Position numbers and translations under genes: made by a program
The notes under the pieces: model-generated
Told to the model about the DNA's origin: nothing
The model's input: the letters and a program-made list of their open reading frames with translations, nothing else
Database searches by the model: none
From: Geobacteraceae bacterium
GTDB lineage: Bacteria > Desulfobacterota > Desulfuromonadia > Geobacterales > Geobacteraceae
Length of the DNA stretch: 41,719 nt
Direction: 5' to 3'
Assembly: GCA_025356035.1 (NCBI GenBank)
Contig: JANXYN010000201.1
Location: 1 to 41,719, forward strand
Shown here: positions 1 through 41,719 of the stretch, piece after piece
How the letters are laid out: every line of letters begins with the position of its first letter
Numbering within the stretch: the first letter of the stretch is position 1

Positions 1-1
1 C

Positions 2-2095
2 CGGCATGGCGTGCCGCTTTCGGTCACCTACGAGAACGACTTCAACTACCACGACTACGCCCTCCTCCACGAGATCCCACGGCTGCTGCAGCAGGCGTTC
101 ATCCTCTCCGAGGACCAGCGCTTCTACCGGCACCATGGGGCTGACTGGCCGGGGCGGCTCCATGCCGTCGTGCAGAACCTGCGGGCGTTGCGCGGCGTGC
201 GTGGCGCGAGCACCATCAGCGAGCAGGTGGTGCGGATCATCCATCCGCGCCCCCGCACCATCTGGTCCCGCTGGCTGGAAGGGTTTGAAGCGGCGGAGCT
301 GGAGCGGCGCTTCAGCAAGGGGGCGATCCTCGAATTCTATCTCAACCAGGTCCCCTATGCGGCCCGGCGGCGCGGGGTGGTGCAGGCGGCCCGCTACTAT
401 TTCGACCGGGACCTCGACACCCTCAATACCGCTGAGATGCTTGCCCTGGCGGTGATGGTCCGGGCACCGGGGCGGCTTGATCTCTACCAGGGGGGAGGCC
501 GGGTCGGCAAGGCGGTTCAACAGTTGGCCGGGCGGCTGGCGGCAGCCGGTCTCATTGGCGAAGCCGACTACCAGACGGTGCTCCGCCATGAGATCGAACT
601 GCAGAAGCCGGCCATGCCGGTACAGGCGAGCCATTTCGTCCGGTATATCTATTCCCGGGAGATTCCCCGGCAGCTCCTTGAACGGGGGCGTCTAGCGACC
701 ACTCTTGATGCCTCCTTGCAGGGGCGGGTCCAGTCCATGCTGGATGGCCGGCTGCATGATCTCCGTTCACGCCAGGTGCATAATGGCGCGGTGTTGGTGG
801 TCGATCATGCAAGCGGAGAGGTGCTGGCCTGGGTGAACGGCGGCGGGGGTGGGCCGGAGCGCCCCGGCAGCCAGATCGATGCCGTCCTTGCCCCGCGCCA
901 GCCCGGCTCTGCGCTCAAACCGTTCCTCTATGGCCAGGCTCTGGAGAAGGGGTGGAGCGCGGCCACTATCATCGACGACTCGCCGCTGGCCGGGCAGGTC
1001 GGTACCGGTCAGCATCAGTTCCGTAACTACAGCCGGCAGAATTACGGCCCGTTGCGGCTGCGCGACTGTCTTGGCAACTCCCTCAATATTCCGGCGGTTC
1101 GAACCGTCCACTACCTCGGTTACGAGAGCTTCCTGCAGCGTCTCCACCAGCTAGGGTTCACCAGCCTCAGCGGCGACGCCGGTTTTTACGGAGAGGGGCT
1201 TGCCCTCGGTAATGGCGAGGTGACCCTGTTCGAGCTGGTGCAGGCTTACGCAACTCTGGCACGCCAGGGTGTGTACCGCCCACTGCAGACCCTCCTCGGC
1301 GAAGGTGGAATAGACCCGCCCCGGCGGGTCTATGGCGAGGAGGATGCCTCGCTCATCGCCCATATCCTTTCCGACCCGGAGGCGCGGCGACTGGAGTTCG
1401 GCAGCGGCAATCTGCTCAATTTCCCGGTGCAGACCGCAGTGAAGACCGGCACCTCCACCGATTACCGGGATGCCTGGGCGGTGGGCTTTACCCAACGCTA
1501 TACGGTCGGGATCTGGATGGGGAACCTTGATCGGCAGCCGATGCAGGGGGTAACCGGCTCCATCGGCCCCGCCCTCCTCCTCCGTTCGGTTTTTGCCGAA
1601 CTGAATCGCTCCGGCGAGGGAGGGCCGCTCTACCTGAGTCCGCGGCTTGCCGCCCTGGCCATCTGCCAGCAAAGCGGGGAGCTGGCACACCCCGGCTGCC
1701 CCACCATGCTCGAGTGGTTTGCGCCGGGGCGGGTGCCGACTAAAACCTGTTCTCTACACGGGGGGAATGCTGCTGGCCAGCGTACTACCGGTGAGAATCG
1801 GGTGAACGATGGAGGGAAAGTCCGGCTGGAACAACCGACTCCCGGCCTGCAGCTGGCCATGGACCCGCGCATCCCCGATGAAATGGAGGCCTTTCCGCTG
1901 CAGTTACCAAAGGATATTGCGGTCAGCCGGGCGGAGTGGCTGGTGGACGGAGTGGTGGTCGGCACCACCGGCAACGGAATGTACCGGTTTCTCTGGTCGT
2001 TGGTGAAGGGGAGTCACCAAGCCGCGGCACGGGTCTGGGGCAAGGATGGGGGGGAACCGCGGATGACCGAAACCGTGGAGTTCATGGTGAAGTGA
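2..2095 (+). CDS. pbpC: Penicillin-binding protein 1C, 5' end cut by window
   Basis: Bifunctional peptidoglycan glycosyltransferase/transpeptidase acting on the periplasmic face of the inner membrane. The frame is open to the window edge and the first GTG (position 11) lies inside the usual D-R-x-G-x-P-L lead-in, so the signal anchor and true start lie upstream. Numbering from that GTG, the GT51 domain covers about residues 20-180: SEDQRFYRHHG with the catalytic Glu near 34, GASTISEQ, then KGAILEFYLNQ. The transpeptidase domain follows, with PGSALKPF (SxxK, nucleophile Ser), GNSLN (SxN) and VKTGTS (KTG). The last ~90 residues fit the PBP1C C-terminal domain (BiPBP_C). All catalytic motifs are intact. 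In many genomes pbpC lies next to an alpha-2-macroglobulin gene, which would be outside this window. The identification is firm; only the start is unknown. Confidence 0.93.
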   Translation, partial: RHGVPLSVTYENDFNYHDYALLHEIPRLLQQAFILSEDQRFYRHHGADWPGRLHAVVQNLRALRGVRGASTISEQVVRIIHPRPRTIWSRWLEGFEAAELERRFSKGAILEFYLNQVPYAARRRGVVQAARYYFDRDLDTLNTAEMLALAVMVRAPGRLDLYQGGGRVGKAVQQLAGRLAAAGLIGEADYQTVLRHEIELQKPAMPVQASHFVRYIYSREIPRQLLERGRLATTLDASLQGRVQSMLDGRLHDLRSRQVHNGAVLVVDHASGEVLAWVNGGGGGPERPGSQIDAVLAPRQPGSALKPFLYGQALEKGWSAATIIDDSPLAGQVGTGQHQFRNYSRQNYGPLRLRDCLGNSLNIPAVRTVHYLGYESFLQRLHQLGFTSLSGDAGFYGEGLALGNGEVTLFELVQAYATLARQGVYRPLQTLLGEGGIDPPRRVYGEEDASLIAHILSDPEARRLEFGSGNLLNFPVQTAVKTGTSTDYRDAWAVGFTQRYTVGIWMGNLDRQPMQGVTGSIGPALLLRSVFAELNRSGEGGPLYLSPRLAALAICQQSGELAHPGCPTMLEWFAPGRVPTKTCSLHGGNAAGQRTTGENRVNDGGKVRLEQPTPGLQLAMDPRIPDEMEAFPLQLPKDIAVSRAEWLVDGVVVGTTGNGMYRFLWSLVKGSHQAAARVWGKDGGEPRMTETVEFMVK

Positions 2096-2174
2096 TGGGG
2101 AAGGGGCGGGTTAAATGCTTTTCTAGGTTCCTTGATTAAATCGAGGTAAACGCGAAAGGCTGACAGCTGTTTTT

Positions 2175-2558
2175 TTATTTTAGCGCCGGCGCAGCGGCTT
2201 GGGCGGGGCTGCCTACGGTGATGCTGTCGACGAACAGCACCGTCTCGAAGTCCCGGTTCAGCGGCTTGCTATGGTAGTTGGCCATGGGGGTCCCCTCGGG
2301 CACCGTCACCGTCTCTCCCACCCGCACCGGGAATTCGGCAGCGGCCGCCCAGAGTTTTTCCGTCCCGGTATCGAACTGGACGAAGGTGTAGCCGTCGCCA
2401 TTGATGGCCTCCAGCACCTTGCCGCTCCTGACTGGGCCGGTAGGCTGTGGCTCTACCACCGCCAGCGGCTCGGGGGCCTTCGGTGTCTCCTTCTTGCAGC
2501 CGGCAGTCATTGCCAGGGGGAAAGCGATAAGGAGCAGAGTAAGCAGACGTAATTTCAC
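2175..2558 (-). CDS. Small lipoprotein, NrfJ-like fold
   Basis: A 127-residue exported lipoprotein. The start is GTG at 2558, chosen because a GGAGG lies six bases upstream and because it places a short basic end (VKLRLL) before a hydrophobic stretch and lipobox (M-T-A-G-C). A frame extension to 2603 would bury the signal peptide. After a proline-rich linker the mature part contains GKVLEAINGDGYTFV, GTEKLWAAA and a late LFVDSITV strand. This resembles the small beta-barrel/OB-like proteins called NrfJ or 'GK13/SH3-like' in anaerobic respirers; that assignment is from memory of the motif and is tentative. The gene converges on pbpC and diverges from metK. No partner gene suggests a role. Confidence 0.75.
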   Translation of the reverse strand: MKLRLLTLLLIAFPLAMTAGCKKETPKAPEPLAVVEPQPTGPVRSGKVLEAINGDGYTFVQFDTGTEKLWAAAAEFPVRVGETVTVPEGTPMANYHSKPLNRDFETVLFVDSITVGSPAQAAAPALK

Positions 2559-2677
2559 AGGTAACCTCCGAGAGATCAGGTAAGTGTCAGGCTGGCAGAG
2601 CACCCGACAGCTAACGAATCGATATTAGCACACCTCACTGGGGCGGACAACCCCCTGGGGCCCGCATTTTTTCCTGC

Positions 2678-2707
2678 TTGACAAACCCTTTTCGCCAGCG
2701 GTAATAT
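2678..2707 (+). promoter_or_regulatory. Sigma-70 promoter of metK
   Basis: A consensus TTGACA (2678-2683) is followed after 18 bases by TAATAT (2702-2707). Transcription would begin near 2714, giving a ~60-base leader with an AGAGGAGG ribosome site at 2755-2762. No SAM-riboswitch-like structure was recognised in this short leader. Confidence 0.75.
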
Positions 2708-2773
2708 TCAAGGTCCTTTTGCAGCCAGCCTATCAATTTAAGACATCTATATACAGAGGAGGAATTACCCGCG

Positions 2774-3943
2774 ATGGAGATGACAGATTACATTTTTACG
2801 TCTGAATCGGTTTCCGAAGGGCACCCGGACAAGGTGGCCGACCAGATCTCGGATGCGATTCTCGATGCGATCCTTACCCAGGACCCGAAGTCCCGTGTTG
2901 CCTGTGAAACCTTGGTGACCACCGGGATGGTGGTTATCGCCGGCGAGATCACCACCAAGGCCGTGGTGGACTATCCGAAGGTGGTCCGTGAGACCATCAA
3001 GGAGATTGGTTATAATGATTCTGCCATGGGCTTTGATTGGGAGACCTGTGCGGTTCTCGTTTCCATCGATAAGCAGTCTCCCGATATCGCCCAGGGGGTG
3101 ACCGAGGGGGAGGGGATGTTCAAGGAGCAGGGGGCCGGCGACCAGGGACTGATGTTCGGCTATGCCTGCACCGAGACCCCGGAACTGATGCCGATGTCGA
3201 TCATGTTCGCTCACAAGCTGACCCAGAAGCTCGCCGAGGTGCGCAAGAGCGGGAAACTGAACTTTCTCCGCCCCGACGCCAAGTCGCAGGTCTCCATTCA
3301 GTACGTAAACGACAAGCCGGTGCGGGTCGACACGGTCGTGGTCTCCTCTCAGCATACTCCGGAAGTCGACTATGAAACCATCAGGCAGGGGATCATCGAA
3401 GAGGTGGTGAAGAAGGTTATTCCGGCAGAGTTGATGGACGCCAAGACCCGTTTCTTCATCAACCCCACCGGCCGTTTCGTTATCGGCGGCCCCATGGGAG
3501 ATTGCGGACTCACTGGGCGCAAGATCATTGTTGACAGTTACGGTGGCCACGGTGCCCATGGCGGAGGTGCCTTCTCCGGCAAGGACCCCTCCAAGGTGGA
3601 CCGTTCGGCAGCCTACATGGGGCGCTACGTGGCGAAGAACCTTGTGGCGGCTGGCCTCTGCGATCGCTGCGAGGTGCAGGTGGCTTACGCCATCGGTGTG
3701 GCCGAGCCGGTTTCGGTGATGGTGGACGCCTCCGGCACCGGCAAGATCCCGTCGGCAAGGATGGCGGAGATCGTTCGCGAGGTCTTCGACCTGCGTCCCC
3801 GCGCCATCATCGAACAGCTTGACCTGCTTCGCCCTATTTACCTGAAGACCGCAGCCTACGGCCACTTCGGCCGCGAACTGCCGGAATTCACCTGGGAGCG
3901 GACCGATAAGGCGGAGATCCTGCGCAAGAAGGCTGGATTGTAA
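2774..3943 (+). CDS. metK: S-adenosylmethionine synthetase
   Basis: Makes S-adenosylmethionine from methionine and ATP in the cytoplasm. At 389 residues it has normal MetK length. Signatures are present in order: [13 protein letters not shown] near the N-terminus (ATP and Mg binding), [12 protein letters not shown] in the middle, and [13 protein letters not shown] with [18 protein letters not shown] (phosphate-binding loop) at about residues 235-275. The ATG at 2774 lies 11 bases after AGAGGAGG; a second ATG at 2780 is possible and would drop only two residues. The gene is monocistronic, with its own promoter and a strong terminator behind it. Its metabolic partner ahcY lies 3 kb downstream with a separate promoter. 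Confidence 0.98.
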
Positions 3944-3954
3944 AGGCGGGGACC

Positions 3955-4045
3955 AGGGACCAGGGACCAGTAAAATCTTCAAATATAACAAAAGGCCGCG
4001 AGGATTATCCCTCCGGCCTTTTGCTTTTACTGGTCCCCGGTCCCC
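3955..4045. terminator. Bidirectional terminator, nested inverted repeats
   Basis: Inner stem AAAAGGCCG (3990-3998) pairs with CGGCCTTTT (4014-4022). An outer pair of 21-base arms, 3955-3975 and 4025-4045, is complementary except for two positions. T-runs on both strands suit the convergent metK and response-regulator genes. The outer right arm reaches into the last codons and the stop codon (4027-4029) of the regulator. The left side starts with three tandem copies of GGACCAG (3950-3970). Confidence 0.8.
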
Positions 4046-4746
4046 GCTTTCCTGCTGAACCGATAACCCACCCCGCGCACGGTCTGGAAATAGACAGGCT
4101 GGGTCGGGTCGGGCTCGAAGTATTTGCGGATCCGGACGATGAAATTGTCGAGGGTGCGGGTTTCGGTGTCGGAGGTATAGCCCCAGACGCTTTCCAAAAG
4201 GGTTTTGCGGGGGATAGTTTCTCCTTCTCTCTGGAAGAAGAGGGCGAGCATCTTCACCTCCAGTTCGGTCAGGTCGATCTCCCCCTGGGGGGTCCTGGCG
4301 TGGTAGGAGAGGAGATGCACCTCATTTTCGCCGAAGCGGTACGCCTCGTCCACCGGTTCCGGCCGGTACCAAGAGGAACGGCGCAGCATACCCCTGACCC
4401 GCAGGAGAAACTCGGGGAGGTTGAACGGCTTGATCAGGTAGTCGTCGGCGCCGCTGGCGAGGCCGGTGATCCGATCCCCCTCATCGGCCCGGGCGGTCAG
4501 CATCAGAATCGGTACCCGGACGTCCAGTTGACGCACCTCTCTGCAGACGGCAAATCCGTCCCGGCCGGGTAGCATGACATCGAGGATGATCAGGGCAAAC
4601 CGGTCGTACTGAAGTTTATCCAGGGCTTCTTCGCCGCTCTCCACATGGCTGACCCGGTACCCTTCCTGTTCCAGGTTGAAACAGATCCCCCGCGCCAGGT
4701 GCAGTTCGTCTTCCACCAGGAGGATGTGCGGGCGGTCGTCAGCCAT
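4027..4746 (-). CDS. OmpR/PhoB-family response regulator
   Basis: A cytoplasmic DNA-binding regulator of about 239 residues, phosphorylated by the kinase encoded just upstream. The receiver domain occupies residues ~5-120, with the acidic pair ED after HILLV, the phosphoacceptor Asp in LIILDVMLPG (about residue 56 from the chosen ATG) and the conserved Lys in LIKPF. The winged-helix output domain fills the C-terminal ~100 residues and ends YFQTVRGVGYRF, typical of the family. The ATG at 4746 overlaps the kinase stop (ATGGCTGA), which suggests translational coupling; a GTG at 4755 would add three residues. The target genes cannot be read from the sequence. It ends inside the shared terminator with metK. 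Confidence 0.92.
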   Translation of the reverse strand: MADDRPHILLVEDELHLARGICFNLEQEGYRVSHVESGEEALDKLQYDRFALIILDVMLPGRDGFAVCREVRQLDVRVPILMLTARADEGDRITGLASGADDYLIKPFNLPEFLLRVRGMLRRSSWYRPEPVDEAYRFGENEVHLLSYHARTPQGEIDLTELEVKMLALFFQREGETIPRKTLLESVWGYTSDTETRTLDNFIVRIRKYFEPDPTQPVYFQTVRGVGYRFSRKAGTGDQ

Positions 4747-5698
4747 TGCCACCACCCCTCTGTTTGTAAAGCGGCAGCGTGATCAGGAAGGTCGTCCCTC
4801 GGCCGGGCCCCTCGCTGGTCATTTTAATTTTGCCGTCATGCTCTTCCACGATTGACTTGACGATATAGAGCCCGAGTCCGGTGCCACGGGTACTGTCGCC
4901 CGGCTGGCGAACCCGGTAAAACATCTGGAACACCTTCTTCAGGTTCTTCTTCTCGATTCCCCGGCCGCTATCTTGGAAGGTGAGGAGGCAGTGCTCACCT
5001 GACCGCTGGAGGGTCACCTTGATCTCGGGCGAAGCGATGCTGTAAAGGACCGCGTTTTCAAAGAGATTGCGCAATGCCATCCCCATGCTTTCCGAGTCCA
5101 CGGCTGCCTTGAGCCCCGGTTCCACCTCCACAATCAGGCTTCCCCCCTCAGGAAGCTTCTGCTGTTTACGTTCCATAAAATTGGTGAGGAAGGCAGAGAA
5201 GTCGATGATTGGGTAGGGTGCACTGTAACGCCGGTGCTCCAACTTGGCCGCCATCAGCAGGTTGCTGATCAGGTTGTTGAGGCGGTCGGTGTCCTCCAGC
5301 ATGGTGTCGAGGAAACGATCCAATTTTTCCGGGTCGGGTTTGCGCAGGCGGATGGTTTCCAGGTGCAGCTGGATCGAGGCGAGCGGCGACTTCAGCTCGT
5401 GGGTGACCTGGGACATGAAACTCCGCTGCTGTTGGTAGAGGTTGGTTTGCCGGATCCAATAGAGGAAGATGACATAGACGCCGACCAGGATCACGACCAG
5501 CAGGATGAGCCCTTCAACCAGCACCAGCCAGTCGTAGCCGTGCAGGGCCATTTCCGGTCGGTAGCGTTCGGCCAGCTGCCGCAGCTCTTTGTGGCGTCTG
5601 ACAAACCAGTAGATCCACGATACCACCACCAGCACCCAGACCAGCTGGACGCCGATAAAGGCAATCAGGGGATGGAAAAGCTTCTTGAGCCATTTCAT
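4739..5698 (-). CDS. Sensor histidine kinase, short extracytoplasmic loop
   Basis: A 319-residue inner-membrane kinase, partner of the adjacent regulator. Two membrane segments (about 8-33 and 58-82) enclose only ~24 residues outside the membrane, too short for a classical ligand-binding sensor domain. There is no HAMP or PAS domain: the second segment runs almost directly into the HisKA helix with VTHELKSPLAS (phosphorylated His100). The ATPase domain has the N box (NLFENAVLYS), G1 box (DSGRGIE) and G2 box (GTGLGLYIVKSI). The ATG at 5698 has only a weak ribosome site (AGAAAG). The layout resembles intramembrane-sensing kinases; the signal is unknown. Confidence 0.93.
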   Translation of the reverse strand: MKWLKKLFHPLIAFIGVQLVWVLVVVSWIYWFVRRHKELRQLAERYRPEMALHGYDWLVLVEGLILLVVILVGVYVIFLYWIRQTNLYQQQRSFMSQVTHELKSPLASIQLHLETIRLRKPDPEKLDRFLDTMLEDTDRLNNLISNLLMAAKLEHRRYSAPYPIIDFSAFLTNFMERKQQKLPEGGSLIVEVEPGLKAAVDSESMGMALRNLFENAVLYSIASPEIKVTLQRSGEHCLLTFQDSGRGIEKKNLKKVFQMFYRVRQPGDSTRGTGLGLYIVKSIVEEHDGKIKMTSEGPGRGTTFLITLPLYKQRGGGNG

Positions 5699-5838
5699 AC
5701 TTTCTGTGTAACATCCGGCACTTAAGTTTGCAAGGGTTTTTGTTTTACATTACTATTACACAGGCCTCTACCGGTTTCTGCTATGATTCATTAACGAAAT
5801 CGCCGGCGCAGCTGTCGGTGTTGGGAGGTAAAGAGTTT

Positions 5839-6918
5839 ATGCAGAAATCATTGAAAATAGGGGCGTACACGGTGCGCTACCCGTTGATCCAGGGCGGGAT
5901 GGGAGTTCGTGTCTCTGGTGGCTCGCTGGCCGGTCATGTGGCCAAGTGCGGCGGGGTTGGGGTGGTGGCGGCGGCTGGAATCGCCCTTAATAGCCCATTC
6001 TTCAACGGCAGAAATTATATGCAGGCAGACACCGCCGCGCTCAAGGCGGAGCTGAAAAAGGCCTATGAAATTGCACCGGACGGGATTATCGGCGTCAACG
6101 TCATGGTGGCCCTCACCGATTATGAGGACCTGGTAAAGGCTTCGATTGAAGGGGGGGCAAAGGTGATCATCTGTGGTGCCGGACTGCCGCTGACCTTGCC
6201 GGAATTGACCGCCCATGCTCCGCAGGTGGCGCTGGTTCCGATCGTGTCTTCAGTGCGGGCCGCCCACCTCATCGCCAAGAAGTGGCACAAGGGTTACGGC
6301 CGGCTTCCCGATGCGGTGGTGGTGGAAGATCCCGATACCGCAGGCGGCCATCTGGGCGAGAAGCTGGAAAATATCGGCACGGGTGAATATGATCAGTATG
6401 CCACCGTGCGCGGGGTGAAAGAGATGTTTCGCACCGAGTTCGGCGCCGATGTGCCGGTGATTGCCGCCGGTGGCATCTGGGACCGGGCCGATGTGCTCCA
6501 CGCCCTGGAGCAGGGGGCAGACGGTGTGCAGATGGCGAGCCGCTTCGTTGCCACCGTGGAGTGCGACGCGGCCGACAGCTTCAAGCAGGCATATCTCGAC
6601 TGCAAAAAAGAGGATATCGGCTTGATCATGAGTCCGGCAGGACTGCCGGGCCGGGCGATCCTTACCCACCAGGAAGATGTGGTCGCCTATGATCAGGATA
6701 ACGCCACGGTCTGTACTACCAATTGCCTCAAGAAATGCTCGTTCAAGGAGTCAGGAGAGCGATTCTGTATTGTCATGTCTCTGGATCGCGCCCAGCGCGG
6801 CGACATAGAGACTGGCCTGGTCTTCTGCGGTACCAACGCCTGGAAGGCGGACCGCATTACCACCGTGCAGGAGATTTTTGACGAATTGTTTGACGCCGCG
6901 GCGGAAAAAGCGGCATAA
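5839..6918 (+). CDS. Nitronate monooxygenase / FabK-like flavoprotein
   Basis: A 359-residue TIM-barrel FMN enzyme of the 2-nitropropane dioxygenase family. The ATG at 5839 follows GGGAGG by ten bases. Recognisable parts are the N-terminal YPLIQGGMGVRVSGG (flavin-binding loop), DTAGGHLGEK in the middle with the family's catalytic-type His, and AGGIWDRADVLHALEQGADG followed by VQMASRF, the phosphate-binding half of the barrel. The family includes nitronate-detoxifying enzymes and the enoyl-ACP reductase FabK; sequence alone does not separate them here. A short cysteine-rich stretch, C-T-T-N-C-L-K-K-C with another Cys about 14 residues later, lies near residue 290 and is not part of the core flavin site. 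Monocistronic, with a terminator behind it. Confidence 0.85.
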   Translation: MQKSLKIGAYTVRYPLIQGGMGVRVSGGSLAGHVAKCGGVGVVAAAGIALNSPFFNGRNYMQADTAALKAELKKAYEIAPDGIIGVNVMVALTDYEDLVKASIEGGAKVIICGAGLPLTLPELTAHAPQVALVPIVSSVRAAHLIAKKWHKGYGRLPDAVVVEDPDTAGGHLGEKLENIGTGEYDQYATVRGVKEMFRTEFGADVPVIAAGGIWDRADVLHALEQGADGVQMASRFVATVECDAADSFKQAYLDCKKEDIGLIMSPAGLPGRAILTHQEDVVAYDQDNATVCTTNCLKKCSFKESGERFCIVMSLDRAQRGDIETGLVFCGTNAWKADRITTVQEIFDELFDAAAEKAA

Positions 6919-6964
6919 GTGTCTGCTGTGTGTTGCGCATTCACTAAATAGTTATATCCTGTTA

Positions 6965-6994
6965 AAAAGGCGGCGAAGCAATTCGTCGCCTTTT
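6965..6994 (+). terminator. Rho-independent terminator after the flavoprotein gene
   Basis: A stem of 13 bases, 6965-6977 with 6982-6994 (one G-T pair), has a four-base loop and is followed by a T-rich run (TTTTCTTTTTT). Confidence 0.88.
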
Positions 6995-7006
6995 CTTTTT
7001 TCGGTT

Positions 7007-7035
7007 TTGACCTGCCGGTGGAAAAGTGCTATAAA
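7007..7035 (+). promoter_or_regulatory. Sigma-70 promoter of ahcY
   Basis: TTGACC (7007-7012) and TATAAA (7030-7035) are spaced by 17 bases, just downstream of the preceding terminator. The predicted leader is ~37 bases. No SAH-riboswitch-like element was seen. Confidence 0.72.
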
Positions 7036-7078
7036 ATTCAATTGGATTTAACCAAATATATCAAAGTGGAGGCCGATG

Positions 7079-8503
7079 ATGGCAGTAAATGAGACAAAGG
7101 ACGCCAAGGCGTTTAGTGATTATAAGGTTACGGATATCTCCCTGGCCGCGTGGGGGAGAAAAGAGATCCGGATCGCCGAGACCGAGATGCCCGGGCTGAT
7201 GGCGATCCGCGAGGAATTCGCCGCGGCCAGACCGCTCAAGGGTGCCCGCATCACCGGCTCGCTCCACATGACCATCCAGACCGCCGTGCTGATCGAGACC
7301 CTGGTGGCGTTGGGGGCCGAGGTGCGCTGGGCCTCGTGCAACATCTTCTCCACCCAGGACCACGCAGCCGCGGCAATCGCCGTCTCAGGCGTTCCGGTCT
7401 TTGCCGTCAAGGGGGAGAGCCTGGAGGAATACTGGGACTATACCCACCGGATCTTTGCGTGGCCCGATGGGGGCTACTCGAATATGATCCTTGACGACGG
7501 TGGCGATGCCACCCTGCTCCTCCATCTGGGGGCCCGGGCTGAAAAGGATCTTTCCGTACTGGCCAAGCCTGGCTCTGAGGAGGAGACCATCCTGTTCGCC
7601 TCCATCAAGGCGAAGTTGGCGATTGATCCGACCTGGTATTCGGTCCGCCTCGCTCAGGTGAAGGGGGTGACCGAGGAGACCACCACCGGCGTCCACCGCC
7701 TTTACCAGATGCACGAGCGGGGCGAACTCCGCTTCCCCGCCATCAACGTCAACGATTCGGTTACCAAGTCCAAGTTCGACAACCTCTATGGCTGCCGGGA
7801 GTCGCTGGTGGACGGGATCAAGCGCGCCACCGACGTGATGATCGCCGGCAAGGTGGCGCTGATCTGCGGCTATGGCGACGTGGGCAAGGGGAGCGCCCAG
7901 GCCATGCGGGCGCTGTCGGCCCAGGTGTGGGTGACCGAAGTGGATCCGATCTGCGCCTTGCAGGCCGCCATGGAAGGGTACCGGGTGGTGACCATGGAGT
8001 ACGCCGCCGACAAGGCCGACATCTTCGTCACCTGCACCGGCAACTACCACGTCATCACCCATGACCATATGGCAAAGATGAAGGATCAGGCCATCGTCTG
8101 CAACATCGGCCATTTCGACAACGAGATCGAGGTTGCCGCCCTGGAGAAATACCAGTGGGAGGAGATCAAGCCCCAGGTGGACCACGTCATCTTCCCTGAC
8201 GGCAAGCGGATCATCCTCCTTGCCAAGGGGCGGCTGGTGAACCTTGGTTGTGGCACCGGCCATCCCAGCTACGTGATGAGTTCTTCCTTCGCCAACCAGA
8301 CCATCGCCCAAATCGAGCTGTTCGGCAATCCGGAACGCTATCCGATCGGGGTTTACACTCTTCCCAAGCACCTGGACGAGAAGGTGGCGCGCCTGCAGCT
8401 GAAAAAACTGAACGCCCAGCTCTCCACCCTCACCCCGCAGCAGGCGGCCTATATCGGCGTCTCCGCCGATGGGCCATTCAAGGCCGAGCACTACCGGTAT
8501 TGA
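7079..8503 (+). CDS. ahcY: Adenosylhomocysteinase
   Basis: Hydrolyses S-adenosylhomocysteine to adenosine and homocysteine, relieving inhibition of methyltransferases and completing the SAM cycle begun by MetK. The protein is 474 residues and full length. The NAD-binding loop [15 protein letters not shown] sits near residue 260. [12 protein letters not shown] and [12 protein letters not shown] follow, and the protein ends with the characteristic KAEHYRY. Two ATGs are adjacent: 7076 lies only 3 bases after GGAGG, while 7079 lies 6 bases after it, so 7079 is preferred. Own promoter and terminator. Confidence 0.98.
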
Positions 8504-8524
8504 GACGATAATTGCAGTGACGAG

Positions 8525-8554
8525 AGGGGCCAGCAACTAAATCTGGCCCCTTTA
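8525..8554 (+). terminator. Terminator after ahcY
   Basis: AGGGGCCAG (8525-8533) pairs with CTGGCCCCT (8543-8551), followed by a weak T-run (TTTATT). The hairpin lies only ~20 bases before the next start codon, so some readthrough may express the downstream lipoprotein gene, for which no separate promoter was found. Confidence 0.75.
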
Positions 8555-8570
8555 TTCGGGGAGGGTGCGC

Positions 8571-10319
8571 ATGAAGAATCTGTTCTGGGGAGGGATCGTT
8601 CTATTGGCGGCGTTAGCCGGCTGCGGGTCAAATGAAAGCCCGACCCGGCCCAACGATTTCACCCCCCTGACGTCGATCGAGATCGTCGTAAAGCCCCCGG
8701 CCATTGCCCAGGGCACCTCCACCCCGCTCCAAGCCCTCGGCAACTTCTCGGGGTTGTTCACCCGCGACATTACTGCCCAAGTGGTCTGGGCAAGCAGTAC
8801 GCAGACCATAGCCGATTTCATCCTACCAGCCAACCGGGTGAAAGGCATCAATCCTGGCACCGCCACGGTGACCGCTACCATGGGGACCATAACGGCCAGC
8901 CACGTCCTGACGGTGACTGATGCATCGGTCACGGCTATGGACATCGCCCCGCTCGCCCCTTCGACACCCAAGGGCCTGCCCCAACAGTTTGCGGTCTTTG
9001 GGAAATTTTCGAGTGCCACGACCACCAAAACGACCCAGGATCTGACCTTCGATGCCAACTGGGCGTCGAGCGATCCGGCCGTGGCGAGCATCAGTAATGC
9101 CGTCGGTAGCAATGGGCTCGCTCATGCCCTCGCGCTCGGGACTACGACGATCACCGCGACCTTTGGTACCGTCAGCGATTCCACGCAGATGAAAGTCATC
9201 GATCCGGTGCTGCAGTCGATCGCGGTCATGCCGACCAACCTCTCGCTCCTCACTCTCTCTACGGGGAGTTTCGCGGCCACCGGTCGTTACTCAGACGGAT
9301 CGACTCAAGACATCACCAGCCAGGTCACTTGGACCTCGGATCCGGCCATCGCCACTATTGCTGGCGGTGTGGTCAGCAACCTCGTGCAGGGTACGACCTC
9401 GATCGGTGCCACTCTTGCCGGCTTCAGCGGATCTGCGACCCTCAAGGTGACCGGGGGGAACCTGACTAGTATCGCACTGACCCCGGCCAACCCGACGCTG
9501 GTAAGCGGCACCTCTATGCCCGTAACCGCCACCGGGTCCTTCAGCAATAACACTACCCGGGATATCACCGGCAAGGTGACCTGGTCGGTGGATTCCAATA
9601 TCGCAACGGTGGACACCTCTGGTGGCGGGAACTTGGCCTTGCTGAACGCCAAAACGGTGGCAGTGGCGCAGGTTCCGACAACACTCTCCGCCAGTGTCGG
9701 CACCACGGTGACCCCCGGCAAGAACAATTTGACGGTCACGGCGCCGACCTTGAAGAGCAACAGCTTGAAGATTACTCCGATTGCCCCGTTCAACCAGAAT
9801 CTAGCCGTCGGAACCAGCGGTCGCTTTAAAGTGACTGGTGACTTTAGCGACGGCACGACCACTACGACCCAGGATCTGACCATCAACGCCGACTGGACCT
9901 CCAGCGACGGCGCGACGGCCACTGTCGGCAATGTCGGTCTTGCGAAGGGACGGGTCACCGGGATAGCCGCGGCATCCGTCACTATCACTGCTACGTACGG
10001 CGGGCAGGCAATACCCGCCACTGTGACGGTCACCCAGCCAACCTTGAAGGAGTCGACGCTGGGTCTTACCATTTCGCCACCCTCCGCAAATTTCAGTGCC
10101 GGCACCCAACTGCAGTTCAAGGCAACGGCAAACTACACCAACAACAGTTCGTATGATGTTACCGAGGACGTGGTCTGGACGATCAGCAACTCGAACGTCG
10201 CGATTCTGGCCGATAGTACGAATCAGCCAGGGTTGGTTGTGGCGGTTGATAGCGGCACAGCGACCCTCACGGCTGCGTTTGGCGGCCTGACGCAAACCGC
10301 GACCCTCACGGTCCCCTAG
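8571..10319 (+). CDS. Ig-like (Big_2) repeat lipoprotein
   Basis: A 582-residue cell-surface or periplasmic lipoprotein. The signal peptide MKNLFWGGIVLLAALAGC ends in a lipobox (L-A-G-C). Six repeats of ~85-95 residues fill the rest. Each has the core 'TxDIT...VxW' (RDITAQVVW, TQDLTFDANW, TQDITSQVTW, TRDITGKVTW, TQDLTINADW, YDVTEDVVW) followed by a 'GxATxTAT' strand, the pattern of bacterial Ig-like group 2 domains. The ATG at 8571 follows GGGGAGGG by five bases; a GTG at 8565 is inferior. Such proteins act as adhesins or surface scaffolds, but no specific function is visible. The stop codon TAG coincides with the first bases of a degenerate copy of the repeat element found at 39.4 kb. Confidence 0.85.
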   Translation: MKNLFWGGIVLLAALAGCGSNESPTRPNDFTPLTSIEIVVKPPAIAQGTSTPLQALGNFSGLFTRDITAQVVWASSTQTIADFILPANRVKGINPGTATVTATMGTITASHVLTVTDASVTAMDIAPLAPSTPKGLPQQFAVFGKFSSATTTKTTQDLTFDANWASSDPAVASISNAVGSNGLAHALALGTTTITATFGTVSDSTQMKVIDPVLQSIAVMPTNLSLLTLSTGSFAATGRYSDGSTQDITSQVTWTSDPAIATIAGGVVSNLVQGTTSIGATLAGFSGSATLKVTGGNLTSIALTPANPTLVSGTSMPVTATGSFSNNTTRDITGKVTWSVDSNIATVDTSGGGNLALLNAKTVAVAQVPTTLSASVGTTVTPGKNNLTVTAPTLKSNSLKITPIAPFNQNLAVGTSGRFKVTGDFSDGTTTTTQDLTINADWTSSDGATATVGNVGLAKGRVTGIAAASVTITATYGGQAIPATVTVTQPTLKESTLGLTISPPSANFSAGTQLQFKATANYTNNSSYDVTEDVVWTISNSNVAILADSTNQPGLVVAVDSGTATLTAAFGGLTQTATLTVP

Positions 10320-10358
10320 CAGGCTGTTGGGAAGTTGCTGCGGTGGCCGACTGATGCC
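10317..10358 (+). repeat. Decayed copy of the CAGGCTGTTG repeat end
   Basis: TAGCAGGCTGTTG followed by CTGCGG and GGCC in the same spacing matches the left end of the inverted-repeat element at 39405 at roughly three quarters of positions by eye. No matching right end was found nearby, so this appears to be a relic or a solo end. As at 39405, the first three bases form the stop codon of the upstream gene. Confidence 0.6.
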
Positions 10359-10398
10359 AGAAATTTTGAATTATCGACCGATGATGGAAAGGGATACC

Positions 10399-11049
10399 AT
10401 GAAACGAATCTGGCAGATGATGAGTGCACTGTGCCTGTCGTTATTACTTTGTGGCCAGGTCTGGGCCCAGCACGATGGCCCATACGTCGGTGTCTATCTG
10501 GGGATGAACAGCTTGGTCACTGCCGAAAGCAGGGACGACCAGGGGAGCTTCAACCTCGAGTACGATCCGGCGCTGCAGGGGAGCGTTGTCCTCGGTTGGG
10601 ACTTCAAACCGAGGAACAGCGTGGGAGAGGGGCGAGTCGAAGTCGAATACGCCCGGCGCAGTAATCAACTGAACGAGGCGGAGTTTCTCGAAGGGAAGGT
10701 CAAGGGGGATGGCAATCTGACGGTGGACAGTCTGCTGCTGAGCTCCTACGGCGTTTACCGCACTCCGAGTCGGTGGACGCCTTATTTCGGCGTCGGCCTC
10801 GGTGCCGCCCGCATCACCGCCGATGCCCTGCAGGTAAGCGGTCAGCCCCTGGCTAACGACGACGCCATCGTCTTCGCCTATCAGCTGGGGGTAGGAGTCG
10901 ATTTTGCGCTAACCAGCTATCTCAGTCTCGATTTGGGCTATCGGTTCTTCAACACTACCCGGCCGCGGTTGACCGAAGCCAATGGAAGTAAATTCCATAC
11001 TGAATACCTCAGCAACAGTGCCATTCTGGGTCTGCGTATGGGGTTTTAA
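10399..11049 (+). CDS. Outer-membrane beta-barrel protein (OmpX/OmpA-like)
   Basis: A 216-residue exported protein. The ATG at 10399 follows a purine-rich AAAGGGA; an in-frame ATG at 10381 would give an unusually long N-terminus. The signal peptide (MKRIWQMM..., ending V-W-A-Q) is followed by alternating amphipathic strands such as GPYVGVYLGMN, SVVLGWDF, TPYFGVGLGAARI, FAYQLGVGVDF and YLSLDLGYRFF. The protein ends A-I-L-G-L-R-M-G-F, with the C-terminal Phe recognised by the BAM machinery. This fits the eight-stranded 'outer membrane protein beta-barrel domain' family. It sits 80 bases after the Ig-repeat lipoprotein on the same strand, and the two may form a surface unit; function unknown. 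Confidence 0.85.
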   Translation: MKRIWQMMSALCLSLLLCGQVWAQHDGPYVGVYLGMNSLVTAESRDDQGSFNLEYDPALQGSVVLGWDFKPRNSVGEGRVEVEYARRSNQLNEAEFLEGKVKGDGNLTVDSLLLSSYGVYRTPSRWTPYFGVGLGAARITADALQVSGQPLANDDAIVFAYQLGVGVDFALTSYLSLDLGYRFFNTTRPRLTEANGSKFHTEYLSNSAILGLRMGF

Positions 11050-11126
11050 GAGGGGTGCCGATGGTTGCCAAAGCCATGGCTTGTGTCGTCAGCTGAATTT
11101 GACCGTTTGACAAGCGGAGCAGTCAC

Positions 11127-11462
11127 ATGCCCGAGCGATTCGTCAGTGAAGCCATCAAGCCGGTGGTTGCCACCAGTGATACCTCGCGCATGGCAGCCGG
11201 GGAGCCTGGTCTCCCGCGTCAATTTGTCTGGCGGGGCCAAACTATCACGATTGTGTTGATACTGCGCAGCTGGCGCGAAACCGGAAGGTGCAGCCACGGC
11301 AGTCCCGAATTGTATCTGCGCAAGCACTGGTACGAAGTAGTCACCGCCTCCAACAGCACGATGAAGATCTATTTTGACAGGCAGCCCCGGGGAGGACGCA
11401 AGGGGGGGAGATGGTGGCTGTTCAGCATTTTTGAGGCAGAGAAAGACCAACCGCTCCGTTGA
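11127..11462 (+). CDS. Small DUF6504-like protein
   Basis: A 111-residue predicted soluble protein. It shows the spaced pattern F-V-W-R-G, V-L-I-L-R-S-W-R-E-T-G-R, H-W-Y-E-V-V-T and a terminal R-W-W-L-F-S-I-F, which matches my recollection of the DUF6504 family, small proteins of unknown function. A GGAG lies eight bases before the ATG at 11127. An opposite-strand frame (11046-11450) covers the same bases but shows no family features. The gene may be real but weakly supported; no promoter or operon partner stands out. Confidence 0.55.
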   Translation: MPERFVSEAIKPVVATSDTSRMAAGEPGLPRQFVWRGQTITIVLILRSWRETGRCSHGSPELYLRKHWYEVVTASNSTMKIYFDRQPRGGRKGGRWWLFSIFEAEKDQPLR

Positions 11463-11492
11463 CTCGGTGTTTCCACGGCAACTTGCGGGTAT

Positions 11493-12368
11493 CTACCCCC
11501 GCCGCCCCGACACCGGTGAATAGGGATAATCGCGCAGGTGCTCGGCCAGTTCTTCCTTGTGGTAGTGGTTAGTGCGGCGGATGCAGAGGATCGCGACGAT
11601 GGTGATCGGCAGGATGCAGATGAAGATGCCGGTGGTGGCGAGCAGGTTTTCGCCGATCAGCAGGGTCATGGTGAGGTTGAAGACGAGCACCGACAGATAG
11701 AGGATCGGGCCGAGCAGTGGGCGGGACTGGAAGTGGCGGACTCCTTTCGGCGCCACCGAATGCTTCCCCTGTTTGCCGACAGCGGCGTCTATCCGCTGCA
11801 GGGCAAAGATCATGACAAATCCCACCAGCCACCAGCCGAGGTAATTGGAGATTGGCACGCCGAAATGAACACCTGGCTCCTGGTAGCCGTAGATCTGGCC
11901 GAGAAACCAGCGATTACCCTGGAGCGCCACCGGGTCGATGACGATGTCGAGAAAGACCTGGAACAGGGAGCCGAGCAGCAGTACCGAAAAAGAGCGGCGA
12001 ATGGCACGGGTTTCGAGGGTGACCAGGTCCCAGCGCCATGCCTTGATCGGGGCAATGACCAGCAGGGCAGTGGCATAGCTGCAGTAGGCGAGGAAGACAT
12101 AGGAGAGCGAATCGAAGAACGGGACTCCGGCGATCCAGAGCTCCTGCGCCTTGGTACCGTCGATATAATAGTACCAGCCGTAAGGAAAGCCGGTATTGAT
12201 AGAGCTCACCTCGGAGAGAAAGGCGATCAGATAGCCGATGATGGTGAAATAGAAGGTTTTACGCCAGCCGAGATGGGTGACGGCAGCCACCAGGTAGACC
12301 GCCAGGAATGCGAACACGTAGGGGCGCATGGTAACGGTGCCGATGGCAATCTGCATAACATAATTCAT
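11493..12368 (-). CDS. Carotenoid-biosynthesis-family (DUF422/CruF-like) membrane protein
   Basis: A 291-residue inner-membrane protein with about seven hydrophobic segments. The ATG at 12368 has GGAG seven bases upstream; the open frame further upstream runs through a hairpin and tandem repeats and is not credible as coding. Family features include SEVSSINTGFPYGWYYY, GVPFFDSLSYVFLAY, FLDIVIDPVA and ISNYLGWWLVGF, as in the PF04240 family to which the carotenoid hydratase CruF belongs. No other carotenoid gene is in the window, so the substrate is uncertain. It lies downstream of the mla genes on the same strand but is separated by 150 bases containing a terminator-like hairpin. Confidence 0.8.
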   Translation of the reverse strand: MNYVMQIAIGTVTMRPYVFAFLAVYLVAAVTHLGWRKTFYFTIIGYLIAFLSEVSSINTGFPYGWYYYIDGTKAQELWIAGVPFFDSLSYVFLAYCSYATALLVIAPIKAWRWDLVTLETRAIRRSFSVLLLGSLFQVFLDIVIDPVALQGNRWFLGQIYGYQEPGVHFGVPISNYLGWWLVGFVMIFALQRIDAAVGKQGKHSVAPKGVRHFQSRPLLGPILYLSVLVFNLTMTLLIGENLLATTGIFICILPITIVAILCIRRTNHYHKEELAEHLRDYPYSPVSGRRG

Positions 12369-12380
12369 GGTGCTCTCCGG

Positions 12381-12408
12381 AAGAAAAAATGGCGCAGAAC
12401 CCTGCGCC
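12381..12408 (-). terminator. Terminator or attenuator before the CruF-like gene
   Basis: Read on the minus strand, GGCGCAG (12408-12402) pairs with CTGCGCC (12397-12391) through a four-base loop and is followed by ATTTTTTC. It ends only ~13 bases before the start codon and leaves just enough room for the ribosome site, so it may end mla transcription or attenuate the following gene. Confidence 0.7.
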
Positions 12409-12440
12409 GACACGCGAAAACAAAGGTCAAAACCAGCACG

Positions 12441-12480
12441 CGGATAACATCTGATCAAAGCGGATAAAATCGGATCAAAC
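12441..12480. repeat. Two tandem 20-base repeats
   Basis: CGGATAACATCTGATCAAAG (12441-12460) is followed directly by a second copy (12461-12480) differing at three positions. They lie between the mlaD stop and the CruF-like gene start and could be paired operator sites or part of a dispersed intergenic repeat. Confidence 0.6.
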
Positions 12481-12518
12481 AATAATCAAAAGGGTTTTGA
12501 ACCAAAGCTTCATCCTGG

Positions 12519-13568
12519 CTAAAAGAGGGTGCCGGCTATCGTTCCGAGGACCGATATCGGGCCGCTGTCGCCAAGCCCTTCCATGGCCTTTTCGGTCTTT
12601 TTTAGGGCAGCGGTGGCGTCGCGGTAGAGGCCGTCCTCATTGACCAGCTTGCCGAGGGTCCCCTGGCCGTTGTTGATTTTGCCGGCGACCTCTTTGACAT
12701 TTTTCGAGGCGTCGCGGAGCTCGTTGTAGAGGGCTTCATCATTGACCAGCTTGCCCATGGTCCCTTCACCGCGGTTGATCTTGCCGGCGATCTCCTTGAC
12801 GTCCTTCATACTGTCGTTGATTTTGGTGACGGCGCTTTTGGCTTCATTGTAAAGTGCATCGTCATTGATCAGCTTGCCGAGGGTACCTTCGCCGCGGTTG
12901 ATCTTGCCGGTGATGCCCTTCAGGTCCGCCGAGAAATCCCGGACGTTGGCGGAAAGCGCCTTGTCGTTCAACAACATGGCGAGGGTCCCTTCGCCCCGGT
13001 CGATCTTGGTGGTGATGTTGTTTAGGTTAGCCAGCGAATTACGGAGGTTGGCGCGGTTCTCATCGAGCATGGCGGCGATCTTCCCCATCACCTCGTTCTG
13101 GTTGCGGTTCAGGTCGGCGATCATCACCCTGGCGTCCTTGGCCAGCTCGCCAACATTATCGACGATCACGTCGATATTCGCCATATCCTTGCTGTTCACG
13201 GTGCTGCCGTCGGGGAGTAGGGGGGCGTCGGCGGAGCCGAAGGTGAGGTTGAGGAACTGCCCCCCGAGCAGGTTGGTCAGGCGGATGCTCGCCATCGAGT
13301 CGGTTTTGATCCTGGTCCCCTGTTCCACTTCGAAATCGACCTGGACCTTGCTGTCAGCGATGGATATCTTGTTGATCTTGCCGGCATCCACCCCGGCCAG
13401 GCGGACCGGATCCCCGACCTTGAGGCCGGTGACTCCCCCCAGATAGGTCCTATAGTGATGCTTTTTCTCAAACGGATTCCAGCGTTCGCCAAGTTCCAGC
13501 ATCACCCCCAATACCACAATCCCGATGATAAAGAAGAACCCGACCTTCCGTTCCATTGTAAGCGCCAT
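12519..13568 (-). CDS. mlaD: MlaD-family lipid transport protein with C-terminal repeats
   Basis: A 349-residue substrate-binding (MCE) component of a phospholipid ABC transporter, anchored in the inner membrane and facing the periplasm. The ATG at 13568 follows AGGAGG by eight bases. One membrane segment (about residues 8-25) precedes the MCE domain (about 38-115, with YLGGVTGLKVGDPVRLAGV). The long C-terminal half is predicted helical and carries four copies of 'GEGTLGKLxNDxALY' (the first and last degenerate) spaced by 30-45 residues. MCE proteins form hexameric rings, and such helical tails can build a tunnel through the periplasm. It follows mlaE by 77 bases; the ATPase gene (mlaF), usually between or beside them, is absent. 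Confidence 0.92.
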   Translation of the reverse strand: MALTMERKVGFFFIIGIVVLGVMLELGERWNPFEKKHHYRTYLGGVTGLKVGDPVRLAGVDAGKINKISIADSKVQVDFEVEQGTRIKTDSMASIRLTNLLGGQFLNLTFGSADAPLLPDGSTVNSKDMANIDVIVDNVGELAKDARVMIADLNRNQNEVMGKIAAMLDENRANLRNSLANLNNITTKIDRGEGTLAMLLNDKALSANVRDFSADLKGITGKINRGEGTLGKLINDDALYNEAKSAVTKINDSMKDVKEIAGKINRGEGTMGKLVNDEALYNELRDASKNVKEVAGKINNGQGTLGKLVNEDGLYRDATAALKKTEKAMEGLGDSGPISVLGTIAGTLF

Positions 13569-13645
13569 AGCTAATGCCTCCTGTTAAAACTTCAAACTGC
13601 AGGTCGTGCTGTGCAGATGCCATCGCGGGACAAGCTGTCCCGGTT

Positions 13646-14422
13646 TCACATCAAAAGCCTGGTCAGGAAATAATCTGCCACCAGGATCAGCATGAACGAA
13701 AGAACCACCGAGCGGGTGGTGGACTGGCCAATCCCCCGAGCCCCGCCGGAGGTCTTGAAGCCAACGTAGCAGGCCACCTGGGAGATGATGCCGCCGAAGA
13801 CAAAGGCCTTGACCAGGCCAATTCCGATCTCCTTAAAAGTGAGCGCGGTCCGCAGGCTGTCGTAGTAAGTGGAATAGGAAACGAAGATCTTCGGGTGGAG
13901 ATGGCTGATGAGCGCCCCGCCGATCATGCCGACAAAATCGGCGTAGATTACCAGCGCCGGAACGCAGATCACCGCAGCGATGAAGCGCGGCATGGCCAGA
14001 TAGCGGACCGGGTTGATATCGAGGGTCTTCAGGGCATCGATCTCCTCATATACCTTCATGACCCCGATTTCGGCTGCCATGGCCGAACCAACCCGGCCTG
14101 CCACCAGGAAGCTGGTCATGACCGGCCCTAGCTCGCGTACCATGGAGAGGCCGACGATGGCGCCGATGATGTTCTGGGTCCCGTATTTTTGCAGCTCGGC
14201 GCCAGTCTGCAGGGCCAGTACCATGCCGACGAAAAACGCCATAACCGAAGCCACCGGCAAGGTTTCGTAACCGACAATGGCCATCTGGGCAAAGATGCTC
14301 TGGATATTGCGTGGCGCTTCCCGGAAAAAATAGAGCGTTTCCCCCAGCAGCACCAGCATCTCCCCGACGATCCCATGGAAGTTCAGTACTTTTTTTCCTA
14401 CTCGTTCAAGGATTCTTGGCAC
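13646..14422 (-). CDS. mlaE: MlaE-family lipid ABC transporter permease
   Basis: A 258-residue multi-pass inner-membrane permease of the Mla phospholipid transport system. Family features include GYETLPVASVMAFFVGMVL, GLSMVRELGPVMTSFLVAGR, AAEIGVMKVYEEIDAL and a tail rich in hydrophobic segments. The start is GTG at 14422 with AAGGAG six bases before it; an upstream ATG at 14446 has no ribosome site and would lengthen the overlap. It overlaps the last 17 bases of the upstream W-P-L-F repeat gene, implying cotranslation. The 77-base gap before mlaD contains a short perfect inverted repeat (GGGACA/TGTCCC at 13627-13641). Confidence 0.92.
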   Translation of the reverse strand: MPRILERVGKKVLNFHGIVGEMLVLLGETLYFFREAPRNIQSIFAQMAIVGYETLPVASVMAFFVGMVLALQTGAELQKYGTQNIIGAIVGLSMVRELGPVMTSFLVAGRVGSAMAAEIGVMKVYEEIDALKTLDINPVRYLAMPRFIAAVICVPALVIYADFVGMIGGALISHLHPKIFVSYSTYYDSLRTALTFKEIGIGLVKAFVFGGIISQVACYVGFKTSGGARGIGQSTTRSVVLSFMLILVADYFLTRLLM

Positions 14423-15941
14423 CGCTTGCTCCTTGCATGGTATCACCGGTTGTATTCGCTGCTGCGCTGGTGTTTCCCCAGCTTATGCCGAACGGGAGCC
14501 ACAACAGGCTGAAATCGCTTTCGCCATCCTTATTACGGTAACGAATTAACCCTTTTAGTACTTTTAGTTCCGTTCGTTTTTGCTCGGAGCTGTAAGCCAA
14601 CAGCGGGAAAAACTCATAGGCGAGCTCATCGCCGCGGCGTTCGTGCCAGTAAAGATTCCACAGCACCGACACGACGGAATCGCCTGCATCATTCCACTTC
14701 TGCTGATACAGCCGCCAGAGTGGCGCCCAGCTCTTTTCTATTCCTTCCTTGTCGAGGACTGGCTCTACCGGGGCAGGTAACGAAATGCTGTATCCCCCGT
14801 GGGGGTTGCCGTTATAGAGAAACAGTGGCCAGAAGGCGATGCGTCGCCGCTCTTTGCCATCCACCGGCCAGCTTTCGCGCTTGTCCGAATAGAGCCAGAA
14901 CAGGATCCGGTCTCGCTCTTGCCGGTAGCTAGCCGAATCCATGACTTCATGGCTGTAGAGGGGCCAGATATAGGTGTATTTCACGCTTTCGCTTTTCTCC
15001 ACCCTGCTGTAAAAGGGGATATAGCTGTCAACCTTGCGGCCTTCCCCACGGATAGTGTACCAAATAGGCCAGAGATAGTCCCACTCCTCCACCTGCTTCC
15101 CCTGATCGGCAGTGTGCCCCACAAACGGCCACAAATAGTGGCGCGAGTGGCGAGTCGGCGAATCTCCCGCGGCGTAAAAAGGGAAGAGATAGAGTCGCTC
15201 GGTGGGGTTAGCGGTATCAAGCCCGGTTGACTCACGCATGAACAGGGGCCAGAGGACAAAGCGTTTATGGTAAACTCCCTCCTTGGCCGATTGGCCATAA
15301 AGTGGCCAGAACTGGAAGCCGCTCTCCCTTTCGCCGCTGGTTAGCGCGAAAAGAGGATACAGGTAATTCCGGTTGGTTGTCCCCCCTTTGACGGTCCGGC
15401 TATAGAGCGGAAACATGACGAAGTGGATTTCATCACGCCAGAGGCGCTCGTAGATGTCCCCATAGAACGGAAAGACCGAGGTATATGGGCCATACTTTGC
15501 CGAACTGCCGCTCAAGTAGAAGGGGAGCAGCATGCGGTTATGTTCCTCCCCCTCCTCCCCCTTGTGGAAGATACTGGTCTGATACAACTCCAGAATCGAC
15601 ACCTTCGTGGCAGCCGGGGTGGTTTCGGTGGCGGCGAGGGGATAAAGGTAGATGGTCTGGCTGGTCTGTCCGTTGTTGCGGGTTGAATCATAGAAGAGGG
15701 GGCGAATGGCCAGGTCTCGCGCTCCTCCCTGGTGCTGAAGCTTGAACAGAGGTCCCAGGATCGCCAGGTTGCTGAAACCTTCCCTGGGGCTCTCTCGGTA
15801 ATCGATCAGTGGCCAGAAGGTAAAAACAGTCCCTTCTTCGCCGGCCTCCCGGCCATCAGCGGCATAGAGAGTGGTGGCGAAGGGAGCGCAGAGCAGGAGG
15901 AGCAACCCCGTGACCAGTAAATGTCTTGTTTGCATAGGCAT
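14406..15941 (-). CDS. Exported W-P-L-F/Y repeat protein, function unknown
   Basis: I do not recognise a named family with certainty. The 511-residue protein has a signal peptide (MQTRHLLVTGLLLLL..., ending L-Y-A-A) and then about twenty degenerate repeats of 20-35 residues. Each is marked by an aromatic/Pro core such as FWPLIDY, IRPLFYD, LLPFYLS, VFPFYGD, MFPLYSR, YLYPLFA, FWPLYGQ, VLWPLFM, YLWPFVG, YLWPIWY, YIPFYSR, YIWPLYS and FWPLFLY. The alternating aromatic/polar strands suggest an all-beta structure, perhaps an outer-membrane barrel or periplasmic propeller-like fold. A second ATG at 15935 is possible; no good ribosome site precedes either. It overlaps mlaE by 17 bases, so a role in envelope lipid transport is plausible but inferred only from position. 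Confidence 0.82.
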   Translation of the reverse strand: MPMQTRHLLVTGLLLLLCAPFATTLYAADGREAGEEGTVFTFWPLIDYRESPREGFSNLAILGPLFKLQHQGGARDLAIRPLFYDSTRNNGQTSQTIYLYPLAATETTPAATKVSILELYQTSIFHKGEEGEEHNRMLLPFYLSGSSAKYGPYTSVFPFYGDIYERLWRDEIHFVMFPLYSRTVKGGTTNRNYLYPLFALTSGERESGFQFWPLYGQSAKEGVYHKRFVLWPLFMRESTGLDTANPTERLYLFPFYAAGDSPTRHSRHYLWPFVGHTADQGKQVEEWDYLWPIWYTIRGEGRKVDSYIPFYSRVEKSESVKYTYIWPLYSHEVMDSASYRQERDRILFWLYSDKRESWPVDGKERRRIAFWPLFLYNGNPHGGYSISLPAPVEPVLDKEGIEKSWAPLWRLYQQKWNDAGDSVVSVLWNLYWHERRGDELAYEFFPLLAYSSEQKRTELKVLKGLIRYRNKDGESDFSLLWLPFGISWGNTSAAANTTGDTMQGASGAKNP

Positions 15942-15965
15942 AATAGATTAGATATAAAATATTGC

Positions 15966-15994
15966 ATTATTAATCAGGAATAACGTTTAGTCAA
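15966..15994 (-). promoter_or_regulatory. Probable promoter of the repeat-protein/mla operon
   Basis: On the minus strand TTGACT (15994-15989) and AATAAT (15971-15966) are separated by 17 bases. Transcription would start about 18 bases before the ATG at 15941, leaving a short, AT-rich leader. Confidence 0.55.
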
Positions 15995-16028
15995 TCTTAA
16001 ACGCGTGGATTTTCCACTTCCCGCGAAC

Positions 16029-16062
16029 AGCGAAGGCCCGCCATTTGTTGCGGGCCTTCGCT
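16029..16062. terminator. Strong hairpin between leuD and the repeat-protein gene
   Basis: A perfect 13-base stem (16029-16041 with 16050-16062) and eight-base loop lies 45 bases after the leuD stop. It lacks a clear T-run on either strand, so it is either an inefficient terminator or a 3'-end stabiliser of the leuCD transcript. Confidence 0.55.
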
Positions 16063-16106
16063 TGCCGATCACCACACTATTTTGGCTGGAATTCTGCCAT
16101 CGCAAA

Positions 16107-16634
16107 TCAGTATTTCTGGTCTGCGTAGTCGACCCAGCCGCCGGCCAGCACCAGAGCTTTATCGAAAGGCGAGAGTTCGAACGGCAAGACCTCACCCTTG
16201 CCCCCTCCGTTGACGTTAATTTTCTGCGCCGCTATATCCACAAAAATGGAGGTGTCCGGGTAGCCGGCATAACTGAACAGGAGGTCGATCTTTTCCTTGG
16301 GGAGCTCAATGGCTGCCATGCCGCAGTTGAACATGTTCTGGCGGAAGATCCGGGCGAACGACTCGGCGATTACCGCGGTAATGTCATTTACTTCAAAGAC
16401 CCACGGCGCATGTTCGCGTGAGGAGCCGCAGCCGAAGTTGGCCCGTGAGACAACCACCCGCGCCTCCCTGGTTTTTTCCCCCTGCGGGTCGAAGCCGGCG
16501 AGCTTTAGGTCTTCGAGCATGTAAGGTTGCAGGTCCTGCTTGGTGATCTCGTTCAGATATTTGGCTGGGATGATCTCGTCGGTATTGATGTCTGCGCGGT
16601 CGAGAAACAGCGCTGGTCCGCCAAAGGTTTTCAT
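16107..16634 (-). CDS. leuD: 3-isopropylmalate dehydratase small subunit
   Basis: Small subunit of isopropylmalate isomerase in leucine synthesis, 175 residues. The ATG at 16634 (MKTFGGPALFLD) follows GGAG in a suitable position. The swivel domain signatures DINTDEIIPAKYL near the N-terminus and NFGCGSSREHAPW around residue 65-77 are intact. Its length matches the shorter HacB/archaeal-type LeuD rather than the ~200-residue enterobacterial form, consistent with the LeuC encoded 62 bases upstream. The pair may also serve citramalate-derived isoleucine synthesis, as described in Geobacter; this is inference here. Confidence 0.96.
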   Translation of the reverse strand: MKTFGGPALFLDRADINTDEIIPAKYLNEITKQDLQPYMLEDLKLAGFDPQGEKTREARVVVSRANFGCGSSREHAPWVFEVNDITAVIAESFARIFRQNMFNCGMAAIELPKEKIDLLFSYAGYPDTSIFVDIAAQKINVNGGGKGEVLPFELSPFDKALVLAGGWVDYADQKY

Positions 16635-16696
16635 ATTGCAATCTCCTTCACATAACGTAATTGAGAAAAACGTTGTTGCGGAAAAGCCGCGTTCCC

Positions 16697-17980
16697 CTAT
16701 AGATACTTCCGCGGGTCGGCGATCATCCCCTCGATGGCAGTGGCCGCGCTGGTGGCGGGGGACATCAGGTGCACCATCCCTCCCTTGCCCATCCTCCCCA
16801 TGAAGTTCCGGTTGGTGGTGGAGGCGCAAACCTCGCCATCTGCCAGCACGCCGTTACTCATGCCGAGGCAGGCGCCGCAGGTGGGGTTGGTGACACAGAA
16901 GCCGGCCTCCATGAAGATATCTATCAACCCTTCGTGCATGGCCTCGCGGTAGATCTGGGGGGTGGCGGGAGAAAGGATAGCGCGCACGGTGGGGGCGATC
17001 TTCCTCCCCTTGAGGATGGCTGCGGCCACCCGTAGATCTTCAAGTCTGCCGTTGGTGCAGGAACCGAGATAGACCTGGTCTACCGGCGTGCCGGCCATTT
17101 CGGTGACCGGCTTTACCAGATCAGGTTTGTAGCCGTAGGTGACGACCGGGGTCAACTTTGTCACGTCGATATCGACCACCCGGTCATAGACCGCGTCCGG
17201 ATCCGAACTCCATTCCTTGAATGCCTTGAGGGCCGCTTCCTTGGTAGGGTAGTCACTGTTGATGAATGGCCAGAGGTAATCGACGGTTACCGCGTCCGGC
17301 ATGCAGATGCCGGAGGTTCCCCCCGCCTCTATCGCCATGTTGCAGAGGGTCATTCGCGACTCCATGCTCATCGCCTCGACCACCGGGCCGCGGAACTCTA
17401 TGACCCGGTCGGTGGCGCCGTTCACGCCGAGCTGGCCGATAACAAAGAGGATCACGTCCTTGGCATACACCCCTTTTGACAGGGTGCCGTTAATGTTGAT
17501 GCGGATGGTTTTCGGCTCGCGGAAGGCGCAGACCCCTTTCAGGATGCCGACTTCGAGGTCGGTGGTCCCCACCCCGGCTGCAAAAGCGCCGAAGGCGCCA
17601 TGGGTGCAGGTGTGGGAATCACCCATGATCACCGTGTAGCCGGGACGGATAAAGCCCTTTTCCGGGAAGAGGGCATGACAGACCCCGTTGGCCCCCACAT
17701 CGAAGAAGTCCTTGATTCCGTGGCGCCGGGCCCAGTCGCGCAGAATTTTGGCTTGGGTGGCGGTCTTGCTGTCCTTGCTCGGCGTGACGTGGTCAATCAC
17801 CGCCTTGATCTTGCCGGTATCGAAGACCCGGTCTTTCCCGCGGGCAATTAGGTCATCAATGGCGATGGGGGTGGTAATCTCGTGACACATGACTACGTCA
17901 AGCCTCACCACCTTGGTCCCGGCAAAGGGTTCATCAACCAGGTGGCTGGCGAATATCTTTTCCGCAATCGTTTTTCCCAT
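16697..17980 (-). CDS. leuC: 3-isopropylmalate dehydratase large subunit
   Basis: Catalytic subunit of the [4Fe-4S] isopropylmalate isomerase, 427 residues (HacA/LeuC-2 size). The ATG at 17980 follows AGGAA. Signatures are MGDSHTCTHGAFGAFA around residue 120-135, YLGSCTNGR with a cluster cysteine, and NPTCGACLG with the other two cluster cysteines. The active-site region is intact. It is the first gene of a leuC-leuD operon with a promoter at about 18026-18054, divergent from the LOG-family gene. No T-box is visible here, unlike leuA. Confidence 0.97.
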   Translation of the reverse strand: MGKTIAEKIFASHLVDEPFAGTKVVRLDVVMCHEITTPIAIDDLIARGKDRVFDTGKIKAVIDHVTPSKDSKTATQAKILRDWARRHGIKDFFDVGANGVCHALFPEKGFIRPGYTVIMGDSHTCTHGAFGAFAAGVGTTDLEVGILKGVCAFREPKTIRININGTLSKGVYAKDVILFVIGQLGVNGATDRVIEFRGPVVEAMSMESRMTLCNMAIEAGGTSGICMPDAVTVDYLWPFINSDYPTKEAALKAFKEWSSDPDAVYDRVVDIDVTKLTPVVTYGYKPDLVKPVTEMAGTPVDQVYLGSCTNGRLEDLRVAAAILKGRKIAPTVRAILSPATPQIYREAMHEGLIDIFMEAGFCVTNPTCGACLGMSNGVLADGEVCASTTNRNFMGRMGKGGMVHLMSPATSAATAIEGMIADPRKYL

Positions 17981-18025
17981 TAGGCATGTTCCTTTCGTCC
18001 TATATTTATAGCTTCCAGCCCTTCT

Positions 18026-18054
18026 AATGTATACAAAACAGCCCCGCAAATCAA
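18026..18054 (-). promoter_or_regulatory. Probable promoter of leuCD
   Basis: Minus-strand TTGATT (18054-18049), 17-base spacer, TACATT (18031-18026). The predicted leader is about 40 bases, too short for an attenuator. Confidence 0.6.
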
Positions 18055-18083
18055 TTAATTTAATGGCTAATGGCGCTTAACAT

Positions 18084-18112
18084 TTGCCAGCAGTTGCAGT
18101 GGATGATATAAT
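18084..18112 (+). promoter_or_regulatory. Promoter of the LOG-family gene
   Basis: TTGCCA (18084-18089), 17-base spacer and a perfect TATAAT (18107-18112). It sits back to back with the leuC promoter, only ~30 bases apart. Confidence 0.75.
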
Positions 18113-18143
18113 CTGCAGCATTTCTCCCAGGAGCGTACCCACT

Positions 18144-19172
18144 ATGGAACTGCATTTTCCCCGGCGCAACGGCATCATTGACGAGCAGATCGACCAGTTG
18201 ATCGCAACGACGGAAGGGGTACACTACCCCGAGTTGGTCCGTGAAATGATTATCTCGGCATTGAAATCCGGCCAGGATACCGATTATCTGGCCGATCTGA
18301 AACTGCTCAACAACACCATGAAGGAGATGCGCTATACCAACAAGGTGTTTGCACCCTACCGGGCGAAAAAGAAAGTGACCATTTTCGGCTCGGCCCGCAC
18401 CGAACGTCATGAACCGATCTATCAGAAATGCGTCAGGCTGGCCGGTGATCTCGCTAAAAAAGGGTATATGATCATTACCGGTGGTGGCCCCGGGATCATG
18501 CTGGCGGGAAACGAGGGGGCGGGGAGTGAGAATTCGTTCGCCGTCAATATCCGACTTCCCTTCGAGCAGTCGCCGAACCCGGTGATGTTCGATAATCCCC
18601 GGCTGGTCACCTACAAGTACTTTTTCAGCCGCAAGGTGGCCTTTGTCAAGGAATCCGATGCCATTGCCGTTTTTCCCGGCGGCTTCGGCACCCTCGATGA
18701 GGCGATGGAGGTATTCACCCTGATCCAGACCGGCAAAACCTCTCCCAAGCCACTGGTGCTCATCGACGATGCGGGAGGTTACTGGGAAGAGTGGTTCGAA
18801 TTCATCAAGGATCACCTGCTCGGCAAGGGGTACATATCCGCCGAGGATTTTTCCATCTTCACCGTCACCCAGGATGAACAGGAAGCACTGAAGGTTATCG
18901 AGGAATTCTACAAGATTTATCACTCCCTCCGTTTTGTGGACGGGCGGCTGATCATCAGGCTAAATAAGGAACTCTCCACGGCCGATCTCGATCAGCTGGA
19001 AAACGAGTTTCCCGAACTGCGCGCCCCCGGCACAAAAATTAGCCGCACCGCGCCGCTCCCCGAAGAGGCGGACGAACCGGACTTGCTGCACCTTCCCCGG
19101 ATTGCCCTCCATTTTGACCACCAGCACTATGGGCTATTGATGGCCTTCATCCGCCGGATCAACACCTTTTAA
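18144..19172 (+). CDS. LOG-family (lysine decarboxylase-like) nucleotide-binding protein
   Basis: A 342-residue cytoplasmic Rossmann-fold protein. The ATG at 18144 lies ten bases after CAGGAG. The core has TIFGSARTERHEPIY (start of the Rossmann domain, near residue 80), the loop ITGGGPGIMLAGNEGA and FPGGFGTLDEAMEVFTLIQ. The GGGxGxM and PGGxGTxxE motifs define phosphoribohydrolases that cleave nucleoside 5'-monophosphates (LOG/PpnN). About 75 residues precede the core and ~100 follow it, so it is larger than plant-type LOG and smaller than E. coli PpnN. A role in nucleotide salvage is likely from the family; the actual substrate is not known. Confidence 0.87.
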   Translation: MELHFPRRNGIIDEQIDQLIATTEGVHYPELVREMIISALKSGQDTDYLADLKLLNNTMKEMRYTNKVFAPYRAKKKVTIFGSARTERHEPIYQKCVRLAGDLAKKGYMIITGGGPGIMLAGNEGAGSENSFAVNIRLPFEQSPNPVMFDNPRLVTYKYFFSRKVAFVKESDAIAVFPGGFGTLDEAMEVFTLIQTGKTSPKPLVLIDDAGGYWEEWFEFIKDHLLGKGYISAEDFSIFTVTQDEQEALKVIEEFYKIYHSLRFVDGRLIIRLNKELSTADLDQLENEFPELRAPGTKISRTAPLPEEADEPDLLHLPRIALHFDHQHYGLLMAFIRRINTF

Positions 19173-19200
19173 TTTTATTGCATGGCGGAAGAAAAAAATC

Positions 19201-19383
19201 TTGACAGCTAAATTACCCAGTGTTAATTTACGCTAGCAGTGAGTTTCGGAAGTTTTTGTAGCCTCTGGAAATGTATACAATGGCTCAGTCGGATTGAGTA
19301 TCTTTTCCTGCCTCAAGACTCCGGAAACTTAGAACCCACGTAGTTCCGGCACAGTATCCGGAAGTAACAAAGGAGGTAGGAAA
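19201..19383 (+). promoter_or_regulatory. cspA promoter and long 5' leader
   Basis: TTGACA (19201-19206), 17-base spacer, TAATTT (19224-19229). The predicted transcript starts near 19236 and carries a ~148-base untranslated leader, unusually long for this window. Long leaders of cold-shock genes fold differently at low temperature; complementary segments (around GTTTCGGAAG and CTCCGGAAAC, and a TGTATACA palindrome) hint at structure, but I cannot fold it here. Confidence 0.6.
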
Positions 19384-19584
19384 ATGGCACAGGGTAAGGT
19401 TAAATGGTTCAACGATGCAAAAGGTTTTGGCTTCATCGAGCAGGACAATGGGGACGATGTGTTCGTCCACTTCTCCGCCATCCAGACCGAAGGCTTCAAA
19501 ACCCTCGCTGAAGGCGAAGCGGTAAGCTTCGACGTGGTTAACGGTCCGAAAGGGCTCCAGGCTGCCAACGTCAAAAAGGTCTAA
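19384..19584 (+). CDS. cspA: Cold-shock protein (CspA family)
   Basis: A 66-residue single cold-shock domain that binds single-stranded nucleic acids and melts RNA structure. RNP1 (KGFGFIEQ) and RNP2 (DVFVHFSAI) are intact, and the start [18 protein letters not shown] is typical. AGGAGG lies seven bases before the ATG. Which csp paralogue it is cannot be told from the sequence; the symbol is family-level. Its long leader suggests post-transcriptional control. Confidence 0.95.
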
Positions 19585-19610
19585 GAGGCTTAGCTTTTAA
19601 GATTTGATGA

Positions 19611-19652
19611 CCCAAAAACCCCCGCCGGGAAATCCTGGCGGGGGTTTTTGGG
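19611..19652. terminator. Bidirectional terminator between cspA and leuA
   Basis: Perfect 16-base arms, CCCAAAAACCCCCGCC (19611-19626) and its complement (19637-19652), with a ten-base loop. T-rich 3' arms occur in both directions, serving the convergent cspA and leuA genes. Confidence 0.9.
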
Positions 19653-19694
19653 TTTTCAAGAGTGGCAAAGGATGGGCGCACTGCCCCCTAAAGG

Positions 19695-21233
19695 CTAGAG
19701 GCTGTCTCTGAGCTGCTCCTGCTTGTAGTGCAGTCGGTTCAATGCATTTATATAGGCTTTGGCAGATGCTTCGATGATGTCGGTAGAAGAACCCCGTCCT
19801 ATCACAGTCCTGTCCCCCTCGGCCAGCCTGACCGTTACTTCTCCCTGTGCATCGGTACCACCGGTGATGGAGCCGACCATATACTGCTGCAACTCGGCCT
19901 TGGCCTTAGTCAGTTTTTTGATCGCCTTGAGAGTGGCGTCCACCGGCCCGTCACCCAGCTCGGCGGTTCGCACCGAGGTGCCGTCTATCTCCATCTGCAC
20001 GGTGGCGGTCGCCACGGCAAAGGACCCGCAGGTAACGGTAATGTGCGAGAGCTTGAACTTCTCTTCGGTGCGCAGTACCTCGTCGGTTACGATGGCGTCG
20101 AGGTCCTCGTCGAACACCTCCTTTTTCAGGTCGGCCAGTGTCTTGAACCGCTCAAAAGCCTTGTTGAGCTGTTCCTCGTTGAGGTCGTAGCCAAGTTCCT
20201 CCAGCCTCTTTTTGAACGCATGGCGGCCGGAATGTTTTCCCAGCACCAGCACACTAGTTTTTAGCCCCACCGACTCGGGGGTCATGATCTCATAGGTGGA
20301 TTTTTCCATCAGCATGCCGTGCTGGTGAATCCCTGCCTCGTGGGCGAATGCATTGGCGCCGACAATGGCCTTGTTCGGCTGCACGACGATGCCGGTAACA
20401 GTGGTGAGGAGTCGGCTCGCCGGGGTGAGCTGGGTAGTCTCGACATTAGTCTTGAACGGCAGGATGTCGTGGCGGGTTTTCAAAGTCATGACAAACTCTT
20501 CCAGCGAGCAGTTGCCGGCACGCTCGCCGATGCCGTTGATGGTGCACTCCACCTGCTCTGCGCCCGCCTGGACCGCGGCGATGGAGTTTGCCACCGACAG
20601 CCCCAGGTCGTTGTGGCAGTGCACGGAAATTATCGCCTTGTCGATGTTGACGACGTTATCCTTCAGATACTTGATGATGTTGAAATATTCGAAGGGGATG
20701 GTATAGCCGACCGTATCCGGGATATTGACGGTGTTCGCCCCGGCGTCGATGACTGCAGCCACCACCTCGGCCAGGAATTTCAAGTCGGTGCGGACCGCAT
20801 CCTCGCAGGAAAACTCCACATTGGGGGTGTACGATCTGGCGTGCTTGACCGCTTTGACCGCGGCTGCCAGCACCGCAGCCGGTTGCATCTGCAGCTTGTA
20901 TTTCATATGGATGTCGGACGTGGCGATGAAGGTGTGGATCCGCCCCTTCTCCCCGGCGTACTGCAATGCCTCCCAGCCCCGGTCGATATCCTTGGTGCTG
21001 GCCCGGCACAAGCCCGCGATTTCCGGCCCCTTGATAGTCTGGGCAATCCTTTTTACCGCCTCGAAGTCCCCCTCCGAGGCAATCGGAAAACCAGCCTCGA
21101 TCACATCCACCTTGAGTTTCTGTAGTTGTTTGGCTATCCGCAGCTTCTCCTCGATGTTCATGCTGGCGCCGGGGGACTGCTCTCCGTCCCGCAGTGTGGT
21201 GTCAAAAATCTTGATGGTTTTCAGCTTTGCCAT
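19695..21233 (-). CDS. leuA: 2-isopropylmalate synthase
   Basis: First committed step of leucine synthesis: acetyl-CoA plus 2-oxoisovalerate. At 512 residues it has full LeuA length. The catalytic TIM barrel has DTTLRDGEQSPGASM near residue 11, SVHCHNDLGLSVANS near 205 and GIGERAGNCSLEE near 238. The C-terminal regulatory (LeuA_dimer) domain from about 385 includes GSFAVATATVQ and RGSSTDIIEASAKAYINA, consistent with leucine feedback. Citramalate synthase is the main alternative, but length and motifs favour LeuA. The ATG at 21233 follows AAAGGAGG. Transcription is controlled by the T-box leader just upstream. Confidence 0.95.
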   Translation of the reverse strand: MAKLKTIKIFDTTLRDGEQSPGASMNIEEKLRIAKQLQKLKVDVIEAGFPIASEGDFEAVKRIAQTIKGPEIAGLCRASTKDIDRGWEALQYAGEKGRIHTFIATSDIHMKYKLQMQPAAVLAAAVKAVKHARSYTPNVEFSCEDAVRTDLKFLAEVVAAVIDAGANTVNIPDTVGYTIPFEYFNIIKYLKDNVVNIDKAIISVHCHNDLGLSVANSIAAVQAGAEQVECTINGIGERAGNCSLEEFVMTLKTRHDILPFKTNVETTQLTPASRLLTTVTGIVVQPNKAIVGANAFAHEAGIHQHGMLMEKSTYEIMTPESVGLKTSVLVLGKHSGRHAFKKRLEELGYDLNEEQLNKAFERFKTLADLKKEVFDEDLDAIVTDEVLRTEEKFKLSHITVTCGSFAVATATVQMEIDGTSVRTAELGDGPVDATLKAIKKLTKAKAELQQYMVGSITGGTDAQGEVTVRLAEGDRTVIGRGSSTDIIEASAKAYINALNRLHYKQEQLRDSL

Positions 21234-21305
21234 GGTCGAACCTCCTTTGGTATATCTTGCCGTTATGAATGATCAAGCCTGTGTGAACGCCCATTCCGAA
21301 AATAG

Positions 21306-21556
21306 AAAAAGCCTCCGCCCCAGCAAGGGGCGAAGGCTTGATAGCTCCGCGGTACCACCCTTATTCATCCGCCGTAGCGGACCTTATTTGCACCCTTAAC
21401 GCGGGTAAAACGGCTCCGATTACTGAATAAACAATGTTCACCGGAGCGGCTCCGAGGCGAGTTCATCCTTCCTTCCCACCGGTTTGCACCAACCACCGGC
21501 TCTCTCGAGGAAAGGGAGGGACTACTACTCCTCTTCACGGCCTTTTAATTACTCAA
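21306..21556 (-). promoter_or_regulatory. T-box riboswitch leader, leucine (CUC specifier)
   Basis: The ~250-base leader of leuA has all diagnostic T-box parts. Reading along the minus strand there is a purine-rich start (GAAGAGGAGTAGTAG), an AGAGAG bulge, an apical GGTGCAAACC, and a specifier region TGAACTCGCC with the leucine codon CUC at 21461-21459. Next comes the T-box AAGGGTGGTACCGCGG (21362-21347), then a terminator with 12-base arms (21338-21327 and 21321-21310) and a T-run. CCCTT within the 5' terminator arm can pair with AAGGG of the T-box, giving the alternative antiterminator. Uncharged tRNA-Leu would therefore switch leuA on. Confidence 0.93.
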
Positions 21557-21557
21557 A

Positions 21558-21586
21558 ATAATAGAAGAACATTAACCCACTGTCAA
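21558..21586 (-). promoter_or_regulatory. Promoter of the leuA T-box transcript
   Basis: Minus-strand TTGACA (21586-21581), exactly 17 bases, then TATTAT (21563-21558). Transcription would start a few bases before the T-box stem I. Confidence 0.85.
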
Positions 21587-21666
21587 GGTGATTTATAGCT
21601 TATGCAGCAAATCATTTCAAAATATCTGCTTCTGGGGCTTAACAGCACCCGGAACTGCGGCGTACC

Positions 21667-22425
21667 TCACTTGACCGCGGCTTCCTGCTTTCTTCGTCGC
21701 GGATAATTGACGATCGAGCCGATGGGACCAGACATTGTATAGCAACAAAACAGGACAAACAGCATTACTACCGGCTCAGCGGCAATGATGATAAGAAGCA
21801 GTACCGCCAGTACCAGAAAGGCGAAAGGCTGGCGCTTGATCAGTTCGGGGTCCTTGAACGAGTAGTAGCGAACGCTGGAGACCATGAGGAACGCCAGAAA
21901 GTAGATGAGGATGAGGATCGCCGGTTTTTTGTAACTATCCCATTGGAAATGGAGGAAGAAGAGGACCGTTGCTGATACCATGCTGGCTGCTGCAGGGATG
22001 GGAAGCCCAACGAAGCGCTTGCTCTCCACGGTGTTGACCTGGACGTTGAAACGGGCAAGCCTTAAGGCTCCGCAGACTACGAAGAGGAAGGCAGCCAGCC
22101 AGCCTAGCCGGCCGAAAGGGAGCAGCGCCCAGCGGAACATGAGGAGCCCGGGCGCAACGCCAAACGCTACCAGATCGGCAAGGGAGTCGTACTCTACGCC
22201 GAACTTGCTCGAGGTGCCGGTCAGCCGTGCCACCTTCCCATCGAGGCCGTCGAAAATGGAAGAGACCAGGATCCAGATGGCCGCATTCCTGTAATCGCCA
22301 TTCATGGTGGAAACCATGCTGTAGAAGCCGGCAAACAGGCTCCCGGTAGTGAAGAGATTGGGGAGGATGTAGATCCCCTTTCTCATTCCCTCGCTCATAT
22401 CGATTTTTTCACCATTCATGTTCAT
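21667..22425 (-). CDS. pssA: CDP-diacylglycerol-serine O-phosphatidyltransferase
   Basis: Makes phosphatidylserine from CDP-diacylglycerol and serine; an inner-membrane enzyme of 252 residues. The CDP-alcohol phosphotransferase signature DGLDGKVARLTGTSSKFG followed by EYDSLAD (pattern D-G-x2-A-R-x8-G-x3-D-x3-D) lies near residues 57-85, and about six hydrophobic segments follow. The ATG at 22425 overlaps the psd stop as ATGA, so the pair is translationally coupled. Its product is the substrate of Psd, and its own substrate CDP-diacylglycerol comes from CdsA, encoded 9 kb away in this window. Confidence 0.95.
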   Translation of the reverse strand: MNMNGEKIDMSEGMRKGIYILPNLFTTGSLFAGFYSMVSTMNGDYRNAAIWILVSSIFDGLDGKVARLTGTSSKFGVEYDSLADLVAFGVAPGLLMFRWALLPFGRLGWLAAFLFVVCGALRLARFNVQVNTVESKRFVGLPIPAAASMVSATVLFFLHFQWDSYKKPAILILIYFLAFLMVSSVRYYSFKDPELIKRQPFAFLVLAVLLLIIIAAEPVVMLFVLFCCYTMSGPIGSIVNYPRRRKQEAAVK

Positions 22426-23063
22426 GGCAGATACCCCAGGATCGTTTCGCCGGCCACTGTAGCATCGCCCAGCGCCACGCGCAGGTCGGTAGTCTTGGGA
22501 AGATAGATGTCGAGCCGCGAGCCAAAGCGTATCAGACCGTAGCGTTCGCCACGCCGCAGCAGGTCGCCGGTTATAGGGTAGCAAACGATTCGCCGCGCAA
22601 TGAGGCCGGCGACCTGGACAAAAACGATCTTCGCCCCCCTGGCACTTTCCAGGACGATCCCCTTCTGCTCATTCTCGAAGCTGGCCCGCTCGTCGCGGAC
22701 ATCCAGGAATTTGCCCCGCACGTAAAAAGTATCGAGGATCTTCCCGGAGAGGGGGACCCGGTTCACATGGACGTTGAAGACCGACATGAAGATGCTGACC
22801 TTCAGCATTTCCGCGTCGAGATGCGCCTCATGGGCATTTCCCAGATAGACAACGACCCCGTCGGCCGGCGCCACAACGGCATTTTCATCCGCCGGGGTGA
22901 CCCGTTCAGGATTTCTAAAAAAATAGATGATGAACAGGGTCAGTGCCAGCGTGATGATGGCCGGAATTTTCCACGAAAGAAGCGCCAGCACCACGGTGAC
23001 AAAGGCGGCTGCGGCGATAAAGGGATAGCCTTCGACTGCAACGGGGGTGTTTTCGTTACGCAT
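22422..23063 (-). CDS. psd: Phosphatidylserine decarboxylase, short (archaeal-type) form
   Basis: Decarboxylates phosphatidylserine to phosphatidylethanolamine. The 213-residue proenzyme is processed at the Gly-Ser bond in RFGSRLDIYLP near residue 180, where Ser becomes the pyruvoyl group. FNVHVNRVPLSGKI is also conserved. This short form has one N-terminal hydrophobic region (about 15-48) and lacks the extra N-terminal part of the E. coli enzyme. The ATG at 23063 follows AGAGGAA. It is coupled to pssA and lies 118 bases after ilvC; that gap contains an imperfect hairpin (GGCCGGG 23113-23119 with CCCGGCC 23155-23161) without a clear T-run, so transcription may continue from ilvC. Confidence 0.94.
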   Translation of the reverse strand: MRNENTPVAVEGYPFIAAAAFVTVVLALLSWKIPAIITLALTLFIIYFFRNPERVTPADENAVVAPADGVVVYLGNAHEAHLDAEMLKVSIFMSVFNVHVNRVPLSGKILDTFYVRGKFLDVRDERASFENEQKGIVLESARGAKIVFVQVAGLIARRIVCYPITGDLLRRGERYGLIRFGSRLDIYLPKTTDLRVALGDATVAGETILGYLP

Positions 23064-23181
23064 GATTATTCCTCTTTACTGGTATCAAACAGTGGCATTC
23101 TACCAGCAACAAGGCCGGGCTACAAGGAATTTTCGGTTGTCGACGATTCCCTGACCCGGCCCTTAAGTTGTCCAGCTGCAG

Positions 23182-24210
<1,029 letters not shown>

Positions 24211-24268
24211 TTAATGTTTTTTCAATTCAACGAACTTATTAATCTTTCAGAAACGTGTCGTTTCCCTG

Positions 24269-24760
24269 TTAACCTTTCCACCCTTTGGCGCCGCGGCCTA
24301 TGGCTATCGATCCGGTTCGCACCAGCTCCTTTAGCCCGAGGGGCCGAAGCAGCTCCAAAATGGCATCGATTTTGGCTGGGGCGCCGGTCGCCTCGATGGT
24401 GTAGGATTTGGCCGTGACATCAATGATCTTGGCCCGGAAGATATCCACGATCCGCAGCACTTCCGCCCTGCTCTCGTCCTCGGCGGAGACCTTTATCAGC
24501 GCCAGCTCGCGCTCAATGGCGCTTTCATCGGTGAAATCGATCACCTTGATCACGTCGATCAGCTTGTTGAGCTGCTTGGTAATCTGTTCCAGAATCTGCT
24601 CGTCGCCGCGGGTGACGATGGTCATCCGGGAAATGGTCTCATCGTTGGTGGGAGCCACCGACAGCGAGTCGATGTTGAAGCCGCGCCCAGAAAAGAGCCC
24701 TGCCACCCGGGATAACACGCCGAATTCATTTTCCACCAGCACGGCAATTGTGTGTTTCAT
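24269..24760 (-). CDS. ilvN: Acetolactate synthase small (regulatory) subunit
   Basis: Regulatory subunit conferring valine feedback on IlvB, 163 residues (IlvH-like length). The N-terminal ACT domain begins HTIAVLVENEFGVLSRVAGLF and continues GRGFNIDSLSV; the C-terminal domain (about 85-160) includes SYTIEATGAPAKIDAIL. GGAGG precedes the ATG at 24760 by nine bases. The 97-base gap to ilvB contains a nested inverted repeat. Confidence 0.96.
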   Translation of the reverse strand: MKHTIAVLVENEFGVLSRVAGLFSGRGFNIDSLSVAPTNDETISRMTIVTRGDEQILEQITKQLNKLIDVIKVIDFTDESAIERELALIKVSAEDESRAEVLRIVDIFRAKIIDVTAKSYTIEATGAPAKIDAILELLRPLGLKELVRTGSIAIGRGAKGWKG

Positions 24761-24857
24761 GGGAAAAACCTCCGAAAAAGCGCAGAAGAGTGAAGTCGGA
24801 AGCGCGGAAGGGTATTGACCTTCCGTTCTATTGGGTTTTCACACTTCCGAACTCTAA

Positions 24858-26558
24858 TCAAGCATTCAATACCATTTCATTGAGTGACGCACCTGCCGGG
24901 ACCATCGGCAGAACCTTCTCTTCGCGGGCAATCTTGAACTCCATCAGGACCGGGCCGGGGGTGTTGAAGGCCCGCTTGATGGTTGCCTCCACTTCGTCCG
25001 GCTTGGTGGCCTGGAGGCCGGTGGCGCCAAAAGCCTCAGCCAATTTGATGAAGTCGATGGGGAGTTCCATGCAGGTCGAGGAGTAGCGCTTGTCGAAGAA
25101 GAGCTCCTGCCACTGCCGTACCATGCCGAGGAAGTTATTGTTGAGAATGCAGATTTTCACCGGCAGCCGATTCTGCACCAGGGTGGCCAGTTCCTGCAGA
25201 TTCATCTGAAAGCCGCCGTCGCCGCAGATGGCGATGACCTGCCGGTCGGGAAAGGCCGCCTGTGCTCCCATGGCTGCAGGGAGGCCGTAGCCCATGGTAC
25301 CGAGGCCGCCGGAGGAGAGGAGGGTGCGGGGCCGGGTAAAACCGAAGAACTGGGCGGTCCACATCTGGTGTTGCCCCACATCGGTTGCGATGATGGCATC
25401 TTCGTCAGAGAGTTCGCGAAGTTTCTGGATCACGTACTGGGGCTTAATCACCGATGTCGACTGCTTGTACGTGAGAGGGTGCTTGGCCTTCCAGCCGTCA
25501 ATTTCCTTCAACCAAGGCTCAATTGCCTGCTTGAACTCCCTGACTTTGTCCGCGCGCTCTTCAATGAACTTCAGTTGCTGTTTCAGCACGTCCTTCACAT
25601 CGCCGACGATGGGGAGGTCGACCCGGACGTTCTTCTTGATCGAAGTCGGGTCCACATCCACATGGATGATCTTGGCGTGGGTGGCAAAGGTGGCGATCTT
25701 GCCGGTGACCCGGTCGTCAAAACGGGCGCCGATTGCCAACAGCAAATCACAGTCGGTCATGGCCATGTTGGCGTAATAGGTGCCGTGCATGCCGAGGAGC
25801 CCGAGGGAGAGTGGATCAGTTTCCGGAAACGAGCCGAGGCCCATCAGGGTGGTGGTGACTGGCACGTTAAGTTTTCTGGCCAGGGCAGTCAGCTCTTCGG
25901 CCGCGTTGGCCAAGATTACTCCGCCACCCACGTAGATCACCGGTTTTTTCGCAGTCAGCAGCATCTCTACCGCTTTTTCCACCTGCTTCGGGTGTCCTTC
26001 GATGGTCGGCTTATAGCCACGGATCTCCACCGAATCTGGATATTTGAATTCGGTGGTGGCTACCTGGACGTTTTTCGGGAGGTCGATCAGCACCGGGCCG
26101 GGGCGGCCGGTCCGGGCGATATAGAACGCCTCTTTGACGATGGTGGCCAAATCACGGACGTCCTTCACCAGGAAGCTGTGCTTGGTGCAGGGCCGGGTGA
26201 TGCCGATTATGTCCACTTCCTGGAAGGCGTCGTTGCCGATCAGGGCGGTCGGCACCTGGCCGGTGATCACCACCAGCGGGATGGAATCCATGTAGGCGGT
26301 GGCAATGCCGGTGACGGTGTTGGTGGCGCCGGGGCCAGAGGTGGCAAGGGCAACCCCGACCTTCCCTGTGGCGCGGGCATAGCCGTCGGCGGCATGCACG
26401 CCGGCCTGTTCATGGCGGGGGAGGATGTGGTGGATATCCTTAAACGAGAAAAGCTCATCGTAGATATTGATGACCGTTCCACCAGGATAGCCGAAAATGG
26501 TATCCACCCCTTCCAGCTTGAGACACTCCAGTAAGATCTTCGCGCCGTTCATCTTCAT
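24858..26558 (-). CDS. ilvB: Acetolactate synthase large (catalytic) subunit
   Basis: Thiamine-diphosphate enzyme that condenses pyruvate (with a second pyruvate or 2-oxobutyrate), the first common step of valine and isoleucine synthesis. It has 566 residues and is full length. The N-terminal domain has [12 protein letters not shown] and [20 protein letters not shown] with the catalytic Glu of the TPP site. The C-terminal TPP motif runs [17 protein letters not shown] and ends [14 protein letters not shown] precedes the ATG at 26558 by about nine bases. It lies 45 bases after ilvD. Confidence 0.97.
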
Positions 26559-26603
26559 AACAGCAAACCCTCCAACTTAGCCCTTAGCCTTCAGCCTGAT
26601 TTA

Positions 26604-28265
26604 TTAGTCCGCCGAGGTTATTGCCCCAGTATAGGCCGACTTCACCACTTTTGCATACCTGGCAAGCCAACCGGTCTTAATCTTTGGCTCAGGAGCACGC
26701 CACTTGCTGAGGCGGTCCTGAAGGGTCTTCTCATCCACCTTGAGCTCCAGCCTGCGGGCTGGGATATCCAGGACGATTGTGTCTCCCTCTTCCACCAGTG
26801 CGATGGGACCTCCCTCGGCGGCTTCCGGCGAGATATGACCGACGCAGGGACCACGGGTGCCGCCGGAAAAGCGGCCGTCGGTGATGAGTGCCACCGAATC
26901 GCCAAGGCCAAGGCCCATCAGGGTGGCGGTCGGTGCCAGCATTTCGCGCATTCCCGGTCCCCCCTTAGGCCCTTCATAGCGGATCACCACGCAATCTCCG
27001 GCCTTGATCTTCCCCCCCATCAGGGCGGCCATGGCTGACTCTTCAGAATCAAAGCAGCGGGCGGTACCGGTAAACTGCATCATGGCTGCCGATACGCCGG
27101 ATTGCTTCACTACCGCCCCCTTGGGGGCGAGGTTGCCAAACAGTACCGCGATCCCGCCTTCCTGTTTGACCGGGTTGGAAAGCGGATGGATCACCTGCTC
27201 ATCTATGTTTTCGATGCTCGCCGCCAGCTGCAGGGTGGAAAGACCCAGCACTGTCGGGTTGTCCTTGATCTTGCTCCCCAGTTGCTTCAGTACACCCAGC
27301 ACACCGCCGGCAATATCCAGGTCTTCCATGAAGTAGTCGCCTGCCGGGTTCATGGATGCGATCTGCGGGGTCTCTTTGGAGAGTTGGTCAAACAGCTCCA
27401 GTGGCAGTTCTACGCCGGCTTCGCGAGCGATGGCAAGGAGGTGGAGCACGGTGTTGGAGGAGCCGCCGAGGGCCAGGTCGACTCGAATCGCGTTTTCGAA
27501 GGCGGCACGGGTCATGATCTGGCGCGGGGTCACATTCTTCTGCACCAGCTCGACGATTTTCTCCCCGGAGGCGAAGGCGATCCGCCGTTTCAGCGCCGAC
27601 ACTGCCAGGGCGGTGCCACAGCGCGGGAGACTCATGCCGAGGGTTTCGGTGAGGATCGCCATGGTATTGGCGGTGAACAGTCCCTGACAAGACCCCATCC
27701 CGGGGCAGGCGTTATCCTCACAGATCTTCAGTTCTTTCTCGTCAATGACCCCGGCCTTGTAGCGGGCCATGGCTTCAAAGGTATCGCTGACGAAGGAATA
27801 GCGGCGTCCGGCGCTGCCACGGCCCGACATCATCGGCCCGGCCGTCACTACGATGGTCGGAATATCAAGCCTGGCGGCGCCCATCAGCATGCCGGGGGTG
27901 ATCTTGTCGCAGTTGGTCAGCAGCACCAGCCCGTCGAGGCGGTGCGCCTCGGCCACCGATTCGATCATGTCGGCGATCAGCTCCCGGGTCGGCAGGGAAT
28001 AGTGCATCCCCTTATGCCCCATGGCAATACCGTCACAGACGCCGGGAATGCCAAAGAAAAAGGAGTAGCCGCCGCCGGTGTGAACACCCTTCTCGATGAA
28101 TCGTTCCAGGTCGCGCATTCCCACATGGCCGGGAATCAGATCGGTGAAGCTGGTGGCCACCCCGATGAACGGTTTGCCCATCTCGCTTTCGGGTACGCCG
28201 GTTCCCTTGATCAGAGCCCGGTGCGGGGTCCGCTCGAGCCCTTTTTTGATGGTGTCGCTACGCAT
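26604..28265 (-). CDS. ilvD: Dihydroxy-acid dehydratase
   Basis: Third common step of valine/isoleucine synthesis, dehydrating dihydroxy acids with an Fe-S cluster. The start ATG at 28265 ([18 protein letters not shown]) gives 553 residues, the normal length; another ATG at 28298 would add 11. Cluster and active-site motifs are intact: [39 protein letters not shown], and [20 protein letters not shown] near the C-terminus. It is the first gene of the ilvD-ilvB-ilvN-ilvC series. Confidence 0.97.
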
Positions 28266-28363
28266 CTGTTCGCCTCGGTAAACCGATTTCACCTGCATAT
28301 TAACGAGCAGGGCCTGATAAATCAAGCCCCGCCAGGAAACTTCCCCCCAAGGGGTGGAGTATG

Positions 28364-28392
28364 AACATAATACATTCGGTCCCAACTGTCAA
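28364..28392 (-). promoter_or_regulatory. Candidate promoter of the ilv operon
   Basis: Minus-strand TTGACA (28392-28387) followed after 17 bases by TATGTT (28369-28364). A TATTAT also lies nearby but with only a 14-base spacer. The leader to ilvD is ~95 bases and includes CCCCTTGGGG; no T-box was recognised. Confidence 0.5.
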
Positions 28393-28408
28393 TATGAATA
28401 GAATAGCG

Positions 28409-29101
28409 TTATAGAGTTTCTCTTTGCAATTTAGCCAGTTCCGCCTCTGAGGGACGGATATAAACCGGGTTGAGCGAGGGGAGGGAGGGAAGGTCTCCTC
28501 TGGCAAAGGCCGCCGCGGCGAGCAGCGCTCCGCTGGAAGCACGTGGTACGTGGCACGTGGAGGGAGGAAAGATCGCCAATGCACCGAGCGTGGCGGTGAT
28601 CTGCTCCCGGTAGCGACGCGCCCCTTCCCCTACAAATATGGTAGCTTCGGTGATGGTTGCCAGAAACTGACCGGGATTAATTACAGATTCGGCACTAAGC
28701 GCTTCTGGTTGATCGGTGCAGCGATAGACAGCGGTGTAAACCTCATTTTTGCGTGCATCCAGCATGGCACAAACCTGATGGTCAGCCCAGGGAATGTTCA
28801 TGGCAAGCATCGCCAGCGATGAAAAGCCGGCCACTGGTCTATTGGCAGCAAGCGCGAGACCCTTTACCGTGGCAACCCCGACCCGCAGGCCGGTGAACGA
28901 ACCGGGGCCAAGGGCGACACCAAAGCCATCGAGGTCGGCAAAGGTCATTGCCGCATCGGTAACAGCCATCTCCACGCTTTTCAGGAGCTGCCCGGACATG
29001 GGCCGATCCAGGTTCAACAGGTATTCGGCAACCAGCCGCCCGCCGGAGGTGATGGCCACACTGCAGGCGGTGGAAGAGGTGTCGATGGTGAGGAGTTTCA
29101 A
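28409..29101 (-). CDS. tsaB: tRNA threonylcarbamoyladenosine synthesis protein TsaB
   Basis: Partner of TsaD in making the t6A modification of ANN-decoding tRNAs; about 230 residues. The N-terminus KLLTIDTSSTACSVAI, FGVALGPGSFTGLRVGVATVKGLA and MLDARKNEVYTAVYR are characteristic of the ASKHA-fold TsaB family. No ATG fits: a TTG at 29101 overlaps the rseP stop as TTGA and gives the usual 'M-K-L-L-T-I-D' start, while a GTG at 29110 adds three residues. Neither has a strong ribosome site, so expression probably depends on coupling to rseP. Inside the gene a heptamer (Y-ACGTGG) is repeated three times at 28540-28560. Confidence 0.92.
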   Translation of the reverse strand: MKLLTIDTSSTACSVAITSGGRLVAEYLLNLDRPMSGQLLKSVEMAVTDAAMTFADLDGFGVALGPGSFTGLRVGVATVKGLALAANRPVAGFSSLAMLAMNIPWADHQVCAMLDARKNEVYTAVYRCTDQPEALSAESVINPGQFLATITEATIFVGEGARRYREQITATLGALAIFPPSTCHVPRASSGALLAAAAFARGDLPSLPSLNPVYIRPSEAELAKLQRETL

Positions 29102-30171
29102 TTCAGCCACTGTCTGAAGACGTAGCGGTCCACGTCCAGATATATTGCCAATAGCATGAGTGCGATCAGTAGCATCAGGCCAATCTGCTGTGCAATTTCC
29201 CTGGCCCGCGGTGTGACCGGCCGGCGGAAGATCAGTTCCCACAGATTGAAGGCGATGTGGCCGCCGTCCAGAATGGGAATGGGAAGGAGGTTAAGGATCC
29301 CCAGGTTGATGCTCAGCCCGGCCAGAAAGCCGACGAAGCTGACGATGCCAGCTGCAGCCTGTTGCCCGGCCACGTCGGCGATCCGTAGCGGACCGCCAAG
29401 GTTTTCCCGGAGCGAAATTTTTCCCTCTACCAGCTTCACCAGTACTGTTGTGGTCAGTCGTGTTACATCCCAGGCGAGTTCACTCCCCTTGATGACCGCC
29501 TCGCCCGGAGCAAACCGTTTGGTTATGGTGTCGTTGGCTGATACAACCCCGATCACCGGCCGCGTTATCGTTTCCCCGAGTTGGTCCTTCCCCGATGTAG
29601 TTTCCGGGATTACCCGAAAGTTGAGTTCTGCGTCGCCGCGTTTCACCTTGATCTGCAACTCGCTGCCAGCGCTTTCCTGGACCGCGCCTTGCAACTCACT
29701 CCAAAGATTGACCGGCTTGCCGTTGATGGCTGTTATTACGTCATTATTCTGCAGGCCGGCACGGGCGGCGGGGCGGTCTTTGATCACGTTGATTTTTGAG
29801 GTAAATGCCGGAAAGCCAACCATCATGACGAGAACGAAGACCAGCCAGGCAAAGAACAGATTGAACAACGGGCCGGCTGCCACAATGGCAATCCGCTGGA
29901 TGGGTGTCTTGGCGGCAAAGGAACGGTGCTGCTCTTCAGGGGGGACTTCTCCTTCTTCCCCTTCGCCAAGCATCTTTACGTAGCCACCGAGCGGGAAGGC
30001 AGAAATGAGATACTCGGTTTCGCCCATCTTCCGGCCAATCAGCTTTGGTCCGAAGCCGAGAGAAAACTTGTCGACCCTGACCCCGAACAGCTTGGCCACC
30101 AGGAAGTGGCCGAATTCGTGGACGAAGATAAGGATACCGATGGCGATGACAAAAGAGAGGAGGTAGTGCAT
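29098..30171 (-). CDS. rseP: RIP metalloprotease RseP (site-2 protease)
   Basis: Intramembrane zinc protease of envelope stress signalling, 357 residues. The HEFGH motif is at residues 18-22 in the first membrane segment, and LLPIPILDGGHI near residue 295 carries the third zinc ligand. One PDZ domain lies in between (INVIKDRPAARAGLQNNDVI), compared with two in E. coli. The ATG at 30171 follows AAGGAG. It belongs to the conserved cdsA-dxr-rseP series; the usual downstream bamA is not here, tsaB follows instead. Confidence 0.96.
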   Translation of the reverse strand: MHYLLSFVIAIGILIFVHEFGHFLVAKLFGVRVDKFSLGFGPKLIGRKMGETEYLISAFPLGGYVKMLGEGEEGEVPPEEQHRSFAAKTPIQRIAIVAAGPLFNLFFAWLVFVLVMMVGFPAFTSKINVIKDRPAARAGLQNNDVITAINGKPVNLWSELQGAVQESAGSELQIKVKRGDAELNFRVIPETTSGKDQLGETITRPVIGVVSANDTITKRFAPGEAVIKGSELAWDVTRLTTTVLVKLVEGKISLRENLGGPLRIADVAGQQAAAGIVSFVGFLAGLSINLGILNLLPIPILDGGHIAFNLWELIFRRPVTPRAREIAQQIGLMLLIALMLLAIYLDVDRYVFRQWLN

Positions 30172-30208
30172 GGCTTACTGCTCCTTTATGGAATAAGCTA
30201 GAGTTATC

Positions 30209-31369
30209 CTAGGCAAGGTTGATACCCAGCAGCTCCCGGCCCTTCTCCCGGCCCCATCTGTCTGCGTGGAGCACTGCTTCAATGGAGTCCAGCGAATGGG
30301 GCTGATGGGCGTCCATGGTCTTCTCGATAGTGGCAGCGATGGCGGGGAAACTGATTTTGCCGCGGAGGAACGCCTCGACCGCCACTTCGTTGGCGGCATT
30401 CATCACCGCCGGCATGCTTTCGCCATCGTCCAGCGCCCGGTAGGCAAGCTTCAGTGCCGGGAATCTACCATGGTCGGGATTGAAAAAAGTAAGGCCAGAC
30501 AGCGTAGTTAAATCGAGAGGTTTGACCCCGGTCGGCACCCGCCCGGGATAGGTCAGGGCGTAAGCGATGGGGGCTTTCATGTCGGGAACCCCAAGCTGGG
30601 CCATCACGCAGCCATCTACATATTCAACCATTGAATGAATGATGCTCTGCGGATGAATATTGACTGAGATACGCTCTGCTGGCATGTCAAAGAGCCACCG
30701 CGCCTCGATCACCTCCAGCCCCTTGTTCATCATGGATGCGGAGTCGATGGTTATTTTCTGCCCCATGCTCCAGTTGGGGTGGGCGAGGGCATCCTTGACC
30801 GACACCTGCGCCAGCCGCTCCAGCGGGAAATTGAGAAACGGTCCGCCGGAAGCTGTGAGGATGATGCGCCGTACGTCTTCGCTCCGGTGACCCTGCAGCG
30901 ACTGAAACACGGCACTGTGCTCGCTGTCAACCGGGTAGAGTTTAACTCCCATCTCCTTCACCAGCGCCATGATTAGGCGACCGGCGGTGACCAGCGTCTC
31001 CTTGTTGGCCAGCGCCACATCCTTGCCAGCCTTGATGGCGGCAGCGGTTGGCACAAGACCGGCGGCGCCGACGATGGCTGCAACCACCATGCTGGTATCG
31101 CTGGCGGTTGCGGCGGCAATCAGGCCGGGCACGCCGAACAGAATCTCCGGTTTCTTGCCGGTAAGCAACTGCCCAAGTTTTTTTGCCGAATCTTCAGTAA
31201 GGACCGCCACCAGCTGTGGTGAGAATTCCTCGATCTGCTGTTTGAGCAGTTCCAGGTTGTTGCCGGCGGTGAGCGCCACCACGGAAAACTTGTCCCGATG
31301 GGCCGCCACGATCTCCAGGGTGCTCACCCCGATGGAACCGGTGGAACCCAGAATCGTCAGTTTTTTCAT
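30209..31369 (-). CDS. dxr: 1-deoxy-D-xylulose 5-phosphate reductoisomerase
   Basis: First committed step of the MEP isoprenoid pathway, NADPH- and metal-dependent; 386 residues. The NADPH loop [16 protein letters not shown] is at the N-terminus. [13 protein letters not shown] (metal-binding Asp/Glu), ILTASGGPF and [20 protein letters not shown] (substrate loop) are intact. The ATG at 31369 follows AGGGA by a few bases. It supplies isoprenoid units for UppS, encoded two genes upstream. Confidence 0.97.
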
Positions 31370-31389
31370 AATCCCTCGCTGAAAAAGGC

Positions 31390-32166
31390 TTATCTCTGGT
31401 AAAAGATCAGATAGGCGTAGTAAAAGGCGGCTGGCGCGGCAAACAGGACGCTGTCGAGTCGGTCGAGTATCCCGCCGTGGCCGGGGATGATCCGCCCCGA
31501 ATCCTTGACCCCGCAGCTTCGCTTCAATAGTGATTCAAAAAGGTCTCCCAGCTGTGCCAGACCGCCGAGGAGGAGGGGGATGGCGAGGCAGTCAAGCAGT
31601 GTCAGCCCCGGGAAAAAGGTGGCACGACTGATAAAGGCGCCGGCAATGGCCCCTGCCAGTCCACCAAGCGCACCTTCCACGCTTTTGTTGGGGCTGACGG
31701 CGGGATAGAGTTTTCTCCTGCCGAGCGTACTCCCCACATAGTAGGCGGCAGTATCGCTAGCCATGACGATAACCAGCAGCAGGAAAATCCACTGGATGCC
31801 GTCCGGTACCCCCCGCAACAAAGAGAGATGGGTCAGGAGCAGCGGCACGTAGAAAAAGCCCATGCACAACAGCGCGGTTTCGGTGGCTGCCTGGCGGATC
31901 TCGTTGAACCTGAACAGGAGCAGGATCGCAAAGACAAGGACGAGCAGGGTGAGGGTAAAGAGGAGCCCGACTGGTCCCAGATAAAAAGCCGCCAGCGGTA
32001 GCAATGCTCCGGCACCTGTGGCCAGCATCCCATCAAGTCTTCGGCCGGGGAGGGCCATCCGGTAAAACTCGTCCAGGCCGAGCAGGGAAAGCACAAATAC
32101 CAGGCAGACGAACTGGAACTCGCTCCCGTAATAGATGAACGCAATGAGGAGGGGGAGGGCCACCAC
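31390..32166 (-). CDS. cdsA: Phosphatidate cytidylyltransferase
   Basis: Makes CDP-diacylglycerol, the precursor used by PssA; a multi-pass inner-membrane protein. The family signature is near the C-terminus: [25 protein letters not shown], with [17 protein letters not shown] and [12 protein letters not shown] earlier. The start is unusual. The first canonical codon is GTG at 32166, but the perfect AGGAGG ribosome site (32199-32194) points six bases downstream to ATC at 32187. That would give I-K-R-L-L-T-G before the GTG, just as CdsA homologues usually begin 'M-x-K-R-L-L-T-G'. The coordinates use the GTG; the true start is probably 32187. Confidence 0.93.
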
Positions 32167-32190
32167 CCCGGTCAGCAGCCGTTTGATAAG

Positions 32191-32931
32191 TTACCTCCTG
32201 GTGTCGAGCTGTTCGCTGGTCTTGCCAAACCGCCGTTCTCGGGCTTGGTAGTCATTCAGCGCCTTGTACAGCTCATTTTTGTTGAAGTCCGGCCAGCGCA
32301 CGTCGGTGAAATAAAGCTCCGTATAGGCGATCTGCCAGAGGAGAAAGTTGCTGATCCGCATTTCGCCGCTGGTTCTGATCAGGAAATCGGGTGCGGGGAT
32401 GGCGGGGGTGTAGAGATAGCTGGAAAATAGCTCTTCGTTGATCGCGTCGCCTGTGATTCTGCCGGCGGCCAGATCGGCTGCCAGTCGGGCGGCAGCCCGG
32501 GTAATCTCCTGCCGGGAGCCGTAGGAGAGGGCCAGGGTAAGGAGCATGCCATTGTTGGCGGCAGTCTTTGCCACCGCCTCATCCACCGCCTGGTTCACGT
32601 CCGCGGGGAGCTCCGTCAGCTCGCCGATAACGTTAAAGCGGATATTGTTCTGCATCATGCGCGGTGTTTCGGTCCGGATGTACTTTTTCAGCAAGGCCAT
32701 CAGGGCTTTCACTTCGGTCTTCGGCCGGAGCCAGTTTTCGGCGGAAAAGGCGTAGAGGGTGAGATAGCCGATCCCCAGCACGGAACAGGTTTCGACCACA
32801 TTTCTGACCGTCTCCACACCCTTCTGGTGGCCGACGATCCTTTGCAGCATCCGTTCCTGGGCCCAGCGGCCGTTACCATCCATGATAATGGCCAGGTGCC
32901 GGGGAAGTTTTTCAGGTTTTGCAACAGGCAT
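32191..32931 (-). CDS. uppS: Undecaprenyl diphosphate synthase
   Basis: Cis-prenyltransferase that makes the C55 lipid carrier for peptidoglycan and LPS O-antigen; 246 residues. Signatures: HLAIIMDGNGRWA with the catalytic Asp near residue 19, TLYAFSAENWLRP, and LIRTSGEMRISNFLLWQ with YTELYFTDVRWPDF. The ATG at 32931 follows AGGG; upstream in-frame codons cross an apparent hairpin and were not used. Its last codons contain the ribosome site of cdsA. Confidence 0.97.
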   Translation of the reverse strand: MPVAKPEKLPRHLAIIMDGNGRWAQERMLQRIVGHQKGVETVRNVVETCSVLGIGYLTLYAFSAENWLRPKTEVKALMALLKKYIRTETPRMMQNNIRFNVIGELTELPADVNQAVDEAVAKTAANNGMLLTLALSYGSRQEITRAAARLAADLAAGRITGDAINEELFSSYLYTPAIPAPDFLIRTSGEMRISNFLLWQIAYTELYFTDVRWPDFNKNELYKALNDYQARERRFGKTSEQLDTRR

Positions 32932-32946
32932 GGTTACCCTAGAAAC

Positions 32947-32973
32947 AAAAAAATCCCCTTTATTACCCTGGGG
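32947..32973 (-). terminator. Weak terminator or attenuator between frr and uppS
   Basis: On the minus strand CCCC (32973-32970) pairs with GGGG (32958-32955), followed by ATTTTTTTG. The short stem and long loop make it weak; it could modulate readthrough from frr into uppS-cdsA-dxr-rseP. Confidence 0.4.
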
Positions 32974-33030
32974 TGCGGCGGATTTAAGCACAATTCAGCT
33001 GGCATGGCAAGGGAAAAGAGGTCTGCCTGC

Positions 33031-33588
33031 TCAGACCTCCATCACCTCTTTCTCTTTATGGCTTACCACTTCGTCGACCTTGGCAACAAAGGTGTTGGTA
33101 ATGTCCTGCACCTCTTTCTCCGCCCGCTTGATATCGTCCTCGGAGATGTGCTTGTCCTTTTCCAGCTTCTTCAGTTCATCAATGGCCTCCCGGCGGATAT
33201 TGCGCAGGGCGATCTTGGCGTCCTCAGCCTGCTTCTTCATACTCTTGACGATATCCTTGCGCCGCTCCTCTGTCAAAGGCGGGAGGGGGAGGCGGATCAG
33301 CTTACCGTCATTGGCCGGGGTGAGCCCCAGGTTGGCATTGAGAATGGCCTTTTCGATGAGTGGGATCATCTTGGCATCCCAGGGCTGGATGGTGATCATC
33401 CGCGGCTCCGGTACTGCCAATGAGCCAACCTGACTGAGCGGCGCTGGACTGCCGTAATTGTCCACCTTGATATCATCGAGGAGCGTGATGCTGGCACGGC
33501 CGGTGCGGACTTTCTGGAATTCCTTGCGGAGCGCTTCCACCGTCTTTTCCATATGGGCCTTCATATTTTGCAAGACAGCCTTGGTCAT
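33031..33588 (-). CDS. frr: Ribosome recycling factor
   Basis: Splits post-termination ribosomes together with EF-G; 185 residues, the normal length. VRTGRASITLLDDIKVDNYG, PWDAKMIPLIEKAI, LPPLTEERRKDIVK and IRREAIDELKKLEKD are typical. The ATG at 33588 lies one base after the pyrH stop, and its ribosome site AAGGAGAG is made of the last pyrH codons, giving tight coupling. Confidence 0.98.
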   Translation of the reverse strand: MTKAVLQNMKAHMEKTVEALRKEFQKVRTGRASITLLDDIKVDNYGSPAPLSQVGSLAVPEPRMITIQPWDAKMIPLIEKAILNANLGLTPANDGKLIRLPLPPLTEERRKDIVKSMKKQAEDAKIALRNIRREAIDELKKLEKDKHISEDDIKRAEKEVQDITNTFVAKVDEVVSHKEKEVMEV

Positions 33589-33589
33589 G

Positions 33590-34321
<732 letters not shown>

Positions 34322-34384
34322 TTAGCTGCATCAATGTTGTGCTGCGTGAGCGGGAGGCCCGCCATCTGGTATTCCCAGGGCATG

Positions 34385-34412
34385 AAAAAGCCGGCCATTT
34401 GCATGGCCGGCT
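34385..34412 (-). terminator. Terminator after tsf
   Basis: Perfect ten-base arms AGCCGGCCAT (34412-34403) and ATGGCCGGCT (34398-34389), four-base loop, then TTTTC. It separates rpsB-tsf from pyrH-frr. Confidence 0.88.
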
Positions 34413-34424
34413 GGTGATCGCCCG

Positions 34425-35075
34425 TTAAGCGCCGACCGTCGCTGCAACTTCCGCGGCAAAGTCACTCTCTTTTTTGGCAAGCCCCTCGCCAAGGCTGAAC
34501 TTGGCAAAACGTCTGATGGAGACATTTTCGCCGATGGTGGCGATGGTCTCATTCAGGTAGGTCTGGACAGTCTTGTCCGGGTCCTTGACATACGGCTGTT
34601 CAAGTAGACAAATGTCTGCGTAGAACTTGTTGACCTGTCCCTCAATGATCTTTTCGATGATGTTGTCCGGTTTGCCTGACTCTCTCGCTTTGGCCCGGTA
34701 AATCTCCTTCTCGCGCTCCACAAGTTCGGCAGACACTTCCTCGCGGCGCACGAACTGGGGCGAAGCCGCGGCGATATGCATGGCGATATCCTTGACGAAG
34801 TTCTGGAAATTTTCGTTCTTGGCGACAAAGTCGGTCTCGCAATTTATTTCCACCAGGACCCCGATCTTGCCGCCTGCGTGGATGTAGGAGCCGACCAACC
34901 CTTCAGTAGCGGCCCGTCCGGACTTCTTGGAAGCAGCGGCCAGTCCCTTTTTCCGCAGGAAATCGATCGCTTTCTCATGGTCGCCAGCCGTTTCAGTCAG
35001 GGCCTTTTTGCAATCCATCAGTCCAGCGCCGGTGGCTTTTCTCAATTCATTTACCTGTGCTGCGGTAATGCTCAC
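34425..35075 (-). CDS. tsf: Elongation factor Ts
   Basis: Nucleotide exchange factor for EF-Tu, 216 residues (short form, with one core subdomain reduced compared with the 283-residue E. coli protein). The N-terminal domain [18 protein letters not shown] and the core [19 protein letters not shown] with [10 protein letters not shown] are signatures. The start is GTG at 35075 with GGAGG five bases upstream. It is the second gene of the rpsB-tsf unit, 104 bases after rpsB. Confidence 0.97.
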
Positions 35076-35179
35076 GGTTATCCTCCACGACAGCCAGCGC
35101 AACTGCGCAGGCTCATCTAGTCAGTTGAAATTTGATCAGCGTTTCAGCCTAGAGCCAGAACTGCTCCAGGAGTCCACGG

Positions 35180-35959
35180 TTAGGCCTGGGCTGCGGCTTC
35201 TTCCGGTGCAAGACCTGCTTCAGCCGCGCTGGCTGAGCCAGCTTTTTCATCCTTGTCGCTGCGCAATCTGACTTCCCTGGACTGTGCCCCTTCGTTGACC
35301 GCATCGGCGATCTTGCTGGAGAGGAGCCGGATGGCGCGAATGGCGTCATCATTGCCGGGGATCACATAATCGATATCGTCAGGGTCGCAGTTAGTGTCAA
35401 CCACGGCTACTACCGCGATGCCAAGCTTCTTAGCTTCGCTGACACCGATTTCCTCGTTTTTCGGGTCCACCACGAACAGCACGCCGGGAAGCTTGTTCAT
35501 TCCCTTGATCCCGCCGAGGGTCTTCTCCAGTTTTTCCCGTTCCTTCTCCATCTGCATCGCTTCTTTTTTAGTATATGCCTCGATGGAGCCATCCTCGAAC
35601 ATGGCGTCAAGGCGCTTCAGTCGGTCGATGCTCTGTTTGACCGTGGCGAAATTGGTGAGCATCCCGCCGAGCCAGCGGTGGTTCACATAGAACATGCCGC
35701 AACGCTTGGCCTCCTCGATGATGGAGTCCTGGGCCTGTTTCTTGGTACCGACAAACAGCACCGTCTCGCCATTCTGGGCGGCATCCTTGACAAAGTTGTA
35801 GGCGTTTTTGAAGAGCCGTACCGTCTTCTGCAGGTCGATGATGTAGATTCCGTTCCGTGCGCCGAAAATATACGGTTTCATCTTCGGGTTCCAGCGCTTG
35901 GTCTGGTGGCCGAAGTGGACGCCGGCCTCCAGCAGTTCCTTCATGGTGATGTTTGACAT
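35180..35959 (-). CDS. rpsB: 30S ribosomal protein S2
   Basis: Small-subunit ribosomal protein, 259 residues. The ATG at 35959 ([19 protein letters not shown]) follows [42 protein letters not shown] and [19 protein letters not shown] are typical. The ~35 C-terminal residues are Ala/Glu-rich and charged, a variable extension seen in many bacteria. First gene of the leftward series, with its own promoter. Confidence 0.98.
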
Positions 35960-36067
35960 CGGTTCTCTCCTTTGGGTTTTTCCCTCCGCCCCGCTTGCTT
36001 CCAGATCCGCGCCAGTCGCGGACACCCACGGTCCAGCCGGGACGTGCGAAATTTTGTTCAGCTCATC

Positions 36068-36096
36068 TACATAGCACGTGTCAATTTATTTGGCAA
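36068..36096 (-). promoter_or_regulatory. Probable promoter of rpsB-tsf
   Basis: Minus-strand TTGCCA (36096-36091), 17 bases, TATGTA (36073-36068). The leader to rpsB is ~100 bases, in which autoregulation by S2 is possible but no structure was recognised. Confidence 0.65.
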
Positions 36097-36131
36097 GTAG
36101 AAATTTGCGGGACGGACCCCCCGGCTCGCTA

Positions 36132-36160
36132 TTTACATGGCCGACCATCTCATGTATTAT
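36132..36160 (+). promoter_or_regulatory. Promoter of lptFG, nearly leaderless
   Basis: TTTACA (36132-36137), exactly 17 bases, then TATTAT (36155-36160). The expected start of transcription is near 36167, only two or three bases before the lptF ATG at 36170, which has no ribosome-binding site. Confidence 0.65.
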
Positions 36161-36169
36161 ACCGCGGTT

Positions 36170-37342
36170 ATGAAGAAAACCCTGTTCGTCTATATTTTCA
36201 AGGAGATCGCCGTCCCGTTTCTGCTCGGAATGGGGGTGTTCACCTTTGTCCTGTTAATGGGGAGGCTGCTGCGGTTGGCAGACCTGGTGATCGCCAAGGG
36301 GGTCCCCTTTTCCGACGTCCTGCTGCTGGTGGTATATCTGCTCCCCTCCTTCTGTATGGTCACTATTCCAATGGCATTCCTGCTGGCGGTGCTCCTTGCC
36401 TTCGGCCGGCTGTCCGGTGACAGTGAAATTACCGCCATGAAGGCTTGCGGGGTGAGTCTCTCCGGTCTGCTGGCGCCAGTGCTGACCTTTGCTGCGCTAG
36501 CTTACCTTACCACCACTTTTATCACCATCTACGCCCTCCCCTGGGGGAATACCTCCTTCAAGACGCTTCTCTACGACATCGTCGAAAGCAGGGCCACACT
36601 CACCATCAAGGAACAGGTCTTTAACGATACCTTTCCGGGGATGGTCCTCTATGTTGACCGTTACCGGCCGGAGCAAAATCAGATAAGCGGGGTACTGATC
36701 CAGGACGAACGGAGTGGCGGTGAACCATCCACTATTTTCGCCCGGAGCGGGGTGTTGATTGCCGATCCGCCGAGCAAGACCGTCCGGCTGCAACTCCGCA
36801 ACGGGGGAATCCATCGCAGTCAGGGTAAAGATCGCTACCGGCTGATGGCCTTTACCACCTACGATTTGAGTATTAACCTCGGTCAGGCCTCCCATGAGAT
36901 GTCCAAAAACGAGCTGGACATGACCTTTGCCGAGCTGCGTCACAACATGCAGCTGCCGAATCAGGATGCCAAGCTGTTGCGTGATCTCAGACTTGAATTC
37001 CAGCGGCGATTTTCGCTCCCCATCGCCTGCTTCGTCTTCGCTCTGGTGGGGATGCCGCTCGGCCTGCAAAACCAGCGTTCCGGCAAGGCTGGAGGATTTT
37101 CTATCAGCATCGGCATCCTCCTGATCTACTACATCGTCCTTTCTGCCAGCAAGACCCTTGGTGAAAAAGGGCTGGTCGACCCGGTCTTGGCCATGTGGAC
37201 ACCTAACCTCATTTTCATCGCCTTTGGCGCCTATCTGTTCAAGAAGACCGCCGAAGAACAGCCGATCGCACTTTTTGAGCTGCCGGCGCAGATTGCCGGG
37301 TATGTGCGCAGCCGTTTACGCAGCAGAAGGGGGCGGCCGTGA
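36170..37342 (+). CDS. lptF: LPS export permease LptF
   Basis: Inner-membrane subunit of the LptB2FG ABC transporter that extracts LPS; 390 residues from the ATG at 36170 (MKKTLFVYIFKEIAVPF). Three membrane segments, a periplasmic beta-jellyroll (about 130-270) and three C-terminal segments match the YjgP/YjgQ family. SEITAMKACGVSLSGLLAPV (coupling helix region) and FALVGMPLGLQ are conserved. An in-frame ATG at 36137 overlaps the -35 element and is unlikely. It overlaps lptG as GTGA. The ATPase LptB is not in the window. Confidence 0.94.
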   Translation: MKKTLFVYIFKEIAVPFLLGMGVFTFVLLMGRLLRLADLVIAKGVPFSDVLLLVVYLLPSFCMVTIPMAFLLAVLLAFGRLSGDSEITAMKACGVSLSGLLAPVLTFAALAYLTTTFITIYALPWGNTSFKTLLYDIVESRATLTIKEQVFNDTFPGMVLYVDRYRPEQNQISGVLIQDERSGGEPSTIFARSGVLIADPPSKTVRLQLRNGGIHRSQGKDRYRLMAFTTYDLSINLGQASHEMSKNELDMTFAELRHNMQLPNQDAKLLRDLRLEFQRRFSLPIACFVFALVGMPLGLQNQRSGKAGGFSISIGILLIYYIVLSASKTLGEKGLVDPVLAMWTPNLIFIAFGAYLFKKTAEEQPIALFELPAQIAGYVRSRLRSRRGRP

Positions 37343-38418
37343 GAATTCTTTCCCGATATATCGCCGCCATGTACCTGAAGATCTTCGCCCTCTGTCTTGG
37401 CGCCTTCATCGCCATCTTCTTGGTGGTGGACTTTCTGGAGAAGATCCGCCGATTTACCAGCCAGCAGGCGGAGCCGCAGTTCGTCATCGGCTATTTTTTG
37501 TGCAAAATTCCGGAGATCGTCAGCCTGGTCACCCCGCTGGCGGTGTTGATGGCAACCTTGCTCGCCCTCGGCATCCTCTCGCGCAATAGCGAGATCACTG
37601 CCATGCGCAGCTGCGGCATCAGCATTCAGCGCATCTCCGCGCCAATTTTCGGCATTGCGTTTCTCATCAGCATCTTCACCATGGTCTCCAACGAACTGAT
37701 CATCCCTGCCACCAACTTGAAGATGCAGTACATCGAAGACGTGCTGATCGCGAAAAAAAGCAGCACGACCTCGTTCCGCCAGAACAACATCTGGTACCGG
37801 GAAAAAAACCTGATCCTGCAGGCGCGGTTCTTTGAACCAAAAACCCACAGTTTCAAGGGGGTCACTCTCTGGCAGCTGGGTGAGGGGATGCAGCCGGTAA
37901 AGCGGATCGACGCCGAGCAGGGGATGCTGACTGGCGGGCATATACTGTTCAAGACGGTGGTGGAACGGCTGCTGGCCAATGGCGAAGTGGTGCGTACCTT
38001 GGAGGCGAAGGAAATCGAGGTTGACCTCAATCTGAAGACCGAGGATTTGCGGGCTCTCGATAAATTTGCCGACAATATGGGGTTTTTCGAGCTCCGTCGC
38101 TACGGCAACAAGCTGCGGGCTGCTGGCTACGACGCCACACCCTACCTGGCCAAAATGCATGCACGGGTTTCCTATCCCTTTGCTTCAGTGATCATGGCTT
38201 TTCTGGGAATCCCTTTTGCCCTGCGCGGCGGCCGGTCGAGCGGCATCGCCATGGGAATTGGCATCAGTCTCGGTATTGGCTTTGGCTACTTTATCATCAA
38301 CGCCGTCATCCTTGCCTACGGCGCCGGCGGGATTCTCCCTCCCCTGGTTGCAGCCTGGGCGCCCAATGGGATCTTTACCATGGGCGGCATCTGGCTGGCG
38401 CTGAATGTTGACAATTGA
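37339..38418 (+). CDS. lptG: LPS export permease LptG
   Basis: Second permease subunit of LptB2FG, 359 residues. The start is GTG at 37339, overlapping the lptF stop by four bases. It has the same layout as LptF: three membrane segments, a periplasmic jellyroll and three segments. SRNSEITAMRSCGISIQRIS is the paralogous coupling-helix region, and IMAFLGIPFALRGGRSSG corresponds to the LptF C-terminal motif. The co-encoded pair would work with LptB and LptC encoded elsewhere. Confidence 0.94.
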   Translation: MRILSRYIAAMYLKIFALCLGAFIAIFLVVDFLEKIRRFTSQQAEPQFVIGYFLCKIPEIVSLVTPLAVLMATLLALGILSRNSEITAMRSCGISIQRISAPIFGIAFLISIFTMVSNELIIPATNLKMQYIEDVLIAKKSSTTSFRQNNIWYREKNLILQARFFEPKTHSFKGVTLWQLGEGMQPVKRIDAEQGMLTGGHILFKTVVERLLANGEVVRTLEAKEIEVDLNLKTEDLRALDKFADNMGFFELRRYGNKLRAAGYDATPYLAKMHARVSYPFASVIMAFLGIPFALRGGRSSGIAMGIGISLGIGFGYFIINAVILAYGAGGILPPLVAAWAPNGIFTMGGIWLALNVDN

Positions 38419-38495
38419 CATTTACGCCATCGATGGTTTACTACAGAGAGGATGGCGGGTCGGGGAGTCCAGACCGATCGGGAAAGGAGCGACAG

Positions 38496-39407
38496 GTGAG
38501 ATACCGATTTCTCATAGCATTGATAATTGCGGCATTTTTGACAGCGGCGCCTGCTTTTGCTGCACCGGTGCGGCTCGTTCAGACCAGGGGCGTTTCCGCC
38601 AATGCCGAGCAGCCCCCTCCGATCACTATCCTCAGTATCATCCCGGCCCAGGGGGAGCCAGGGAGCACGGTCACCCTAGCCGGCGCCGGCTTTTCGGAAA
38701 AAACCACGGTCTTTCTCGGCAGCCAGGAAGTGCCGACACGGGTCGCTGGCTCCAGACAGCTTTCCTTCGACATCCCAAAGCTCCCCGCCGGCCTTTACGC
38801 CATGTTTCTGAAAAGGGAAGACGGTACGGTCAGCAGGTCCTATAACTTCACCCTGCTGCCGGCCAAGCCGGTGGCCCTTTCGCTGGCGCCGGACAGGATT
38901 TATGCTTGCGCCAGCGGCCGCGAGCGGGAGGTGACCGTAACCGGCCGTAATTTCCAGCCGGGCTCCCAGCTCTTGTTTGACGGAGCTGCTATCCGGAGTA
39001 TCTACAATTCCCCGGAAAACCTCTCCTTTGCAGTGCCGCCGGTAGCCGGTGGGCTCCATCAGGTCCAGATAATCAACCGGGAAGAAACCGTATCCGCGGT
39101 CCTTGCCTTCTTTGTTGAGACGAAGCCCGAGATCGAAAGCATCACTCAGGGAAACGACTATGTCACCTATTATGAACTGCTCATCAACGGCCGTAACTTC
39201 CAGCAGGGAGCTACGCTAATGGTGGATAACCAGCGCCTGACGGTGGGGACCTCGAACATGTTCGAACGGGACCAGGTCGTCTATCTCGACTGTACAAGGA
39301 TCGTATACCAGCGCCATCCTTATGACTTTACCGCCAAGAGTTTTCGGGTCCAGGTGGTTAACCCCAGTAGCGAGGCGAGTAACGCGGTGCAGGTGACCGC
39401 GCCCTAA
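38496..39407 (+). CDS. Exported IPT/TIG-domain protein
   Basis: A 303-residue secreted or periplasmic protein of unknown function. The start is GTG at 38496 with AAGGAG six bases upstream. The signal peptide (VRYRFLIALIIAAFLT..., ending A-F-A) is followed by three Ig-like TIG domains: about 45-130 (SIIPAQGEPGSTVTLAGAGF), 131-215 (EVTVTGRNFQPGSQLLFDG) and 216-303 (ELLINGRNFQQGATLMVDN). The 'G-x-x-F-x-x-G-(A/S)' repeat is the TIG hallmark. It lies 77 bases after lptG and may be cotranscribed. Its stop codon TAA is the first triplet of the inverted-repeat element. Confidence 0.85.
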   Translation: MRYRFLIALIIAAFLTAAPAFAAPVRLVQTRGVSANAEQPPPITILSIIPAQGEPGSTVTLAGAGFSEKTTVFLGSQEVPTRVAGSRQLSFDIPKLPAGLYAMFLKREDGTVSRSYNFTLLPAKPVALSLAPDRIYACASGREREVTVTGRNFQPGSQLLFDGAAIRSIYNSPENLSFAVPPVAGGLHQVQIINREETVSAVLAFFVETKPEIESITQGNDYVTYYELLINGRNFQQGATLMVDNQRLTVGTSNMFERDQVVYLDCTRIVYQRHPYDFTAKSFRVQVVNPSSEASNAVQVTAP

Positions 39408-39553
39408 CAGGCTGTTGAAAAACTACTGCGGAGGCCATCTGCTGCGTTGCGCGGTGCTCACTCCTTCGCCTATCTACATTGATATGTCTCAGTCGCTGCG
39501 CTCCGTGCGCCTTGCATCTGGCCTTCCTCGCTACGTTTTTCAACAGCCTGTTA
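39405..39553. repeat. 149-bp inverted-repeat element (MITE/REP-like)
   Basis: Perfect 19-base terminal inverted repeats, TAACAGGCTGTTGAAAAAC (39405-39423) and its complement (39535-39553), flank a non-coding core. The inner sequences are also partly complementary (for example GGAGGCCATCTGC with a GGCCAGATGC complement), so the whole could fold as a long hairpin. No transposase or long frame lies inside. A degenerate left end recurs at 10317. From memory, similar 'CAGGCTGTTGAAAAA' sequences are dispersed in Geobacter genomes; not checked here. Confidence 0.85.
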
Positions 39554-39595
39554 AAGGCAAAGGGGTGGGGTGCAGCAACGAGTCGCCATCTGCCC

Positions 39596-39637
39596 AAACG
39601 GCAAGGCCCCGGAGTTTTCTCCGGGGCCTTGCCGTTT
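39596..39637. terminator. Strong bidirectional terminator
   Basis: Perfect 18-base arms (39596-39613 and 39620-39637) with a six-base loop; AAACGGCAAGGCC on the left means T-rich 3' arms both ways. It separates the rightward lptFG-TIG unit from the leftward lipoprotein operon. Confidence 0.9.
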
Positions 39638-39669
39638 GTAATTAAACCGTTGCTTCCTGAAAGATGAGC

Positions 39670-40155
39670 TTAGCGACGCCCGCCGCGTACAGGCCACAGG
39701 TAGTAAGGTTTTGCGTCAGATTTCGGCACCACCTGGCCGCCGGCTAAATCGGCTATCCACAACTCCTCAGCCGATTTACGGGTCGCGGTCCAGTAATCAT
39801 AATCGCGCACGTCCTGGAAGCCTATTTGGCGCAGTTTCTGGTACGGCCAGGTGTCAAATTTGGCTGGATCGTACCCCAAACTTTTGGCATGGGCGATCAA
39901 CGCCTCCATTTCATCCCTGGTCGGGACCCGCCAGTCGGCGTAGCCCGCGTAGTTTTCCTTGTTCAGCTTCTCGACGAAGGCATAAACGTTGTCGTCGCCC
40001 CGCCAGTTTAGTTGCTTTCCCGGCAAATTTGCGTGTTTCGCCCAAATCAGGCCGGTGGTCTGATCAACCGCCGTCTGGTCGAGGAAGACAAAGCTTTTGT
40101 GCTGGGAGCAGGCGGTCAGGGTTACGCAAAGCAACAGAAGCAGGATTCTTTTCAT
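39670..40155 (-). CDS. DUF1566 (Lcl C-terminal-like) lipoprotein
   Basis: A 161-residue lipoprotein. MKRILLLLLCVTLTAC gives a short signal peptide with lipobox L-T-A-C. The mature part has VDQTTGLIWAKHAN, YAGYADWRVPTRDEM and DYDYWTATRKSAEELW, the pattern of DUF1566/Lcl domains found in surface proteins. The ATG at 40155 starts four bases after the lpoB-like stop codon, so it is the last gene of the operon. Function unknown. Confidence 0.87.
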   Translation of the reverse strand: MKRILLLLLCVTLTACSQHKSFVFLDQTAVDQTTGLIWAKHANLPGKQLNWRGDDNVYAFVEKLNKENYAGYADWRVPTRDEMEALIAHAKSLGYDPAKFDTWPYQKLRQIGFQDVRDYDYWTATRKSAEELWIADLAGGQVVPKSDAKPYYLWPVRGGRR

Positions 40156-40159
40156 GGTA

Positions 40160-40771
40160 TTAACCCCCAAAGGTCGACCGTTTGAATACCTTCCGGATTT
40201 CCTTTTCATCGGACCATTCGAGGATACCGGTTTTCAGGTTCTTCAGGTTCATGGTGAATTTGTAATAGACGTCGGTAACGCCCCCCGCCTTCTGCCTGAT
40301 CTCCGAGAAGTTGGCGGTCAACAGGAACTCGGCGCCGATTTGCTGGCCGAAGTTCACCGCGGTCTTCTGGTTTACCAGACCGCTTTCCTGCTGGATCTTG
40401 ATTTCATCGACAGCCGCTTCATCGGTGGTCCGATCGATGAAGCGGAACTTGCCCGATCTGATCAGTTTTGTTCGTACCGAATCGGTTACCGACTCGGTGT
40501 CGATATGTTGCATGGTTTTATTCTTGACCTTGTCAACGCTGAGCACCGGGCGCCGCTGGGTGGTGAGTTCGACCATGGGCGGGAAGGTAAGAAGGGAGTC
40601 CACCATGCTCTCGGCAATCTGCTGGAGGTCGGAGGAACCGAATTCGGTGGTTATCGGCTTTGCGGAGCCGGCGTCGCCGTACTGGACGTTAGGGACGGTG
40701 GCGCAACCGGTCAGGGTTAATGCTGCGGCTGAAAGGGTTAACAGAATTCCACGGATCATATGTTTTTTCAT
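40160..40771 (-). CDS. lpoB: LpoB-like penicillin-binding protein activator
   Basis: A 203-residue outer-membrane lipoprotein of the LpoB (YcfM) family, which in Enterobacteria activates PBP1B from the outer membrane. The signal peptide ends in lipobox L-T-G-C. Family features include PVLSVDKVKNKTMQHIDTES, KLIRSGKFRFID and GAEFLLTANFSEIRQ, ending with TGILEWSDEKEIRK. The ATG at 40771 follows AGGAGAGG. It sits directly after a YcfL-like gene, as in the E. coli ycfL-lpoB order. No PBP1B gene is in the window (only PBP1C at the far end), so its target is not known. Confidence 0.87.
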   Translation of the reverse strand: MKKHMIRGILLTLSAAALTLTGCATVPNVQYGDAGSAKPITTEFGSSDLQQIAESMVDSLLTFPPMVELTTQRRPVLSVDKVKNKTMQHIDTESVTDSVRTKLIRSGKFRFIDRTTDEAAVDEIKIQQESGLVNQKTAVNFGQQIGAEFLLTANFSEIRQKAGGVTDVYYKFTMNLKNLKTGILEWSDEKEIRKVFKRSTFGG

Positions 40772-40814
40772 GTGACATTCCTCTCCTGAAAATTTATTCC
40801 TGCGTTACTTCTGA

Positions 40815-41285
40815 TTAATTGTCGGCAGCGTCTGGTTCCCGGATTTTCAGCTTGAACTCCCGGGCCCGCGGATCGGGCGCAACCCCCTGAATGGTTCTTG
40901 TCTCGCGACCATACACGAGATACGGTTTCCAGGCGCCGGCATTGGCGCCGATTTCCATCCCCTGGACATCAAACCAGGCGAACTTGTACTGGATCGGCAC
41001 CGTATCACGGTTCCGCGAATGGATCGAAACCTGGGCCATCATCATGTTGCCCGCCATGAAGCTCTTCATGTCAACAATTTCGATGTTACCTGCCAGGCTG
41101 CTGTTGTTAAAGATGACATTCTTGCTCAGTTCCGGAGCCCCCTCCTGGTTCCAGGTGGTTTTGCCGGTTGCTTCGGTCCCTGCCGTCGTGCTACAACCGC
41201 TTAAACAAAGGGGTGCAGCCATCCAGCCGGCAATCAGCATAACTCCTGCCGCCCTGCACCCATTTTTCAGCATAGATCCCTTCAT
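40815..41285 (-). CDS. ycfL: YcfL-family (DUF1425) lipoprotein
   Basis: A 156-residue lipoprotein of unknown function. The ATG at 41285 is five bases after AGGAGG. A longer frame to 41312 overlaps that ribosome site and is rejected. The signal peptide ends L-C-L-S-G-C. The mature domain has NNSSLAGNIEIVDMKSF, MMMAQVSIHSRNRDTVPIQY and KFAWFDVQGMEI, an all-beta YcfL-like pattern. It lies between the CsgG/FlgT-like gene and the lpoB-like gene on the same strand. Confidence 0.83.
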   Translation of the reverse strand: MKGSMLKNGCRAAGVMLIAGWMAAPLCLSGCSTTAGTEATGKTTWNQEGAPELSKNVIFNNSSLAGNIEIVDMKSFMAGNMMMAQVSIHSRNRDTVPIQYKFAWFDVQGMEIGANAGAWKPYLVYGRETRTIQGVAPDPRAREFKLKIREPDAADN

Positions 41286-41305
41286 CGTTGCCTCCTTTGC
41301 AAAGT

Positions 41306-41719
41306 TTACCATTTTAGCGGTTTCTCACTGGAGCCTGGGGTCGGTTGGTCGTCGCCATTCTCGCCAGGAGTCGTTGCCTGCCCCATTGAACCGGCTTTGG
41401 CCGCCGATCTCATGACCCTGACAACGCACCCCTTGGCGATGCCCAGGTCTTCGCCAACAATCGTCGCATAGCTCTGCTTCTTATCCAGCCGGACGATGGT
41501 TGCCTGTCCCACCGGCACCTCGTTGCGGAAGGTTTCACCGGTATCTTCGTCTTTGACGTTCTGGGTCGCATAAATCTCGACCATTTCATCTTTGCTGAAG
41601 CCGGCTTCGCTTCCCCTGTTCAGCATGACCTGCTTGCCGCTGACAGACAAAACCTTTGCCGGCCGGAGTAGGGCAATCAAGTCCTGGGAAAGTTTTTTCG
41701 CCATTTCCTTGGCCAGTTC
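41306..41719 (-). CDS. CsgG/FlgT-like protein, N-terminal part outside window
   Basis: Only the C-terminal 137 residues are present; the frame is open through the window end (E-L-A-K-E before the internal Met at 41704), so the start lies beyond 41719. The visible part has VLSVSGKQVMLNRGSEAGFSKD and VGQATIVRLDKKQSYATIVG, a small beta domain that resembles the C-terminal domain of FlgT and CsgG-like proteins (binding or scaffold role in the envelope). A Gly/Pro-rich tail follows. It is the upstream visible gene of the ycfL-lpoB-DUF1566 operon, 20 bases before ycfL. The family assignment is tentative without the N-terminus. Confidence 0.65.
   Translation of the reverse strand, partial: ELAKEMAKKLSQDLIALLRPAKVLSVSGKQVMLNRGSEAGFSKDEMVEIYATQNVKDEDTGETFRNEVPVGQATIVRLDKKQSYATIVGEDLGIAKGCVVRVMRSAAKAGSMGQATTPGENGDDQPTPGSSEKPLKW

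What the first reader, a model, noticed from the sequence alone, without database searches (positions are those of the whole stretch)
14406..15941. Uncharacterised exported protein of ~20 W-P-L-F/Y repeats overlapping mlaE
The sequence shows a signal peptide followed by about twenty aromatic-Pro-Leu motifs (WPLF, YPLF, FPFY, WPLY) at 20-35-residue spacing through nearly the whole chain, a repeat not matching any domain I can name. The gene overlaps mlaE by 17 bases and shares its promoter, so it is likely made together with the lipid transport permease. An all-beta envelope protein acting as a conduit or partner for lipid transport is a reasonable hypothesis.
Basis: partly seen in the sequence, partly recalled or inferred. 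Interest (0 to 1): 0.65.

Follow-up and report, generated by a model that had tools for sequence, protein, structure and literature searches.

The report
New repeat-protein partner of bacterial lipid transporter
This is a real, undescribed, widespread exported protein built of about 23 aromatic-proline beta-hairpin repeats that is inherited next to a bacterial lipid-transport machine (Mla) and appears only where that machine lacks both of its two known ways of reaching the outer membrane, so it is probably a third way.

Summary
A 511-aa exported protein (14406-15941, minus) carries about 23 degenerate units (about 18 residues each; core [L][WFY]-P-[LF]-[FY]), far above chance, and abuts mlaE-mlaD. 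It matches no Pfam family and no PDB sequence; NCBIfam's Leptospira model LA_1737_Cterm matches weakly, below cut-off.

The homologues decide. The gene occurs in 69/198 genomes of the window's phylum and about 90/194 Verrucomicrobiota; where contigs allow a call, 59/66 and 18/20 lie beside mlaE/F/D. Across the phylum, Mla operons take three forms: short MlaD (about 150 aa) + MlaC; long MlaD (463-628 aa) with a fused C-terminal barrel-like domain; or long barrel-less MlaD (about 300-370 aa) ending in a conserved P-[IVL]-[ST] tail + this protein. The protein and the fused barrel never co-occur (0/34, p=1.4e-7), nor was it seen in one operon with MlaC. Predicted fold: a long single-layer antiparallel beta-meander (CPAP/MORN/OspA/ApoB-like), not a membrane barrel; some homologues are lipoproteins.

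Best reading (about 0.55): the outer-membrane-side partner of a barrel-less MlaD needle, doing in trans the job of the fused barrel. A direct lipid conduit is possible but unproven. New variant of a known kind.

The parts
14406..15941 (-). Gene of the WPLF-repeat envelope protein, 511 aa
   Evidence: ORF; no Pfam match; homologues in 34 of 38 relatives, 69/198 genomes of the phylum, 90/194 genomes of the phylum of a Verrucomicrobia locus
15861..15941 (-). Signal peptide, residues 1-27 (signal peptidase I type; no lipobox here)
   Evidence: read from sequence; comparison of N-termini of 134 homologues
14475..15830 (-). Region of about 46 short beta strands, about 23 hairpin units of about 18 residues, each with an aromatic-Pro-Leu turn
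   Evidence: AlphaFold2 (central part pLDDT 93, pTM 0.70); conserved Pro columns
14778..15551 (-). Central beta-meander (mature residues 104-361), best predicted part
14715..14750 (-). Only helix inside the sheet (mature 371-382)
   Evidence: strongly conserved among close homologues
14514..14699 (-). C-terminal conserved segment (contains LWNLYWHE), weakly similar to NCBIfam LA_1737_Cterm
   Evidence: E 7.5e-5 and 6.2e-5, about 23 bits, cut-off 60
15966..15994 (-). Sigma-70-like promoter candidate upstream of the gene
   Evidence: not above chance in number, suggestive by position only
13646..14422 (-). mlaE, lipid ABC transporter permease (alternative GTG start at 14446)
   Evidence: PF02405 5.8e-77, TIGR00056
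12519..13568 (-). mlaD, long barrel-less type: TM, MCE domain, helical needle, short tail (349 aa)
   Evidence: PF02470 1.3e-17; fused-barrel profile finds nothing in this genome
12522..12569 (-). MlaD C-terminal tail motif DSGPISVLGTIAGTLF, of a kind shared by MlaDs that travel with this protein
   Evidence: read; homologous tails

Best explanation
The gene encodes a dedicated envelope partner of one class of Mla (MCE) lipid transporter: the class whose MlaD is long, has a helical needle, but has no fused C-terminal barrel. In other genomes of the phylum that needle ends in a fused barrel-like domain, or MlaD is short and the soluble carrier MlaC ferries lipid to MlaA. Here the exported WPLF-repeat protein, peptidase-I-cleaved in Geobacter-type bacteria and lipidated in several other families, most likely sits at the outer-membrane end of the MlaD hexamer. 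It would dock the conserved P-[IVL]-[ST] tails and present an aromatic-edged beta surface to the needle exit and the inner leaflet of the outer membrane, completing a trans-envelope route for phospholipid. Shown here: the repeat, the operon linkage, the exclusivity pattern, the predicted single-layer fold. Inferred: outer-membrane-side location, docking to the MlaD tail, lipid transfer. Direction of transport is not addressed.
For: Adjacency to mlaE/F/D in 59 of 66 assessable genomes of the phylum, either 5' of mlaE or 3' of mlaD, and in 18 of 20 Verrucomicrobiota loci with wide flanks. MlaD length at these loci: median 347 aa, against 147-205 aa at 18 MlaC loci, including both types within the window's own genome (L167). 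None of 108 MlaDs at loci with this gene matches the fused-barrel profile, while 16 of 36 at other loci do (those 16 built the profile). Genome level: 0 of 34 fused-barrel genomes carry this gene (p=1.4e-7; family level 0 of 13, p=0.015); MlaC and this gene together in 13 of 198 (odds ratio 0.10, p=1.9e-12; family level p=0.007), always on different contigs; the three forms cover 187 of 198 genomes. MlaD tail conserved across both phyla. Lipoboxes in about 20 of 134 homologues. A published survey found no fused barrel in Verrucomicrobia MlaD and raised as-yet-unidentified proteins for barrel-less long MlaDs (PMC10665443).
Against: No interaction, localisation or lipid-binding data. Seven genomes (all five carriers in family f32, two in f42) carry the gene away from mla genes. 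The fused domain is called barrel-like from strand amphipathicity and resemblance to the published type, not from a structure. Exclusivity was not corrected with a species tree beyond family-level counts. The window copy is not a lipoprotein, so nothing shows membrane attachment.
Confidence: 0.55

Rival explanations
1. The protein is a scaffold, assembly factor or regulator of the long MlaD needle (for example a clamp along it) and never touches lipid.
For: Single-layer beta-meanders of the CPAP/MORN kind are often protein scaffolds (established knowledge; fold matches). In four genomes of family f36 it sits beside a long mlaD with no mlaE/mlaF within the fetched flank.
Against: It is absent exactly where MlaD carries its own barrel-like domain, which suggests replacement of an outer-membrane function rather than general needle assembly.
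Confidence: 0.25
2. It is an integral outer-membrane beta-barrel of about 23 strands, each about 12-13 residues long and kinked at the WPL site, acting as a separate MlaD barrel.
For: It replaces a fused barrel-like domain; an 18-residue period would fit one strand plus one turn; porins, PapC and LptD appear among lower fold matches.
Against: AlphaFold2 breaks every unit at the WPL site into two 6-8 residue strands with pLDDT 93, too short to cross the membrane. Strand amphipathicity is below shuffled (3 vs 5.6), whereas fused MlaD domains exceed shuffles (7-9 vs about 4.9). Several homologues are lipoproteins. Top structural neighbours are open single-layer sheets.
Confidence: 0.12
3. It is a soluble lipid shuttle that replaces MlaC.
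For: Strong genome-level avoidance of MlaC; position after mlaD in many operons.
Against: Its MlaDs are long needles, not the short rings that pair with MlaC; the predicted fold is an open sheet; no PF05494 match.
Confidence: 0.06
4. The linkage is incidental gene order without functional meaning.
For: Adjacent leuCD, CruF-like and LOG-type genes are also syntenic in Geobacter-type genomes.
Against: Outside the Geobacter-type genomes the mla genes remain as neighbours while the other window genes are not seen, and the gene moves between 5' of mlaE and 3' of mlaD while staying linked.
Confidence: 0.02

Closest known systems
Long MlaD with fused C-terminal outer-membrane barrel (Veillonella parvula MlaEFD, PMC10665443)
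   Same: Mla operon with a long helical MlaD, predicted or shown to reach from inner to outer membrane
   Different: There the outer-membrane part is a domain of MlaD; here MlaD stops after the needle and a separate exported repeat protein is co-encoded
E. coli-type Mla with MlaC (PF05494) and MlaA (PF04333)
   Same: Shares MlaE and the MCE domain of MlaD; extra periplasmic or outer-membrane components encoded in the genome
   Different: MlaD is short; MlaC and MlaA show no sequence relation; this gene and MlaC were never seen in one operon
PqiC, outer-membrane lipoprotein of PqiABC (PMC10897342, abstract only)
   Same: Functional analogy: an envelope protein at the outer-membrane end of an MCE needle; several homologues here are lipoproteins
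   Different: No family match; PqiC is described as an octameric toroid, this is a predicted long beta-meander
NCBIfam NF047486 LA_1737_Cterm (Leptospira)
   Same: Weak match of the C-terminal segment (E 7.5e-5); the window MlaD also matches the Leptospira Mce model NF047463 (5.6e-29, below its cut-off)
   Different: About 23 bits against a cut-off of 60; only about 60 residues; function of LA_1737 not described in the papers held
CPAP/SAS-4 G-box, MORN repeats, OspA central sheet, ApoB beta-belt (folds)
   Same: Open single-layer antiparallel beta-sheet, about two strands per 18-23 residues
   Different: No sequence relation found (Pfam and PDB sequence searches empty); high rmsd; matches may reflect only a common arrangement

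Membership tests
Mla/MCE lipid transport operon (system level) | MlaE permease and MlaD MCE protein encoded together | tested here: met
   PF02405 5.8e-77 and PF02470 1.3e-17 for the two genes directly downstream
Mla/MCE lipid transport operon (system level) | MlaF ATPase in the same cluster | tested here: not met
   No mlaF between mlaE and mlaD in the window or other Geobacter-type loci; present in Desulfuromonas-like, other phylum and Verrucomicrobiota loci
Mla/MCE lipid transport operon (system level) | Linkage of the repeat protein conserved beyond the genus | tested here: met
   59/66 assessable genomes of the phylum, 18/20 Verrucomicrobiota loci
MlaC (PF05494) or MlaA (PF04333) | Match to the Pfam profile | tested here: not met
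   No Pfam match for the window protein; no match to either family among 32 homologues
MlaD-fused C-terminal barrel domain | Match to a profile of that domain | tested here: not met
   No barrel-profile hit at any locus carrying this gene; no match in the window's genome
Outer-membrane beta-barrel | Membrane-crossing amphipathic strands of about 9 or more residues forming a closed barrel | tested here: inconclusive
   Predicted strands 6-8 residues and amphipathicity below shuffles speak against; closure not testable without coordinates; barrels do appear lower in the fold list
MORN repeat | Match to a MORN Pfam model | tested here: not met
   No match in Pfam
MORN repeat | Single-layer beta-hairpin array | tested here: inconclusive
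   MORN1 structures align at Z about 10, rmsd about 10 A, 167 residues; fold resemblance only
AsmA/TamB bridge-like lipid transfer proteins | Sequence match to an AsmA/TamB family | tested here: not met
   No Pfam match
AsmA/TamB bridge-like lipid transfer proteins | Continuous hydrophobic groove | not testable with these tools
   Model coordinates are not released; only confidence, secondary structure and fold matches
LA_1737 family (NF047486) | Score above the curated cut-off of 60 bits | tested here: not met
   22.7-23 bits over about 60 residues; 6 of 32 homologues match at E below 0.01

The most novel reading that the evidence does not exclude
The protein is itself a lipid conduit of a new kind: about 46 short strands in one open sheet (about 22 nm if fully extended, by my arithmetic) with a continuous aromatic WPLF edge along which phospholipid slides between the tip of the MlaD needle and the outer membrane, a third and independently evolved solution to the outer-membrane end of MCE transport beside MlaA/MlaC and the fused barrel.
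Probability: 0.2. Interest if true: 0.9.

Novelty: new variant of a known kind. Interest (0 to 1): 0.72.

Why it matters
How lipids reach or leave the outer membrane through long, barrel-less MlaD needles is open. The published survey of MlaD types proposes a three-component MlaEFD core and leaves open whether unidentified proteins help where no barrel is present. This work names a candidate fourth component in two phyla and gives a rule that predicts which genomes should have it (long MlaD, no barrel, P-[IVL]-[ST] tail). That makes the question testable by deletion, pull-down and structure prediction in Geobacter and in Verrucomicrobiota.

Tried and rejected
Known domain: Pfam, NCBIfam and PDB sequence searches with single sequence and profile gave nothing above cut-off (the glycosyltransferase hits are single homologues and most likely chance). 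Enzyme: no evidence. Parallel beta-roll or solenoid (18-residue period resembles RTX): not favoured, because structural neighbours are antiparallel meanders. Fold search with the full model gave no confident Foldseek hit (TM 0.1-0.16); the central domain gave none below E 0.001 either. Plasmid collection: no match. Papers: no description of this family or of LA_1737 found in the held library. Spirochaete genomes could not be reached to test the Leptospira link. Phylum neighbourhoods with the gene at a contig edge (G056, G191) and one with mlaD about 4.8 kb away (G025) were left out of the linkage count.

Full report
What is there. The minus-strand ORF 14406-15941 encodes 511 residues with a signal peptide and a mature chain rich in aromatic residues and proline and without cysteine. 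The strict tetrad [WYF]P[LFIV][FYWLI] occurs 11 times against 0.33 in composition shuffles (maximum 4 of 20,000), and the looser motif 17 times. In an alignment of 32 homologues, most of them 20-30% identical to the window protein, 23 columns are at least 60% proline, mostly 17-22 residues apart; around each proline, positions -2, -1, +1 and +2 are 77-93% hydrophobic or aromatic and the flanks beyond about 5 residues are 30-50% charged. The overlap with mlaE is 17 bases if mlaE starts at the GTG at 14422.

Known families. The protein has no Pfam match, no PDB sequence match even with a profile, and only a sub-threshold match of its C-terminal 60 residues to NCBIfam LA_1737_Cterm, a Leptospira model. 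The window MlaD also matches the Leptospira Mce model NF047463 (5.6e-29, below its cut-off), so the same pair may exist in spirochaetes; this was not testable here.

Distribution and linkage. The gene is in 34 of 38 close relatives and in 30 loci of a one-genome-per-species collection, mostly Geobacter-type but also Desulfuromonas, Verrucomicrobia and an unnamed bacterium at about 30% identity. Nearly all are followed by mlaE and then mlaD. A profile finds it in 69 of 198 genomes of the phylum. After fetching flanks, 59 are next to mlaE, mlaF or mlaD, seven are unlinked, two lie at contig edges and one has mlaD about 4.8 kb away. The order varies: before mlaE, or after mlaD. In the phylum of the Verrucomicrobia locus 90 of 194 genomes have it; all 19 of the best-matching new loci abut mlaE-mlaF, and of 20 loci fetched with wide flanks (partly the same ones) 18 carry it with mlaE, mlaF and a 309-517 aa mlaD. 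This is the strongest evidence for a functional tie: other neighbours in the window (leuCD, CruF-like, LOG) were seen only at Geobacter-type loci.

Three kinds of Mla operon. At 18 loci with MlaC, MlaD is 147-205 aa. At loci with this gene MlaD has a median of 347 aa and ends soon after the needle in a conserved tail, roughly [DE]-x-[TGSA]-P-[IVL]-[ST]. The window genome has both kinds: MlaD 349 aa here, and 150 aa at contig C153 (L167), which also bears an MlaC fragment. I then fetched mlaE loci from genomes with neither this gene nor MlaC. Of 20, two had no recognisable mlaD; 16 carry 463-628 aa MlaDs whose last 190 residues form a conserved barrel-like domain with strand amphipathicity above shuffles; one (L236) has a 300-aa MlaD without barrel or tail; and one (L237) proved to hold a truncated copy of this gene at a contig end beside a tail-bearing MlaD. 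A profile of that domain hits 34 of 198 genomes, none of them among the 69 (p=1.4e-7; 0 of 13 families, p=0.015), and none of 108 MlaDs at loci with this gene. MlaC and this gene co-occur in 13 genomes (p=1.9e-12; family-level p=0.007), always on different contigs; MlaA behaves alike (p=5e-11). The three forms together cover 187 of 198 genomes. In the Verrucomicrobia phylum MlaC is in 23 of 194 genomes and overlaps this gene in five (G291, G333, G387, G400, G409), again on different contigs.

Fold. AlphaFold2 on the mature protein gives about 46 strands of 5-8 residues (pLDDT 79, pTM 0.56); the central 258 residues alone give 27 strands with pLDDT 93 and pTM 0.70. The WPL site falls in a 3-4 residue break between two strands. 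The closest solved structures are open single-layer antiparallel sheets: CPAP/SAS-4 G-box (Z 10.6), ApoB belt (10.4), OspA (about 10), MORN1 (10.0), all with large rmsd (full model). These Z values are only a little above what unrelated models reach, so I claim the kind of architecture, not kinship. Strand length and amphipathicity argue against a membrane barrel.

Location. Geobacter-type copies look peptidase-I cleaved; about 20 of 134 homologues in several families carry a convincing lipobox (23 pattern hits, a few of them spurious). That fits an outer-membrane-facing envelope protein, but is not proof.

Mechanism. The published V. parvula work shows an elongated MlaD reaching the outer membrane with its own barrel, reports that Verrucomicrobia MlaDs lack the barrel, and raises as-yet-unidentified proteins for barrel-less long MlaDs (PMC10665443). 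The complementary distribution found here makes this repeat protein the natural candidate. I infer that it docks to the MlaD tails at the outer-membrane side and completes the trans-envelope path. Whether lipid moves along it, or it only anchors the needle, is open.

Novelty. The family appears undescribed in the held literature. The system is a new variant of MCE transport, not a new category.

Noticed in passing
11493-12482 (minus): A CruF-like carotenoid biosynthesis gene (PF04240, 4.4e-27) follows mlaD and is syntenic in most Geobacter-type loci; a pigment-lipid enzyme beside a lipid transporter.
   Followed up: partly
12519-14446: The window operon has mlaE and mlaD but no mlaF between them; the same holds for other Geobacter-type loci, so the ATPase must be supplied from elsewhere.
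   Followed up: partly
12522-12569 (minus): MlaDs that travel with the repeat protein share a C-terminal P-[IVL]-[ST] tail across two phyla; possible docking site or mini-barrel strand.
   Followed up: partly
L167 (G000 contig C153): The same genome carries a second mla operon with a short MlaD (150 aa) and an MlaC fragment at the contig edge.
   Followed up: yes
L109, L113, L114, L116: In family f36 the repeat gene sits with a long mlaD alone; no mlaE or mlaF within the fetched flank.
   Followed up: partly
L097, L098, L099, L120, L122, L133, L134: Seven genomes (family f32, part of f42) carry the gene away from mla genes; their neighbours were not compared.
   Followed up: no
16030-16061: A perfect 12-base inverted repeat (GCGAAGGCCCGC / GCGGGCCTTCGC, 8-base loop) lies between leuD and the repeat gene without a following T run; maybe a leuCD terminator.
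   Followed up: no
G006:C22:110177-111493 and weak Verrucomicrobiota hits such as G315:C1:339296, G350:C91:61928, G423:C83:15189: Longer ORFs (about 600-1400 aa) with weak matches to the same repeat; possible paralogous family members with another role.
   Followed up: no
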